The position numbers and the translations under genes were made by a program. The notes under the pieces are model-generated. The model was not told the origin of the DNA and did not search any database. It saw only the letters and a list, made by a program, of their open reading frames with translations. Shown piece by piece: positions 1 to 64,000 of a DNA stretch of 64,000 bases. How positions within the stretch are numbered: position 1 is the stretch's first letter; every line of letters starts with the position of its first letter. This stretch comes from Neisseria subflava (lineage in GTDB: Bacteria; Pseudomonadota; Gammaproteobacteria; Burkholderiales; Neisseriaceae), in assembly GCF_003044935.1 (NCBI RefSeq), contig NZ_POXP01000001.1, positions 558,001 through 622,000 on the forward strand, in the 5' to 3' direction.

Positions 1-104
1 TGTGAATTAACTTCATTAGGAAATATGTTTGTGAATATATGTTGTTGATTTATATAAATACGTACTCTTTAAATTTGTAAATTCTATCCCTAAGAGAAAC
101 AGCT

Positions 105-1259
105 ATGTCCTGCGAACACTTAACTATGTCATACAGCACCTTTTCAAAAACCAAAAACGACGCGCTGAAAGAGCCGATGTTTTTTGGTCAGCCGGTAAAT
201 GTCGCCCGTTATGACCAGCAGAAATACGAAGTATTTGAAAAACTGATCGAAAAACAATTGTCTTTCTTCTGGCGTCCGGAAGAAATCGACGTATCGCGCG
301 ACCGTATCGACTACGCCAATCTGCCCGAACACGAAAAACATATTTTCATCAGCAATCTGAAATACCAAACTCTGCTCGATTCGATCCAAGGCCGCAGCCC
401 AAATGTTGCGTTCTTGCCTTTGGTGTCGATTCCCGAGCTGGAAACTTGGATTGAAACGTGGAGCTTCAGCGAAACCATTCACTCGCGCAGCTACACTCAT
501 ATCATCCGTAATATCGTGAATGATCCTTCGGTCGTGTTCGATGATATTGTGCAAAACAAATACATCATCGCCCGCGCTGAAGATATTGCCTGCTATTACG
601 ATGATTTAATTGAATACACCCAGTATTACAATCTGTTGGGCGAAGGTTCGCACAATATCGGCGGCAAGCTTGTTACCGTATCTTTGCGTGAGTTAAAGAA
701 AAAGCTCTATCTCTGCCTGATGTGCGTCAATGTATTGGAAGCCATCCGCTTCTACGTTTCATTCGCCTGCTCTTTCGCCTTTGCCGAGCGCGAATTGATG
801 GAAGGCAACGCTAAAATCATCAAGCTGATTGCCCGTGACGAAGCCCTGCATTTAACCAGCACCCAGCATATGCTCAACCTGATGCGTGCCGGTGCCGATG
901 ATCCTGAAATGGCTGAAATCGCCAATGAATTGCAGGACGAATGCTTCAACCTCTTCAAAAAAGCAGCCGAGCAGGAAAAAGAATGGGCGGCTTATCTGTT
1001 TAAAGACGGCTCAATGATTGGCCTGAACAAGGAAATTCTGGCTCAATACGTTGAATACATTACCAATCTGCGTATGCAGGCGGTTGGCCTTCCTGCCGGA
1101 TTTGAAGGTGCGACCCAAAATCCGATTCCTTGGATCAACGCATGGCTGTCTTCTGACAATGTACAGGTTGCGCCGCAGGAAGTGGAAATTTCTTCTTACT
1201 TAATCGGTCAGATTGATTCGGAAGTCAGCGCGGACGATTTGGGCGATTTCGAGCTGTAA
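105..1259 (+). CDS. nrdB: Ribonucleoside-diphosphate reductase, class Ia beta subunit
   Basis: Small (R2) subunit of aerobic ribonucleotide reductase. It houses the di-iron/tyrosyl radical centre that NrdA uses to reduce NDPs to dNDPs in the cytoplasm. The sequence closely follows E. coli NrdB from the TFSKTKND start region to the C-terminal acidic tail (DDLGDFEL) that docks on NrdA. Radical and iron residues are visible in SETIHSRSY (E, H and radical Tyr, about residue 130 of this frame) and ARDEALH. The frame can start at 105 with a modest AAGAGA Shine-Dalgarno, but family similarity starts at Met8 (position 126), which has no clear ribosome site. nrdA is not in the window. yfaE, the NrdB-maintenance ferredoxin, lies one gene downstream. 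Confidence 0.97.
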
Positions 1260-1265
1260 ACCGCG

Positions 1266-1302
1266 TTTCAGACGGCCTTTGGGCGTAACCGGCCGTCTGA
1301 AA
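1266..1302. terminator. Inverted DUS pair behind nrdB
   Basis: TTTCAGACGGCC and GGCCGTCTGAAA form a 12-bp stem with a 13-nt loop directly after the nrdB stop. It is likely a terminator as well as uptake signal; there is no strong T tract. Confidence 0.6.
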
Positions 1303-1334
1303 ATCTCTTTTCAATCCTCAAGGTATAACCAAAA

Positions 1335-1712
1335 ATGAAGATTTATGGCGACATTGCGGTAAAAGCAGCTGAATCATATTCTAAATATGAAGATATGGAA
1401 CAAGCTTGGACAGAGATTGCGGCATCATTTCCCATCAAGGAGTCAATTAGAAAAAAAGGATGCCCAAAGAATGCATTTTTGGGATTGTGTCGTGCGAGGT
1501 TGGTTAAAGGAATCAACCCGGAAAAAGTCAAAACCAAACATTCCAAAAACGGAGAATATGCCGTTGCAGCGGTCAGTCTTTTAAAAAATGATCCCGAATG
1601 GGCAAATCAGAAAAAATCCGTTTTCTGGCGCGAAATTGTGGGTAATGAAAAAAAATATAACAGCCAGCTTCATGTCGTTTTGGCCTTGTGGGAAAAAGGC
1701 TTGATTATTTGA
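1335..1712 (+). CDS. Hypothetical protein, 125 aa (possibly DUF6979-like)
   Basis: Small soluble protein of unknown function sitting between nrdB and yfaE. It has an AAGG ribosome site, a start at MKIYGD and a central CPKNAFLGLC segment followed by a basic stretch (VKTKHSKNGEY). That CPKNAFLGLC pattern reminds me of the DUF6979 family of small bacterial orphans, but this is from memory only. There is no signal peptide, membrane segment or catalytic motif. It is bounded by DUS pairs on both sides, so it is probably its own transcription unit and not an obligatory part of the reductase operon. Base use is more AT-rich than nrdB, which fits an accessory gene. Confidence 0.6.
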   Translation: MKIYGDIAVKAAESYSKYEDMEQAWTEIAASFPIKESIRKKGCPKNAFLGLCRARLVKGINPEKVKTKHSKNGEYAVAAVSLLKNDPEWANQKKSVFWREIVGNEKKYNSQLHVVLALWEKGLII

Positions 1713-1725
1713 ATTTATATATTTA

Positions 1726-1755
1726 AGGCCGTCTGAAACATTGTTCAGACGGCCT
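1726..1755. terminator. Inverted DUS pair behind the 125-aa orphan
   Basis: AGGCCGTCTGAA (1726-1737) and TTCAGACGGCCT (1744-1755) make a tight 12-bp stem with a 6-nt loop just before yfaE. Confidence 0.6.
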
Positions 1756-1773
1756 CTATGCCCTAAAACACAC

Positions 1774-2073
1774 ATGGCACTCATTAGCACACACGACAAA
1801 ACCTTCCAACTCCAACAAGGCGAAACCTTATTGGAGGGCTTGGAGCGCACTGGACACGAAGTTGAATACCAATGTCGCAGCGGTTATTGCGGTTCATGCC
1901 GGGTTAAAATCTTGGATGGGAAAGTCTCTTATGATAATTTTCCGCTCGCTTTTGTCGCGCCCGGAGAAATTTTGCCGTGCTGCTGCCGGGTTACTGAAGA
2001 CATCAAACTCGATTGTCGGGAGCGCATCAAAGAGCCGGATTTATTTGATGTCGATTTATTTGAAGACAAATAA
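1774..2073 (+). CDS. yfaE: 2Fe-2S ferredoxin, NrdB diferric-tyrosyl maintenance (YfaE-like)
   Basis: Small [2Fe-2S] ferredoxin of the plant/adrenodoxin fold. In E. coli, YfaE reduces the di-iron centre of NrdB so that the tyrosyl radical can be regenerated. Cluster ligands are the C-x4-C-x2-C of YQCRSGYCGSC and a Cys in the ILPCCCR segment, both nearly identical to E. coli YfaE. I chose ATG 1774 (MALIST), giving 99 aa, because the longer frame starts at a TTG inside the upstream DUS stem. The C-terminus extends about 15 residues beyond the E. coli protein with an acidic tail. Closeness to nrdB supports the role. Confidence 0.9.
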   Translation: MALISTHDKTFQLQQGETLLEGLERTGHEVEYQCRSGYCGSCRVKILDGKVSYDNFPLAFVAPGEILPCCCRVTEDIKLDCRERIKEPDLFDVDLFEDK

Positions 2074-2138
2074 AAAATGCCGTCTGAACATTGCGGTCGA
2101 AATCTTTGATTTCATTTCCACCGTTCAGACGGCATTTT
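2074..2138. terminator. Inverted AT-DUS pair behind yfaE
   Basis: ATGCCGTCTGAA (2077-2088) and TTCAGACGGCAT (2124-2135) with A- and T-rich flanks form a bidirectional terminator between convergent yfaE and satP. This is the pathogen-type AT-DUS dialect, not the AG form used elsewhere in the window. Confidence 0.7.
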
Positions 2139-2150
2139 GTATGGTTAAGC

Positions 2151-2720
2151 TTATTTACGCTCACCAACCGGCAAAACAGTACGGCCGAAAGATTCGTTGA
2201 TGACCTCTGCCGCTGCCAAGTAGAACGCACCAAGTGCAGTTACCAAGCCTAAGCAACCGCCGATATGGACGATGCTATGATTTTCCATACCATCACCAAT
2301 ACCCAGTGCAAAGAAAGTCAGTGTCAAGCAAAAGAAAATACCGCTCAATACTTTAGGTTTGGTCAAGGTGGCCACAAACATCATCAGCGAAAACATACCC
2401 CATGCGCAAAGATACCAGCCGATAAATGCCGGAGCTGTTTCACCTTTGAAAAAGATGGTAAACAAAGCCCATGTCCACCAGAATGCGCCATAGCTGATAA
2501 AAGCGGTAAAGCCAAATGTATTGCCTTTCTTGAACTCAAACATACCGGCAATAACTTGGGCAATACCACCAAAGGCGAGAGCCATGCCCAAAACTAAGCC
2601 GACACCCTCTTGAGCAGTAAAAAAGCCGCCGTTAATCAGACTGAGCAACCAAGTTGTCAGTGCAAAGCCACACAGGCCTACTGGACCTGGGTTCGCTAGG
2701 TTTTCTTTAGTAGTAGTCAT
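2151..2720 (-). CDS. satP: Acetate/succinate transporter, GPR1/FUN34/YaaH family (SatP-like)
   Basis: Inner-membrane transporter of 189 aa in the acetate uptake transporter family (E. coli SatP/YaaH, yeast Ady2). The family signature NPGPVGLCGF is at residues 10-19, followed by about six hydrophobic helices. Length matches E. coli SatP (188 aa). The product is predicted to take up acetate and perhaps succinate with protons. The start is well supported by an AGAGGAGAAA ribosome site. It is convergent with yfaE and separated from it by a DUS hairpin. The neighbouring aroD gene lies upstream on the same strand but behind its own terminator. Confidence 0.92.
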   Translation of the reverse strand: MTTTKENLANPGPVGLCGFALTTWLLSLINGGFFTAQEGVGLVLGMALAFGGIAQVIAGMFEFKKGNTFGFTAFISYGAFWWTWALFTIFFKGETAPAFIGWYLCAWGMFSLMMFVATLTKPKVLSGIFFCLTLTFFALGIGDGMENHSIVHIGGCLGLVTALGAFYLAAAEVINESFGRTVLPVGERK

Positions 2721-2803
2721 TTTATTTCTCCTCTGGTTATTAAAATAGGAAACCCATTGTTACCTATTTTATTTAAAATTAAAAGAAATAAATTTAAAAA
2801 AAT

Positions 2804-2837
2804 CAGGCCGTCTGAAAAATATTTTTCAAACGGCCTT
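2804..2837. terminator. DUS hairpin behind aroD
   Basis: AGGCCGTCTGAA pairs with an imperfect TTCAAACGGCCT (one change from the DUS). It sits just after the aroD stop on the minus strand. Confidence 0.55.
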
Positions 2838-2854
2838 GAATATTAATAATTAAA

Positions 2855-3604
2855 CTATCCCAAAATGGCCAAGATTTTCCTCAATTCATTGGCATCAATT
2901 TGACCGGGGGCCGACGTTTTTCCTGCTGCGCCAAAGGTTACGGCCGAGCCGAAAACCGAGCCGGCCAGACGACTGATTGCACCGATTTTATTCATAGACA
3001 TAGTAATAATCGGGCAGTTTATACTTTGTGAAACATCATATGTTGCCTGTAATAAGGTCAATACATCTTGCGGCGATTGCGGCATAACGGCAATTTTGCA
3101 GATATCCGCGCCCCACTCGGCCATTGTTTTCAGACGGCCTGTAATCTCTGCCAAAGACGGCGTGGCTTGGAAATCGTGATTGCAAAGTAAGGCGGCAGTT
3201 TGATACTCATGCGCCAAAGCAATGGTTTGTTTTACGCCGCTTTCTTGGGCAAAAAGCTCGATGTCGATAATATCGGCTTGTTTGGAACGGATGATTTTTT
3301 CCAATAATTCAAAATAATAGTCGTCAGAACAAGGCGTATTGCCCCCCTCTTGCGCCCTTCTAAACGTAAACAGCAAAGGCTTGCCAGGAAAAGCCTGTCG
3401 GACAATGCCTAATTGCTCGGCAATAAAATCGGCATCAAGCGCTTCTTGGAAAAAATCCGCACGAAATTCAATAATGTCAAAAGCCGTATCTTTCAATACG
3501 CGCAAAGCCTGCTCCAATTCCTGCGTATTGGCGGCCACCAGCGGCACGGCAATTTTAGGCAGGCCTTTGCCGATCTCGATATTTTTGATGATGACAGATT
3601 TCAT
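2855..3604 (-). CDS. aroD: 3-dehydroquinate dehydratase, type I
   Basis: Third step of the shikimate pathway: dehydration of 3-dehydroquinate to 3-dehydroshikimate by a Schiff-base mechanism in the cytoplasm. The 249-aa protein aligns in length with E. coli AroD. His143 (CNHDFQATP) and Schiff-base Lys170 (ICKIAVMPQ) fall at exactly the E. coli positions. The N-terminal IEFRADFF segment and the C-terminal SAPGQI are also typical. One intragenic DUS occurs near 3127. uvrC ends 27 bp upstream of the start, so the two may be co-transcribed. Confidence 0.95.
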   Translation of the reverse strand: MKSVIIKNIEIGKGLPKIAVPLVAANTQELEQALRVLKDTAFDIIEFRADFFQEALDADFIAEQLGIVRQAFPGKPLLFTFRRAQEGGNTPCSDDYYFELLEKIIRSKQADIIDIELFAQESGVKQTIALAHEYQTAALLCNHDFQATPSLAEITGRLKTMAEWGADICKIAVMPQSPQDVLTLLQATYDVSQSINCPIITMSMNKIGAISRLAGSVFGSAVTFGAAGKTSAPGQIDANELRKILAILG

Positions 3605-3631
3605 ATTGTTCCTTTTTGCTGTTCAAACCAA

Positions 3632-5473
3632 TCAGTGCAGATGCTCGTAAATGGTTTCCGCCAATGCTTTGCTGATGCCTTCAACTTTTTCCAAGTCCTC
3701 GCGGCTGGCCGCAATCACGCCGCGCAGACCGCCAAATCGGGTAAGCAATGCTTGGCGGCGTTTGCTGCCGATACCGGGGATTTCGCTGAGTGAGGAAGTA
3801 ACGCGTGCTTTGTCGCGTTTTTTGCGGTGGCCTGTAATCGCAAAGCGGTGCGACTCATCGCGTACGGTTTGCAATAAATGCAAGGCCGGGCTGTTGGGCG
3901 GCAGGCGGAAGACTTCGCCGGTAAAAGGCAGAATGAGTTCTTCCATACCGGCTTTGCGCTCGGGGCCTTTGGCGATACCGACCAAAGGTATTTGCAGCCC
4001 GAGTTCTTCCCATACCGATACGGCTACGCCGATTTGCCCTTTGCCGCCGTCAATCAACACGACATCCGGCCATTTGACGCTTTCGCCGTTGGCTTCGGCT
4101 TCCTGCATTTTACCGTAACGGCGCGTTAGGACTTCACGCATGGCGGCGTAGTCATCGCCGGGTTTGGCAGTCGTGATGTTGTAGCGGCGGTATTGCGAAG
4201 GCTGGATGTTTTGCTCATCGTACACAACGCAGGATGCAATAGTGGCCTCGCCTTGCGTGTGGCTGATATCGAAACATTCAAGGCGGTTGAGGCCGTCTGA
4301 ATCCATGCCGAGGATTTTGGCCAGTTCATCAATACGGTGTTGCTGGCTGCTTTGTTGCAGGCGGCGTTGTGCAATCGCCATTTGTGCGTTTTGTTCCGCC
4401 ATTTTCAACCAGACTTTGCGTTCGCCTATGGTCTTGGTGACAAACTGCATCTGCTTGCCGTGTTCGCCTTCCAAAGCCTCTTTCAGCGCATCGGGAACGG
4501 GAAAGTTGCTGATAATGATATCGGGTTTGCTTTTGCCCAAATAATGTTGGGCAACGAAGGCTTCGGCGTAATCTTGTCCGTTTGGCTCAGGATCGTTTTT
4601 GGTGTCAGGGAAAAAGCTTTTGTCGCCGACATGCCGCCCGCCGCGGATGCTGACCCAGTGTACGCAGACCAGGCCGTCTGAAACCGCTAGCGCAAGCAAA
4701 TCAATATCGTTGGGATTGTTCGGATTTTTACTGTCGATAAACTGATTACTCTGCATGATGCCGAGCGCTTGAATTTGATCGCGGTAACGGGCTGCTTCCT
4801 CAAATTGCAGATTGGCGGCGGCGGTTTGCATTTTGTGTTGCAAGGTACGCGTCAATTCGTCGGTTTTGCCATTGAGGAAAGTCGCGGCTTCACGCACGCT
4901 GTCACGATAATCTTCTTCGCTGATATGACCGACACAAGGCGCGGTGCAGCGTTTGATTTGGTAAAGCAGACAAGGACGATCGCGATGCTCGAATACACTG
5001 TCTTCGCAGGTACGCAGCATAAAGACTTTTTGCAACACTTGAATGCTGTCGCGCACGGCGTTGCTGTTGGGATACGGACCGAAATATTGATTAGGCTTTT
5101 TCAACGTGCCGCGGTAATACGCCATTTGCGGATATTGATGGCCGCTGAGCATCAAATAAGGATAGCTTTTGTCATCGCGGAAAAGGATATTGTATTTCGG
5201 CGACAAGGCTTTGATGAAGTTGTTTTCGAGAATCAGCGCTTCGGCTTCGGAACGCGTGATGGTGGTTTCGATATGGCGAACCTGTTTTACCATCAATGCA
5301 ATACGCGGCGAATGGTCGTTTTTTTGGAAATAGCTGGAAACGCGCCGCTTGAGATTGACCGCTTTGCCGACATACAAAACATTGTTGTCTTCATCAAAAA
5401 AACGGTACACGCCCGGAAGATTGGGCAGATTTTTCAGAAAAAGAGGTAAATCGAACGGTTCGGTTGCGCTCAC
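3632..5473 (-). CDS. uvrC: UvrABC system protein C (excinuclease subunit C)
   Basis: Nuclease subunit of nucleotide excision repair that makes both incisions around a UvrB-bound lesion. 613 aa, the usual length. Domains: GIY-YIG nuclease at about 15-95 (LPGVYRFFDEDNNVLYVGKA), UVR/UvrB-binding motif at about 205-240 (FEEAARYRDQI), RNase H-like endonuclease in the second half with VVLIDGGKGQ, and a C-terminal helix-hairpin-helix pair (IPGIGSKRRQALL and VEGISKALAE). Two DUS lie inside the gene (near 4291 and 4672), as often seen in neisserial repair genes. gyrA lies upstream on the same strand behind a DUS hairpin. Confidence 0.97.
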   Translation of the reverse strand: MSATEPFDLPLFLKNLPNLPGVYRFFDEDNNVLYVGKAVNLKRRVSSYFQKNDHSPRIALMVKQVRHIETTITRSEAEALILENNFIKALSPKYNILFRDDKSYPYLMLSGHQYPQMAYYRGTLKKPNQYFGPYPNSNAVRDSIQVLQKVFMLRTCEDSVFEHRDRPCLLYQIKRCTAPCVGHISEEDYRDSVREAATFLNGKTDELTRTLQHKMQTAAANLQFEEAARYRDQIQALGIMQSNQFIDSKNPNNPNDIDLLALAVSDGLVCVHWVSIRGGRHVGDKSFFPDTKNDPEPNGQDYAEAFVAQHYLGKSKPDIIISNFPVPDALKEALEGEHGKQMQFVTKTIGERKVWLKMAEQNAQMAIAQRRLQQSSQQHRIDELAKILGMDSDGLNRLECFDISHTQGEATIASCVVYDEQNIQPSQYRRYNITTAKPGDDYAAMREVLTRRYGKMQEAEANGESVKWPDVVLIDGGKGQIGVAVSVWEELGLQIPLVGIAKGPERKAGMEELILPFTGEVFRLPPNSPALHLLQTVRDESHRFAITGHRKKRDKARVTSSLSEIPGIGSKRRQALLTRFGGLRGVIAASREDLEKVEGISKALAETIYEHLH

Positions 5474-5495
5474 GGGATTTTCTTTTGGAATAAGC

Positions 5496-5528
5496 AGGCC
5501 GTCTGAAAACTTTTCAGACGGCCTTTTT
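5496..5528. terminator. Inverted DUS pair behind gyrA
   Basis: AGGCCGTCTGAAAAC and its complement form a long stem with almost no loop, between the gyrA stop and the uvrC start. Confidence 0.65.
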
Positions 5529-5537
5529 CATTGACGT

Positions 5538-8309
5538 TTAAGATTCTTGAGACGGAGTATCTTCAGCTTCTACCACTTGGTTTTCAGCTGCATCGCTTTC
5601 TAAAGCGGCTTCATCTTCAGCCTCTTCAGCCACTCGCTCCAAGCTGACCAAGGTTTCGCCTTCATCCAGATTAATCAGGCGGACACCTGCGGCAGCGCGG
5701 CCGGTCTCGCGGATTTGCTCAACTTTGGTACGAATCAGGACACCGCCGCTGGTAATCAGCATCAGATCATCGGTTTCGCTGACCAAAGTCGCGGCAACCA
5801 AATCGCCGTTGCGCTCGCCGGTATTGATGGCGATATTGCCTTGTCCACCTTTGTTTTTACGGCTGTAATCGGCAATCGGGGTACGTTTGCCATAGCCGTT
5901 GGCAGTAGCGGTCAAAACTTGCAAATCGCTTTGCTCGGCTTCAGGGGCGAAGGTAATCAGGCTGACAATCTTGCCATCGGCCGGCAGGCGCATACCGCGC
6001 AAACCGCCGCTGCCGCGACCGGACGGACGGACACCGTGTTTGCCGCTTGGCAATGCGTTTTCAGCATTTTCATCATCCAAGCCGTCTGAATCTTCGTTTT
6101 CGGTTTCGATATCGGCATCTTCTACTTCATCGTTACCGGATTTTTCCCAATATTCGTTAAAGCGGATGGCTTTGCCCAAGTTGGAGAACAACATAATATC
6201 GTCCGCACCGCCGGTTTGCGCTGCGCCGACCAAGTAATCGCCTTCTTTAAGCGCGATGGCTTTGATGCCTTGGCTGCGGACGTTTTTAAACGCAGACAGC
6301 TGGACTTTTTTCACCATGCCTTGTGCAGTGGCGAAGAAGACGTATTGGTCTTCCGGGAACTCGCGGACGGCCAAAATCGCGCTGACTTTTTCGCCCTCTT
6401 CCAATTGGATAACGTTGTTGATCGGACGACCGCGGCTGTTGCGGCCGCCTTCCGGCAGTTTGTACACTTTAATCCAATGGCACTTGCCCAAATTGGTAAA
6501 GCACATCAAATAATCATGCGTATTGGCAACAAACAGGGTTTCGATAAAGTCTTCGTCTTTGGTTGCCGCTGCCTGTTTGCCGCGGCCACCGCGACGCTGC
6601 GCCTGATAATCGGTGGTCGGCTGGGTTTTGATGTAGCCACCATGAGTTAGGGTAACGACCATTTCGCGTTGCGGAATCAGGTCTTCATCGGCGATATCGC
6701 CGCCAAACGGATTGATTTCGCTGCGACGCTCATCGCCAAAGTTGGCTTTGATGTCTGCCAATTCTTCGCGGATGATTTGGGTAACGCGCTCTGGTTTGGA
6801 AAGAATATCCACGAAATCAATGATTTTACTCATCAGGTTTTTATATTCGCCGACAATTTCTTCCTGATCGAGGCCGGTCAGGTTACGCAGGCTCATGCGC
6901 AAAATGGCATCAGCTTGCAATTCGCTCAGGTAATAGCCTTGGCTGTGCAGACCCAAATTCTCTGGCAAGCCTTCAGGGCGCATCATGTGCAGGTCCAAAT
7001 CCGTGCGGCTGAGCATGTCTTCAACCAAGCTGCTGCGCCATGGGCGGGACAGCAGTTTTTCTTTGGCTTCCGGCGCATTGGCAGATTCTTTGATCAGACG
7101 GATAATTTCGTCGATATTGGACAAGGCAACTGCTTTACCTTCGGCAATATGGCCTTCATGACGCGCTTTTTTCAGGCGGAATAAAGTACGACGGGTAACG
7201 ACTTCGCGACGATGGCGCAGGAATTCGGACAGGATTTGTTTCAGGTTCAGCAAACGCGGCTGGCCGTCAACCAAGGCCACCATGTTGATACCGAAGCTGT
7301 CTTGCAGCTGGGTCAGTTTGTAGAGTTGGTTCAAAACGACTTCGGCATTTTCATTGCGTTTCAATTCGATCACGACACGCATACCGGATTTGTCGGACTC
7401 GTCGCGCAGGTCGGATACGCCTTCCAACGTTTTTTCGCGTACCAACTCACCGATTTTCTCAACCAACTTGGCTTTGTTTACTTGATATGGGATTTCATCG
7501 ATAACGATGGCTTCGCGTTCGCCGTTTTTACCGATAGGCTCGATATGGGTTTTCCCGCGCATTACCACGCGGCCGCGGCCGGTTTTATAGCCTTCGCGCA
7601 CGCCGCTCAAGCCGTAAATAGTTGCGCCAGTTGGAAAATCGGGCGCTTGGATGATATTGATCAGCTCGTCGATTTCAGTTTCAGGCTCGTCCAACAAACG
7701 CAGGCAGGCATTGATGGTATCGCCCAAATTGTGCGGCGGGATATTGGTTGCCATACCGACGGCAATACCGGACGAACCATTGACTAACAGCGCGGGAAAA
7801 CGGGTCGGTAATACCAGCGGCTCATGTTCGCTGCCGTCATAGTTGGGGCCGAAGTTGACGGTTTCTTCTTCAATATCCGCCAGCATTTCATGGGAAATTT
7901 TTTCCATGCGGATTTCGGTATAACGCATGGCTGCTGCTGCCAAGCCGTCGACAGAACCAAAGTTGCCCTGACCATCGATCAGCACATAACGCATGGAGAA
8001 GTCTTGCGCCATGCGGACGATGGTGTCGTAAACGGCTATATCGCCGTGGGGGTGGTATTTACCGATAACGTCGCCGACGATACGCGCCGATTTTTTATAG
8101 GCGGAATTCCAGTTGTTTTTCAACTCGTGCATCGCGTACAACACGCGGCGGTGTACCGGCTTGAGACCGTCGCGGACATCCGGCAGGGCTCGTCCCACAA
8201 TTACGCTCATGGCGTAATCGAGGTAGCTCTTGCGCATTTCGTCTTCAAGGCTGACAGGCAGGGTTTCAAGTGCAAATTTATGGTCGTTGCGGATGGTTGC
8301 GTCGGTCAT
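5538..8309 (-). CDS. gyrA: DNA gyrase subunit A, with Ile at the quinolone-determining residue 91
   Basis: Breakage-reunion subunit of gyrase (A2B2), which introduces negative supercoils. 923 aa. Catalytic Tyr130 is in [11 protein letters not shown] and the GyrA box is QRRGGRGK, followed by the beta-pinwheel C-terminal domain. That domain contains a long acidic insert (about residues 725-760, rich in Glu/Asp/Asn) and an acidic tail. The quinolone-resistance-determining segment reads [11 protein letters not shown]. Residue 91, normally Thr or Ser in Neisseria, is Ile, encoded by ATA on the minus strand at 8037-8039. Asp95 is retained. Ile91 is the substitution known to give ciprofloxacin resistance in meningococci, so reduced susceptibility is inferred. 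Confidence 0.98.
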
Positions 8310-8382
8310 GATTATCTGTAATTTCGTATGGCAAAAATCTTGTTGATTCTACCACAAAACAAGCGGTTTATGGCTTTTGCGT

Positions 8383-8416
8383 GAAGGCCGTCTGAAACAG
8401 GATTTCAGACGGCCTT
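8383..8416. terminator. Inverted DUS pair behind the thioesterase gene
   Basis: AGGCCGTCTGAA (8383-8394) and TTCAGACGGCCT (8404-8415) lie between the thioesterase stop and the gyrA start on the minus strand. Confidence 0.6.
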
Positions 8417-8436
8417 CATTATTTAATAAATTGAAT

Positions 8437-8919
8437 TTAGTTGCAGCCAGAATCTTCGTTCGCAGCCTGCAGACTCAACTCTTTACGCTTTTTAGCCCTT
8501 TCATAACGGCAGCGTTGGCGCGGTGTATTGATTTCCAAAGGTGGGACAGGAACCGGCTTACCGTCTTCAACAGCAACCATGGTGAAGTAGCAGCTGTTGG
8601 TATGACGCACTTCGCCAGTGTGGATGTTTTGCGCCTCCACACGGATACCGACTTCCATAGAAGTACGGCCGGTGTAGTTGATACTAGCGTAAAAGGTTAC
8701 CAGTTCGCCGACATGAATAGGCTCTTTAAACAATACTTTATCAACAGACAGAGTAACGCAATAGGTTCCGCTGTAACGGCAGGCGCAGGAATATGCCACT
8801 TGGTCGAGCAGGCGCAGAAGATCGCCGCCGTGAACATTGCCGCTGAAGTTTGCCGTATAAGGCATCATCAGTTCGGACATGATCAGTTCATGGGAAGGTA
8901 GTTGGCGTTCCGGTTTCAT
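8437..8919 (-). CDS. Acyl-CoA thioesterase, hotdog fold (YciA/NmACT type)
   Basis: Hydrolyses acyl-CoA to free acid and CoA. 160 aa with a single 4HBT hotdog domain (about 10-125) containing FSGNVHGGDLLRLLDQVAY. Asn24 and Asp39 agree with the residues I recall as catalytic in the structurally studied N. meningitidis enzyme. A basic, proline-containing C-terminal tail follows. The start has a GGAG-type ribosome site (AAAAGGAGAATAAACG). The gene is flanked by DUS hairpins and appears monocistronic. The physiological acyl substrate cannot be read from sequence. Confidence 0.9.
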   Translation of the reverse strand: MKPERQLPSHELIMSELMMPYTANFSGNVHGGDLLRLLDQVAYSCACRYSGTYCVTLSVDKVLFKEPIHVGELVTFYASINYTGRTSMEVGIRVEAQNIHTGEVRHTNSCYFTMVAVEDGKPVPVPPLEINTPRQRCRYERAKKRKELSLQAANEDSGCN

Positions 8920-9033
8920 CGTTTATTCTCCTTTTGATATTTATTTTAAAATTGTCTGAAAACTTCAGACTGCACATGTGCAAAATCATTCTACCGTTTT
9001 TAATCGTTGAATTTCAACCCATTGCCTTCCTGT

Positions 9034-10104
9034 TTACAGCCATTTTCTACGTGAGAAGAAAATCAGCAGTCCGATAATAATGCACAGCATCACACCCAAA
9101 ACCATGAAATAGCCGTAATGCCAATGCAGCTCGGGCATATTGTCGAAGTTCATGCCATAGATGCCGGTGATGACGGTCAGCGGCATAAAGATAATGGTAA
9201 TAACCGTCAACACGCGCATTTGCTGGTTCATGCGGTTGGATTGGAAGGAAAGATAAATATCCATCATGCTCAACACCATATCACGCGAGGCATCAAGCGA
9301 CTCGATAAGCTGCATATTGTGGTCGTACACGTCGCGCAGATAGACGGTCGATTCGCCTTTGAAAATGGCAAAATCGCCGCGTACGGCCAGTTGGTAGAAC
9401 ACATCGCGCAATGGTAAGAGCGTGCGCCGCAGACGGACGGCATCTCGCTTGAGGCGATGAATCTTACTGAGAATATCGCTGTTTTCGTTTTTAAACAGTG
9501 ACTTGTCTATTGCTTCGACACGGTTGTTGTACGATTCCAAAACGATGAAATAGTCGTCCACAATACGGTCAAGCAGGCAATAAGCAAGAAACGCTGTATT
9601 TTTGTTCAAAATATTGTGCGGATTTTCGTGCATCTGCCGGCGAAGATGGCTGAACAAGCCCAACGGTTTTTGTTGGAAAGACAACACAAAATCTTTGCCG
9701 ATAATCACATACACTTGGTCGGAATGGAGCTTGCCTGTGGAGGTATAGTGGTAAACCTGTGCGGCAGTAAAAACATAGCTGCCGTAGTCTTCAATTTTCG
9801 GACGCTGCTTGCGGCTGAGAATGTCTTCAATAACCAGCTCATGGATGCCGTAAGGCTCAAGCGCGTGTTTGAGCAAGACAACATCATTGATACCGACAAA
9901 ATGCAGCCAGTTGATTTGACCTTCTTGCGGGCAGGCAATATCGGGCAAGTTTTTTCCGGCAAGATAATCATGCTGAGCAAAGGTATCGGCGGAATATAAG
10001 GTTTGGTGGATGGCAGAACGCGGGGCATTGTCGGTATTGCTGCGCTGCATGGTTTGGTCTTGCAGATTGTCGGTTATCTCAATTGGATTGGCTGGTTTGC
10101 TCAT
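9034..10104 (-). CDS. corA: CorA-family magnesium/cobalt transporter
   Basis: Pentameric Mg2+ channel of the inner membrane. 356 aa, with a large N-terminal cytoplasmic domain, a long stalk helix and two C-terminal membrane helices. The first (about 300-320) ends in the diagnostic YGMNFDNMPE loop with its GMN motif. The second (about 332-351) is followed by the basic SRRKWL end. The N-terminal about 30 residues are polar and may be over-extended; there is no clear Shine-Dalgarno at the first Met, and Met19 is an alternative start. gshA lies upstream on the same strand behind a DUS hairpin. Confidence 0.93.
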   Translation of the reverse strand: MSKPANPIEITDNLQDQTMQRSNTDNAPRSAIHQTLYSADTFAQHDYLAGKNLPDIACPQEGQINWLHFVGINDVVLLKHALEPYGIHELVIEDILSRKQRPKIEDYGSYVFTAAQVYHYTSTGKLHSDQVYVIIGKDFVLSFQQKPLGLFSHLRRQMHENPHNILNKNTAFLAYCLLDRIVDDYFIVLESYNNRVEAIDKSLFKNENSDILSKIHRLKRDAVRLRRTLLPLRDVFYQLAVRGDFAIFKGESTVYLRDVYDHNMQLIESLDASRDMVLSMMDIYLSFQSNRMNQQMRVLTVITIIFMPLTVITGIYGMNFDNMPELHWHYGYFMVLGVMLCIIIGLLIFFSRRKWL

Positions 10105-10151
10105 AAAAATAAATCATGTTTTTTAGTTAGAATGAATTGTACAGACAGAAA

Positions 10152-10183
10152 AGGCCGTCTGAAAACTGATTTTCAGACGGCCT
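10152..10183. terminator. Inverted DUS pair behind gshA
   Basis: AGGCCGTCTGAAAA and TTTTCAGACGGCCT form a long stem with a short loop, between gshA and corA. Confidence 0.6.
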
Positions 10184-10223
10184 GATGACATTGATTAATG
10201 TTTTATTAGGCTTGAGGCGCTGT

Positions 10224-11564
10224 TTATTCCAACTCTAATGCCGCGGCGAGTAAGGACAGGCGCGCCATTACGCCGTAAACATAGAGGCGGTTGTGTTCGT
10301 TGTCCACGTCGCAGTCTTTTTCGGAGCGCGGCATACCGAGCGAGTCCCATTGTTCAAATACGCGTTTGCAGGCTTCAGGCGCTTCTTGGGAATTGTCGCC
10401 ACTGCCGGTGGGAATGCTGTTGGACAGTGGCACAAATACCATACCGCCGGCATTGAGGTTTTCGTCTGCGCCGCGCCCTTCGTGTACGCGGAAGAAGCCG
10501 CCGATTACGAAACGGTCCATCATATACACGACAGGTTCGCACACGGCGCCGTTCATAGTTTCGTAAGTATAAATACCTTCTTGGACAATAACTTCGCTAA
10601 CTTCCAAGCCTTCTTTGACTTTCGCCATTTTGTTGCGGTTTTTACGGTTCAAGCCGCGCACTTCATCCGCAGATTTAACGCTCATCACGCCCATACCGTA
10701 AGTACCTGCGTCGGCTTTCACAATAACGAAAGGCTGGTCGGCAATACCCAATTCGTCGTATTTGGCTTGAATTTTCGCCAATACACGCTCTACCGCGCCT
10801 GCTAGCGCATCCTCCCCTTCACGCTCTTGGAAATCCAGACCGCTGATTTTTTCAAAATAAGGATTGATTTGCCATTCGTCGATGTCAATCAACTTGGCAA
10901 AGTCGGCTGCAACTTGGTTGTACGCACCGAAGTGTTCGGTCTTACGGCGAGTCGTCCAGCCGCCGTGCAATGGAGGCAATACGGTTTGACTGATGCCTTT
11001 AAGGATTTCAGGAACACCCGCTGACAAGTCATTGTTCAACAAAACAACGCAAGGCGAGAAACCGTCTGCGAGATGTACACGCTCACGGGTACGCAATAAA
11101 GGCTCAAGTAAAATTTTGTCGCCTAATGCGGTTTCAAACTCGGTTGGCTCAGTCACTTCCGGATTCAGGCTGCCCAAGCGCACTTCGTATCCTGCCGAAC
11201 GCAAAATCTCGCTGAGTGCGTAAACGTTTTGCAGATAGAATGTGTTGCGCGTGTGGTTTTCAGGAATAATCAATACGGATTTTGCCGTTTCACATGCACG
11301 CTGTACCGCATCTTGCGCGGCAACCGCCGCCAGCGGGATAAAGTTGGGATTCAAATTATTGAAGCCGCCCGGAAACAGGTTCATATCGATAGATGAAATT
11401 TTGTAACCGGCATTACGGATGTCAACCGAACCATAAAATGGTGGACGGTGTTCGTTCCAATGCGAACGGAACCATGCTTCGATTTTGGCATGATTGGCAA
11501 GGACTTTTTTCTCAAATTCCCGTAATTGAGTCAGATGCTCAGGAGCCATTACCGGTAATTTCAT
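10224..11564 (-). CDS. gshA: Glutamate--cysteine ligase (proteobacterial GshA, T. ferrooxidans type)
   Basis: First step of glutathione synthesis: ATP-dependent joining of glutamate and cysteine. 446 aa. It belongs to the non-E. coli-like GshA family of beta- and some gammaproteobacteria, recognised by YGSVDIRNAGYKISSIDMNLFP near the N-terminus, the ADAGTYGMGVM nucleotide loop at about 290, and FRVHEGRGADENLNAGG at about 370. Neisseria keep high glutathione pools, which fits. The gene is divergent from leuC, and the about 265-bp intervening region carries the putative leucine-pathway operators, so gshA could be influenced by the same regulator. Confidence 0.9.
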   Translation of the reverse strand: MKLPVMAPEHLTQLREFEKKVLANHAKIEAWFRSHWNEHRPPFYGSVDIRNAGYKISSIDMNLFPGGFNNLNPNFIPLAAVAAQDAVQRACETAKSVLIIPENHTRNTFYLQNVYALSEILRSAGYEVRLGSLNPEVTEPTEFETALGDKILLEPLLRTRERVHLADGFSPCVVLLNNDLSAGVPEILKGISQTVLPPLHGGWTTRRKTEHFGAYNQVAADFAKLIDIDEWQINPYFEKISGLDFQEREGEDALAGAVERVLAKIQAKYDELGIADQPFVIVKADAGTYGMGVMSVKSADEVRGLNRKNRNKMAKVKEGLEVSEVIVQEGIYTYETMNGAVCEPVVYMMDRFVIGGFFRVHEGRGADENLNAGGMVFVPLSNSIPTGSGDNSQEAPEACKRVFEQWDSLGMPRSEKDCDVDNEHNRLYVYGVMARLSLLAAALELE

Positions 11565-11828
11565 TCTTTATACCTCTTGGTAAGTGTGGATGTTGAGTGA
11601 GAATGATAGAACTTTTTAGTGCATTTCGACAAGTATTCTTTCAGATAAGATGCATCTTTTTGTCAACAATTCTACAATTTGTCTAATTTTTGACAAGTGT
11701 TTTTGAAACTTTGCAACAAATTTTAAAAATTGGACAAATTCCTATTGCGCAGCCCCTATAAAAAGCCTAAAATCCGCCCATAAACGCAAACCATCATTCA
11801 TACCTACCAATAGCAAAGAATACTCATC
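11565..11828. promoter_or_regulatory. Divergent gshA/leuC control region with inverted TTTGTCTAA / TTGGACAAA sites
   Basis: AT-rich region between divergent gshA and leuC. ATTTGTCTAA is at 11677-11686 and its near-exact complement TTGGACAAAT at 11730-11739. A perfect -35-like TTGACA (11690-11695) overlaps the first site. Further TTGTCAA/GACAAGT half sites lie at 11657-11670 and 11627-11634. The 12-mer TTTGTCTAATTT also occurs in the leuA promoter region at 57271-57282. I could not assign a convincing -10 for leuC; TATAAA at 11757-11762 is a candidate. Binding by any protein is inference. Confidence 0.5.
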
Positions 11829-13238
11829 ATGAGCGCACAAACCCTTTACGATAAACTTTGGAACAGCCACGTCGTCCGCGAAGAAGAAGACGGCACTGTC
11901 CTGCTTTACATCGACCGACACCTGGTTCACGAAGTAACCAGCCCGCAAGCATTTGAAGGCTTGAAAATGGCCGGCCGCAAACTCTGGCGTATTGACAGCG
12001 TAGTCTCCACAGCCGACCACAACACCCCGACAGGCGACTGGGACAAAGGTATCCAAGATCCGATTTCCAAACTGCAAGTCGACACTTTGGACAAAAACAT
12101 TAAAGAGTTTGGCGCACTCGCCTACTTCCCGTTCATGGATAAAGGTCAAGGCATTGTGCACGTTATGGGCCCGGAGCAAGGTGCTACCCTGCCCGGCATG
12201 ACCGTTGTCTGCGGCGACTCGCACACTTCTACTCACGGCGCATTCGGCGCATTGGCGCACGGTATCGGCACTTCCGAAGTCGAGCACACCATGGCGACCC
12301 AATGTATTACCGCTAAAAAATCCAAATCCATGCTGATTTCCGTTGAAGGCCGTCTGAAACCCGGCGTTACCGCCAAAGACGTGGCGCTTTATATCATCGG
12401 CCAAATCGGTACGGCAGGCGGTACAGGCTACGCCATTGAATTTGGCGGCGAAGCCATCCGCAGCCTTTCCATGGAAGGCCGCATGACCTTGTGCAATATG
12501 GCGATTGAAGCCGGTGCGCGCTCAGGCATGGTTGCCGTCGACCAAACCACCATCGACTATGTAAAAGGCAAACCTTTCGCACCTAAAGGCGAAGCGTGGG
12601 ATAAAGCCGTCGAGTACTGGCGCACGCTGGTGTCTGACGAAGGCGCCGTATTCGATAAAGAATACCACTTCAAAGCCGAAGACATCGAACCTCAAGTAAC
12701 TTGGGGCACCTCGCCTGAAATGGTTTTAGACATCAGCAGCAAAGTGCCTAATCCTGCCGAAGAAACCGATCCGGTCAAACGCAGCGGCATGGAACGCGCC
12801 CTTGAATACATGGGCTTGGAAGCCGGTACACCATTAAACGAAATCCCTGTCGATATCGTCTTTATCGGTTCTTGCACCAACAGCCGTATCGAAGACTTGC
12901 GCGAAGCCGCCGCCATCGCCAAAGGCCGTAAAAAAGCGGACAATGTACAACGCGTATTGATTGTTCCCGGATCCGGTTTGGTTAAAGAACAGGCCGAAAA
13001 AGAAGGCTTGCACGAAGTGTTTATAGAAGCCGGTTTTGAATGGCGCGAGCCGGGTTGCTCTATGTGCCTCGCCATGAATGCCGACCGCCTGACCTCGGGA
13101 CAACGTTGCGCCTCTACTTCCAACCGGAACTTTGAAGGCCGTCAAGGCAACGGCGGACGCACCCACCTCGTCAGCCCTGCCATGGCAGCCGCAGCCGCGG
13201 TGACCGGCCACTTTACCGATATCCGCACTATGGCTTAA
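11829..13238 (+). CDS. leuC: 3-isopropylmalate dehydratase, large subunit
   Basis: With LeuD isomerises 2-isopropylmalate to 3-isopropylmalate (second leucine-specific step). 469 aa, aconitase-family domain. The three [4Fe-4S] ligands are visible at Cys349 (GSCTNSR), Cys410 and Cys413 (GCSMC). The substrate-loop [16 protein letters not shown] is also present. One intragenic DUS lies near 12346. leuD is not adjacent but 866 bp downstream, after a lipoprotein and a VOC gene. The divergent upstream region carries putative operator sequences shared with leuA. Confidence 0.97.
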
Positions 13239-13244
13239 AATATT

Positions 13245-13277
13245 TTCAGACGGCCTTTATTCATCAGGCCGACTGAA
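13245..13277. terminator. DUS hairpin behind leuC
   Basis: TTCAGACGGCCT pairs with AGGCCGACTGAA, a DUS with one core change, immediately after leuC. Confidence 0.5.
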
Positions 13278-13367
13278 ACAATACCTTGCTCAAACAAGTT
13301 TTCTTATTATATTGCGCAAAACGTCCGAAAACCTTCTTAATCATTGATAACTTGAAAGGAATCTAGT

Positions 13368-13589
13368 ATGAAAAAACTGTTTGCATTGGCTGCCGCAGCC
13401 CTTATTCTGTCAGCTTGTTCCAGCACTTGGTCCGGCGCAAAAGACGATACCAGCCGCAATTGGGACAAAACCAAAGAAACCGCAGAACACGTTGCCGACA
13501 AAACTGGCGAAGCCGTTAAAAAAGGCGGCAATGCAGTAGGCCGCGGCATGAGCCATGTTGGAGAAAAAATCGAAGCCGCTACCGAATAA
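13368..13589 (+). CDS. Small entericidin-like lipoprotein
   Basis: 73-aa secreted protein with a lysine-rich N-terminus, a hydrophobic helix and a lipobox ending in LSAC (acylated Cys17). The mature part is hydrophilic with repeating K/E/D amphipathic segments (KETAEHVADKTGEAVKKGG), resembling entericidin and CsbD-like small stress lipoproteins. It is likely anchored in an outer or inner membrane leaflet. The AAAGGAA ribosome site is well placed. It sits between leuC and leuD but is bounded by DUS hairpins on both sides, so it is probably transcribed alone. No specific function can be read. Confidence 0.8.
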   Translation: MKKLFALAAAALILSACSSTWSGAKDDTSRNWDKTKETAEHVADKTGEAVKKGGNAVGRGMSHVGEKIEAATE

Positions 13590-13600
13590 TTCGGTAAATC

Positions 13601-13638
13601 AGGCCGTCTGAAGCTCCTAACTCCGTTTCAGACGGCCT
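13601..13638. terminator. Inverted DUS pair behind the small lipoprotein
   Basis: AGGCCGTCTGAA (13601-13612) and TTCAGACGGCCT (13627-13638). Confidence 0.6.
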
Positions 13639-13692
13639 GATACATTATTAATTTTTCAGACATTTTCACGATTCCAAGCAAAGGAAGAAACA

Positions 13693-14058
13693 ATGAGCAA
13701 TCCGTCAAGCTGGTTTGGTATTCACGCTCATGATCTGGATCGCGCCAAAGCCTTTTACGAATCCGTATTCGGCAAACCTCTGCAAGACGTTGGCGGTAAC
13801 GGATTCCGTTTCATCATTTTCCCAGCCGATTACACCCAACACGGTACGGCCGGCATGATTTGGCACGACAGCAACGCCCAGCCCGGCCACGGCGGTACAA
13901 CCATTTTCTTTAATTGCCCGGATTGTGCCGAAACAGCAGAAAAAGCCGTTGTAGCAGGCGGCAAACTGTTACAAGAGAAATTCCGCATTGCCAACGGATT
14001 TGCAGCCTTTATCGAAGACACAGAAGGCAACCGAATCGGTTTGCACAGCACACGCTGA
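13693..14058 (+). CDS. VOC family protein (glyoxalase/bleomycin-resistance fold)
   Basis: 121-aa single vicinal-oxygen-chelate domain. The N-terminus (SWFGIHAHDLDRAKAFYESVFG) and C-terminus (FIEDTEGNRIGLHS) are the two hallmark beta-alpha-beta halves. Substrate is unknown; members of this subgroup are often annotated as glyoxalases or PhnB-like without proof. The AAAGGAAGAAAC ribosome site supports the start. It precedes leuD by 45 bp and could share its transcript. Confidence 0.85.
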   Translation: MSNPSSWFGIHAHDLDRAKAFYESVFGKPLQDVGGNGFRFIIFPADYTQHGTAGMIWHDSNAQPGHGGTTIFFNCPDCAETAEKAVVAGGKLLQEKFRIANGFAAFIEDTEGNRIGLHSTR

Positions 14059-14103
14059 CCCGAATAGCCATAAAATTTCCTATTATTATTATAAGAATCT
14101 GAC

Positions 14104-14745
14104 ATGAAAGCCTTTACCAAAATTACCGCCATCGTCGCCCCGCTCGACCGCAGCAACGTCGACACCGATGCCATCATCCCCAAACAATTTCTGAAATCCA
14201 TCAAACGCAGCGGCTTCGGCCCCAATGCTTTTGATGAATGGCGTTACCTCGACCACGGCGAACCGGGCATGGACAACAGCAAACGCCCGTTGAATCCGGA
14301 TTTCTCCCTGAACCAGCCACGCTATCAAGGCGCACAAATCCTGTTGACGCGTAAAAACTTCGGTTGCGGCTCTTCACGCGAACACGCCCCTTGGGCATTG
14401 GACGACTACGGCTTCCGCGCCGTCATCGCCCCCAACTTCGCCGACATCTTCTTCAACAACTGCTACAAAAACGGCCTTTTGCCTATCGTTTTGACAGAAG
14501 AACAGGTTGACCAGCTTTTCAAAGAAGTTGAAGCCAACGAAGGCTATCAGCTCTCCATCGACCTTGCCGAGCAAACCCTGACCACCCCTAGCGGCGAAAC
14601 ATTCACATTCGACATTACCGAACACCGCAAACACTGTCTCTTAAACGGCTTGGACGAAATCGGCCTGACCCTGCAACACGCTGACGAAATTCACGCCTTT
14701 GAAGAAAAACGCCGCCAAAGCCAGCCTTGGCTGTTTAACGGTTGA
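14104..14745 (+). CDS. leuD: 3-isopropylmalate dehydratase, small subunit
   Basis: Swivelling-domain partner of LeuC in isopropylmalate isomerase. 213 aa, full length. Characteristic segments are [13 protein letters not shown] near the N-terminus, [15 protein letters not shown] at about 87-101 and [16 protein letters not shown] at about 118-133. It is separated from leuC by two unrelated genes, so stoichiometric expression with leuC would need shared regulation or readthrough. No copy of the leuA/leuC operator-like motif is seen upstream. Confidence 0.97.
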
Positions 14746-14753
14746 CATACAAA

Positions 14754-14789
14754 AGGCCGTCTGAAAAATTTAAGTGTTTCAGACGGCCT
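14754..14789. terminator. Inverted DUS pair behind leuD
   Basis: AGGCCGTCTGAA (14754-14765) and TTCAGACGGCCT (14778-14789), followed by TTTA. Confidence 0.65.
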
Positions 14790-14813
14790 TTACTGAATGT
14801 TTTGGGATAGACC

Positions 14814-15482
14814 ATGAGATCATTCGACGAATTAATCCAAACCCAAGACCCTGCGTGGCCATTGATTCAAGAGTGGCTTACAGAAGCGGTAAACAGCGTT
14901 GAAGTTCTGCCACGTACGCTTGAAAAGGCAAAGGAAGAACTTGTCAAAACCCAAGTAACGATACGTTCGTTTATGGGCGCTGTCGTTTATGAAACCGGCG
15001 GTATTCTTATCGATGACGGCTGGTTACGGATACTTGGTTCTGGCAGCGCGAAGCTACCTCGTGGTTTGGGAAGTTGGAATCTAAGCCGTACACAATCCGA
15101 GCCAGCAGGCCCTGCTCCCTATTATCTGTTTGCCGATGATGTTGCTGGAGGCTATTTTGCGATTAATGGCGGAGGATTGAATGGCAAAGTAGGTAATGTT
15201 TTCTACCTACCACCGGATACACTGGAATGGGAAGATTGCGGTAAAGGTTATGGCGACTTCTTAAATTGGGCATTGAACGGCGATTTACAGTTGTTTTACG
15301 AAAACCTGCGTTGGAAAAATTGGCACGAAGAAATCCGTGATTTGAATGGCGACAGCGTTTACACGTTCTTTCCGTTTTTATGGACTGAAGAAGGCAGCGA
15401 TATAAACCAAGTCAGCCGCAAGCGTATTCCTATCGCTGAACATTATGCTTCCACTTTGGATCTGCAAAACATAACTCTATAA
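14814..15482 (+). CDS. DUF2625 family protein
   Basis: 222-aa cytoplasmic protein of unknown function. It fits the DUF2625 family as I remember it: an N-terminal SFDELIQTQDPAWPLIQEW, then TIRSFMGAVVYETGGILIDDGWLRILGSG and PYYLFADDVAGGYFAINGG. It has a SUKH/SMI1-like flavour (single domain with conserved Trp/Gly surface), a group often used as immunity proteins, but no toxin gene is nearby, so that is only a possibility. It stands alone behind the leuD terminator. Confidence 0.8.
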   Translation: MRSFDELIQTQDPAWPLIQEWLTEAVNSVEVLPRTLEKAKEELVKTQVTIRSFMGAVVYETGGILIDDGWLRILGSGSAKLPRGLGSWNLSRTQSEPAGPAPYYLFADDVAGGYFAINGGGLNGKVGNVFYLPPDTLEWEDCGKGYGDFLNWALNGDLQLFYENLRWKNWHEEIRDLNGDSVYTFFPFLWTEEGSDINQVSRKRIPIAEHYASTLDLQNITL

Positions 15483-15585
15483 AAAGCCTTTTCAGACAGC
15501 CTTATTGTCAGAATCCAAATAAGGCATCCTGAAAACCGTATTGGCTTCTCTACATCCTGAAGTTTAATTTCTACCTAACCACACC

Positions 15586-16047
15586 ATGATTACCGACACC
15601 ATAAGCAATGCCACCCGCTACGCTGCCTTGCATCCCGACTTTGCTGAGGCCTTCCATCTGTTGCAAACCCTAGATTTTACCAAGCTGCCGGACGGCCAAG
15701 TGCCGTGCGAGAACCCCAATATCCGTATTTTTATCAGCAGCGAGCCGATGAGGACTAAAGGCGAAGCTCAGCCTGAAGCGCACTTAAAACACATTGATAT
15801 TCAAACGCCGATTGATGGCAGCGAAACATATGGCTGGATAGACAGAGGCCGTCTGAAAAACGGTTTAGGCTACAACGAAAAGCGCGATATCGAGTTTTTC
15901 GACTGCGAGCCGGAAACTTGGCTGACCTTGGAGCCCGGCGAATTTGCGCTATTCTTCCCGAATGATGCGCATGCCCCTTTGGTCGGCGACAGGGCAAACA
16001 TACGCAAAGTTGTTTTTAAAATCCGTGTTGAAACCGAACGTCTATAA
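15586..16047 (+). CDS. YhcH/YjgK/YiaL family protein
   Basis: 153-aa cupin-like protein related to EbgC and the E. coli YhcH/YiaL group, associated with sugar (sialic acid, beta-galactoside) metabolism. Conserved features are EAHLKHIDIQTPIDG (metal-binding EAH..HID), the mid-region GYNEKRDIEFFD, and EFALFFPNDAHAPL near the C-terminus. The actual substrate is unknown and no sugar-catabolic operon is adjacent. One DUS sits inside the gene (about 15847), contributing the GRLK residues. Confidence 0.85.
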   Translation: MITDTISNATRYAALHPDFAEAFHLLQTLDFTKLPDGQVPCENPNIRIFISSEPMRTKGEAQPEAHLKHIDIQTPIDGSETYGWIDRGRLKNGLGYNEKRDIEFFDCEPETWLTLEPGEFALFFPNDAHAPLVGDRANIRKVVFKIRVETERL

Positions 16048-16085
16048 TTTTTCAGACGGCCTTATCCCCTTATTCAGGACACAAT

Positions 16086-16949
16086 ATGTCTTTTTTCAGC
16101 AGGTTGTTCCGCTCCAAACCTAAATTAATGACTTGGCAGGAATTTGTCGAATACTTTGCCCGCCGCATCCAAGAAGAATTGGATCTTGAGGCAAAAATCG
16201 ACTGAGGCGAAAATATTGCGTCTTCGCCGATTATTGTCCATTTTTCCGAAGACGATGAAGCATCATTCAGCACATATTTGAGCAACCATTACACAAGTTA
16301 TCTGCAAAATCCCGAGGCCTTGGAGGCGATTGTTGCAGCCAATTTAGCGGTTATCTATAAGATTCAAGACACTGATGCCAGTGTTTCAGCACAACAAATT
16401 CTTCCGACAATTAAAAATACGATTTATCTGGAAAACGCCAGACTGATTACAAATACGGACGAAGCCGAACCTGCCGATTACCTGGTATACAAACCGATTG
16501 CCGGCGATATCATGTTGCTTTATATGGTGGATACGGAAGAATCCATGCATACGCTCAATCGTGAGCATATGAAAGAGGCCGGTATTGAAGATGAGGACGC
16601 CTTGTATCGTACCGCCATGGATAATTTGCGCCAACGGATGAATGGACATGTCCAAATTCATCATGCCGAAGGTTGGTCATTGACCCAAATCCATTTGGAC
16701 AACGACTATGATACTTCCCTGATTTTGCTTTTGGACGAAGTACTTAAAGACGATCTTATGCTGCCGGCCAATCCTGTTTTTGCAGTCCCGGCACGCAACG
16801 CTCTGCTCGTTTGCAGCCCGTCCGATGAAGAGGCTTTGCAGGCAATGGCAAATATCGCCCTGCAGGCATTTGAAGACTCTGCCTACGCGATTTCTACCCA
16901 GCTTTACCAGTACCATAATGGTACAATCAGCGTTTTCAGAGCAAATTGA
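16086..16949 (+). pseudogene. DUF1444 (YtpQ-like) gene interrupted by an in-frame TGA
   Basis: One reading frame runs from ATG 16086 (MSFFSRLFRSKPKLMTWQEF) to 16949 and is broken only by TGA at 16203-16205, after codon 39. The part after the stop (from 16206) continues the family-like sequence without a frameshift. Its longest start-initiated piece begins at a TTG at 16278 with no ribosome site. The combined 287-codon product has the look of DUF1444/YtpQ proteins (N-terminal basic helix, then mixed alpha/beta, with DNLRQRM and LLLLDEVL). The simplest reading is a recent nonsense mutation, for example CGA to TGA. Sequencing error or readthrough cannot be excluded. Confidence 0.7.
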
Positions 16950-16953
16950 TTTA

Positions 16954-16978
16954 AGGCCGTCTGAAAAACAGACGACCT
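16954..16978. terminator. Compact DUS hairpin before leuB
   Basis: AGGCCGTCTGAA followed after two bases by ACAGACGACCT, a shortened partner in the N. mucosa-like dialect. Confidence 0.45.
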
Positions 16979-17015
16979 GCCCTTTACCTAAAACCTTCCC
17001 ATAAGGAAACCCGAA

Positions 17016-18086
17016 ATGACCAAACATATCGCTATCTTGCGCGGCGACGGCATCGGCCCTGAAATCGTTGCAGAAACCGTCCGTGTACTCGACAAACTTA
17101 TCGAACAAGGTTTGGATGTCAGCTACGAATACGCACCTTTGGGCGGCGAAGCCTATGACGAATACGGCCATCCTTATCCAGAATTCACGCAAAACCTTTG
17201 CCGTAAAGCTGATGCGGTTCTGCTTGGTGCAGTCGGTTCTCCTCAATACGACAATCTCGACCGTCCGCTGCGCCCTGAACGCGGCTTGTTGGCCATCCGT
17301 AAAGACTTGAATCTGTTTGCCAACCTGCGCCCTGCCATTTTGTATAAAGAGCTGGCCAATGCTTCCACTCTGAAACCGGAAATCGTAGCCGGCCTCGACA
17401 TCCTTATCGTACGCGAACTGACCGGCGATATTTACTTCGGCGAACCGCGCGGCATCCGTGTGTTAGAAAACGGCGAACGCGAAGGCTACAACACCATGAA
17501 ATACAGTGAAAGCGAAATCCGCCGTATTGCCCACGTTGCCTTCCAATCCGCCCAAAAACGCAGCAAAAAAGTCTGCTCCGTAGGCAAAGCCAACGTTTTG
17601 GAAACCACCGAACTGTGGCGCGAAATCTTTGAAGAAATCGGCAAAGAATACCCTGATGTCGAGCTTTCCCATATGTACGTTGATAACGCAGCCATGCAGT
17701 TAGTACGCGCACCTAAACAGTTTGACGTGATTGCCACCGGCAACATCTTCGGCGATATCCTCTCCGACGAAGCCTCCATGCTGACCGGTTCTATCGGTAT
17801 GCTGCCTTCCGCTTCTTTGGACGAAAACGGCAAAGGCCTGTACGAACCGTCTCACGGCTCAGCTCCCGACATTGCCGGTCAAAACAAAGCCAATCCGCTG
17901 GCGACCGTATTGTCTCTTGCCATGCTGCTGCGTTACAGCCTGAACGACGAAGCACGCGCGCAACAAGTTGAAAACGCCGTACAAAAAGTACTGCAACAAG
18001 GCTTGCGTACCGGCGACATTTACGAAGAAGGTACCAAACTGGTTTCCTGCTCCGAAATGGGCGATGCCGTATTGGCCGCTTTGTAA
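17016..18086 (+). CDS. leuB: 3-isopropylmalate dehydrogenase
   Basis: Third leucine-specific step: NAD-dependent oxidative decarboxylation of 3-isopropylmalate. 356 aa, normal length. Motifs include GDGIGPEI (10-17), the [13 protein letters not shown] substrate-arginine segment, [14 protein letters not shown] (about 133-146), the metal-binding [13 protein letters not shown] (about 244-256) and the NAD loop [18 protein letters not shown]. The AAGGAAA ribosome site precedes the ATG. It is preceded by a hairpin and followed by a strong terminator, so it is likely monocistronic. Confidence 0.97.
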
Positions 18087-18087
18087 G

Positions 18088-18128
18088 AGGCCGTCTGAAA
18101 AAGCGTGGGATCAATTCCACGCTTTTTT
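18088..18128 (+). terminator. leuB DUS plus intrinsic terminator
   Basis: A DUS (18088-18099) runs directly into an 11-bp stem AAAAAGCGTGG/CCACGCTTTTT with a T run, a clear rho-independent terminator. Confidence 0.85.
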
Positions 18129-18154
18129 ATATGCGAAAACTCGAAACCATAAAA

Positions 18155-18180
18155 AAGGGCGTGTCTTCACACGCCCTTTC
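18155..18180 (-). terminator. Intrinsic terminator for rhlE
   Basis: AAAGGGCGTGT/ACACGCCCTTT stem with a T run on the minus strand, between leuB and rhlE, which converge here. Confidence 0.8.
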
Positions 18181-18221
18181 GTTTTATCGTCTTATTTCAG
18201 ACGGCCTTAAGATTGAAGCAA

Positions 18222-19631
18222 TCAACCTCTTTTGTGTTTGCCACCAAAGCTGTCGTTAGACTTGCGCTTGCCTTTAAAGCCTTCGCCGCCTTTTTTGAAA
18301 CCGTCAGCTTTTTTGAAACCATCTTTCTTAAAGCCATCTTTCTTGAAACCGTCTTTTTTATGGCTTTCGCCGCGAGTTTTACCGCCGAAACCTTCTTTAG
18401 CCGGTTTCTTATCGCCGCGCCAACCGCCGGATTTACGATCGCCCCAGCCGCCTTTGCCTTTCGGTTTACCGCCGGTAGATTTGCGTTTGCGTGTCGGCTC
18501 CATGCCTTCGATGGTCAGCTCAGGCAATTTACGGCCGATGTATTTTTCAATTTTGTGTACTTTGACGTATTCGTTCACTTCGGCAAAAGTAATCGCAATA
18601 CCGGTACGGCCTGCACGGCCGGTACGGCCGATGCGGTGAACGTAATCTTCAGCCTGTTTGGGCAAGTCGTAGTTGATAACGTGGGTAATGGTTGGTACGT
18701 CGATACCGCGTGCGGCAACGTCGGTGGCAACCAAAATTTTGCAGCGGCCTTTGCGCAAGTCCATCAGCGTGCGGTTACGCCAGCCTTGCGGCATATCGCC
18801 GTGCAGGCAGTTGGCGGCAAAACCTTTTTCGTACAATTCATCCGCGATGACTTCGGTCATGGCTTTGGTGGACGTGAAAATCACGCATTGATCGATATTG
18901 GCATCGCGCAAGATATGGTCGAGCAGGCGGTTTTTATGGCGCATATCGTCGCAGTACAGCAGCTGCTCTTCGATTTTGCCTTGGTCGTCCACGCGCTCGA
19001 CTTCGACGACTTCAGGGTCTTTGGTTAGTTTGCGCGCCAGTTTGCCCACTGCTCCGTCCCAAGTGGCAGAGAACAACAAAGTCTGACGGTCAGTCGGCGT
19101 TGCTTCTACGATGGTTTCGATGTCGTCGATAAAACCCATGTCCAACATACGGTCGGCTTCGTCCAAAATCAGAACTTCCAAACGTTCAAAATCAACCTTG
19201 CCGCTTTGCATCAAGTCCATCAGACGGCCCGGAGTGGCGACAATCAGGTCAACCGGTTTGCTCAGGGCGCGGGTTTGGTAGCCGAAAGATGCGCCGCCGA
19301 CAATGCTGACAGTACGGAACCAACGCATATTTTTAGCATACGCCAGCGCGTTTTTTTCCACCTGAGCCGCCAGTTCGCGGGTCGGGGTCAAGACCAAAGC
19401 GCGTGGGCCTTTGCCCGGTTTTTCGCTGCGCTTGGTCAGTTTTTGCAAAGTCGGCAGCAGGAAGGCTGCGGTTTTGCCTGAACCGGTTTGTGCCGAAGCC
19501 ATAATATCGCGGCCGTCCAAAGCAAACGGAATCGCTTGCGCCTGAATCGGGGTCGGGCTTTCATAACCCTCGCTGCTTACGGCAGACAAAATGTTTTTAT
19601 CAAGGTTCAAATCGGCAAATTTAATAGACAT
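18222..19631 (-). CDS. rhlE: DEAD-box ATP-dependent RNA helicase (RhlE-like)
   Basis: RNA helicase with two RecA-like domains and a basic disordered tail, expected to act in ribosome assembly or RNA decay. Motifs in order: Q motif (TPIQAQAIP), AQTGSGKT, PTRELAAQ, DEAD in LILDEADRMLDMGF, SAT, VATDVAARGID and HRIGRTGRAG. I use ATG 19631 (MSIKFADLN, 469 aa), because it has an AGGA site and matches the family start; the frame extends 7 codons further. The last about 100 residues are Lys/Gly-rich with a tandem KKDGF repeat. Confidence 0.95.
   Translation of the reverse strand: MSIKFADLNLDKNILSAVSSEGYESPTPIQAQAIPFALDGRDIMASAQTGSGKTAAFLLPTLQKLTKRSEKPGKGPRALVLTPTRELAAQVEKNALAYAKNMRWFRTVSIVGGASFGYQTRALSKPVDLIVATPGRLMDLMQSGKVDFERLEVLILDEADRMLDMGFIDDIETIVEATPTDRQTLLFSATWDGAVGKLARKLTKDPEVVEVERVDDQGKIEEQLLYCDDMRHKNRLLDHILRDANIDQCVIFTSTKAMTEVIADELYEKGFAANCLHGDMPQGWRNRTLMDLRKGRCKILVATDVAARGIDVPTITHVINYDLPKQAEDYVHRIGRTGRAGRTGIAITFAEVNEYVKVHKIEKYIGRKLPELTIEGMEPTRKRKSTGGKPKGKGGWGDRKSGGWRGDKKPAKEGFGGKTRGESHKKDGFKKDGFKKDGFKKADGFKKGGEGFKGKRKSNDSFGGKHKRG
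18297..18360 (-). repeat. Tandem 15-bp repeat coding KKDGF units in rhlE
   Basis: Three KKDGF units in a row, then KKADGF, are encoded by imperfect 15-bp repeats in the helicase C-terminal tail. Copy number could vary by slippage or recombination without frameshifting. Confidence 0.7.
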
Positions 19632-19968
19632 ATCTATCCTAAGAGACAACAACGCGCACGCCTGAACAATTTCAGACGACCTGAAGCAAAGGAAAGTAAC
19701 GATACGGGAAATGTGAAGTTACAGGGTTGTCGCAAGCATCTTGCTTGTGGTTAACATCGACGACAACCTGCACAGAAAAGGCTTTGCAAATATGCAAGCA
19801 ATAAAAGAAACGCGCCCGAAACGGCGGTTTAGGTTGGATGACGATGGCTTCGTATCAAAAGGCGAACGGCGGATAATATAGATTTTATGGATAACAGTCA
19901 AGCAAAAAGGCATCAAGTGCGTTAAAATCCAACCCCTTCCCAATACTTATTCAGGCCGTCTGAAAACC
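19632..19968. other. Divergent intergenic region rhlE / RlmK-like methyltransferase
   Basis: About 335 bp between divergent genes. It contains one AGGTCGTCTGAA (N. mucosa dialect) on the minus strand near 19672 and one AG-DUS at about 19952 just before the methyltransferase start. Open frames here are short and lack ribosome sites or codon bias, so I see no gene. Confidence 0.5.
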
Positions 19969-20913
19969 ATGACCGACATTACCCCCTTTGCCAACCGCTT
20001 GGGCAAAAACATCAAACATCTTATGAAATGGGCCAAACGCAATAATATCGAAGCCTGGCGCATTTATGACCGCGATATTCCCCAATTTCCCTTTGCCGTC
20101 GATGTTTACGGCGACCAAATCCATCTTCAGGAATACGATACCGGCTGGCTGATGCAGCTCGAAGAATACGAAACATGGCTTGCGGATGTATTGGAGGCCG
20201 TCGGTTTTGTGACCGGTTTTGCACCCGAACAAATCCACCTCAAACGCCGAGAACGTCAAAAAGGTTTACAACAATACGAGAAAACCGGCAAAACCGGCGA
20301 CGATTTCGTCATCACTGAAAACGGCCGCAAGTTTTGGGTCAACCTCGACAAATACCTCGACACCGGCCTCTTCCTTGACCACCGCAACACGCGCAAAAAA
20401 GTAGGCGAAACCGCAGAGGGCAAACGCTTCCTCAACCTGTTTTCCTACACAGGCAGCTTTACCGTCTATGCCGCAACCGGCGGCGCGTTATCCAGTGAAA
20501 CTGTCGATTTGTCCAACACATATCTCGATTGGGCGAAACGCAATTTCGAACTCAACGGCATCGACACCGAACAACACAAAATCGTCCGCGCCGACGTGTT
20601 CCAATACCTGCAAAACGCCGCTGCCGAAGGCAAACAGTTCGACCTTATCGTCATGGATCCGCCCAGCTTCTCCAACAGCAAAAAGATGCTCGACATTCTC
20701 GACATCCAGCGCGACCATAAAAAGCTGATTGACGGCGCAATGAACCTGCTCGCTTCAGACGGTATTTTGTACTTCTCCAACAACCTACGCAGCTTTGTGT
20801 TGGACGATTCGGTCGCGGAACAATATGCGGTCAAAGACATTTCCAAGCAGTCCGTTCCCGACGATTTCCGCAACAAAAAAATTCATCAATGCTGGGAAAT
20901 CAAGCATAAATAA
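19969..20913 (+). CDS. 23S rRNA methyltransferase, stand-alone RlmK-like domain
   Basis: SAM-dependent methyltransferase of 314 aa resembling the C-terminal half (RlmK, m7G2069) of E. coli RlmKL, here as a separate protein; RlmI is a more distant relative. It begins with NRLGKNIKHLMKWAKRNNIEAWRIYDRDIPQFPFAVD, typical of RlmK. The SAM-binding LNLFSYTGSFTVYAA is at about 158-172 and catalytic DPPSFSNSKKM at about 232-242. The N-terminal RlmL/THUMP part is absent and not encoded alongside. An AG-DUS immediately precedes the ATG. Confidence 0.85.
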   Translation: MTDITPFANRLGKNIKHLMKWAKRNNIEAWRIYDRDIPQFPFAVDVYGDQIHLQEYDTGWLMQLEEYETWLADVLEAVGFVTGFAPEQIHLKRRERQKGLQQYEKTGKTGDDFVITENGRKFWVNLDKYLDTGLFLDHRNTRKKVGETAEGKRFLNLFSYTGSFTVYAATGGALSSETVDLSNTYLDWAKRNFELNGIDTEQHKIVRADVFQYLQNAAAEGKQFDLIVMDPPSFSNSKKMLDILDIQRDHKKLIDGAMNLLASDGILYFSNNLRSFVLDDSVAEQYAVKDISKQSVPDDFRNKKIHQCWEIKHK

Positions 20914-20918
20914 GCATC

Positions 20919-20950
20919 AGGCCGTCTGAAAGCCAGTTTTCAGACGGCCT
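20919..20950. terminator. Inverted DUS pair behind the methyltransferase
   Basis: AGGCCGTCTGAA (20919-20930) and TTCAGACGGCCT (20939-20950). Confidence 0.6.
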
Positions 20951-21025
20951 GATTACCATATTGAATCTCTCAATCAATAGGCGCATAATTGAAGAAATTG
21001 TTGACAATATCAAAAGGAAAATAAC

Positions 21026-22207
21026 ATGCAAAACTACCTGACGCCCAATTTCTCATTCGCCCCCATGATTCCAGAACGCGCGCTCGGCAGCCGGGTTTGG
21101 GATACCGAAAGACGAGAATACATTGACCTGTCAGGCGGTATTGCTGTGAACGCGCTGGGCCATTGCCATCCTGATTTGGTCGCAGCCTTGACCGAACAGT
21201 CGCAAAAACTTTGGCACATTTCTAATATCTACACTACCCAACCGGCGCAAGAATTGGCCAAAAAATTGGTCGAAAACACCTTCGCCGACAAAGTATTTTT
21301 CTGCAACTCCGGCGCAGAGGCCAATGAAGCCGCGCTGAAACTGGCGCGCAAATACGGCCGCGATCATTTTGGCGAACACAAAACCGAAATCATCTCCTGC
21401 CTCAACAGCTTCCACGGCCGCACCCTGTTTACCGTATCCGTCGGCGGCCAGCCCAAATACAGCAAAGACTACGCGCCGCTGCCGGCCGGCATTACCCACG
21501 TTCCCTTCAATGATGTTGCCGCATTGGAAGCAGCCGTCAGCGACAAAACCTGCGCCGTGATTATCGAGCCGATTCAAGGCGAAAGCGGCATTCTGCCTGC
21601 CACTCAAGAATATCTGCAAGCCGCACGCCGTTTATGCGACAAACACGGCACCTTGCTGATTTTGGACGAAGTGCAAACCGGCATGGGGCATACAGGCAAA
21701 CTGTTTGCCTACGAGCATTACGGCGTAACACCCGATATCCTCAGCTCCGCCAAAGCCTTGGGCGGCGGCTTCCCGATTGGCGCGATTCTGACCACCGATA
21801 AAATCGCCCCAACCTTCGGCCCTGGAACGCATGGCTCGACCTTTGGCGGCAATCCGATGGCGTGTGCGGTCGGCAGCCGTGCGTTTGACATCATCAATGC
21901 GACCGAAACATTGGCACACGTTAAACAACAAGGCCAAAAACTTCAGACGGCCTTGCGTGAAATAGGCGAAAAGACCGGCGTATTTAAAGAAGTCCGCGGC
22001 ATGGGCTTGCTGCTCGGCTGCGTATTGGCAGACGAATACGCAGGCAAGGCATCAGAAATTACCGCCGCCGCTTTAAAACACGGCCTGATGGTACTGGTTG
22101 CCGGCGCCAATGTCGTGCGCTTCGCCCCCAGCCTGCTGCTGAACGATGAAGACATGGCTGAAGGCTTGAAACGTTTTGAAGCAGCCTTGGCCGAATGGTT
22201 GGCCTGA
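21026..22207 (+). CDS. argD: Acetylornithine/succinyldiaminopimelate aminotransferase
   Basis: PLP-dependent class III aminotransferase in arginine (and possibly lysine) biosynthesis, converting N-acetylglutamate semialdehyde to N-acetylornithine. 393 aa. FFCNSGAEANEAALKLARK (about 92-110), LDEVQTGMGHTG with the PLP-binding Asp (about 213-224) and the Schiff-base Lys in SSAKALGGGFPIGA (about 238-251) are all present. The AAAGGAAAATAAC ribosome site is good. It is flanked by DUS hairpins, suggesting single-gene transcription. Assignment as ArgD over related omega-aminotransferases rests on the YLTPNFSFAPMIPERALGSRVWD N-terminal style. Confidence 0.9.
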   Translation: MQNYLTPNFSFAPMIPERALGSRVWDTERREYIDLSGGIAVNALGHCHPDLVAALTEQSQKLWHISNIYTTQPAQELAKKLVENTFADKVFFCNSGAEANEAALKLARKYGRDHFGEHKTEIISCLNSFHGRTLFTVSVGGQPKYSKDYAPLPAGITHVPFNDVAALEAAVSDKTCAVIIEPIQGESGILPATQEYLQAARRLCDKHGTLLILDEVQTGMGHTGKLFAYEHYGVTPDILSSAKALGGGFPIGAILTTDKIAPTFGPGTHGSTFGGNPMACAVGSRAFDIINATETLAHVKQQGQKLQTALREIGEKTGVFKEVRGMGLLLGCVLADEYAGKASEITAAALKHGLMVLVAGANVVRFAPSLLLNDEDMAEGLKRFEAALAEWLA

Positions 22208-22271
22208 TTTTTAAAACCCAATATCCAAATCAGCCGACAGCTTTTATTCCCTAATTGATGCCATATAGTAA

Positions 22272-22315
22272 AGGCCGTCTGAAAGACTGTTTGAGTTTTT
22301 CAGACGGCCTTTTTT
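22272..22315. terminator. Inverted DUS pair behind argD
   Basis: AGGCCGTCTGAAA ... TTTCAGACGGCCT followed by six T residues. Confidence 0.75.
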
Positions 22316-22434
22316 CAATATTGAAAACAACATCCGCCTACATGCTTTGTCATTTGATGTTTGTTAAAAATCGTACTGCCTCTTCGTGTTACGCTTGGCA
22401 AACAATTTGATTTTACGAAGAAAAGGAGCAGGAG

Positions 22435-23370
22435 ATGGTATCGTTGAAAACCCAAATTGCCGGTTTTTCTTTTGACAACTGCCTGATGAACGCGGCAGGT
22501 GTGTCATGTATGACTGTTGAGGAATTGGAAGCGGTCAGACAGTCTTCGGCAGGCACTTTCATTACCAAGACCGCAACGCTTACCCCGCGTCAAGGCAACC
22601 CCGAGCCGCGTTATCGGGACGTGCCTCTCGGCAGCATCAATTCGATGGGTTTGCCGAATCAAGGCATTGATTACTATCTGGATTACCTGCTTACCCTTCA
22701 AGAATCTGAGCCGGAACGGACATTTTTCCTATCATTGGTCGGTCTATCGCCCGGCGAAACACATATCCTGTTGGAAAAAGTGCAAAATAGCGGGTTTAAC
22801 GGCATTACCGAACTCAACCTATCCTGCCCAAACGTCGCCGGCAAACCGCAAATCGCCTATGACTTTGAAACAACCGAGATGATTTTGGATAATACGTTTA
22901 CCTACTTCGACAAGCCCTTGGGCATCAAATTGCCGCCGTATTTCGATATAGCCCATTTTGATCAAGCGGCGAAAGTGTTCAACCGCTATCCCCTAAAATT
23001 CGTCAACTGCGTCAACTCCATCGGCAACGGCATGTATATCGAAGACGAATCCGTCGTCATCCGCCCGAAAAACGGCTTCGGCGGCATAGGCGGCCAATAC
23101 ATCAAACCAACTGCGCTCGCCAATGTCCACGCGTTCTATCAAAGACTGGAGCCGTCTATCCAAGTCATCGGAACAGGCGGCGTTTACAGCGGCCGTGATG
23201 CATTTGAACACATCTTGTGCGGCGCAAGCATGGTGCAGATCGGCACGGCGCTACACCAGCAAGGCGTAGACATTTTTGAACGGGTTTCCCTTGAATTAAA
23301 AGCCATCATGGCGCAAAAAGGCTATGAAAAAATAGAAGACTTCAAAGGCAAATTGAAATATTTTACATAA
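22435..23370 (+). CDS. pyrD: Dihydroorotate dehydrogenase, class 1A (fumarate-type)
   Basis: FMN enzyme oxidising dihydroorotate to orotate in pyrimidine synthesis. The sequence is of the soluble class 1A type known from Lactococcus and Streptococcus. 311 aa is the same length as L. lactis PyrDA, with matching INSMGLPN, the catalytic-Cys segment [14 protein letters not shown] (Cys at about 130), [29 protein letters not shown] and the FMN-binding IGTGGV. There is no N-terminal membrane helix as in class 2. Class 1A enzymes use fumarate as electron acceptor. Neisseria are expected to have a class 2 enzyme, so this may be an acquired second system. It is flanked by DUS hairpins. Confidence 0.92.
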
Positions 23371-23392
23371 GGTTTACTCTAAAAAACGCCCA

Positions 23393-23430
23393 AGGCCGTC
23401 TGAAAATTTCAGACGGCCTTGTTGTATAAT
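23393..23430. terminator. Inverted DUS pair and adjacent TATAAT between pyrD and rep
   Basis: A near loopless DUS stem (23393-23419) is followed at once by TATAAT (23425-23430), probably the -10 of rep. The -35 would fall within the DUS stem and is not consensus. Confidence 0.5.
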
Positions 23431-23460
23431 TGCTCCCCACATTACCCGTCTTCCCCTTCA

Positions 23461-25461
23461 ATGAAACTCAACCCCCAACAGCAAGCCGCAGTCAAATATC
23501 TAGGCGGCCCCCTGCTCGTCCTTGCCGGCGCAGGCAGCGGCAAAACCGGCGTGATTACGCAAAAAATCAAGCATTTGATTGTCAATGTCGGCTATCTGCC
23601 GCATACCGTCGCCGCGATTACCTTTACCAATAAAGCCGCCACGGAAATGCAGGAGCGCGTCGCCAAAATGCTGCCCAAGTCGCAAACGCGCGGGCTGACG
23701 ATTTGCACCTTCCACTCTTTGGGTATGAAGATTTTGCGCGAAGAAGCCAATCAAATCGGTTACAAAAAAAACTTTTCCATCCTCGACTCTACCGACAGCG
23801 CCAAAATCATCAGCGAGCTCTTGGGCGGTACGGGCAAAGAAGCCATATTCAAAGCGCAACACCAAATTTCCCTGTGGAAAAACGATCTAAAAACGCCTGA
23901 AGATGTCGTTCAGACGGCCTCTAATGTGTGGGAACAACAAACAGCGCGCGTCTATGCAAGTTATCAGGAAACCCTGCAAAGCTATCAGGCAGTAGACTTC
24001 GACGACTTAATCCGCCTGCCTGCCGTGCTGTTGCAGCAAAACAGCGAAGTGCGCAATAAATGGCAGCGGCGGCTGCGTTATCTGCTGGTTGATGAATGCC
24101 AAGACACTAACACCTGCCAATTCACCCTGATGAAGCTTCTGACCGGCGCGGAAGGCATGTTTACCGCTGTCGGCGATGACGACCAGTCCATCTACGCATG
24201 GCGCGGCGCAAACATGGAAAACCTGCGTAAAATGCAGGAAGACTATCCACAGATGAAAGTCATCAAGCTGGAGCAAAACTACCGCTCCACCGCGCGGATT
24301 CTTAAAATCGCCAACAAAGTGATTGAAAACAACCCCAAGCTGTTCACCAAAAAACTTTGGTCGCAGTTCGGCGAAGGCGAAATCGTCAAGGTCGTTGCCT
24401 GTCAAAGCGAGCAGCACGAAGCCGACTGGGTTGTCAGCCAAATCGTCAAGCAGAAGCTGGTCGGCGGCGACAAAACCCAATACGCCGATTTCGCCGTGTT
24501 ATACCGTGGCAACCATCAAGCGCGAATTTTTGAAGAAGCCTTGCGCAGCGCGCGCGTTCCTTATCAACTCTCCGGCGGGCAGAGTTTTTTCGACAAAGCC
24601 GAAATCAAAGACGTTTTGTCCTATTTGCGCCTGCTTGCCAATCCCAACGACGATCCCGCCTTCCTGCGCGCCGTGACCACGCCCAAACGCGGTATCGGCG
24701 ACGTCACGCTGGGCAAACTCAACACCTACGCGCACGAACACGAATGCAGCCTATATGAAGCCGCGCAGACCGAAGAAGCGCTTGCCCTGTTGAACAATAC
24801 CAACCGCCAACACCTGCAAGCCTTCATGGATATGATTGAAAACTACCGCGCCAAAGCCGAAATCAGCGAAGCAGGCGAGCTTATCCATAACCTGCTGAGA
24901 GAAATCGACTACGAAAACCACCTGTTGGCAAACGAAGAAGGCAAAGCAGGCGAAATCAAATGGCGCAACGTTACCGACCTGACTGGCTGGCTGGAACGCA
25001 AAGGCGAGCAAGACGGCAAAAACATCATCGAGCTTGCCCAAACCATCGCCCTGATGACGCTTTTGGAAGGCAAAAGTGAAGAAGAAGTCGATGCCGTCAA
25101 ACTTTCCACCCTGCACGCTTCCAAAGGTTTGGAATACCCCTACGTTTTCCTTGTCGGTTGCGAAGAAGGTATCTTGCCGCATAATGACAGCATAGAAGAA
25201 GACAATGTCGAAGAAGAACGCCGCCTGATGTACGTCGGCATTACCCGCGCCAAACGCCAGCTTACACTGACCCACTGCCTCAAACGCAAAAAGCAAGGCA
25301 CATGGCAGTTCCCCGAGCCGAGCCGCTTCATAGACGAAATGCCGCAGGAAGACATCAAGATTTTAGGCCGCAAAGGCGGCGAGCCGATTGTGAGCAAGGA
25401 AGAAGGGAAAAGCAATCTGGCGGGTTTGCTGGATATGCTGGGAAACAAAAGAAAAGGATAA
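23461..25461 (+). CDS. rep: ATP-dependent DNA helicase Rep
   Basis: Superfamily 1A 3'-5' helicase that helps replisomes through barriers. 666 aa from ATG 23461 (MKLNPQQQAAVKYL); E. coli Rep has 673. The longer frame starts inside the upstream hairpin and is not used. Motifs: Walker A GAGSGKT (about 22-28), TFTNKAATEMQ, DECQDTN (motif II), GDDDQSIYAWRGA, LEQNYRS, LHASKGLEYPYVFLVGCEEGILPH and RRLMYVGITRAK. One intragenic DUS lies near 23909. Rep is distinguished from UvrD by the N-terminus and the ILPHNDSIEEDNVEEER region. Confidence 0.93.
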   Translation: MKLNPQQQAAVKYLGGPLLVLAGAGSGKTGVITQKIKHLIVNVGYLPHTVAAITFTNKAATEMQERVAKMLPKSQTRGLTICTFHSLGMKILREEANQIGYKKNFSILDSTDSAKIISELLGGTGKEAIFKAQHQISLWKNDLKTPEDVVQTASNVWEQQTARVYASYQETLQSYQAVDFDDLIRLPAVLLQQNSEVRNKWQRRLRYLLVDECQDTNTCQFTLMKLLTGAEGMFTAVGDDDQSIYAWRGANMENLRKMQEDYPQMKVIKLEQNYRSTARILKIANKVIENNPKLFTKKLWSQFGEGEIVKVVACQSEQHEADWVVSQIVKQKLVGGDKTQYADFAVLYRGNHQARIFEEALRSARVPYQLSGGQSFFDKAEIKDVLSYLRLLANPNDDPAFLRAVTTPKRGIGDVTLGKLNTYAHEHECSLYEAAQTEEALALLNNTNRQHLQAFMDMIENYRAKAEISEAGELIHNLLREIDYENHLLANEEGKAGEIKWRNVTDLTGWLERKGEQDGKNIIELAQTIALMTLLEGKSEEEVDAVKLSTLHASKGLEYPYVFLVGCEEGILPHNDSIEEDNVEEERRLMYVGITRAKRQLTLTHCLKRKKQGTWQFPEPSRFIDEMPQEDIKILGRKGGEPIVSKEEGKSNLAGLLDMLGNKRKG

Positions 25462-25465
25462 AGCA

Positions 25466-25497
25466 AGGCCATCTGAAAGCAACCTTTCAGACGGCCT
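25466..25497. terminator. DUS hairpin behind rep
   Basis: AGGCCATCTGAA (one change) pairs with TTCAGACGGCCT, followed by TTATTGT. Confidence 0.55.
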
Positions 25498-25769
25498 TAT
25501 TGTCAGCAAAATGTCAAAGTCAACAATAAAATAATTTTTTACTTTATACCTTTATGCCCATCTATTCCCATTCCTCCCGATTCTTCAAAAATAAACAAAA
25601 ATAATCGAATAATCAGGTACAAAATAAAAAAATCAAGCGACACGATTGCTCCATTTCCCTTCAATTTATAAGCAAAAATTGTCAACACTTGAAGTATAAA
25701 TTCACAAGCAAAATCGCATTTTTCAGGTATAATAATGGATTCCCCAACTGCATTTTGTGAGCTGAATCC
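25498..25769 (+). promoter_or_regulatory. AT-rich purL upstream region with TATAAT
   Basis: About 270 bp without a gene. TATAAT (25728-25733) lies about 36 bp before the purL ATG and is a likely -10; I see no consensus -35. No PurR-like palindrome could be identified by eye. Confidence 0.45.
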
Positions 25770-29666
<3,897 letters not shown>

Positions 29667-29696
29667 CCAGGCTGATTTGATTCGGCTTTAAAGAAA

Positions 29697-29750
29697 AGGT
29701 CGTCTGAAATAGGCACATCGGACTTCGCTCCAACCTGTTTCAGACGGCCT
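29697..29750. terminator. Mixed-dialect DUS hairpin behind purL
   Basis: AGGTCGTCTGAA (N. mucosa dialect, 29697-29708) pairs with standard TTCAGACGGCCT (29739-29750) across a 30-nt loop. Confidence 0.55.
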
Positions 29751-29818
29751 AGATTTTTTATCCCGAACCTATATACAAAAAAACTTAATTGAATTTATAG
29801 AAAGATTTGGAGAAGCTT

Positions 29819-30622
29819 ATGTCTGACAAAGTAATTTTTAAAAACAAGCCGAATGATGATGAATATATTAAATGGATTGAAGAAAACTCAAATGGATTTG
29901 TATTAAATATAGATCAAACTAAAGACCCTTCTAAGATTTATAAAGATTATCCCAAAATACATTTTGCTAATTGTGGCCAACTAAATAAAAGGCCGGGGCG
30001 CACAACTAAAAAATATTTCAAAGTTTGCTCAAACTCAATCGAAGAACTTGAACGATGGAGCTTGAACACATACAACAAAGAACTAACTCCATGCAGAACC
30101 TGTAAGAAAAGAGGATTATTAGTGGCATGGTACGCAGAAATAAAAAATCTTCAGGCGGCTTCTGCCCTGTCCTTAAAATCTGATATAGACGAACTCAAAG
30201 AATGTTTAGTATCTGAGACCAATTCAGCAAAACGAACCGAAATTGAGACTTTGATAAAAGCCCGTCAAGGGCAAGGCAGTTTCCGACAAAAACTACTCAA
30301 ACTGTATCCAAGCTGCCCGCTGACCGGTCTAGATATCGAGCCTTTACTCATTGCCAGCCATATTAAACCTTGGAGCGTGTGCGATGATAACGAGCGTTTA
30401 TGTCGCTTCAATGGTCTGATGCTCGCACCCAATATCGACAGATTATTCGATAATGGACTGATTACGTTTGATACCGACGGTACGATAAAAATCAGCCCGA
30501 CAATCGATTCGGAAAATCAAAAGCGGTTGGGAATTTCTCCCGATATGAAATTAAAAATTCGACCGGAAAGCGAAAAATATTTCGAGTATCACCGCAACCA
30601 TGTCTTCCAAAAAGAAGAATAG
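29819..30622 (+). CDS. HNH endonuclease with N-terminal His/Cys domain
   Basis: 267-aa protein, start ATG 29819 with a GGAG site at 29809-29812. The C-terminal half (about 165-225) is an HNH nuclease of the restriction type: SCPLTGL, LLIASHIKPW (metal/catalytic His), then RFNGLMLAPNIDRLFDNGLI. The N-terminal about 110 residues contain H48, C52, C70, C92 and C95 in an arrangement that could bind zinc and recognise DNA, followed by a helical linker. Orphan enzymes of this build are candidates for modification-dependent restriction, but no methylase is adjacent. The gene is clearly more AT-rich than its neighbours and is bordered by unusual DUS, so transfer is likely. Confidence 0.85.
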   Translation: MSDKVIFKNKPNDDEYIKWIEENSNGFVLNIDQTKDPSKIYKDYPKIHFANCGQLNKRPGRTTKKYFKVCSNSIEELERWSLNTYNKELTPCRTCKKRGLLVAWYAEIKNLQAASALSLKSDIDELKECLVSETNSAKRTEIETLIKARQGQGSFRQKLLKLYPSCPLTGLDIEPLLIASHIKPWSVCDDNERLCRFNGLMLAPNIDRLFDNGLITFDTDGTIKISPTIDSENQKRLGISPDMKLKIRPESEKYFEYHRNHVFQKEE

Positions 30623-30647
30623 ATGGGTTGAACAGTCTGTTGATTTA

Positions 30648-30701
30648 AGGTCGTCTGAAAACGATTTAGCGAACCACTCTATACCTGTTTTCAGACGACC
30701 T
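30648..30701. terminator. Inverted N. mucosa-dialect DUS pair behind the HNH gene
   Basis: AGGTCGTCTGAAAAC (30648-30662) and GTTTTCAGACGACCT (30687-30701), both arms in the AGGTCG dialect, followed by TTTT. Confidence 0.75.
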
Positions 30702-30743
30702 TTTTGCGTCCTTTTGCATATAAAGACCAAACCGACCATCGTC

Positions 30744-30763
30744 ATTCCCGCGTAGGCGGGAAT
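30744..30763. repeat. dRS3 repeat
   Basis: ATTCCCGCGTAGGCGGGAAT fits the neisserial dRS3 consensus ATTCCC-N8-GGGAAT. In pathogenic Neisseria these 20-mers border intergenic mosaic elements and serve as filamentous-prophage insertion sites. Only one copy is seen here. Confidence 0.8.
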
Positions 30764-30910
30764 GACGGTGGCGAAGTGTTTTTTTGGATTCCCATTATCG
30801 GCATTCCATTAGCGTGTTCTGCAAGCAGAAGCATCATTCCGTATAATCATAATCCCCCTTAGCTCCCCATCAGCTATAATCGACATATTCAGACGGCCTT
30901 TCCCGACATT

Positions 30911-31996
30911 ATGACTCGACAAGCCTTTATCCTCAGCGATTGCGAATTTTCCGAATGCGGAGAAAAGCCTTACGCCCTGTTGACCGCGAATCCGACGAAG
31001 GAACACCACTTCATCGCTCAAACCGAGCAGCGGCAACATGCGCATAATCCGCAGGTCAGCCCGCAGAATCAGAATGTTTACAAGCTGCCCTTGTCAATGT
31101 TCCATACTGGCGAAAAAGCCCGCGGCAAAGAACAAAACCGCAGCGAAGCGATAAGCGTCAACATCATCGGAAACTTGGCGGCGAAAAACCTCTATACGCT
31201 GACCTTTGTCGAAGACTCCTCCAACCAATATAATCTGGAAAGCTGGTTCAACCGTCATGAAAGCGGCTACGAAGAAGCCTGCAATCATCTGCGCACTTTA
31301 CCTGCAGGCCGTCTGAAAACAACTACGGCAAATGCCGATACCGTCAAAGTACCGGATACGTTGTGGCGGATATTGCGGCTGAAATTCCTCGGTATCCTGC
31401 GCAATCCGCACAACCATAAAAACCTGTTTGCCCACCGCCTGCATCAAACGCTTCGGGCGCGGCTGCCGGAAGTCGGTTTTGAATTTGTCCGCTTGATCAG
31501 CAAACGCGACCCCAAGCGTATCGAAGCCATTATGCAGGACTACCGTTTCACTTTTCTCGGCTATGTCGATTGGCTGGGTGGGCTTTACGGCATGTTGAGC
31601 GAAGGCGTGGCGCAGCCGTCGTTGTTTGAACGGCTGTTTTGCAACATCTTTACCGAACCCGAAGCCGTGAAAATCGAATTGTTCCGCTATCCGGAAAACA
31701 CAGGGCTGTGCCTGTTTGGCGACAGCAGTTTCTGCCTGCAAGCCTCGGCCAAGCTATTCAGCGTCGGCGTTAATATCTCGCACGATATGTTTGCCGTCGT
31801 CCACCTGCAAACCGACCGTTGGCACGTGTTTAAGAATACCTTTCATCACGACGCGCCCAAACTGCAAGGTCAAGTGCGGATTATCGACGGCGACCAAACC
31901 CAAAGATTGCTGTTCAACCGACTGTGCATCCATCAAGCCCATGAAGCCGTGTTCGGCCAAAGCCCGAATATCAAAGATTATTTAGAGGCCGTCTGA
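30911..31996 (+). CDS. Hypothetical protein, 361 aa (possibly DUF4238-like)
   Basis: Unrecognised soluble protein. The N-terminus contains EHHFIAQTEQRQHAHNPQ and then NVYKLPL, IIGNLAAKNLYTLTF and ESWFNRHESGYEEA. This order (a His-pair motif, an NLYT segment and a split acidic helix) is reminiscent of DUF4238 proteins, but I cannot confirm it. No membrane segment or signal is evident. TATAAT at 30875-30880 and an AG-DUS at about 30890 lie just upstream. The 3' end runs into a DUS (about 31987) that supplies the final LEAV codons, and gloB starts 24 bp later, so the two may be co-transcribed. Confidence 0.65.
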   Translation: MTRQAFILSDCEFSECGEKPYALLTANPTKEHHFIAQTEQRQHAHNPQVSPQNQNVYKLPLSMFHTGEKARGKEQNRSEAISVNIIGNLAAKNLYTLTFVEDSSNQYNLESWFNRHESGYEEACNHLRTLPAGRLKTTTANADTVKVPDTLWRILRLKFLGILRNPHNHKNLFAHRLHQTLRARLPEVGFEFVRLISKRDPKRIEAIMQDYRFTFLGYVDWLGGLYGMLSEGVAQPSLFERLFCNIFTEPEAVKIELFRYPENTGLCLFGDSSFCLQASAKLFSVGVNISHDMFAVVHLQTDRWHVFKNTFHHDAPKLQGQVRIIDGDQTQRLLFNRLCIHQAHEAVFGQSPNIKDYLEAV

Positions 31997-32019
31997 AACC
32001 CCCAACCAGAAGAAAGCAT

Positions 32020-32769
32020 ATGAAAATCACGCCAATCCAAGCCCTAAACGACAACTACATCTGGATGATTCAAGAAGGAAACCATGCCGCCTGCGTCGAT
32101 CCGTCCGATGCTACGCCCGTTTTGAAATTCCTCGTCCACAACCGCCTGATGCTGGCGCAAACATGGATTACCCATCCGCACCCCGACCATACCGGCGGCG
32201 CAAAAAGCTTGTTCCACGGCTTTTTAGAATCCCCGATCTATGGCGAAAGCGATATCGACGTAGCAACGCATACCGTCACCGCAGGTACGCAGTTCCCGTT
32301 TGGCGAAGGCTTGGTTACCGTTTGGGCAACCCCCGGCCATACCGACCGCCACATCAGCTATCTGTTGGAAAATTCAGACGGCCTGCACGTTTTCTGTGGC
32401 GATACCTTGTTTTCCGCCGGTTGCGGCCGCGTATTTACCGGCACAATCGAGCAGCTTTACGACAGCTTCCATCGATTCAACCAGCTGCCCGAAGAAACGC
32501 TGTTTTATCCGGCGCACGAATATACCGCCCCAAATCTGCGCTTTGCCCTGCATATCGAGCCGGATAATGCCGACATTCAGACGGCCTTGGCCGCAGCCGA
32601 ACACACGCCGACACTACCTGTCAGCCTGGCGCACGAACGTAAAGTCAATCCGTTTTTCCGCGTACACCTGCCCCAAGTTCAGGCACGCGCCGAAGAATTG
32701 AGCGGACGAAAATTAAACAGCGAACTCGAAGTCTTTGCCGCTTTGCGTGAATTGAAAAATCAATTTTAA
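32020..32769 (+). CDS. gloB: Hydroxyacylglutathione hydrolase (glyoxalase II)
   Basis: Binuclear-metal hydrolase of the metallo-beta-lactamase fold. It releases D-lactate and glutathione from S-lactoylglutathione, completing methylglyoxal detoxification. 249 aa. The N-terminal NDNYIWMI, metal-binding THPHPDHTGG (about 49-58), TPGHTDRHISY and CGDTLFSAGCGRVFTG are all canonical, as is the YPAHEYT region. Glutathione supply by gshA in the same window is consistent. It converges with guaA across a 67-bp palindrome. Confidence 0.95.
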   Translation: MKITPIQALNDNYIWMIQEGNHAACVDPSDATPVLKFLVHNRLMLAQTWITHPHPDHTGGAKSLFHGFLESPIYGESDIDVATHTVTAGTQFPFGEGLVTVWATPGHTDRHISYLLENSDGLHVFCGDTLFSAGCGRVFTGTIEQLYDSFHRFNQLPEETLFYPAHEYTAPNLRFALHIEPDNADIQTALAAAEHTPTLPVSLAHERKVNPFFRVHLPQVQARAEELSGRKLNSELEVFAALRELKNQF

Positions 32770-32777
32770 TTGGGCTT

Positions 32778-32844
32778 AATCCCTAAATAAATAAAGGCCG
32801 TCTGAACAATATCTGTTCAGACGGCCTTTATTTATTTAGGGATT
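32778..32844. terminator. Perfect 31-bp-arm palindrome with DUS core between gloB and guaA
   Basis: Arms 32778-32808 and 32814-32844 are exact complements, with a 5-nt loop (ATATC). The DUS forms the upper stem; AATCCCTAAATAAATAA extends it far beyond the usual 12-15 bp. It overlaps the guaA stop codon and is likely a bidirectional terminator. Confidence 0.85.
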
Positions 32845-34408
32845 ATTCCCATTCAATTGTGGCAGGCGGTTTGCCGCTGACATCATAAACCACACGGTTG
32901 ATACCTTTGACTTCGTTGATGATGCGGTTGGACACGCGGCCAAGCAGCGAGTATGGCAATTCAGCCCAGTGCGCAGTCATAAAGTCGCTGGTAATCACGG
33001 CACGCAAAGCAACGACGTAATCGTAAGTACGGCCGTCGCCCATTACGCCGACGGATTTCACGGGCAGGAATACGGCAAAGGTTTGGCTGGTCAGGTCGTA
33101 CCAAGATGTACCGTTTTCATCGGTAGTATTGCGCAATTCTTGAATGAAAATATCGTCTGCTTGACGGAGCAAGTCGGCGTATTCTTTTTTCACTTCACCT
33201 AAGATACGCACGCCCAAACCCGGGCCCGGGAACGGATGACGGTACACCATTTCGCGCGGCAGACCCAAAGCCACGCCCAATTCGCGTACTTCGTCTTTGA
33301 ACAAGTCACGCAAAGGCTCAAGCAGCTTGAGCTTCATGTTTTCAGGCAGGCCGCCGACGTTGTGGTGGGATTTGATGGCGTGGGCTTTTTTGGTTTTTGC
33401 GCCTGCGGATTCGATTACGTCAGGGTAAATCGTACCTTGCGCCAACCATTTGGCGTTGGTGAGTTTTTTCTCTTCAGCGTCAAATACTTCGATAAATTCC
33501 GCACCGATGATTTTGCGTTTTTTCTCTGGATCGGTCACACCGGTAAGTTTCGCCAAAAACTGCTCTTCGGCATCAACGTGAATCACGCGTACGCCCAAGT
33601 TGCGGGCAAACATGTCCATCACCATTTTACCTTCGTTCAAACGCAACAAACCGTGGTCAACAAACACGCAGGTCAGTTGGTCGCCGATGGCGCGGTGAAT
33701 CAGCGCGGCCGCTACGGAAGAGTCCACGCCGCCGGACAAACCTAAAATCACTTCGTCGCTGCCGACTTGTTCGCGGATTTTGGCAACGGCTTCTTCGATG
33801 TAGTTCGGCATGGTCCAGCTTGGTTGTGCGCCGCAAATATCCAAGACAAAGCGGTTCAACAACGCGCGGCCTTGTTTGGTGTGGGTCACTTCAGGGTGGA
33901 ATTGGATACCGTAGAATTGTTTCTCAGCATTTTCCATCATGGCAATCGGGCAAGACGGGGTGTCGCCGATGACAGAGAAGCCGGTAGGCAGTTTGGAAAC
34001 TTTATCGCCATGGCTCATCCAGACGTCGAGCGCATTAGGCGCATCGTCTTGAATGCCGCGTGTCAGCTCGCTGTCGATGGTTTTAACTTGCGCATAACCG
34101 AATTCGCGTTGGTTGCCCGGGCTAACTTCGCCGCCCAAGTGGTGCGCCATAAATTGCATGCCATAGCAGATACCCAAAACCGGAATGCCCAAATCAAAAA
34201 TACCGGTATCGGCTTGATAATCGGATTCGTAAACGGAATTAGGGCCGCCGGAGAGGATGATGCCTTTCGGGTTGAAGGCTTTGATTTCTTCCAAAGGCAT
34301 GTCAAAAGAATGCAGTTCGCAGTAAACATGGGCTTCGCGCACGCGGCGGGCGATCAGCTGGGTAACTTGCGAGCCGAAGTCGAGAATAAGGATTTTGTCT
34401 TGGGTCAT
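32843..34408 (-). CDS. guaA: GMP synthase (glutamine-hydrolysing)
   Basis: Amidates XMP to GMP. 521 aa: N-terminal class I glutamine amidotransferase with [16 protein letters not shown] (nucleophile Cys about 86) and FHPEVTHT, an ATP-pyrophosphatase with the SGGVDSS P-loop at about 225, and a C-terminal dimerisation domain ending in [10 protein letters not shown]. All key residues are present. It is transcribed toward gloB; a DUS hairpin at 34483-34525 separates it from the next gene upstream. Confidence 0.97.
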
Positions 34409-34482
34409 GGCGGAAACTTTGCAAAATGTAAGAAAACGGTGCGGCCGGGAGGGTAAATTTCAAATTTAAACCACAATAAAAA

Positions 34483-34526
34483 AGGCCGTCTGAATCGGCG
34501 GATTATACCATTGTTCAGACGGCCTT
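34483..34526. terminator. Inverted DUS pair behind the 108-aa membrane protein gene
   Basis: AGGCCGTCTGAA (34483-34494) and TTCAGACGGCCT (34514-34525) with flanking A and T runs. Confidence 0.65.
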
Positions 34527-34556
34527 TATAGGGCAAAACCCAAATCTCTCATCTTT

Positions 34557-34883
34557 CTATTTTGTGTGTTTCTCAGGAATCATGTCGCTGCGCGAGAGCA
34601 ACAGCAGGCAACCCAACACAACCATGCCGATGGCCAGCAACGGCGAGAGGTAAATCCAGTAGCTCATGTGCAGATAAATGGCTGTACCGATATAAACCAG
34701 CATCGGGCCGGAAACGATAGACTGTTTGTTGATGCCGTCCATCATCAACACGGCAAAGCCCAAAATAATTAATGCGCCGGCAATCATGGTCGATGTCGCA
34801 GGCAAAATATCCGTAGCACGTAAAAACCAAATCGCGCCAAAGATAATCAAAAACAAAGGCAGAAAAAGTGAGGGGCGGGACAT
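34557..34883 (-). CDS. Small integral membrane protein, 108 aa
   Basis: Unknown function. From ATG 34883 (MSRPSLFLP) with an ACGGAG ribosome site the product has about four hydrophobic segments (roughly 4-22, 32-50, 57-74, 76-95) and a short basic C-terminus. The loop after the first helix and the GALIILGFAVLMMDG segment resemble LiaI/LiaF-type (DUF5668-like) membrane modules, though this is only a resemblance. The longer open frame runs through two DUS and has no better start, so it is rejected. dut lies upstream on the same strand, behind its own DUS hairpin. Confidence 0.7.
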   Translation of the reverse strand: MSRPSLFLPLFLIIFGAIWFLRATDILPATSTMIAGALIILGFAVLMMDGINKQSIVSGPMLVYIGTAIYLHMSYWIYLSPLLAIGMVVLGCLLLLSRSDMIPEKHTK

Positions 34884-34997
34884 AACAACGCTCCGTAAAG
34901 GTTTCAGACGGCCTGTATTATTGGGTGCGTTGGTCATACAGACAAGATATAAAAATGCAATCTTGTGTGTAATTATGCAAAGGTTGGCACAACAAAA

Positions 34998-35060
34998 AGG
35001 CCGTCTGAACAGCGGCAAACCGAAATCAAATATTTCAATTTATCCCATTCCAGACGGCCT
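34998..35060. terminator. DUS hairpin behind dut
   Basis: AGGCCGTCTGAA and a one-base variant TCCAGACGGCCT, followed by TTTT toward the + strand. Confidence 0.5.
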
Positions 35061-35069
35061 TTTAAATTA

Positions 35070-35522
35070 TCAGGCTTTGCCGGTGCTGCCGAATCCGCCT
35101 TCACCCCGCTCGCTGGCAGCAAACTCGTCCACAACCTTAAACGCAGCTTGGACAACCGGTACAATCACCATTTGCGCGATGCGCTCCATCGGCTCGATGG
35201 TAAACGCTTCTTTACCACGGTTCCACAGAGAAACCTTCAATTCGCCTTGATAATCCGAGTCAATCAAACCGACCAAATTGCCCAAAACAATACCGTGCTT
35301 ATGACCCAAGCCGGAACGCGGCAACAAAACGGCTGCATACGCAGGGTTGGCCAAATACACCGCCAAACCGGTAGGAACGAGATATACATCGCCCGGCTGC
35401 AATACAACAGCTTCATCCAAGCAGGCACGCAAATCCAAACCGGCAGAACCGGGCGTTGCATAAGCAGGCAGGGAATCGGCCATTTTCGGATTTAAGATTT
35501 TCAGTTCGACTTCGGTTTGCAT
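35070..35522 (-). CDS. dut: dUTP diphosphatase (dUTPase)
   Basis: Trimeric dUTPase that hydrolyses dUTP to dUMP, keeping uracil out of DNA and feeding thymidylate synthesis. 150 aa from ATG 35522 ([12 protein letters not shown]), which has a GGAG site. All five family motifs are seen: [30 protein letters not shown] (catalytic Asp), ERIAQMV and the C-terminal flexible [10 protein letters not shown] arm. The upstream extension of the frame is not supported. Confidence 0.96.
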
Positions 35523-35633
35523 GACAGGACTCCGTATTGTTCTATATTGGAAAGGGCTACGATTATACACAAATGCCCTTGAGGCCGTCTGAAAAAACGG
35601 AGTATGATTCAGTCAGACCTAAGGAGAAAAATC

Positions 35634-36266
35634 ATGGATCTGCACAATATCCGCGAAGATTACAGCAAACGCGAGCTGTCGGAAGCCGAATGCCACGCCG
35701 ACCCGATTATCCAATTCGAGCAATGGCTGAACGAAGCCATTCACGCCGAAGTCAACGAACCGACCGCGGTCAACGTTGCCGCCGTGGGCGAAGACGGCAG
35801 GCCCAACAGCCGCATGGTACTGCTAAAAGAAGTCAACCCAAAAGGCTTTGTTTTCTTTACCAATTACCATAGCCGAAAAGGCCGTTCCTATACAGCGCAC
35901 CCTTTTGCCGCCATGACTTTTTTCTGGCCGGAACTCGAACGCCAAGTGCGCGTTGAAGGACGCATTGAAAAACTCGACGCCGCCGCTTCGGACGAATATT
36001 TTGAAAGCCGCCCATATACCAGCCGTATCGGCGCATGGGCAAGCGCGCAAAGCGAAGTGATTTCCAGCAAAGCCGTATTGGTGGCCAAGGCCGCGGCCGT
36101 CGGTGTCAAACACCCCCTACATGTTCCCCGCCCGCCGCATTGGGGTGGATACCTCGTTATTCCCGACCGCATCGAATTCTGGCAAGGCCGCCCCAGCCGC
36201 CTGCACGACCGCATCCAATACCGCCTAGTTGACGGCAACTGGATACGCGAACGCCTTTCACCATAA
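35634..36266 (+). CDS. pdxH: Pyridoxamine 5'-phosphate oxidase
   Basis: FMN-dependent oxidase forming pyridoxal 5'-phosphate from PNP/PMP, the last step of vitamin B6 synthesis and salvage. 210 aa from ATG 35634 with a strong AAGGAG site; the frame could open 30 bases earlier but without support. Motifs: [23 protein letters not shown] (FMN contacts), [12 protein letters not shown], and the C-terminal [28 protein letters not shown] signature. An AG-DUS lies about 45 bp upstream. Confidence 0.96.
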
Positions 36267-36324
36267 TTTTCGGATTTTCAAACAAAAATTTACTGGTTGA
36301 GTTACAATACAGTCTTTCATCGGC

Positions 36325-36357
36325 AGGCCGTCTGAATCTGATTTTCAGACGGCCTTT
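36325..36357. terminator. Inverted DUS pair behind pdxH
   Basis: AGGCCGTCTGAATCTG / TTTTCAGACGGCCT followed by TTTT. Confidence 0.65.
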
Positions 36358-36425
36358 TCCCCCAATCCAACCCCTGCCGCAACCGCCGCAGAAGAACCGC
36401 TTTTTCAAGCGAGTTAGGAAAAATC

Positions 36426-37484
36426 ATGTCCAAACAGCCTTCCAGCAAACGCCAATGGCGCGACGGCGTATCATCTACCGCCAAAAAACCTTCCAAACCG
36501 GCCAAATCCTTTGCCAATAAAAAACGTCCCGACGACGAACGCAAAACATCAGGCAAACCTTACGGCCAAAAAGTTTCAGACGGCCCCAAAGCTCAAAATA
36601 CCGCGCCTAAACAACGTGCTGCCAAAGCCAAAAAACTGGTTGTCCGCAATCCCAACCAAAAAATCATGGAGCACGCCCGCGATTTGAAAGAACGCCGCAG
36701 CGACCTTTCACGCTTTGAACCCGAGCGCCTGCAAAAAGTCCTGGCTGCTTCCGGTGTCGGCTCACGTCGAGAAATGGAAGAATGGATCAGCAACGGCTGG
36801 GTAACGGTCAACGGCCGCGTAGCCCAATTGGGCGAAAAAGTCACACCCGACGACCACGTTACCGTCAAAGGCAGTATCATCAAACTCAAATGGGCAGACC
36901 GCCTGCCACGCATCATCCTCTACTACAAACAAGAAGGCGAAATCGTTTCCCGCGACGACCCGCAAGGACGCGTCAGCATTTTCGACCGCCTGCCACAAGC
37001 AGCCAGCAGCCGCTGGGTAGCCATCGGCCGTTTGGACATCAATACCAGCGGCCTTTTGATCCTGACCACTTCCGGCGAGCTGGTTCAACGCTTTGCCCAC
37101 CCCAGCTTTGAAGTCGAACGCGAATACGCCGTACGCGTATTGGGCGAGTTGACCACCGAACAAATGCGCGTCCTGACCGAAGAAGGCGTGATGCTCGAAG
37201 ATGGTTTGGCTAAAGTAGAACGCATCTACGAACAAGGCGGCGAAGGCGCAAACAAATGGTACAACGTCGTCATCAAAGAAGGCCGGAACCGCGAAGTACG
37301 CCGTATTTTTGAAAGCCAAGGCCTGACCGTCAGCCGCCTTGTCCGCGTAGGCTTCGGCCCCATCGGCCTGCCAAACCGCCTCAAACGCGGCCAGTTCTAC
37401 GAACTTAATCCGGCAGAAGTCGCCAACATCATCAAATGGGCGGATATGCTGCTGCCGGGCGAGCGTCGTCGGAAGAAAAGTTAA
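36426..37484 (+). CDS. rluB: 23S rRNA pseudouridine synthase (RluB/RsuA family)
   Basis: Pseudouridylates rRNA; similarity is to RluB (23S U2605 in E. coli). 352 aa: a very basic, disordered N-terminal extension of about 95 residues, an S4 RNA-binding domain (LQKVLAASGVGSRREMEEWI, about 104-160), then the catalytic domain with GRLDINTSGLLILT (catalytic Asp about 204) and EGRNREVRRIFESQGLTVSRL. A further basic tail ends the protein. RluB is preferred over RsuA from the extension and KEGRNREVRRI context, not proven. Confidence 0.88.
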   Translation: MSKQPSSKRQWRDGVSSTAKKPSKPAKSFANKKRPDDERKTSGKPYGQKVSDGPKAQNTAPKQRAAKAKKLVVRNPNQKIMEHARDLKERRSDLSRFEPERLQKVLAASGVGSRREMEEWISNGWVTVNGRVAQLGEKVTPDDHVTVKGSIIKLKWADRLPRIILYYKQEGEIVSRDDPQGRVSIFDRLPQAASSRWVAIGRLDINTSGLLILTTSGELVQRFAHPSFEVEREYAVRVLGELTTEQMRVLTEEGVMLEDGLAKVERIYEQGGEGANKWYNVVIKEGRNREVRRIFESQGLTVSRLVRVGFGPIGLPNRLKRGQFYELNPAEVANIIKWADMLLPGERRRKKS

Positions 37485-37500
37485 TGTAAGATAAATCAGA

Positions 37501-37528
37501 GCTGAGGCCTTTACAAAATCGTCTCAGC
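37501..37528. repeat. Solo IS-end-like sequence behind rluB
   Basis: GCTGAGGCCTTTACAAAAT differs at two positions from the terminal repeat GCTGAGACCTTTGCAAAAT at the right end of the IS5-family element at 54-55 kb. GCTGAG/CTCAGC could also form a short hairpin. No transposase remains nearby, so this is likely a relic. Confidence 0.5.
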
Positions 37529-37556
37529 CCGACAAAATCTTGCACAAGTCATAAAC

Positions 37557-37624
37557 ATAGTGGGTTAAGTTTAAACCAGTACCGCATTGCTCCGCCTTGT
37601 CCTGATTTAAACTTAACCCACTAT
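37557..37624. repeat. Internally deleted Correia-type element (CREE-like MITE)
   Basis: A 68-bp element with perfect 19-bp inverted repeats ATAGTGGGTTAAGTTTAAA / TTTAAACTTAACCCACTAT, near-matching to about 25 bp. Interior pieces CCAGTACCGCATTGC and GCCTTGTCCTGAT resemble the two ends of Correia repeat-enclosed elements as I recall them, with the whole middle missing. Confidence 0.7.
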
Positions 37625-37735
37625 TCACACATTAAAATTCAAAAAAAGTGACTCAGCACCAGCGTTAACTCTGCCAATACACTGCCATCAACACTTTTAA
37701 TAATCAGCATGTGATATTTCCCAGGAGTTTAAATC

Positions 37736-39328
37736 ATGCCCCGTTTCTTCCTGAAAACCGTTTCTATACTCACTTTGGCAGCTTTGACTGCGTGTTCCGG
37801 TCCTCTCGACCGATCAGACTCGTCAACCGAAAATCTTCAGGGCGCACCGGACTCAGCATTGCCTGCTGCTGCCGTTGCTGAAGAAAATCTGTCTCTTACA
37901 GAAAACACTGAACGCTACCAAGAACAACCTGACCAACCAGTCAAATCCGTTGCCCAAGAGCCTGTTTCCACATTTAGCATCGATGTCGATACCGGCAGCT
38001 ACGCCAACGTCCGCCGATTTCTGAACAACGGCGAACAGCCGCCTAAAGATGCTGTACGGGTTGAGGAAATCGTCAATTACTTCCCTTATAACTATCCACT
38101 GCCTACTGACGGCCGTCCATTTGCCGTTCATACTGAAACCATTGATTCTCCATGGCAACCGGAAGCCAAGCTGATCAAAATCGGTATCCAAGCACAAGAC
38201 ACGGCAAAGAAAGACCTGCCGCCTGCCAATCTTGTGTTCCTCGTGGACGTATCCGGCAGCATGGATGAAGAAAATAAACTTCCGTTGGTTCAAAAAACGC
38301 TGCGTATCTTGACCCAACAATTACGTCCTCAGGACAAGGTTACCCTGATTACCTATTCATCAGGCGAAGAGCTGGTACTTCCACCCACATCAGGTGCTGA
38401 TAAAGAAACTATCCTGAAGGCCATCGACAAACTGGAGGCCGAAGGCTCGACTTCAGGCGAATCCGCTTTACGCATGGCCTACGAGCAAGCACAAAAAGCC
38501 TTTGTACCCAACGGCATCAACCGTATCCTGCTGGCGACCGATGGCGACTTTAACGTTGGCGTATCTGATACCGAAACGCTCAAATCCATGGTTGCCGAAA
38601 AACGTAAAACCGGTGTTTCACTCAGCACGCTAGGATTCGGTACAGACAATTACAACGAAGACATGATGGAACAAATTGCCGATGCAGGCGACGGCAATTA
38701 CAGCTATATCGACAACGAAAAAGAAGCGAAAAAAGTTCTGCAGCAGCAACTGACTTCCACGCTGGCCACTGTTGCGCAAGATGTCAAAATCCAGGTTGAA
38801 TTCAATCCTGCCACAGTCAAAGAATACCGCTTGGTCGGCTACACCAACCGCACCCTGCGCAATGAAGACTTCAACAATGACAAAGTAGATGCGGGCGATA
38901 TCGGCTCAGGCCACAGCGTGACCGCCATCTATGAAATCATTCCGGCAGGCAAAAATGGCTGGCTGAACGAATCACGCTATCAAAAAGCCCCTGCCGTCAA
39001 AGGCAGTAAAAACGAATACGCCTTTGTCAAAGTACGCTACAAACTACCTGGGGAAAAAGACAGCAAGCTGATGGAACAAGCAATTCCCGTTGGCAGCAAA
39101 CCGCTGGAGCAAGCCGATAAAGACACCCTGCTCGCTCTTGCCGCAGCTTCCTATGCCCAAGCCCTGCGCGGCGGCGAATACAACGGCAAACTTGGCTGGA
39201 GCGACATTGAAAAAATGGTACAGAAAGTCCAAGGCGACGATCCGTTTGAACTGAAATCGGAATTTCTCCAATTGGTTCGCATTGCCGCCGGTAGCGAAAA
39301 GAAATCAGGTCCTTTGGTTAAAGAATAA
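37736..39328 (+). CDS. VWA-domain lipoprotein (YfbK-like)
   Basis: 530-aa secreted lipoprotein: signal sequence with lipobox LTAC (Cys20), a Ser/Glu-rich linker, a von Willebrand-like N-terminal module (TFSIDVDTGSYANVRRFLNNG, about 80-110), and a VWA domain from about 165 with an intact MIDAS DVSGSM and downstream LLATDGDFNVG. A C-terminal beta-rich domain (about 345-530, DUF3520-like) completes the E. coli YfbK architecture. It probably acts as a metal-dependent adhesion or scaffold protein in the envelope; its ligand is unknown. It is likely monocistronic: the repeat-rich region precedes it and a DUS hairpin follows. Confidence 0.88.
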   Translation: MPRFFLKTVSILTLAALTACSGPLDRSDSSTENLQGAPDSALPAAAVAEENLSLTENTERYQEQPDQPVKSVAQEPVSTFSIDVDTGSYANVRRFLNNGEQPPKDAVRVEEIVNYFPYNYPLPTDGRPFAVHTETIDSPWQPEAKLIKIGIQAQDTAKKDLPPANLVFLVDVSGSMDEENKLPLVQKTLRILTQQLRPQDKVTLITYSSGEELVLPPTSGADKETILKAIDKLEAEGSTSGESALRMAYEQAQKAFVPNGINRILLATDGDFNVGVSDTETLKSMVAEKRKTGVSLSTLGFGTDNYNEDMMEQIADAGDGNYSYIDNEKEAKKVLQQQLTSTLATVAQDVKIQVEFNPATVKEYRLVGYTNRTLRNEDFNNDKVDAGDIGSGHSVTAIYEIIPAGKNGWLNESRYQKAPAVKGSKNEYAFVKVRYKLPGEKDSKLMEQAIPVGSKPLEQADKDTLLALAAASYAQALRGGEYNGKLGWSDIEKMVQKVQGDDPFELKSEFLQLVRIAAGSEKKSGPLVKE

Positions 39329-39338
39329 AACCTGAAAA

Positions 39339-39370
39339 AGGCCGTCTGAAAAACATTCAGACGGCCTTTT
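39339..39370. terminator. Inverted DUS pair between the VWA gene and rlmB
   Basis: AGGCCGTCTGAA (39339-39350) and TTCAGACGGCCT (39356-39367) then TTTT; serves both convergent genes. Confidence 0.75.
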
Positions 39371-39381
39371 AATTAAACTTT

Positions 39382-40131
39382 TTATTTTTCCGATTTCAAC
39401 ACCCGTTGACGGCGGGTTTCGCTCAATACCATGCCTGCGCTGACGGAAACGTTCATGCTTTCTACCGTACCAAACATCGGAATCGATACCAGCATATCGC
39501 AATGTTCGCGTGTCAAGCGGCGCATGCCTTCGCCTTCATTGCCCATTACCCAAGCCACGCTGTCAGGCAGGTCGCAGTGGTAAAGGTCGGAGTCGCCGCC
39601 CATGTCTGTGCCGACAATCCAAATGCCGTATTCTTTCAATTCACGCAAAGTACGGGCAAGATTGGTTACGGTAATATACGGCACGGTTTCCGCCGCGCCA
39701 CAGGCAACTTTGCTGACGGTCGCATTCAGGCCGGCACTTTTGTCTTTGGGTGCAATCACAGCATGCACGCCCATCGCATCGGCAGTACGCAGGCACGCGC
39801 CGAGGTTGTGCGGGTCAGTAATGCCGTCCAATACCAGCAAAAACGGAGGTTCGCTCAGGTTTTCCAACACATCTTCCAAGTGAACATGGTTTTTGGAAGC
39901 GTCGATAAACCCGACCACGCCCTGATGGCGCGCCCCTTTGCTGATGGCATTCAGGCGATCGGCATCGGCAAAATGCACGCGTACGTTTTCAGAGGCCGCT
40001 TTATCCAATACATCGCGGGTGCGCGCATCGGATTTTCCCTCTTGGATATAGAGTTCGGTAATCGATTTCGGGTTTTGCCACAAACGGGCATTAACGGCGT
40101 GAAAGCCATAGATGAGTCGTTGGTTTGCCAT
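39382..40131 (-). CDS. rlmB: 23S rRNA (guanosine-2'-O-)-methyltransferase RlmB
   Basis: SpoU-family knotted methyltransferase for G2251 in the ribosomal P-loop. 249 aa: an N-terminal substrate-binding domain beginning [13 protein letters not shown], a linker, then the trefoil-knot domain with [23 protein letters not shown] (about 97-119), [18 protein letters not shown] and [20 protein letters not shown] (SAM-binding knot). It is convergent with the VWA gene. azlCD lies upstream on the same strand behind a DUS near 40180. Confidence 0.96.
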
Positions 40132-40193
40132 GTTTTTGCTTTATCAAAAAATTCAGACGGCCATTATAACAAGTAAGGCCGTCTGAAAATTTT

Positions 40194-40502
40194 TTATTTC
40201 ATCAAATAACCGAGTATGCCCGAAGTGCCAACACCGATTAATACCGTCACCAACATCGAAAACCGGCTGGCCGCCAATACCGTCAAAGCAATGGCAATCA
40301 GCTCATGCGGTTTGTCCGACACAAAATAAGGCGCAATTACAGAAATCAACACGCAACCCGGCGCAGCCTCCATAACCACTTGCGCGCGACGGCTCAATGT
40401 ACGGTTGCGCAATGCAAAAAAGCCGATTAATCGGGTTGAATAAGTAACGGCCAACATGCTTAAAAACAGCAAAAACGTTTGCAGCGACAACAAATCCTTC
40501 AT
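40194..40502 (-). CDS. azlD: Branched-chain amino acid exporter subunit AzlD
   Basis: Small partner of AzlC in the branched-chain amino acid exporter (E. coli YgaH). 102 aa from ATG 40502, with about three to four hydrophobic helices and the typical VTYSTRLIGFFALRN region. The ATG overlaps the azlC stop as ATGA, indicating translational coupling. The frame is open further upstream inside azlC but that part reads as a shadow. Confidence 0.88.
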   Translation of the reverse strand: MKDLLSLQTFLLFLSMLAVTYSTRLIGFFALRNRTLSRRAQVVMEAAPGCVLISVIAPYFVSDKPHELIAIALTVLAASRFSMLVTVLIGVGTSGILGYLMK

Positions 40503-41209
40503 TTTTGCTCTCCCCACAAATACGCCGCCAACAAGCCCGACAATGTTCCGGCCGGAACATACCATGCGCCATCCACGGTCAAATAGGTTGCGCATGCCAC
40601 AATCAGACTGACAAACCAAGGGCGTGAAGCCGTAAAGCTCTTCCACATACCGCGCAGCAACACTAAAAACACCGCAGGAAACGCCATACCAAAGCCCCAA
40701 GCCGCGACATCGCCGAACATCGGGCCAACTGCCGCGCCAAACGCCGCAAAACCAATCCAAGTTACATACAAAATAAAACACACGCCGGCATAAAACGGCA
40801 TATTGAATGCAGGCAAACCTGCCACCTTACGTTTTTGAATTTCAGCAAACGCCATCGCCCAGCTTTCATCACACATAAAAAACAGCGCGGGCATCGCCTT
40901 TTTCAGCGGCATATCCCTCATATACGGTGCAATCGCCGCACCCATCAGAATATGGCGCGAATTAATCATAAACGTTACCGTTGCAATCAGCAGAATCGGC
41001 AAAGGATTTGCCCACAAATTGACTGCGGCAAATTCCGAACCTCCGGCAAAGTTCATGCCCGTCATCAACAGCATTTCCAGCCAGCTCATGCCTTTCTGCC
41101 CGCCCTGCATGCCCAAAATCAGCGCCCACGGCAACAAGCCGATCAGCATGGGGGAACATTCTTTGATACCGCGCAGAAATTCCGATTGAGGAGAAGCAGT
41201 GTGATTCAT
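40499..41209 (-). CDS. azlC: Branched-chain amino acid exporter subunit AzlC
   Basis: Large subunit of the AzlCD/YgaZH-type exporter for leucine, isoleucine and valine or analogues. 236 aa with about five to six transmembrane helices. The signature is near FAGGSEFAAVNLWA, NSRHILMGAAIAPYMRD and the conserved cytoplasmic LFFMCDESWAMAF. Together with azlD (4-bp overlap) it forms a two-gene operon. It may relieve excess branched-chain amino acids, a functional link to the leu genes, but no leuA-type operator is seen upstream. Confidence 0.92.
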   Translation of the reverse strand: MNHTASPQSEFLRGIKECSPMLIGLLPWALILGMQGGQKGMSWLEMLLMTGMNFAGGSEFAAVNLWANPLPILLIATVTFMINSRHILMGAAIAPYMRDMPLKKAMPALFFMCDESWAMAFAEIQKRKVAGLPAFNMPFYAGVCFILYVTWIGFAAFGAAVGPMFGDVAAWGFGMAFPAVFLVLLRGMWKSFTASRPWFVSLIVACATYLTVDGAWYVPAGTLSGLLAAYLWGEQK

Positions 41210-41251
41210 TTTGATTGAAACGGTTTATTAAAAAGAAGCGACGTATTATAA

Positions 41252-41311
41252 ATCAGGCCGTCTGAACAAGGGTATAATACGGAAAAATTAGATTTATTTA
41301 CGGAAACCGAT
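41252..41311 (+). promoter_or_regulatory. phoH promoter region with DUS and TATAAT
   Basis: AG-DUS (about 41254-41265) followed by TATAAT at 41273-41278, about 34 bp before the phoH start. Confidence 0.5.
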
Positions 41312-42286
41312 ATGACCCACACCGTCCATCTGCAGTTTGAAGAAATTGACAATACCGTGTTGCAACGCCTGTGCGGCGCGCTCGACAGCAATCTCGAAGC
41401 CTTAGGCAAAGCCCTTGATATCCAAATCAGCCGCCGCTTCGAACATTTCACCTTCATGGGAGAACTGGCACACGCCGGCCGCCGTGCCTTGCTGTCGCTC
41501 GCCGAAGCCGCAGAAAAAGGCGACTTGGACGACAACGCCATCAGCCTCGCAGCCGTTGAAGCAAAAACCGCAGATGAAAAACACGAAGAAAAACACCACG
41601 ACCAACAATACTATTTCCGCACCAAACGCGGCAGCATCGGCGGCCGTACCCCGCGCCAAAATGGCTATATCCGTGCCTTGCTCAACCACGATGTCGTGTT
41701 CGGCTTAGGCCCTGCCGGTACGGGTAAGACCTATCTTGCCGTTGCCGCAGCAGTCGATGCCATGGAAAAACATCAAATCGAACGCATCGTTTTGGTTCGC
41801 CCCGCAGTCGAAGCAGGCGAAAAATTAGGCTTCCTGCCGGGCGATTTGGCGCAAAAAGTCGATCCCTACCTGCGACCGCTTTACGATGCACTGTATGATT
41901 TGATGGGTTTCGACCGCGTCACCAAACTGATGGAAAAAGGTTTGATTGAAATTGCGCCGCTGGCCTATATGCGCGGCCGCACCTTAAATGGCGCGTATGT
42001 CATTTTGGACGAAGCGCAAAACACCACGCCCGAACAAATGAAAATGTTCCTGACCCGTATCGGCTTTGGTGCCAAAGCAGTCATTACCGGCGACATCAGC
42101 CAGATCGACCTGCCACGCAACATCAAATCCGGCTTGAAAGATGCACGCGAAAAACTGCGCGATGTAGAAGGCCTGTATTTCCACACCTTCACCAGCGAAG
42201 ACGTCGTCCGCCATCCTTTGGTACAGAAAATCGTCGAAGCCTATGAAGCAGCAGAAGAACAAGCTGAAAAGAAAAGTGGCGAATAA
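41312..42286 (+). CDS. PhoH family ATPase (YbeZ-like)
   Basis: Cytoplasmic P-loop ATPase of 324 aa related to E. coli YbeZ, thought to act with the endonuclease YbeY in rRNA processing and RNA stress responses. N-terminal KH-like region, then Walker [12 protein letters not shown] (about 133-143), [17 protein letters not shown], Walker [21 protein letters not shown] and [10 protein letters not shown] Glu/Lys-rich tail ends the protein. In many proteobacteria ybeY follows; here mdh follows after a DUS hairpin, so ybeY is not adjacent. Confidence 0.93.
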
Positions 42287-42302
42287 TCTTTTCAAACACT
42301 CA

Positions 42303-42335
42303 AGGCCGTCTGAAAATCAAACTTCAGACGGCCTT
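42303..42335. terminator. Inverted DUS pair behind phoH
   Basis: AGGCCGTCTGAA (42303-42314) and TTCAGACGGCCT (42323-42334). TATAAT at 42363-42368 then begins the mdh promoter. Confidence 0.65.
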
Positions 42336-42407
42336 CTTACATCATTTGCCACATAATACTGCTATAATCCGAAAACCAAGTAAAACAACGACTTCAAAAG
42401 GAAAAAT

Positions 42408-43394
42408 ATGACCCTCAAGCCACCCGTTCGAATCGCCGTTACCGGCGCGGCAGGCCAAATCGCCTACGCCACCCTCTTCCGTATCGCCGGCGGCATCATG
42501 CTCGGACGCGACCAACCCGTTATCCTGCAGCTGCTCGACTTGCCGCAGGCGCAACAGGCTTTGCGCGGTGTGATTATGGAAATGCAGGATTGCGCCTTCC
42601 CGCTCCTTGCCGACATCTTCGCCACAGACGACCCCGAAGTCGCCTTCAAAGATGCCGACATCGCCCTCTTGATTGGTGCACGTCCGCGCACGCAAGGCAT
42701 GGAACGTGCCGACTTGTTGCATGCCAATGGCGAAATTTTCAAAGTACAAGGCGAGGCGTTGAACAAAGTTGCCCATCGCAACGTTAAAGTCCTCGTCGTC
42801 GGCAATCCGGCCAATACCAACGCCTACATCGCCATGAAATCCGCACCCGACATCCCGCCGGAAAATTTCACCGCCCTGATGCGTCTTGACCATCACCGCG
42901 CCGTCAGCCAAATTGCCGAAAAAATCAACCGCCCGATTACTTCCATCGAGCAAATGTGCGTCTGGGGCAACCACAGCCCGACCATGTATGCCGACTACCG
43001 CTACGCCACCAGCAACGGCGAGTCCGTCCAAGACATGATTACCGAACCCGACTGGAACACCGAAGTCTTCATGCCAAAAATCGCCGGACGCGGTGCAGCC
43101 ATTATCGCCGCACGCGGTTCATCATCCGCAGCTTCCGCCGCCAATGCCGCCATCTACCACCTGCGCGACTGGTTGCTCGGCAGCAGCGGTAAATGGATAA
43201 CCATGGGCGTTCCATCCGACAGCTCTTACGGCATTCCCGAAGGTTTGATTTTCGGCTTCCCCGTCATTTGTGACGAAGGCAGCTACCGCATCGTCCAAGG
43301 CTTAGATTTGTCGGACGAATTTAGCCAAAAACGTATTGCCGCCACGCTGGCCGAATTGGAAGAAGAACGTTCAGCCATCCAGGATCTACTCTAA
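42408..43394 (+). CDS. mdh: Malate dehydrogenase (NAD)
   Basis: TCA-cycle enzyme interconverting malate and oxaloacetate. 328 aa, of the LDH-like type 2 group common in betaproteobacteria. NAD loop [17 protein letters not shown] (13-29), substrate loop [13 protein letters not shown] (catalytic Arg region), [17 protein letters not shown] and catalytic His in [13 protein letters not shown] (about 183-195). It has an AAAGGAAAA ribosome site and its own TATAAT. Pathogenic Neisseria are usually described as relying on malate:quinone oxidoreductase, so an NAD-linked enzyme here is notable. Confidence 0.95.
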
Positions 43395-43399
43395 AACAA

Positions 43400-43431
43400 A
43401 GGCCGTCTGAAAACCAAATTTCAGACGGCCT
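43400..43431. terminator. Inverted DUS pair behind mdh
   Basis: AGGCCGTCTGAA (43400-43411) and TTCAGACGGCCT (43420-43431), between convergent mdh and the small lipoprotein gene. Confidence 0.65.
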
Positions 43432-43469
43432 AAATAATTAAATGCCCATTCTACAATCATTTTTAAAAG

Positions 43470-43682
43470 CTAGAATGGCACTCTTTGTCCTTGCTTATCT
43501 TTAATATGCCATTGACCTGACGGTGTACAACCGCCACCACTACCGCCGACAGCATAATGATCACAATTCGGATCAAGATGTTTTCCTTGAGAATATGAGC
43601 CATTTGTCAAACCATCCCCATCAAATGAACTGCATGCGCCGGTGAAAACTACGCAAAACAGAATTAAAAATTTCTTCAACAT
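43470..43682 (-). CDS. Small hypothetical lipoprotein, 70 aa
   Basis: Signal peptide MLKKFLILFCVVFTGAC, with a slightly degenerate lipobox ending in GAC, then a short Gly/Ser-rich mature part with additional Cys residues (NCDHYAVGGSGGGC) that could form a disulphide. It reads as a surface or periplasmic lipoprotein of unknown role. The gene is AT-rich, with a weak ribosome site. It stands alone between mdh and a 370-bp gene-free region. Confidence 0.6.
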   Translation of the reverse strand: MLKKFLILFCVVFTGACSSFDGDGLTNGSYSQGKHLDPNCDHYAVGGSGGGCTPSGQWHIKDKQGQRVPF

Positions 43683-44001
43683 TCACATCACCTTTTTTTC
43701 AAACATTGCAGCCTGGATAAAGTTCCCACGCTATCGATATGAGCCACACTATGTGAGCAAAAAACAATCCTTCCTTGCTCACGGTTGTATTATCCAAAAT
43801 TCCCGCTGCCATCACTCAAAGAAAAACCACTGCTAGAAACTCGAAATAAGCACCTTGCAAGATTAAAAACATAAAAAAATTATCAAAATAATTTTATATA
43901 CATGTGACAAAACTTTTGCAACTTTGTTTCTTATGGTTTTGCTTCTTTATAAAGCGCTCGTTCTCATAATATGAAAATTATCCAATACCTTTTCTGCGTT
44001 T
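43683..44001. other. AT-rich gene-free region
   Basis: About 320 bp without a convincing reading frame, RNA gene or repeat. Runs such as AAAATTATCAAAATAATTTTATA give it low GC; it may include the promoter of the 70-aa lipoprotein. Confidence 0.4.
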
Positions 44002-44006
44002 AAAAA

Positions 44007-44041
44007 AGGCCGTCTGAAAACCAAATTTCAGACGGCCTTTA
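44007..44041. terminator. Inverted DUS pair behind gabD
   Basis: AGGCCGTCTGAA (44007-44018) and TTCAGACGGCCT (44027-44038) with long A and T flanks. Confidence 0.75.
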
Positions 44042-44051
44042 CTGTGCAGCT

Positions 44052-45488
44052 TTATTCCGCTACATCAATGCACAAATATTTCAATTCCAAATATTCATCC
44101 GCGCCATATTTGCTGCCTTCGCGTCCCAGACCGCTGCGTTTCACGCCGCCAAAAGGTGCCGCTTCATTGCTGATTAAGCCCGTATTGATACCGACCATAC
44201 CGTATTCCAAAGCTTCGCCGACGCGCCATTGGCGGGCGGTGTCGGAAGTGAAGAGGTAGGCCGCCAAACCGTATTCCGTATCGTTGGCGGCCGCGATGAC
44301 TTCGGCTTCGGTTTCAAAACGGAACACCGGACACAAAGGCCCGAAGGTTTCCTCGCGAGCTACCGCCATTTGTGCCGTAACACCACTTAAAACAGTCGGC
44401 TCAAAAAACGTTCCGCCCAACGCGCTACGTTTGCCGCCGGTCAGGCAACTTGCGCCTTTAGCCAATGCGTCGGCGATGTGCTCCTCGACTTTTTCGACCG
44501 CTTTTTCCTCAATCAACGGCCCTTGGTTTACGCCATCTTCCAAGCCGTTGCCCAATTTGAGCGCGGCTACTTTTTCACTTAATTTGCGGCAAAATTCGTC
44601 GTAAATGCCGGATTGAGCGTAAACGCGGTTGGTGCAGACGCAGGTCTGTCCGCTGTTGCGGAACTTGCTCGCCAGCGCGCCTTCGACGGCTTTGTCCAAA
44701 TCGGCATCGTCAAACACGATAAACGGCGCGTTGCCGCCCAGTTCCAAACTGAGTTTTTTAATGTCTGCCGCGCTGTCGGCAAAAATTTTCGCGCCGACTT
44801 CGGTCGAACCGGTAAAACTAATTTTGCGCACGGTCGGGTTCGTGGCAAATTCATGGCTGATTTCCGAAGCGCGACCGCTGACGACGGGAAGCAAATCGTG
44901 TGGCACGCCAGCTTCGTAAGCCAGTAGCGCCAGCGCATACGCGCTCAGTGGCGTGAGCGACGCGGGCTTGACTATCATCGCGCAACCCACCGCCAAAGCA
45001 GGTGCGGCCTTACGTGCAATCATCGCAGACGGGAAGTTCCAAGGCGTAATCGCGGCTGTAACGCCGACGGGCTGTTTCAACACGACCATTTTTTGCGACG
45101 TTTTCACGCTTGTCAGCACATCGCCGTCAATCCGCCGCGCTTCTTCAGCAAACCAGCGCACAAACGAAGCCGCATAATCAATTTCACCACGCGCCTCAGT
45201 CAGGCTTTTGCCCTGCTCCATCGTCATGATACGCGCCAGTTCTTCTTTGTTTTCTTTAATCAAAAAATACCAGCGCCACAACACATCGGCCCGCTCCAAC
45301 GCAGTTTTTGCCGCCCATAATTTTTGTGCCGTCTCTGCCTTTTGAATCAAAAGCTTCAGGTCGTCTGAATCAGTCTTACGGACAAAACCCAAAGCCTCAC
45401 CTGTTGCAGGGTTATCAACTTTAATGGCATCTGGAATCGGAGAAAAGGAAATATCGGGATGATTGAGCAAACGGGCAAAATCTTTCAT
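44052..45488 (-). CDS. gabD: Succinate-semialdehyde dehydrogenase
   Basis: Aldehyde dehydrogenase family, 478 aa, oxidising succinate semialdehyde to succinate with NAD(P). Motifs: TPWNFPSAMIARKAAPALAVGC, FTGSTEVGAKI, the general-base Glu in LELGGNAPFIVFDDADLD (about 250-267) and the nucleophile Cys in RNSGQTCVC (about 283-291). EETFGPLCPVF and GREGSKYG near the end are GabD-like. No gabT or GABA permease is adjacent, so the physiological substrate is inferred from family resemblance. One N. mucosa-dialect DUS (about 45358) is embedded in the coding sequence. Confidence 0.9.
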   Translation of the reverse strand: MKDFARLLNHPDISFSPIPDAIKVDNPATGEALGFVRKTDSDDLKLLIQKAETAQKLWAAKTALERADVLWRWYFLIKENKEELARIMTMEQGKSLTEARGEIDYAASFVRWFAEEARRIDGDVLTSVKTSQKMVVLKQPVGVTAAITPWNFPSAMIARKAAPALAVGCAMIVKPASLTPLSAYALALLAYEAGVPHDLLPVVSGRASEISHEFATNPTVRKISFTGSTEVGAKIFADSAADIKKLSLELGGNAPFIVFDDADLDKAVEGALASKFRNSGQTCVCTNRVYAQSGIYDEFCRKLSEKVAALKLGNGLEDGVNQGPLIEEKAVEKVEEHIADALAKGASCLTGGKRSALGGTFFEPTVLSGVTAQMAVAREETFGPLCPVFRFETEAEVIAAANDTEYGLAAYLFTSDTARQWRVGEALEYGMVGINTGLISNEAAPFGGVKRSGLGREGSKYGADEYLELKYLCIDVAE

Positions 45489-45817
45489 AAGAAACTAGCT
45501 TTCTAAAATCTGGAATATGTGTTCATTATCATATTCATACCATGAAAGCGCAACTAATTCGAAAAATAAACCAACAGCAAAGGCCGCCTGAATATCTTAC
45601 AGACAGCCTTTGCTTTAACGACATTATATCCATCTTAATAATGAATGAAATACGATGATTAATACTCTACCTCAAAAGGATAAGACACATGTATTACAAC
45701 AATTTGCTATAATACAAAACTCATCTCAACCCTCATCCAAAATTCCATTTTCAGACGGCCTTTGTCTGTTTATAAGGCCGTCTGAAATGTTTTCCGTCCA
45801 TCCTCTTCTGCTGAACC
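45489..45817. other. gabD/dnaG divergent region
   Basis: About 330 bp between divergent genes. It holds a degenerate DUS hairpin (AGGCCGCCTGAA ... TACAGACAGCCT, 45580-45610), TATAAT at 45708-45713 (candidate dnaG -10), and a DUS pair at 45750-45786 just upstream of dnaG. The last pair lies between the candidate promoter and the gene, so it is unlikely to be a strong terminator in that direction. No gene seen. Confidence 0.5.
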
Positions 45818-47590
45818 ATGATTCCATCTGATTTCATTGACGAGCTTTTGTCCAAAGTCGATATTGTCGATATTATCGACGAGCAGGTTCCGCTGAAGAA
45901 AGGCGGGGCGAACTATATGGCCTGCTGTCCATTTCACAAGGAAAAGACGCCTTCGTTTTCGGTCAGCCCGACCAAGCAGTTTTACCATTGCTTCAGTTGC
46001 GGGGCTCATGGTTCGGCGATTGGTTTTGTGATGGAACATCAGGGGCTGTCGTTTCCGGAGGCGGTGCAGTTTTTGGCTGATCGCGTCGGTATGACGGTGC
46101 CTAAAGTTCGCGGGCAGGAAGACAATCCCGAAATCCGTGCCGAACGTAAAAAAAAGCAACAAACTTTGGAAGAAACGACGGCAGCGGCAGCAGATTTTTA
46201 TGCGCAACAGTTGAAATTCAATCCGGCAGCAAAGGCTTATTTGGACAAACGCGGCTTGAGTGCGGAAGTCATCGCGCATTATGGTTTGGGCTATGCGCCT
46301 GACGGTTGGCAACCTTTGGCACAAGTGTTCCAACCCTATCCGAATACTGCGTTGGTAGATACGGGCATGGTCATTGATAACGAAGGCAAACATTACGACC
46401 GCTTTCGCCATCGGATTATGTTCCCTATCCGTAATCCGCGTGGGCAGGTTATCGGATTTGGCGGTCGCGTATTGGACGACTCCAAACCCAAATACCTGAA
46501 CTCGCCCGATACGCCTTTGTTTGACAAAGGGAAAAACCTTTACGGGCTATATGAAGGGCGTGCTGCCGTAAAAGAGGCTGGACGAATTTTGGTAGTCGAA
46601 GGCTACATGGACGTGGTCGCATTGGCGCAGTTCGGCGTCGGCTACGGCGTAGCGGCTTTGGGTACGGCAACCACGGCGGAACACGTCAAAATCCTGATGC
46701 GTCAGGCAGACAGTATTTATTTTTGTTTTGATGGCGACAGCGCGGGGCGTAAAGCGGCTTGGCGCGCGCTGGAAAATGCGTTGCCGCAATTAAAAGACGA
46801 TAAATCGCTGCATTTTCTATTCCTGCCTGAAGAACACGACCCAGACAGCTACATCCGCGCCTACGGCAAGACGCAATTTGAAGATGCCTTGTTAAACCAA
46901 AGCAAGCCCCTATCGGAATACTTTTGGGAACATCTTTCAGACGGCCTCAACCTCAATACGCAAGAAGGCAAAGCAGAATTGGTCAAAACCAGTTCTCCGC
47001 TCTTGGCTCAGATTACCGCGCCGGCATTGGGCTATCTTCTGAAACAAAAACTCAGCGAGCTCGTAGGCATTGACCCGGACAACCTCGCCCAATTACTCGG
47101 ACAAGAAGCGCCAAAACGGCACGTCAAACAAAAAAGTTACAAACTGCCGCCTATTTCTGTCAAACAGCCAACCATGCTGACGCTGGTTCAAAGACAGATA
47201 CGCAGCCTCTTGATAAATCCGGCTTGGGCTTCATATATAGACCTGCCCGATTATCTTGCTTTAAGCGGCGATTTTGCCTGCCTTGCCAATTTGGCCGAAA
47301 CCATCAAGCATCACGATACAACTCCTGCAACTGCACAAGTGCTTGAATATATGCGCGGTTCACCCTATGAGGAAACCGTCAATCAAATCTTTTTATCGAC
47401 CCTTCACTCTGAAGAAATGGAAGGGGATAACGAAGAAGATTGCGAAAGTTTCCAAATCGGCATGAAAAAGTTGTTAAATGAATTAAAATACAGTCAAATC
47501 GAAACTTTAAAGCAAAAAAGTATTCAAACTGGTTTGACCGAAAATGAAAAAAGACTTTTGCTGTCGCTTTTGACGGCAAAGCAAAACTAA
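45818..47590 (+). CDS. dnaG: DNA primase
   Basis: Synthesises RNA primers at the replication fork. 590 aa: N-terminal CHC2 zinc finger (CPFHKEKTPSFSVSPTKQFY then HCFSCG, about 41-66), RNA polymerase/TOPRIM core with VVEGYMDVVALAQFG (about 266-280) and FDGDSAGRKAAWRALE (metal-binding DxD, about 307-322), and a C-terminal helicase-binding domain. One intragenic DUS is near 46938. rpoD follows, preserving the dnaG-rpoD part of the macromolecular synthesis operon, though a DUS pair lies between them. Confidence 0.97.
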   Translation: MIPSDFIDELLSKVDIVDIIDEQVPLKKGGANYMACCPFHKEKTPSFSVSPTKQFYHCFSCGAHGSAIGFVMEHQGLSFPEAVQFLADRVGMTVPKVRGQEDNPEIRAERKKKQQTLEETTAAAADFYAQQLKFNPAAKAYLDKRGLSAEVIAHYGLGYAPDGWQPLAQVFQPYPNTALVDTGMVIDNEGKHYDRFRHRIMFPIRNPRGQVIGFGGRVLDDSKPKYLNSPDTPLFDKGKNLYGLYEGRAAVKEAGRILVVEGYMDVVALAQFGVGYGVAALGTATTAEHVKILMRQADSIYFCFDGDSAGRKAAWRALENALPQLKDDKSLHFLFLPEEHDPDSYIRAYGKTQFEDALLNQSKPLSEYFWEHLSDGLNLNTQEGKAELVKTSSPLLAQITAPALGYLLKQKLSELVGIDPDNLAQLLGQEAPKRHVKQKSYKLPPISVKQPTMLTLVQRQIRSLLINPAWASYIDLPDYLALSGDFACLANLAETIKHHDTTPATAQVLEYMRGSPYEETVNQIFLSTLHSEEMEGDNEEDCESFQIGMKKLLNELKYSQIETLKQKSIQTGLTENEKRLLLSLLTAKQN

Positions 47591-47596
47591 CCCCTC

Positions 47597-47675
47597 AGGC
47601 CGTCTGAACAATCTAAACACACGCTGCGAAACATGACACGCAGAACACTCCATCTGTAATATTTTCAGACGGCCT
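47597..47675. terminator. Widely spaced DUS pair between dnaG and rpoD
   Basis: AGGCCGTCTGAA (47597-47608) and TTCAGACGGCCT (47664-47675) with a 55-nt loop. Confidence 0.45.
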
Positions 47676-47784
47676 CAGAGTATTAAAGTGAAATCTGATT
47701 TCACAACAAAAAGCTCTGCTCCGCCTTCAGGTACGGCCACATCACCGTAAACCGTCGGCATCCTATCAACCTAGAGAGCAATCC

Positions 47785-49737
47785 ATGTCTAAAAACCAAA
47801 ACTACGAAGAATACCAAGACCAAGACGACAACCGTCCCTTGAGTATCGAAGAGCAGCGCGCGCGTCTGCGCCAACTCATTATCATGGGTAAAGAACGCGG
47901 CTACATCACTTATTCTGAAATTAACGATGCCCTGCCCGACGATATGTCCGACGCCGAGCAAATCGACAACATCGTCAGCATGATTTCCGGCTTGGGTATC
48001 CAAGTAACCGAACAAGCCCCCGATGCTGAAGACATCCTCTTGAGCGACAACGCCGCCGCTATGACTGACGACGATGCCGTTGAAGAAGCCGAAGCAGCAC
48101 TCTCCAGCGCAGACTCAGAATTCGGCCGTACAACCGACCCTGTGCGCATGTATATGCGTGAAATGGGGCAAGTCGATCTGTTAACGCGTGAAGACGAAAT
48201 CATCATCGCCAAAAAAATCGAAAATGCACTGAAAAACATGGTGCAGGCAATCTCCGCCTGCCCAGGTTCGATTGCCGAAATTCTGGCGTTGATCGAGCAA
48301 GTCCGCAACGACGAAATCCGTGTGGATGAAGTGGTTGAAGCGATCATCGACCCTAATGAAGTCTTATTGAACGAATTAGGCTTGGGTCATTTGGAAAATG
48401 CCAAACCTGATGACGAAGAAGGCGAAACCGATAGCGATGATGAAGATGGCGACGAGGAAGATGAAGACGACTCCGGCGGCGACTCTGAAGCCATATCCGC
48501 TGCCCATTTGGCCGAACTGAAACAAAAAGTTTTAGAACACTTCGCCTTTATCGAGAGCGAATACGGCAAAATGATCAAACAGTTAGAAAAACACGGCAGC
48601 CAACACGCCAACTACCTGAAACACCGAGATGCCATTGCCAACAAACTGTTAGAAGTCCGTTTTGCCACACGTCAAATCGAAAACCTGAGCAGCAGCCTGC
48701 GCAGCCGCGTTGAAAACATCCGCAAACTCGAACGCGAAATCCGTGACATCTGTATCGACCGCGTCCGTATGGAGCGCGACTACTTCATCAAAAACTTCCT
48801 GCCTGCCATTACCGATTTGGAATGGGTAGAAGAAGAAGTAGCCAAAGGCCGTGTATGGGCAAACGCGTTGGATCGTTTCCGCCACGCCATCCTCGAAAAA
48901 CAAACAGAGTTGGCAAACATGGAAGCTGAAACCCGCATTTCCATCGAAGAGTTGAAAGAAATCAACAAAAACATGGTGTTGAGCGAAAAAGAAACCTCAG
49001 CCGCCAAACAGGAAATGATTCAGGCCAACTTGCGTTTGGTTATTTCCATTGCCAAAAAATACACCAACCGCGGCTTACAGTTCCTTGATTTGATTCAAGA
49101 AGGCAATATCGGTCTGATGAAAGCGGTGGACAAATTCGAATACCGTCGCGGCTACAAGTTCTCGACTTACGCCACATGGTGGATCCGCCAAGCGATTACC
49201 CGTTCCATCGCCGACCAAGCGCGTACGATCCGTATTCCGGTTCACATGATTGAAACCATCAACAAAATGAACCGTATCTCGCGCCAATACCTGCAAGAAA
49301 CCGGTGAAGAACCTGATTCCGCCAAACTGGCCGAGCTGATGGAAATGCCGGAAGACAAAATCCGCAAAATCATGAAAATCGCCAAAGAGCCGATTTCCAT
49401 GGAAACACCGATTGGCGATGACGACGATTCGCACTTGGGCGACTTCATCGAGGATGCCAACAACATTGCGCCGGCAGAAGCTGCGATGTACACCAGCCTG
49501 CACGAAGTAACCAAAGAAATCCTCGAAAGCCTGACCCCGCGCGAAGCCAAAGTGTTGCGCATGCGTTTCGGTATCGATATGAATACCGACCACACGCTCG
49601 AAGAAGTCGGCAAACAATTTGACGTAACCCGTGAACGTATCCGTCAAATCGAAGCCAAAGCCCTGCGCAAGCTGCGCCACCCTACCCGCAGCGACCGTCT
49701 CCGCAGCTTCCTCGACAGCGAAGAAAACAAATCATAA
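47785..49737 (+). CDS. rpoD: RNA polymerase sigma factor RpoD (sigma-70)
   Basis: Primary sigma factor. 650 aa: region 1.1 (from about 25), region 1.2 ([19 protein letters not shown], about 120-138), a non-conserved insert with a very acidic run (about 210-235), and region 2 ([41 protein letters not shown]) with the -10 recognition helix. Region 3 ([21 protein letters not shown]) and region 4.2 helix-turn-helix ([30 protein letters not shown]) for the -35 complete it. An intrinsic terminator follows. Confidence 0.98.
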
Positions 49738-49741
49738 AAGC

Positions 49742-49775
49742 AAACCGCAGGTTGAAAGACCTGCGGTTTTTTTTG
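49742..49775 (+). terminator. rpoD intrinsic terminator
   Basis: AAACCGCAGG/CCTGCGGTTT stem with 8-nt loop and a run of T. Confidence 0.9.
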
Positions 49776-49783
49776 AAATACGA

Positions 49784-49833
49784 AGGCCGTCTGAAAACCA
49801 AATCTCAAAAGATTTAATCGTTTCAGACGGCCT
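49784..49833. terminator. Inverted DUS pair behind pcnB
   Basis: AGGCCGTCTGAA (49784-49795) and TTCAGACGGCCT (49822-49833), between convergent rpoD and pcnB. Confidence 0.6.
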
Positions 49834-49851
49834 TAAACTAATTTTGATAAT

Positions 49852-51204
49852 TTATTCAGCCTCAGTGGTTTTCTTTTTCGGACGACGGCGGCGACGTTTG
49901 GGTTTGCCATCAGTTGATCCACTTTGTTTCTGACGTTTGTGATCATTAGCCGCAGTCATTTGCTGGCGTGCTTCCTCATCGGCATGTTGGAAAGTTGTCC
50001 ACCAAGAAGCCATCTCTTTATCAACCTCGCCAACCTCGCTACGCAAAATCAGGAAATCATAAGCAGCTCGGAAACGGGCTTGTGATAGCAGACGATATGG
50101 GCGTGCGCCGCGCATATTGTCGAATTGCGGCTGAAATTGCCAAATTTCACGCATGGTTGCAGAAAATCGTTGCGGTACGCCCCAACCTTTCTCTACCGTA
50201 TCGCGCATGGTGTTCATCGCATCCATCAACGCAGGGACAGGTTTTTGACCATGGCTTTGATTGCGTTGCCAAATGGCGTTTAGTGTCGGCCACAATACCG
50301 CCGCCAATACAAAACCGACGGAAACGGACTTATCCGCACGAAGGCGCTCATCGGTATTTTTCAAGGCCAACATAATCATACGTTTGTCGGCTGCTTCAGC
50401 CGTTTTCAAGGCATCTAAAAGCGGATGGATGCCTTTGGGAATACCCAACTCGTTCAACCGTTTCAAACAGGCACGAGAATAACCGGAAAACAGGATTTTC
50501 AAAATTTCATCAAATAGACGGGCCACAGGCTCATTTTTCAGACGGCCTGCATATTCAGCAATCGGCAAAGCCGTTTGCTCTTCCACTTCAAAACCCAATT
50601 TACCCGACAAACGGACGGCGCGAAGAATACGGACAGGATCTTCCTGATAGCGTTCGGCAGGATCGCCTATCATCACCAATTTTTTATCGGCAACATCAGC
50701 CACGCCCTGATGGAAGTCCCAAATCTCCTCTTTAATCGGGTCGTAATACAGCGCATTGCAAGTAAAGTCGCGACGCATGGCATCTTCTTCAATGCTGCCG
50801 TAAGTATTGTCCTTCATAATGCGGCCTTGCGCATTTTGCTGAACCTTATCGCCACCGCGGAACGTCGTGACTTCAATGGTTTCAGGACCGATCATCACAT
50901 GAACGATTTGGAAGCGGCGGCCGATAATGCGGCTGCGGCGGAATACTTTGCGGATTTGCTCCGGCGTGGCATCGGTTGCAATATCAAAGTCTTTGGGCTC
51001 GACCCCGAGCAGCAAATCCCGAACAGCACCGCCCACAACATAAGCCTGAAAACCGGCTTCATGCAGGCGTTTGGCAATTTTCTCAGCGGCAAAGCTCAAC
51101 ATATCCGCATGGATACCGTGTTGCTCAAGCGGAATAATCTCCTTTTCGGGCAACGACTTGACGTGTTTTTTAGGCAACACCTTATGCAGCCATTTTTTTA
51201 ACAT
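49852..51204 (-). CDS. pcnB: Poly(A) polymerase I
   Basis: Adds poly(A) tails that promote RNA decay. 450 aa, class II nucleotidyltransferase related to tRNA CCA-adding enzymes. The head has YVVGGAVRDLLLGVEPKDFDIATDATPEQI (about 55-84, catalytic FDIATD), TFRGG and MRRDFTCNALYYD, followed by the ERYQEDPVRILRAVRLSGKLGF flexible-loop region. The N-terminal basic LHKVLPKKHVKSLPEKEIIPLEQHGI is characteristic of PcnB over Cca. The C-terminus ends in an Arg/Lys-rich RNA-binding tail. One intragenic DUS lies near 50538. Confidence 0.94.
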   Translation of the reverse strand: MLKKWLHKVLPKKHVKSLPEKEIIPLEQHGIHADMLSFAAEKIAKRLHEAGFQAYVVGGAVRDLLLGVEPKDFDIATDATPEQIRKVFRRSRIIGRRFQIVHVMIGPETIEVTTFRGGDKVQQNAQGRIMKDNTYGSIEEDAMRRDFTCNALYYDPIKEEIWDFHQGVADVADKKLVMIGDPAERYQEDPVRILRAVRLSGKLGFEVEEQTALPIAEYAGRLKNEPVARLFDEILKILFSGYSRACLKRLNELGIPKGIHPLLDALKTAEAADKRMIMLALKNTDERLRADKSVSVGFVLAAVLWPTLNAIWQRNQSHGQKPVPALMDAMNTMRDTVEKGWGVPQRFSATMREIWQFQPQFDNMRGARPYRLLSQARFRAAYDFLILRSEVGEVDKEMASWWTTFQHADEEARQQMTAANDHKRQKQSGSTDGKPKRRRRRPKKKTTEAE

Positions 51205-51227
51205 AAGCAGCTCTTTTCACAATAAAA

Positions 51228-51316
51228 AGGCCGTCTGAAACTTGTCTGGCTTAAGCCTTTGCACAATATTCTGCCGCAGAAGGGGCAAAACATTGAGCAA
51301 AGGCTTCAGACGGCCT
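51228..51316. repeat. Widely spaced DUS pair upstream of pcnB
   Basis: AGGCCGTCTGAA (51228-51239) and TTCAGACGGCCT (51305-51316) with a 65-nt loop in the divergent pcnB/DUF3460 region. TATAAT at 51383-51388 is the likely -10 of the downstream gene. Confidence 0.45.
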
Positions 51317-51419
51317 AAAAAAGACGTGCCATTATACCTTATGGAAGTTCGATTAATTAGCGTATTGGCAAAAAATATCGGCTATAATGACAGCCTGACA
51401 ACGATTCAGGCAGAACATC

Positions 51420-51605
51420 ATGTACCACTACAAATCCGAAGCTACCCAATTCCTCGACAAACTCATGGAAGACAATCCCGAAATGGAAGCGCAACGCCTC
51501 GAAAACCGCCATTTGCTGTGGGATGTTACCCTCAACCCGACAGAGCAGGCCGAGTTTGAAGCGGCCAAAGTCAACAAAAAACCCTACACCTACTATCAAG
51601 ACTAA
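51420..51605 (+). CDS. DUF3460 family protein
   Basis: 61-aa cytoplasmic protein typical of betaproteobacteria: MYHYKSEATQFLDKLMEDNP start, a central RHLLWD motif and a C-terminal KKPYTYYQD. Function unknown. It lies 12 bp before an O-methyltransferase gene and is probably co-transcribed with it and the lipoprotein gene that follows. Confidence 0.85.
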   Translation: MYHYKSEATQFLDKLMEDNPEMEAQRLENRHLLWDVTLNPTEQAEFEAAKVNKKPYTYYQD

Positions 51606-51616
51606 CCCGTATCGGC

Positions 51617-52285
51617 ATGACGACCAACACGCATAATACCGATCCGGCATTACAACATTACCTCAACAGCATCGGTCAATCCGAACATCCCGTTTTGACC
51701 GCATTGCGTAGGCGTACCCAATCACATCGTCTGGGGAAGATGGCCATCGCCCAAGAACAGGCAGCCATGTTGGTATGGTTGGCCAAGTTATTGAATGCTA
51801 AAAAATATTTGGAAGTTGGCGTCTTTACCGGTTACAGCAGCACTGCCATGGCGCTCGCCCTACCCGAAGATGGCAAAATCACGGCTTGCGACATCAATGT
51901 AACCTTTACCGATATTGCCCGCGAAACATGGCAGGCAGCAGGCATAGCGCATAAAATCTCGCTTCATCTGCAGCCGGCTTTGCTGACTTTGGACGATTTG
52001 ATTGCTCAAGGCGAATCGGAAAGCTACGACTTGGCACTTATCGATGCCGACAAACCGCCTACGCCGAAATATTTCGAACGCTGTTTGCAACTGGTACGGA
52101 GTGGCGGCGTGATTGCCATCGACAATATCTTGCTGGGTGGGCGTGTCATGAATGAAGCTACCGAAAACGATCCGCCCAGCTTGGATATCCTGCGCCATTT
52201 CAACCAAAATCTGCCACACGATACACGTATTATTCCCATTACCCTGCCTATCGGCGACGGTTTGACACTGCTACTAAAAAAATAA
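51617..52285 (+). CDS. O-methyltransferase, class I SAM-dependent (family 3)
   Basis: 222-aa methyltransferase of the catechol/caffeoyl-CoA O-methyltransferase group. SAM loop YLEVGVFTGYSSTAMALALPEDG at about 56-78, LALIDADKPPTPKYFERCLQLVRSGGVIAIDNILLGGRV (metal-binding Asp and the DN motif) at about 137-175. Acceptor substrate is unknown; bacterial homologues act on small catechol-like molecules. Between DUF3460 and the TPR lipoprotein with only short gaps. Confidence 0.88.
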   Translation: MTTNTHNTDPALQHYLNSIGQSEHPVLTALRRRTQSHRLGKMAIAQEQAAMLVWLAKLLNAKKYLEVGVFTGYSSTAMALALPEDGKITACDINVTFTDIARETWQAAGIAHKISLHLQPALLTLDDLIAQGESESYDLALIDADKPPTPKYFERCLQLVRSGGVIAIDNILLGGRVMNEATENDPPSLDILRHFNQNLPHDTRIIPITLPIGDGLTLLLKK

Positions 52286-52299
52286 AACGACACAATCCG

Positions 52300-53055
52300 A
52301 TGAAAACATTATCACATTCCCTGTTTCTTTTGCCGCTTACTCTATTGGCCACATCATGCGCCGTTTCCCATCCTCCCCAACCTGCCGACAATCCCAACTT
52401 TGTCCTGCCGGATATTCCGCGCGAGCCTTTGCCTGAAAAAAATATTCCCTATCCGCGCTTGGACGAACAAACCCAGATTGACCACTTGGGCATACAAATC
52501 GCCCGACTGGAACGCACCGTTGAAGAATTAAATCAACGCCTGCAAACACTGGAAAAACAGCGAACCATCAAACGCCCAACCCCTTTGGCTCCCAAACCCA
52601 AAGCCCAGCGTTTGGACGACCACAAGCTGAAAATGAACTATTTGGCCAATGACGGCGGCGTGCCGTCTGAAACAGACTCAGCCGCACAAAACGAGCTGCG
52701 CCTTTATAACCAGGCACAAAAATACTATCAGCGCAATAATTTCTCCGCTGCAGTAGCCATTTTGAAAGAAGCCGACGGCGGCAACGGCAGCGAAATTGCC
52801 CGCCGCAATATGTATCTACTTCTGCAAAGCCAACAGCGTCTGGGCAACTGCGAATCCGTTATCGAAATCGGCAACCGCTACGCCAACCGATTCCGCAACA
52901 GCCCGCAAGCTCCCGATGCTATGTACAGCATCGGCCAATGCCAATACAAACTGCAACAAAAAGACATCGCCCGCAGCACATGGCGCAAACTGATACAAAG
53001 CTTCCCCAACAGCGAAGCGGCAAAACGCGCTTCCATCAGTCTCAAACAAAGATAA
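52300..53055 (+). CDS. CpoB/YbgF-like TPR protein, apparently lipidated
   Basis: 251 aa. N-terminal signal with a possible lipobox (LATSC, degenerate at -3), a proline-rich stretch, a short coiled coil ([21 protein letters not shown], about 67-87) and C-terminal tetratricopeptide repeats (about 135-250; [58 protein letters not shown]). This is the CpoB/YbgF layout (coiled coil plus TPR; in E. coli it coordinates PBP1B with Tol). No tol-pal genes are near. It starts 14 bp after the methyltransferase stop, so it is likely in that operon. Confidence 0.78.
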
Positions 53056-53058
53056 ACG

Positions 53059-53093
53059 TTCAGACGGCCTTGTCATCCCCAAGGCCGTCTGAA
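53059..53093. terminator. Inverted DUS pair before purE
   Basis: TTCAGACGGCCT (53059-53070) and AGGCCGTCTGAA (53082-53093). Confidence 0.6.
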
Positions 53094-53135
53094 TATTTTT
53101 TTACCCTTAATCCATTCAAGCAAAAGGAACTCCTC

Positions 53136-53621
53136 ATGATCCAAGTCGGCATTATTATGGGCAGCAACAGCGATTGGCCGGTGATGCAGCAGGCAGCACA
53201 ATTTCTCAAAGAATTCGGCGTTGAATACGAAGCACGTGTCGTCTCTGCACACCGTACGCCTGATTTGATGTTTGAATACGCAGAAACCGCACGCGAACGC
53301 GGCATCAAAGCCATCATTGCCGGCGCGGGCGGCGCAGCGCATTTGCCAGGCATGGTCGCTGCCAAAACCACGGTGCCCGTCTTGGGTGTTCCCGTTCCCA
53401 GCAAATATCTGCGCGGCGAAGACTCCCTGCTTTCGATTGTACAAATGCCCAAAGGCGTTCCTGTTGCCACATTTGCCATTGGCGAAGCCGGTGCGGCCAA
53501 TGCAGCGCTGTTTGCCATTTCACTTTTGGCCAACGAAAATCCTGAATTGGCTGAAAAACTGGCGGCTTTCCGTGCCAAACAAGAACAAACCGTTCTAGCC
53601 ATGGAATTGCCTGAAGCATAA
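53136..53621 (+). CDS. purE: N5-carboxyaminoimidazole ribonucleotide mutase
   Basis: Class I PurE, converting N5-CAIR to CAIR in purine synthesis. 161 aa from ATG 53136 with an AAAGGAA site; the frame is open further upstream through the DUS but without support. Motifs: [12 protein letters not shown] (substrate phosphate loop), VVSAHRTPD (catalytic His), [19 protein letters not shown] and the [19 protein letters not shown] region. purK is not adjacent. Confidence 0.96.
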
Positions 53622-53628
53622 GGAACTA

Positions 53629-53695
53629 AGGCCGGCTGAAAGTTGTAAAGAGAAACTTTGATTTCGTTTTACGATTATTCAGACGGCCTTTTTTC
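53629..53695. terminator. DUS hairpin behind purE
   Basis: AGGCCGGCTGAA (one change) pairs with TTCAGACGGCCT followed by TTTTTTC. Confidence 0.6.
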
Positions 53696-53718
53696 TTTTA
53701 TCAAATTGAATTAATGCC

Positions 53719-54051
53719 ATGAAAATCCTAGCATTCGTCCTACTCTCCACCATGCTTTGTGCCTGCCAAAGCCCAAGCATTCCTACTCAATCAACTGCCA
53801 TTCCATCTCAGCAACAAGCCCAAGATACAACCGGCAATCTGATTATCTTCTATGATGCCCAAACCGGTTCCGCGCCATTGCTAAAAGCAGTAAAAACCTC
53901 AGGTGCAACTTTGATTTACGAATACAAAAACCTGCACGGTATTGCTATCCGTCCATCTTCCAAGACCAAGATTGAAGATGCCATTGCCTATTTCAAAAAG
54001 GTAAACGGCGTATTGTCCGTCGAACAAGATAGGCTGCTGAAACTTCAATAA
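53719..54051 (+). CDS. Small lipoprotein with I9-inhibitor-like domain
   Basis: 110 aa. Signal peptide with lipobox LCAC (Cys16), a Ser/Gln-rich linker to about residue 38, then a compact domain. Its end (NLHGIAIRPSSKTKIEDAIAYFKKVNGVLSVEQDRLLKLQ) resembles subtilisin-propeptide/inhibitor I9 domains, where the last helix-strand is usually followed by the protease-occupying tail. No protease gene is adjacent. It could be a stand-alone envelope protease inhibitor or chaperone; this is structural analogy only. The IS5-family element lies right behind the gene. Confidence 0.65.
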   Translation: MKILAFVLLSTMLCACQSPSIPTQSTAIPSQQQAQDTTGNLIIFYDAQTGSAPLLKAVKTSGATLIYEYKNLHGIAIRPSSKTKIEDAIAYFKKVNGVLSVEQDRLLKLQ

Positions 54052-54071
54052 CCGAGTTGGTTCTTTAGCCT

Positions 54072-55276
54072 GAGACCTTTGCAAAATTCCCCAAAATCCC
54101 CTAAATTCCCACCAAGACATTTAGGGAATTTCTCATGAGCACCTTCTTCCAGCAAACCGCACAAGCCATGATCGCCAAACACATCGACCGTTTCCCACTA
54201 TTAAAGTTGGATCAAGTGATTGATTGGCAGCCGATCGAACAATACCTGAATTGTCAAAGAACCCGTTACCTTCGAGACCACCGCGGCCGTCCCGCCTATC
54301 CCCTGTTGTCCATGTTCAAAGCCGTCCTGCTTGGACAATGGCACAGCCTCTCCGATCCCGAACTAGAACACAGCCTCATCACCCGCATTGATTTCAACCT
54401 GTTTTGCCGTTTTGACGAACTGAGCATCCCCGATTACAGCACCTTATGCCGCTACCGCAACTGGCTGGCGCAAGACGACACCCTGTCCGAACTGCTGGAA
54501 CTGATTAACCGCCAACTGACCGAAAAAGGCCTAAAAATAGAAAAAGTATCCGCCGCTGTCGTTGACGCCACCATTATTCAGACCGCCGGCAGCAAACAGC
54601 GCCAGGCTATAGAAGTCGATAACAAAGGACAAGTCAGCGGCCAAACCACACCGAGTAAAGATAAAGATGCCCGCTGGACAAAGAAAAACGGGTTATACAG
54701 ACTCGGTTACAAACAACATACCCGTACCGATGAGGAAGGCTATATCGAGAAACTGCACATCACTCCCGCCAATACCCATGAGTGCAAACACCTGTTGCCT
54801 TTGTTGGAAGGTATAGCCGAAGGCACGACCGTCTATGCCGACAAAGGCTATGACAGTGAGGAAAACCGACAACATCTGGAAGAGCATCGGCTGCAGGACG
54901 GTATTATGCGCAAAGCCCACCGCAAACATCCGCTGTCGGAAGCGCAAACCAAACGCAACCGATATTTGTCGAAGACCCGTTATGTGGCCGAACAAAGCTT
55001 CGGTACGCTGCACCGTAAATTCCGCTACGCCCGGGCAGCCTATTTCGGGCTGCTCAAAGTGAGTGCACAAAGCCATCTGAAGGCAATGTGTTTAAACCTT
55101 TTGAAAGCCGCCAACAGGCTAAGTGCGCCTGTTGCTGCCTAAAAGGTGGCCGGATGCCTGATTATCAGGTATCACGGGTACCTGAAGAGAAAAAAAGGGG
55201 AATTTGGAACGAAAAACAGCCGAAATCCTGTTTTGGACTTCGGCTGTTGAGAAAAGGGCTATTTTGCAAAGGTCTC
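54072..55276 (+). mobile_element. IS5-family insertion sequence, IS1106-like, intact
   Basis: Terminal repeats GAGACCTTTGCAAAAT (left, from 54072) and its complement ending at 55276 bracket a full transposase gene. AGCCT occurs directly at both outer edges (54067-54071 and 55277-55281) and may include the target duplication. A solo copy of a similar end is at 37501. Both termini and the transposase are intact, so the copy may be mobile. Confidence 0.88.
54135..55142 (+). CDS. IS5-family transposase (IS1106-like)
   Basis: 335-aa DDE transposase. N-terminal DUF772-like domain (YPLLSMFKAVLLGQWHSLSDPELEHSLITRIDFNLFCRF), then the catalytic core with first Asp in VVDATIIQT (about 142), second Asp in VYADKGYDSEENR (about 233) and Glu in YVAEQSFGTLHRKFRYARAAYFGL (about 290). 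Full length with no frameshift. It lies 16 bp inside the annotated left end after a short leader that repeats the FGNF-like AAATTCC motif. Close to IS1106 from N. meningitidis by memory. Confidence 0.9.
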   Translation: MSTFFQQTAQAMIAKHIDRFPLLKLDQVIDWQPIEQYLNCQRTRYLRDHRGRPAYPLLSMFKAVLLGQWHSLSDPELEHSLITRIDFNLFCRFDELSIPDYSTLCRYRNWLAQDDTLSELLELINRQLTEKGLKIEKVSAAVVDATIIQTAGSKQRQAIEVDNKGQVSGQTTPSKDKDARWTKKNGLYRLGYKQHTRTDEEGYIEKLHITPANTHECKHLLPLLEGIAEGTTVYADKGYDSEENRQHLEEHRLQDGIMRKAHRKHPLSEAQTKRNRYLSKTRYVAEQSFGTLHRKFRYARAAYFGLLKVSAQSHLKAMCLNLLKAANRLSAPVAA

Positions 55277-55286
55277 AGCCTAATAA

Positions 55287-55333
55287 AAAAGCCGTCCAAA
55301 ACGTATTACAACGTTTTTAGACGGCCTTTTACT
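55287..55333 (-). terminator. leuA terminator, degenerate DUS stem
   Basis: AAAAAGCCGTCCAAAACGT pairs with ACGTTTTTAGACGGCCTTTT; one DUS-like arm each side but both mutated from consensus. It sits just downstream of leuA, next to the IS right end. Confidence 0.65.
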
Positions 55334-55344
55334 TGTTCAAAGCG

Positions 55345-57138
55345 TTAAATCATGCCTCTGCCTTGCGCTTTTGGCTTGGCTTGGCCGAATTCCAATTTGC
55401 TCAGTGCAGACAAATAGGCTTTGGCAGTCGCCACCAACACATCGGTATCTGCGCCTTGACCGTTGACCACACGATCGCCACGTTGCAGGCGGACGGAAGT
55501 TTCGCCTTGGCTTTCGGTACCTTGAGTTACCGCATTGACAGAGTAAATCTGCAAGGTTGCGCCACTTTGTGCTACGCTTTCAATGGCTTTGAAGATGGCA
55601 TCAACAGGGCCTGAGCCGCTAGCGGAAGCGTGTTTTTCTTCACCGCGAATACTGAACACAATATCGGCGCGCGGTTCTTCGCCGGTTTCAGTGCTGATTT
55701 TTTGGGAAATGAATTTGTAGCTTTCGGTATTCATATTGCCCATTTCGTCAGACACCAAAGCGTGCAGGTCTTCATCAAATATTTCGCGTTTCTTATCCGC
55801 CAGCTCTTTGAAGCGTGCAAATGCCGCATTCAACGCCTCTTCGCTTTCCAACTCAATACCCAAATCTGCCAGCTTGGTTTTGAAAGCATTACGGCCGGAG
55901 AGTTTACCCAAAGTCAGGCGGTTGGTTGACCAGCCAACTGATTCGGCAGTCATGATTTCATAGGTTTCAGGGTGTTTCAACACGCCGTCTTGGTGGATGC
56001 CTGATTCGTGTGCAAAGGCATTTGCACCAACTACTGCTTTATTTGGCTGAATCGGATAGCCGGTAATGGTGGACACAAGTTTGGATACCGGCACGATTTG
56101 CGTGGTATCGATGCCAGTTTCCAAGCCGAACAAATCATGACGCACTTTCAACGCCATCACGATTTCTTCAAGGCTGGCATTACCCGCGCGTTCGCCCAAG
56201 CCGTTGATGGTACATTCCACCTGACGCACGCCTGCCTGAACAGCGGCCAGCGAGTTGGCAACCGCCATACCCAAGTCATTATGGCAGTGGGTCGACCAGA
56301 CTACTTTGTCGCCGTTGGGCACGCTTTTGATGATGTTGCTGATACGCTCGTACCACACGGAAGGGATGGAGTAGCCGACAGTATCGGGAATGTTGATAGT
56401 AGTCGCCCCCGCTTCGATAACCGCCGTAAAAATTTTGGCAAGGAAGTCTAAATCCGAACGCACTGCGTCTTCGGCAGAAAATTCCACATCATCAGTGTAT
56501 TCTTTGGCAATTTTTACCGCTTTGACCGCCGCATCAATGACCTGCTGCGGCTTCATTTTCAGTTTGTGCTCCATGTGGATGGGGCTGGTGGCGATAAAAG
56601 TGTGAATACGTTTATTCGGCGCAGGGGAAACAGCTTCGCCTGCTTTGCGCACATCGTTTTCAACGGCACGCGCCAATGAGCAAACTGTAGATTTAGTAAT
56701 GATTTTGGCAATCGCATTAACCGATTCAAAATCGCCCGGACTGGCGGCGGCAAAACCCGCCTCAATCACATCGACACCCATCTTTTCTAACTGGCGGGCA
56801 ATACGGATTTTCTCCTCTTTGGTCATGGATGCACCGGGGGACTGCTCACCGTCGCGCATGGTAGTGTCGAAAATAATTACACGATTGGTCTGTGTCATTT
56901 CTGTTCTCTCCAGAGATTCATTTTTTTGTAAAAAAGCATTCAAATCAAGCGGTCTGCCTTGCGCTTCCGCCAAAGCGGTCAGTTTTTGCAACTGAGCCAA
57001 AGGCAGAGAACCGCGTGTACGCCATTTGTAGATAGCCGCTGTGGTCGCAGCATTTTCCGGGTCGTGCTGTTTCAGGGCTTCGGCCAGCGCGTTTACGCCG
57101 CCAAAATAGGCAACCAAACGGTCAATGTCTAATTGCAT
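55345..57138 (-). CDS. leuA: 2-isopropylmalate synthase with N-terminal helix-turn-helix domain
   Basis: Catalyses the committed leucine step: acetyl-CoA plus 2-ketoisovalerate to 2-isopropylmalate. Residues 81-597 are a normal LeuA (517 aa): [17 protein letters not shown], metal-binding [37 protein letters not shown] and the C-terminal leucine-binding dimer domain. Residues 1-75 form an extra domain ([33 protein letters not shown]) like a Cro/YdaS-type HTH. There is no stop or frameshift between them. The frame starts at 57138 with an AAGGAA site. A second strong site (GGAGAG) precedes Met81 at 56898, so both a fusion and a plain LeuA could be made. Operator-like sites lie in the promoter. 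Confidence 0.95.
56899..56912 (-). promoter_or_regulatory. Internal ribosome-binding site before the canonical LeuA start
   Basis: On the minus strand GGAGAGAACAGAA directly precedes ATG 56898, a better Shine-Dalgarno than expected by chance inside a coding region. It decides between one fusion product and two isoforms. Confidence 0.6.
56899..57138 (-). other. YdaS/Cro-like HTH domain encoded in frame ahead of LeuA
   Basis: An 80-codon segment absent from usual LeuA proteins. Predicted helices: [18 protein letters not shown], a recognition-like [12 protein letters not shown], then [16 protein letters not shown]. The order and the Lys-Trp-Arg-x-Arg-Gly signature resemble small phage and antitoxin repressors (YdaS, Cro). 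I vaguely recall a named domain linking phage repressors and isopropylmalate synthases but cannot verify it. Confidence 0.75.
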
Positions 57139-57290
57139 GATGTTCCTTGTCCAAATCTGATTAAGATTATTGTGTTCTGGTTTTGCATTATACTCATTTT
57201 AGACAAAACGACAATCTATTTTTATCAAAATATTGGTATAAATTTTAAAACTTGAGAAATTTTTATACATTTTGTCTAATTTGGACTATT
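57139..57290 (-). promoter_or_regulatory. leuA promoter with operator-like inverted repeats
   Basis: Minus-strand -10 TATAAT (57192-57187) and -35-like TTGTCG (57214-57209) are 16 bp apart. Between them lies TTTTGTCTAAAAT (complement of 57196-57208). An oppositely oriented copy, ATTTTGTCTAAT, is at 57269-57280, and a weaker TTGTCCAAAT (57147-57156) lies next to the ribosome site. A repressor bound in the spacer would block the promoter. The same core occurs upstream of leuC. Confidence 0.65.
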
Positions 57291-57364
57291 AAAAGCTCCT
57301 CTCAAACCGAACACATCCTAAATATAGTAAACTAATCCCCTATTTCCCCGATTTGAAACACATT

Positions 57365-58480
57365 ATGCCCCATACCATCCCTACCAACCGCTCCGACATC
57401 GAATGGCGCAACGAAAGCACACAAAAGCTGCCTAAGCAGGCGGTTTACATACAAGAAGCAGGCGCAACAGAAATCTTAAAAAATGCCCACGCGCAAACTG
57501 CAACTGTTTGGACTGGCGATTTGCACAATGCCAAGCAAGTCTTATCTGCAATGAAAAAACGTATCCGCAGGCCGTCTGAAAAAAAGAAAGGCGCACCTGC
57601 CGATATTCAGACAGCCTTTCATGCCCACCGTATGAAACAGGCGCAACAAAGCCGTTTGCTCAATATGCTTGCCATCGAAATCCAACCTAATTTTCAACTG
57701 GACAATGCACGCGCACCCGACATCTACGCCGCCTTGTGCGATGTTTACGACACACTAAACGACAAACCGTTTCTTTTGCCGCTGAATCAATTATTGGGTT
57801 TTATCGGTGCACACGAATGGCACAAAAAAGGCATAGACATTCCTCAGCTTGATGGAAAAATCCATGTTCCTTTCGGCGTATTCTCTCCACTGCGCGGCGA
57901 GTATTTGGATTTAATCACACAAGCCCCACTCGCTCCCCATATTCAGACGGCCTTTGACATCGGCACCGGCTCAGGTGTTATTGCCGCTATTTTGGCCAAA
58001 CGAGGCATACCCGACATCATTGCCACAGACACCAACCCCAAAGCAATTGCCTGCGCCATAGCAAACCTCAAACGCCTAGGCTTGGATAAAGCCGTCAACA
58101 TCCAATCGATTGATTTATTTCCCAAAAGTTACGCCGACCTTATCGTCTGCAATCCGCCTTGGCTGCCGGCAAAACCGACCTCCGCTATTGAGACTGCCCT
58201 TTACGACCCCAATCATGCCATGCTGACTGCGTTCCTCAATGGCGTACGCAAGCACTTAAATCTAAACGGTGAAGCCTGGCTGATTATTTCAGATTTGGCA
58301 GAACACTTGCATTTGCGCGATAAAGACTTTCTAAACCAATGCTTTCAGACGGCCTCACTCAATGTAGTCGATATTCTGAAAACCAAACCTCAACACAAAA
58401 AAGCAATAGATGAATCCGATCCTTTGGCGTTTGCCAGAAACAAGGAAACTACTTATCTATACCGTTTGAAAGCGATATAA
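57365..58480 (+). CDS. Class I SAM-dependent methyltransferase (HemK/PrmB-like)
   Basis: 371 aa from ATG 57365 (the frame can also open at TTG 57353). The C-terminal half is a Rossmann methyltransferase: FDIGTGSGVIAAILAKRG (about 195-212), ATDTNPKAIACAIANLKRL and the catalytic DLIVCNPPWLPA (about 254-265). NPPW is typical of enzymes modifying glutamine or nucleobase nitrogens. The N-terminal about 180 residues are less conserved and may bind substrate. One intragenic DUS-like GGCCGTCTGAA sits near 57570. Target unknown. It is divergent from leuA, so its promoter shares the operator-bearing region. Confidence 0.82.
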   Translation: MPHTIPTNRSDIEWRNESTQKLPKQAVYIQEAGATEILKNAHAQTATVWTGDLHNAKQVLSAMKKRIRRPSEKKKGAPADIQTAFHAHRMKQAQQSRLLNMLAIEIQPNFQLDNARAPDIYAALCDVYDTLNDKPFLLPLNQLLGFIGAHEWHKKGIDIPQLDGKIHVPFGVFSPLRGEYLDLITQAPLAPHIQTAFDIGTGSGVIAAILAKRGIPDIIATDTNPKAIACAIANLKRLGLDKAVNIQSIDLFPKSYADLIVCNPPWLPAKPTSAIETALYDPNHAMLTAFLNGVRKHLNLNGEAWLIISDLAEHLHLRDKDFLNQCFQTASLNVVDILKTKPQHKKAIDESDPLAFARNKETTYLYRLKAI

Positions 58481-58485
58481 AATCA

Positions 58486-58512
58486 AGGCCGTCTGAACAT
58501 TCAGACGGCCTT
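58486..58512. terminator. Compact inverted DUS pair behind the methyltransferase
   Basis: AGGCCGTCTGAA (58486-58497) and TTCAGACGGCCT (58500-58511) are separated by 2 nt. Confidence 0.65.
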
Positions 58513-58532
58513 TAAGCATTTCCACAAAAGAA

Positions 58533-58560
58533 AACGGCATATCTGTAAAGATATGCCGTT
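58533..58560 (-). terminator. bfrB intrinsic terminator
   Basis: Perfect 12-bp stem AACGGCATATCT/AGATATGCCGTT with a 4-nt loop; on the minus strand it is followed by TTTTCTTTTG. Confidence 0.8.
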
Positions 58561-58601
58561 GATGGGAGCAGGGACTGCTATATTTGGCAGTGGTTTGTGT
58601 T

Positions 58602-59075
58602 TTAGTCCTCTTGCGCCGCTGTTTGCAGGTAGTTTGGCAAACCGACTTTGCCAATCAATTCCTGCTGAGTTTCAAGCCAGTCGATGTGTTCTTCGTTGAT
58701 GTCTTTTTGTTTTTCCAACAAATCACGGCTGACATAGTCTTGTTGCTCTTCTGCAAGAGCGATGGCTGCAACCAGAGCATCATGTTTTTCATACTCTTTT
58801 TTCAGATCGCAAGCAATGATTTCTTCGGTAGATTCACCGATCAACAGTTTGCCCAATTCTTGCAGATTAGGCAGGCCTTCCAAGAACAAAATACGCTCGA
58901 TCAAATCGTCTGCGGATTTCATTTCGCGGATGGATTGTTTGAAGAAGTGTTCGCCCAATTCTTCAAAGCCCCAGTTTTTCAAAATACGGGCATGCAGGAA
59001 GTATTGGTTAATGGTAATCAGCAACAAACCTAAGTTTTTGTTCAGCTCGCGAATAACTGAGATATTACCTTTCAT
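58602..59075 (-). CDS. bfrB: Bacterioferritin subunit BfrB (haem-ligand type)
   Basis: 157-aa ferritin-like subunit of the 24-mer iron store. Haem-ligand Met52 is present (IREMKSAD). Two E. coli ferroxidase residues are replaced, Glu18 by Leu and His54 by Ser, while Glu51 and the EEH motif near 127-130 remain. By contrast the adjacent BfrA keeps the ferroxidase set but lacks Met52. The two therefore look like complementary subunits of a mixed shell. bfrA is immediately upstream with about 29 bp between, so they form an operon. Confidence 0.95.
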
Positions 59076-59104
59076 ATTCAGCTCCTTATACGTTATACGC
59101 TAGA

Positions 59105-59569
59105 TTACAGTTGGCTTTGGTAGTAGTTGCCTTCGCCGACCAATTCGATCAGACGCAGTTGTTGTTCCAACCAGTGAGCGTGATCTTCTTCAGTGTCTTT
59201 CAGTTGGGCAATCATCAAATCGCGGGTAACGTAGTCTTGAGCTTCTTCGCACAATTTGATGCCTTTTTTCAGCGCATCGCGTACTTCGTATTCAGTGTTC
59301 AAGTCTGCTTTCAGGCAAGAGATTACGTCAGTACCGATGTTCAGTTCGGCACGGGTCATTTTAGGAGTGCCGCCCAACATCAGGATACGACGGATGAAAT
59401 CTTCGGCGTGAGTGGTTTCTTCTTCCATCTCGTGGTTCAAACGTTCAAACAGTTTGGTGTAACCCCATTCAGAGTACAGGCGAGAGTGGATAAAATATTG
59501 GTCGCGAGCAGCCAACTCACCAGACAATAATTCGTTCATGTAATCAATAACTGCTTGGTTGCCTTGCAT
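59105..59569 (-). CDS. bfrA: Bacterioferritin subunit BfrA (ferroxidase type)
   Basis: 154 aa from ATG 59569 ([26 protein letters not shown]) with a GAGAAAGA ribosome site; the longer frame is not supported. Ferroxidase residues Glu18, Glu51 and His54 are retained. Position 52, the haem-ligand Met in E. coli Bfr, is Thr. The C-terminal ends GNYYQSQL. First gene of the bfrA-bfrB operon, with a good promoter upstream. Iron storage and peroxide protection in the cytoplasm. Confidence 0.95.
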
Positions 59570-59639
59570 AATTCTTTCTCTTTCTTTTAAAAGTTGATAA
59601 TCACGAATGAAGATTCGTGTGTTGTTATGGAATGAGGTA

Positions 59640-59668
59640 ATTGTATGCACAAGTAGCACTTTTGACAA
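59640..59668 (-). promoter_or_regulatory. bfrAB promoter
   Basis: On the minus strand TTGTCA (59668-59663) and TACAAT (59645-59640) are separated by exactly 17 bp, about 70 bp before bfrA. No Fur box was recognised by eye. Confidence 0.65.
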
Positions 59669-59987
59669 ATTTTCTATTTAAAATACAAACAATTATCAAA
59701 AAATTTAACCTGCCTAAAAGGCCGTCTGAAAAATTAATCCCCTGTTTTTAATAACAATTTTTTGACATTGGTATTAAGAATCCATTGCATTATTCAAAAA
59801 CATTTACATTCGTTAACCATAAATAAAAGCAAATAATCCAACAAAATCAATCAAATTTAATTATGAATTATTCTCAACTGCTTTTGCCTGATTTTTTTGA
59901 ATCACCCATTCCGTCATCACTTGCGAATCGTGCTATAATTGTCAGTTATCTTTTTTTTAAGCAACCAGCTAAACCTTATAAATTATC
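59669..59987. other. AT-rich bfrA/typA divergent region
   Basis: Contains one lone AG-DUS (about 59719-59730), long A/T tracts, and TATAAT at 59934-59939 as candidate -10 for typA. No reading frame or RNA gene is supported. Confidence 0.45.
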
Positions 59988-61799
59988 ATGAAACAAATCC
60001 GCAATATTGCCATCATCGCCCACGTCGACCATGGCAAAACCACATTAGTTGACCAATTGCTGCGCCAGTCCGGTACATTCCGTTCCAACCAGCAAGTAGA
60101 AGAACGCGTCATGGACAGCAACGATCTTGAAAAAGAACGCGGCATTACCATTCTCGCTAAAAATACCGCCATCGAATACGAAGGCTACCATATCAACATC
60201 GTAGATACCCCGGGACACGCCGATTTTGGTGGCGAAGTGGAACGTGTATTGGGCATGGTTGACTGCGTCGTACTGTTGGTTGACGCACAAGAAGGCCCTA
60301 TGCCGCAAACCCGTTTCGTGACCAAAAAAGCCTTGGCTTTGGGTCTGAAACCTATCGTTGTTATCAACAAAATCGACAAACCGTCTGCCCGTCCAAGCTG
60401 GGTTATCGACCAAACATTCGAATTGTTCGACAACTTGGGCGCAACCGACGAACAATTGGACTTCCCTATCGTCTATGCTTCCGGCCTGTCCGGCTTTGCC
60501 AAACTAGATGAGAACGACGAGAGCAGCGACATGCGTCCTCTGTTCGAGACCATTTTGAAACACACGCCTGCACCAAGCGGCAGCGCGGACGAAACGCTGC
60601 AACTGCAAATTTCCCAACTGGACTACGACAACTACACCGGCCGCCTCGGTATCGGCCGCATTCTGAACGGCCGCATCAAACCCGGCCAAGTCGTTGCCGT
60701 CATGAATCATGAAGAACAAGTTGCCCAAGGCCGTATCAACCAACTGTTGGGTTTCCAAGGCTTGGAACGCGTACCTTTGGAAGAAGCTGAAGCCGGCGAC
60801 ATCGTGATTATTTCCGGTATCGAAGACATCGGCATCGGCGTAACCATTACCGACAAAGACAATCCTAAAGGCTTGCCTATGTTGAGCGTGGACGAGCCGA
60901 CCCTGACCATGGACTTTATGGTTAACACTTCTCCTTTGGCCGGTACTGAAGGCAAATTCGTGACTTCCCGCCAAATCCGCGACCGCCTGCAAAAAGAATT
61001 GCTGACCAACGTTGCCCTGCGTGTTGAAGATACAGCCGATGCTGATGTATTCCGCGTTTCCGGCCGTGGCGAATTGCACCTGACCATTTTGTTGGAAAAC
61101 ATGCGCCGCGAAGGCTTTGAATTGGCAGTCGGTAAACCGCGCGTGGTATTCCGTGAAATTGACGGTCAAAAATGCGAGCCTTACGAAAATCTGACTGTGG
61201 ATGTGCCGGATGAAAACCAAGGCGCGGTCATGGAAGAACTTGGCCGTCGCCGTGGCGAATTGACCAATATGGAAAGCGACGGTAATGGCCGTACCCGTCT
61301 GGAATACCACATTCCTGCACGCGGTCTGATCGGTTTCCAAGGTGAATTTATGACCTTGACCCGCGGTACCGGCTTGATGAGCCACGTTTTTGACGACTAT
61401 GCTCCGGTTAAACCTGATATGCCCGGCCGTCACAACGGCGTACTGGTTTCTCAAGAGCAAGGTGAAGCCGTTGCTTACGCCCTGTGGAACTTGGAAGACC
61501 GCGGCCGTATGTTCGTTTCTCCAAACGACAAAGTCTACGAAGGTATGATTATCGGTATCCACAGCCGTGACAACGACTTGGTGGTAAACCCTCTGAAAGG
61601 TAAAAAACTGACCAACGTCCGTGCCAGCGGTACAGATGAAGCCGTACGCCTGACTACGCCGATCAAATTGACTTTGGAAGGTGCAGTTGAGTTCATCGAC
61701 GATGACGAACTGGTTGAAATCACGCCACAATCCATCCGCCTGCGTAAACGCTACCTGAGCGAATTGGAACGTCGCCGTCATTTCAAAAAACTGGACTGA
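59988..61799 (+). CDS. typA: Translational GTPase TypA/BipA
   Basis: Ribosome-associated GTPase involved in 50S assembly and stress adaptation. 603 aa. G1 AHVDHGKTT (11-19), G2/switch ERGITI, G3 [17 protein letters not shown]4 [10 protein letters not shown] and G5 region YASGLSG, then EF-G-like domains II, III and V and the C-terminal BipA-specific domain ([28 protein letters not shown]). Length is standard. Preceded by its own TATAAT. Confidence 0.97.
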
Positions 61800-61828
61800 T
61801 TCTGTTTGATTGACGCATTTTAAAATTA

Positions 61829-61889
61829 AGGCCGTCTGAAAAGTGTTTTAGAAATCCTAGATTTCATTTTTACACTTTCAGACGGCCTT
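61829..61889. terminator. DUS pair between typA and the AraC regulator gene
   Basis: AGGCCGTCTGAA (61829-61840) and TTCAGACGGCCT (61877-61888) followed by TTTT; shared by convergent genes. Confidence 0.65.
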
Positions 61890-61900
61890 TTATCATCTGT

Positions 61901-62857
61901 TCAAATAAAGTAAATCGGCATTTCTTCCGCTTGTACTGCTGCTTCATCAGCGCGATCATTCTTACGATATTGCCCCGGCGATATCCCATATTGCTTTTTA
62001 AATGCCTTGCCAAAATGCGTTTCCGATTGAAAACCGACCGAGAGCGCAACCGATAAAACCGAATCCGCCGTCTGTTTCAATAATAATGCCCCATGTTGCA
62101 AGCGAATACTGTTAACAAAGGCGTGCGGGCTTGTTCCCGTCTGCTGCTTAAATACTCGCATCAACTGGGCGCGAGATAAGTTGGCAATCACGGTCATTTT
62201 CTCGATATTCCATTCCTCTTCCGGCTTATCCACTACTGCCTGAAGCAAATTCCGCAAACGTTTGTCCTGCCAACCATTCAGTAAACCGCTTAATTGCGCT
62301 TCCCCATTTTTCTCCAGGCTGGCTCGAAGTAGAAATACCAACAACACCGAAGCCAATGCGTTCACAACCGCTACCGAGCCGGACAAAGCCTGACCGCTCT
62401 CATATTGCAACAATGCCACCAAATACTGTAAAGAAGGATCGTTGATATTCAGCAAAACTGTGTCAGGCAGCCCTGCCATAATATCCGCCTGAGCTTCATA
62501 TTCAAACCGCGCGCAGAAAAGATGCAAAGCCGCATCTCCTCCTGCATGACTCTGCTTGACTTTAAATGCGCCTTTTTTACTCGTCAGCACGCTGACACTG
62601 AAATTTTCACAACTGCTGTCGCTGCTCAAAGTATGCCCTACGCTGCGCGGGAAAAAAATGACATCCCCCGCACTCAGCAGCCTGGCCTCTTGCTCCCCAT
62701 CAATTCGGATATAACCTGAACCGGCAGTTACGATATGTACCAAACCATGCGCACGCTTTGGCTCATGCCGCACATACCACTCCCCCCGAAAAAGACATTG
62801 AACATCCACACTGCCTTTTACCTGCGCCAATTCGACCAGCCTATCCAAAATATCCAT
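61901..62857 (-). CDS. mtrA: AraC-family transcriptional regulator, MtrA-like
   Basis: 318 aa from ATG 62857 (MDILDRLVELAQVKGSVDVQCL), the start that matches gonococcal MtrA. N-terminal cupin sensor domain (GLVHIVTAGSGYIRIDGEQEARLLSAGDVIFFPRSVGHTL) and C-terminal AraC DNA-binding domain with two HTHs (NLSRAQLMRVFKQQTGTSPHAFVNSIRLQ and SVALSVGFQSETHFGKAFKKQYGISPGQYRK). In gonococci MtrA activates the mtrCDE efflux pump in response to fatty acids and detergents. Here it is divergent from an AhpD-like gene, a likely local target. Length is full, unlike gonococcal mtrA alleles that can be truncated. Confidence 0.85.
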   Translation of the reverse strand: MDILDRLVELAQVKGSVDVQCLFRGEWYVRHEPKRAHGLVHIVTAGSGYIRIDGEQEARLLSAGDVIFFPRSVGHTLSSDSSCENFSVSVLTSKKGAFKVKQSHAGGDAALHLFCARFEYEAQADIMAGLPDTVLLNINDPSLQYLVALLQYESGQALSGSVAVVNALASVLLVFLLRASLEKNGEAQLSGLLNGWQDKRLRNLLQAVVDKPEEEWNIEKMTVIANLSRAQLMRVFKQQTGTSPHAFVNSIRLQHGALLLKQTADSVLSVALSVGFQSETHFGKAFKKQYGISPGQYRKNDRADEAAVQAEEMPIYFI

Positions 62858-62991
62858 AGTGTTAGTGTTTTTTACCAATAAATGAGATGTTTTGACGATT
62901 TTATTCTTCCAATTATTGCAATAATACACACACCAAACACAAACGGATAGGATTTTTTATCTTATCCACTCACATTAAGAAAGGACATATC

Positions 62992-63327
62992 ATGTTTAAA
63001 GACTGGCCTGAACATACCGCCTTGGTAAAAAAAGCATTCGGCGAACTGGGTAAAAACCATCCTAAAATGCTGCAAGCCTACGGCGCACTGGATCAAGCAG
63101 CCGCTGCCGAAGCACTGGATGCCAAAACACGCGAACTGATCGCCATTGCCGTTGCCATTACCACGCGTTGCGAAAGCTGCATCAGCGTGCATGCAGCCGC
63201 CGCAGCCAAAGCTGGGGCAACCGAAAGTGAAATCGCCGGCGCATTGGCCACTGCTATCGCCCTGAACGCTGGTGCCGCTTATACCTACGCTTTACGCGCT
63301 TTGGAAGCAGTAGAAACCCAACGCTAA
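62992..63327 (+). CDS. Carboxymuconolactone decarboxylase family protein (AhpD-like)
   Basis: 111-aa alpha-helical protein with the AhpD-type redox motif RCESCISVH (C-x2-C-x3-H) at about 59-67. Such proteins usually reduce alkylhydroperoxidases or act as peroxidases, despite the decarboxylase family name. The GTGF-like KTRELIAIAVAITTRC region is conserved. Strong AAGGA site. It is divergent from the mtrA-like regulator and plausibly controlled by it. Confidence 0.88.
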   Translation: MFKDWPEHTALVKKAFGELGKNHPKMLQAYGALDQAAAAEALDAKTRELIAIAVAITTRCESCISVHAAAAAKAGATESEIAGALATAIALNAGAAYTYALRALEAVETQR

Positions 63328-63342
63328 TCGGTTTGTAAAATC

Positions 63343-63380
63343 AGGCCGTCTGAAAGCCGACTCCCCTTTCAGACGGCCTG
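63343..63380. terminator. Inverted DUS pair behind the AhpD-like gene
   Basis: AGGCCGTCTGAA (63343-63354) and TTCAGACGGCCT (63368-63379). Confidence 0.6.
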
Positions 63381-63439
63381 ATGAAATGCTAAACTGATAA
63401 AGTTATCATATTGTTTTCTGTCTAATAGGAGATTGAACC

Positions 63440-63808
63440 ATGAAGAAACTGCTGACCGCCGTACTTTTTGCCGCCACTATTGCCACTCCTTTGGCCGCTT
63501 CCGCAGCCTCTATGCTAAAAGTTGAAAAAAGCGCGGCACAACCTGCAAAAGCAAAAGGCGTTTGGATTGATGTCCGCTCTGCCGAAGAATTTAAAGAAGG
63601 CCATTTGCAAGGTGCACTCAATATTCCGCACGATCAAATCGTTGACCGCATCAAATCCGTTAGCCCGGATAAAAACGCACCGGTCAACCTCTACTGCCGC
63701 AGCGGCCGCCGTGCAGAAGCCGCGCTGACTGAGCTGAAAAAAGCCGGCTACACCAACGTAACCAACCATGGCGGTTATGAAGACTTGGTGAAAAAAGGTT
63801 TGAAATAA
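63440..63808 (+). CDS. Periplasmic rhodanese-like protein
   Basis: 122 aa with a Sec signal (MKKLLTAVLFAATIATPLAASA, cleavage near ASA-AS) and a single rhodanese domain. DVRSAEEFKEGHLQGALNIPHDQI precedes the active-site loop YCRSGRRAEAAL (Cys about 87). Resembles PspE-type thiosulphate sulfurtransferases. An AGGAG site at about 63428 supports the start. It is flanked by DUS hairpins. Confidence 0.9.
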   Translation: MKKLLTAVLFAATIATPLAASAASMLKVEKSAAQPAKAKGVWIDVRSAEEFKEGHLQGALNIPHDQIVDRIKSVSPDKNAPVNLYCRSGRRAEAALTELKKAGYTNVTNHGGYEDLVKKGLK

Positions 63809-63826
63809 ACCTAGTTGATTTTAAAA

Positions 63827-63855
63827 AGGCCGTCTGAAACTTTTCAGACGGCCTT
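63827..63855. terminator. Inverted DUS pair between the rhodanese gene and the partial gene
   Basis: AGGCCGTCTGAA (63827-63838) and TTCAGACGGCCT (63843-63854), a 12-bp stem on a 4-nt loop. Confidence 0.65.
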
Positions 63856-63863
63856 TATTGCCA

Positions 63864-64000
63864 TTACAGACAGCAACTTCCAAATCTCAAACGTTTGCTG
63901 AGACCGGTTTCGTGAATCAATTGTTTGATAACCAAAATATTGGTGTTATCGGCCAAGGCGCGAATGCTGTGTGCTTCCATCGGCTCAAAACGGATAACTT
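63864..64000 (-). CDS. Cupin-like protein, C-terminal part only (runs off the window)
   Basis: A minus-strand frame enters from the window edge and ends at TAA (63866-63864), giving 45 visible residues. VIRFEPMEAHSIRALADNTN then ILVIKQL resembles the last strands of small cupin proteins (the E-x-H-S metal-binding pattern). Start and full identity lie outside the window. Confidence 0.5.
   Translation of the reverse strand, partial: VIRFEPMEAHSIRALADNTNILVIKQLIHETGLSKRLRFGSCCL

Follow-up and report, generated by a model that had tools for sequence, protein, structure and literature searches.

A Cro-like helix-turn-helix domain fused in frame to 2-isopropylmalate synthase in Neisseria and its relatives: a probable enzyme-regulator of leuA and leuC

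NadR and PutA combine DNA binding and metabolic enzyme activity in one chain and act on related genes. They serve the NAD and proline pathways, respectively, and the DNA-binding domain of PutA is a ribbon-helix-helix. To our knowledge, neither is the allosteric first enzyme of an amino-acid synthesis. Here, we describe a 2-isopropylmalate synthase (LeuA) of Neisseria subflava that resembles them in joining an enzyme and a DNA-binding domain in a single chain, with related genes as its predicted targets. A further parallel is BirA, a group II biotin protein ligase: other bacteria have the same enzyme without the domain (accessible text of PMC4016012). LeuA is likewise split into fused and unfused families, but the enzyme is another one, its helix-turn-helix (HTH) belongs to another family, and its DNA binding is predicted. 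For LeuA, a conserved internal start would yield the fused and the plain form from a single gene. One open frame encodes the enzyme and the DNA-binding domain, and candidate operators, recognised in sequence, stand upstream of two genes of its own pathway, leuA and leuC. We consider it probable that HTH-LeuA is a bifunctional enzyme-regulator acting on these two genes. If so, LeuA joins the enzymes doubling as transcription factors, and Neisseria and its relatives gain a candidate regulator of the leucine pathway.

The window, i.e. the whole stretch of 64,000 nucleotides that was analysed, contains on its reverse strand a single open frame of 597 codons (55345-57138). Its N-terminal 80 codons, a Cro-like HTH and linker (56899-57138), are in frame with a complete LeuA of 517 amino acids plus stop, which includes the leucine allosteric domain (55345-56898). 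A first-pass annotation had claimed just this, 80 extra in-frame codons encoding an HTH with no stop before the synthase, and had pointed to a domain search of residues 1-80 as a check. Both the claim and the check hold: the 80-residue query matches the NCBIfam family NF046037 ('carph-isopro') over residues 5-65 with 74.8 bits, above the curated cut-off of 38 (E 4.4e-21). The name of this family suggests that its curators met the domain on isopropylmalate synthases; the targets, operators and regulation predicted here are additions of the present analysis. Residues 81-597 are LeuA. The Pfam domains HMGL-like, HCS_D2 and LeuA_dimer are all present and complete, in a layout of catalytic barrel, post-barrel domain and leucine allosteric domain, and this part matches NF002087 at E 1.6e-271 and the equivalog TIGR00973 with 699.3 bits (cut-off 598.7). 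In passing that cut-off and carrying LeuA_dimer it is like ordinary bacterial LeuA, from which it differs by the 80-codon HTH, absent from all 20 unfused leuA loci that we compared.

The first-pass annotation had called the domain 'Cro/YdaS-like', and only the first half of that name stands. The window protein falls below the gathering cut-off of P22_Cro (PF14549; 19.7 bits vs 30.2), but this profile matches the HTHs of 22 of 23 relatives (best E 3.7e-4). YdaS (PF15943) does not match the window protein up to E 0.1 and matches only five of the 23 relatives (best E 0.013). 'Cro-like' thus fits the domain better than 'YdaS-like'. The phage family PHROG 8008, 'DNA binding protein', also matches the HTHs of 22 of the 23 relatives (best E 7.7e-7). 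A profile search of the PDB with the HTH returned 13 sequences up to E 10, none of them significant; Cro-like XPH1 came top (0.088) and Cro fifth (0.33), and the remaining entries seem unrelated. Residues A34, A35, Y37, K38, W39, R40, R42 and P46 are among the invariant positions of the 23 HTHs, and they presumably flank the recognition helix. When we searched 50,697 phage records by tblastn with a 70-residue query for a standalone phage homologue of the HTH, there was no match at E 0.01.

The expectation that the fusion would be conserved across Neisseria was borne out by the comparison of leuA, since the fused frame is free of stops in 33 of the 35 other genomes of the genus. The other two genomes have a completeness of 83% and 85%, and searching them with LeuA gave no close match either. 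Across the family the HTH occurs in 77 of 83 genomes (a count including G347, whose fusion is cut by a contig end), in 70 of the 71 high-quality genomes and in all 12 genera. In a sample of the order it was found in 32 of 250 genomes from seven families, Neisseriaceae and six others. The 33 HTH matches of this sample sit in frames of 560-650 amino acids, and at all 25 loci inspected outside the family LeuA follows the HTH in frame. Named carriers among 28 HTH loci include Neisseria, Bergeriella, Alysiella, Snodgrassella and Gulbenkiania, as well as MAGs of Laribacter, Aquitalea, Eikenella and Conchiformibius. In a sample of the class, NF046037 matched 30 of 274 genomes at E 0.001, exceeding its cut-off only in the genome of the window and in G320. 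Two assemblies carry extra copies: G553 has a second HTH match (C1:1900712-1900939) in a 560-residue frame, and G015, whose assembly is 4% contaminated, has two fused leuA genes, on contigs C36 and C70. Conservation across relatives rules out sequencing error or annotation artefact as the source of the fusion. A leucine attenuator leader was also set aside, since a conserved HTH with no stop occupies the 80 codons.

Substitutions in the HTH are concentrated at silent positions. Over 18 loci its dN/dS is 0.043 (mean dN 0.065, dS 1.51; the 97 of 153 pairs with usable dS), vs 0.073 for 330 LeuA codons (145 of 153 pairs), the other pairs having been dropped. It varies at 67 of 69 third codon positions, 29 first positions and 13 second positions. 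Judged by these substitutions, purifying selection on the amino-acid sequence of the HTH is strong. The leuA gene of one genome, G003 (L009 1501-3291), looks like a mosaic: L012 is nearest to it at the HTH end and the 3' end (92-97% identity in most blocks), and L001 is nearest in the middle (88-98%, vs 72-89% with L012). This suggests recombination within the gene, with the HTH retained.

The DNA 5' of the HTH start was aligned for 37 loci, 35 from the genus and two (G039 and G048) from elsewhere in the order. Conserved blocks stand out in otherwise diverged DNA: O1, of the form TTAGACA-nnn-TGTMTAA, and then O2 and O3. The palindrome consensus upstream of leuA is TTAGACA-nnn-TGTCTAA. In the window, all these elements lie on the reverse strand. 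O1, the palindromic operator candidate ATTAGACAAAATGTATAAA (57262-57280), is the sole perfect match to the palindrome pattern in its own genome. O2, the half-site TTTTGTCTAA (57199-57208), lies between the predicted -35 (TTGTCG, 57209-57214) and the predicted -10 (TATAAT, 57187-57192, part of a GTATAAT conserved in the alignment), which are 16 bp apart; within the genus, 31 of 35 loci have it at a distance of 70-73 bp from O1. O3, the half-site TTTGGACAAGG (57145-57155), overlaps the Shine-Dalgarno sequence of the HTH start, and such a TTRGACA word downstream of O1 recurs in 31 of the 35 loci. O1 is 83-86 bp from the -10 in 33 of these loci and 74 bp in the other two.

The palindrome, which the first-pass annotation does not list, goes with the fusion. 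We scored 300 upstream bases of each locus against 100 composition shuffles, which do not preserve dinucleotides. The palindrome is found at p<=0.01 in 52 of 58 fused leuA loci (49 by a strict score; six fall short of p<=0.01) and in 1 of the 20 unfused ones (none by the strict score), a contrast to be read knowing that the loci are related and that G039, G048 and the genus loci supplied the consensus. Two fused loci were kept out of the unfused set, L236, which is cut by a contig end, and L105, where separate rescoring found the site. The 20 unfused loci include L251, a LeuA-like gene that G048 carries in addition to its fused leuA. Outside the family we scored another 25 fused loci, two of them repeats (G039 and G048); 24 have the site at p<=0.01 and 17 by the strict score. 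G360 has a leuA without HTH and no site at leuA or leuC, whereas its congeners G355 and G361 have both the HTH and the leuA site. Since these two also have no leuC site, G360 is informative for leuA only. In G378 (L226) the HTH is kept, but no site was found at leuA or leuC. The HTH of this locus is altered (FDG for FGG, RVRSS); a decay of the system is possible there.

The predicted second target, leuC (11829-13238, forward strand), has orthologues in all 60 relatives. Upstream of it, a pattern search of the window and its genome found the operator candidate ATTAGACAAATTGTAGAAT (11669-11687, reverse strand), and the spacing analysis found a second half-site, TTGGACA, 60 bp from the palindrome (11730-11736, forward strand). 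The palindrome precedes leuC at p<=0.01 in all 36 genomes of the genus. In other genera of the family it was found at 15 of 22 scored loci (2 of 24 could not be scored), G360 being among the seven without it, and six of the 21 scored fused loci of these genera lack it. Elsewhere in the order, 14 genomes were scored, two that carry the HTH (G039 and G048) and 12 that do not, and none has the palindrome at leuC. The link to the leu promoters proposed in the first-pass annotation stands in part, and its core is strengthened: a conserved palindrome lies upstream of both guessed genes and tracks the domain, but the leuC site is missing from G039, G048 and those six fused loci. Because, among the genomes scored, the leuC palindrome was found only in Neisseriaceae, autocontrol of leuA looks older and control of leuC newer.

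In 31 of 36 genomes the leuC palindrome stands 60-61 bp from its second half-site; the distance is 50, 58 and 71 bp in one genome each, and two have no second half-site. Deviations in spacing at leuA and leuC are mostly of about one helical turn, 58 bp being an exception, a pattern that suggests proteins bound on one face of the DNA and in mutual contact. In the window the second half-site of leuC lies upstream of the likely -35, not on it. Five leuC upstream regions (L127, L131, L134, L137 and L141) have an extra half-site-like word, GTCTAA or CCTAA before TAT or CAT, which overlaps the likely -10 and would fit repression.

How far the regulon extends was gauged with control patterns. In the genome of the window, 16 places match the palindrome pattern with at most three mismatches, vs 38 for the reversed control, and weak matches alone thus carry no meaning. 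Thirteen of the 16 lie within frames of at least 120 amino acids; the three intergenic ones are at leuA, at leuC and at the end of one gene, and only the leuA and leuC sites stand in promoter position. Within the window the O1 pattern has three matches at this threshold vs 0.32 expected, a count reached by none of 100 dinucleotide shuffles; for a looser pattern four of 100 shuffles reach the observed count, which is mildly unusual. Across the 36 genomes of the genus, 67 places match with at most one mismatch: 18 upstream of leuA, 17 upstream of leuC and 32 elsewhere. A uniform spread would place about 0.02 of them upstream of the two genes, and the reversed control gives 40 sites, 26 of them in G013. 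Eighteen of the 32 places elsewhere were inspected, and 15 are in coding frames and three intergenic. The targets that we predict are leuA and leuC, and none further.

The fused frame has two candidate translation starts. The good ribosome site claimed for its beginning is present, an AAGGA (57144-57148, reverse strand) followed after 5 nt by the ATG. At the junction with LeuA an internal ATG (56896-56898, reverse strand), unmentioned in the first-pass annotation and the predicted start of an HTH-less LeuA, is preceded by the Shine-Dalgarno sequence GGAG (56908-56911, reverse strand), and both are kept in all 35 loci of the genus despite the variable linker around them. All 18 loci compared use GAG for the Glu codon within this GGAG, whereas Glu codons in the LeuA part are GAG in 162 of 793 cases. 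Given this conservation and the fixed GAG codon, an HTH-less LeuA is probably made besides the fusion. The PDB construct 3rmj, which we take to be the meningococcal enzyme, is without the HTH part, its match starting at query residue 80; studies of the internal-start form alone would deal with a protein minus its proposed regulatory part. The junction has no ATG in G335, G337, G338 and G340, and there the fusion is probably the sole LeuA. Possible substitute starts are a TTG in G335 and an upstream ATG without Shine-Dalgarno in the other three.

The sequences show the fusion and how well it is conserved, the sites with their spacing, and the internal start. We propose that in a LeuA oligomer the Cro-like domains at the N termini would bind the palindrome and the phased half-sites upstream of their own gene, a LeuA dimer showing two HTHs to the palindrome, and would also bind upstream of leuC in most Neisseriaceae genomes tested. 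HTH-LeuA would thereby tune how strongly leuA and leuC are transcribed; most likely it would repress them, its hold on DNA depending on the metabolic state of the enzyme, i.e. on leucine. Repression is suggested because O2 sits between the -35 and the -10, such that a protein sitting on O1 and O2 would obstruct the leuA promoter, and leucine is suggested as the signal because the allosteric domain is intact. HTH-LeuA is probably, then, a leucine-responsive repressor; DNA binding, repression, leucine as effector and translation of both forms are what we infer. Through the conserved internal ribosome site one mRNA may also give HTH-less LeuA, so that the levels of enzyme and regulator can differ and the cell could keep the enzyme in excess of the regulator. 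The fullest version of the model is one that we hold tentatively, at a little short of an even chance. It makes the feedback-inhibited enzyme the transcriptional sensor of its own pathway: several HTHs of one oligomer would span helically phased operators at both genes, leucine bound in the allosteric domain would gate catalysis and DNA binding together, and the internal start would set the ratio of regulator to plain enzyme. If this is true, feedback inhibition and repression are one molecular event, and a single leucine site is predicted to serve both.

Could HTH-LeuA regulate these genes in another manner? The signal might be ketoisovalerate, isopropylmalate or oligomeric state instead of leucine, or the protein might activate leuC. 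We regard this as unlikely, though it deserves to be taken seriously. Isopropylmalate is the signal of yeast Leu3, and the position of the second leuC half-site in the window, upstream of the likely -35 instead of on it, would suit activation. Yet, the leucine-binding domain is intact and O2 lies inside the leuA promoter, and end-product repression therefore fits. It is improbable, in our view, that some other leucine-responsive transcription factor uses the palindromes as its operators, with the HTH of LeuA a relic or otherwise used. The sites are assigned to the HTH by sequence, G378 has the HTH and no site, and N. meningitidis has an Lrp-type regulator that responds to leucine, NMB0573 (accessible text of PMC4138514). 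But the site tracks the fusion (strict score 0/20 unfused vs 49/58 and 17/25 fused), G360 is without both, and a relic is hard to reconcile with strong purifying selection on the HTH.

Most improbable of all is that the internal start yields nearly all LeuA and that the upstream frame, little translated, is a leader with no role in DNA binding. The internal GGAG and ATG are strong and conserved, and the 3rmj construct does without the HTH. Yet, no stop separates the two parts, so every ribosome starting upstream yields the fusion; the HTH is selected at the amino-acid level; and four genomes (G335, G337, G338 and G340) have no ATG at the junction, though the TTG or upstream ATG may substitute for it. 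We thus retain HTH-LeuA as a probable enzyme-regulator of leuA and leuC.

We found no published account of an HTH on LeuA in the open-access literature on isopropylmalate synthase or Neisseria leuA. It goes unmentioned in the accessible text of PMC5383966, PMC10464499, PMC4176332, PMC5399837 and PMC5343134, of which PMC4176332 re-annotated 93 gene starts. The accessible parts of other reports describe changes in these genes. Gonococcal leu1 is up under anaerobiosis, perhaps from low leucine, and Lrp was considered (PMC3032703). LeuA is up in biofilm, and NMB0573 responds to leucine and methionine (PMC4138514), while leuC changes with transferrin (PMC2662411). As far as these texts go, changes of leuA in Neisseria were put down only to Lrp or leucine limitation (PMC3032703, PMC4138514).

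Downstream of leuA, on the opposite strand, lies a frame of 335 amino acids (54135-55142, forward strand). It resembles, we presume, an insertion-sequence transposase. Between this frame and the converging leuA there is a terminator-like inverted repeat (55285-55332) built on the word GCCGTCyAAAA, which we take to recall the paired uptake sequences of Neisseria.
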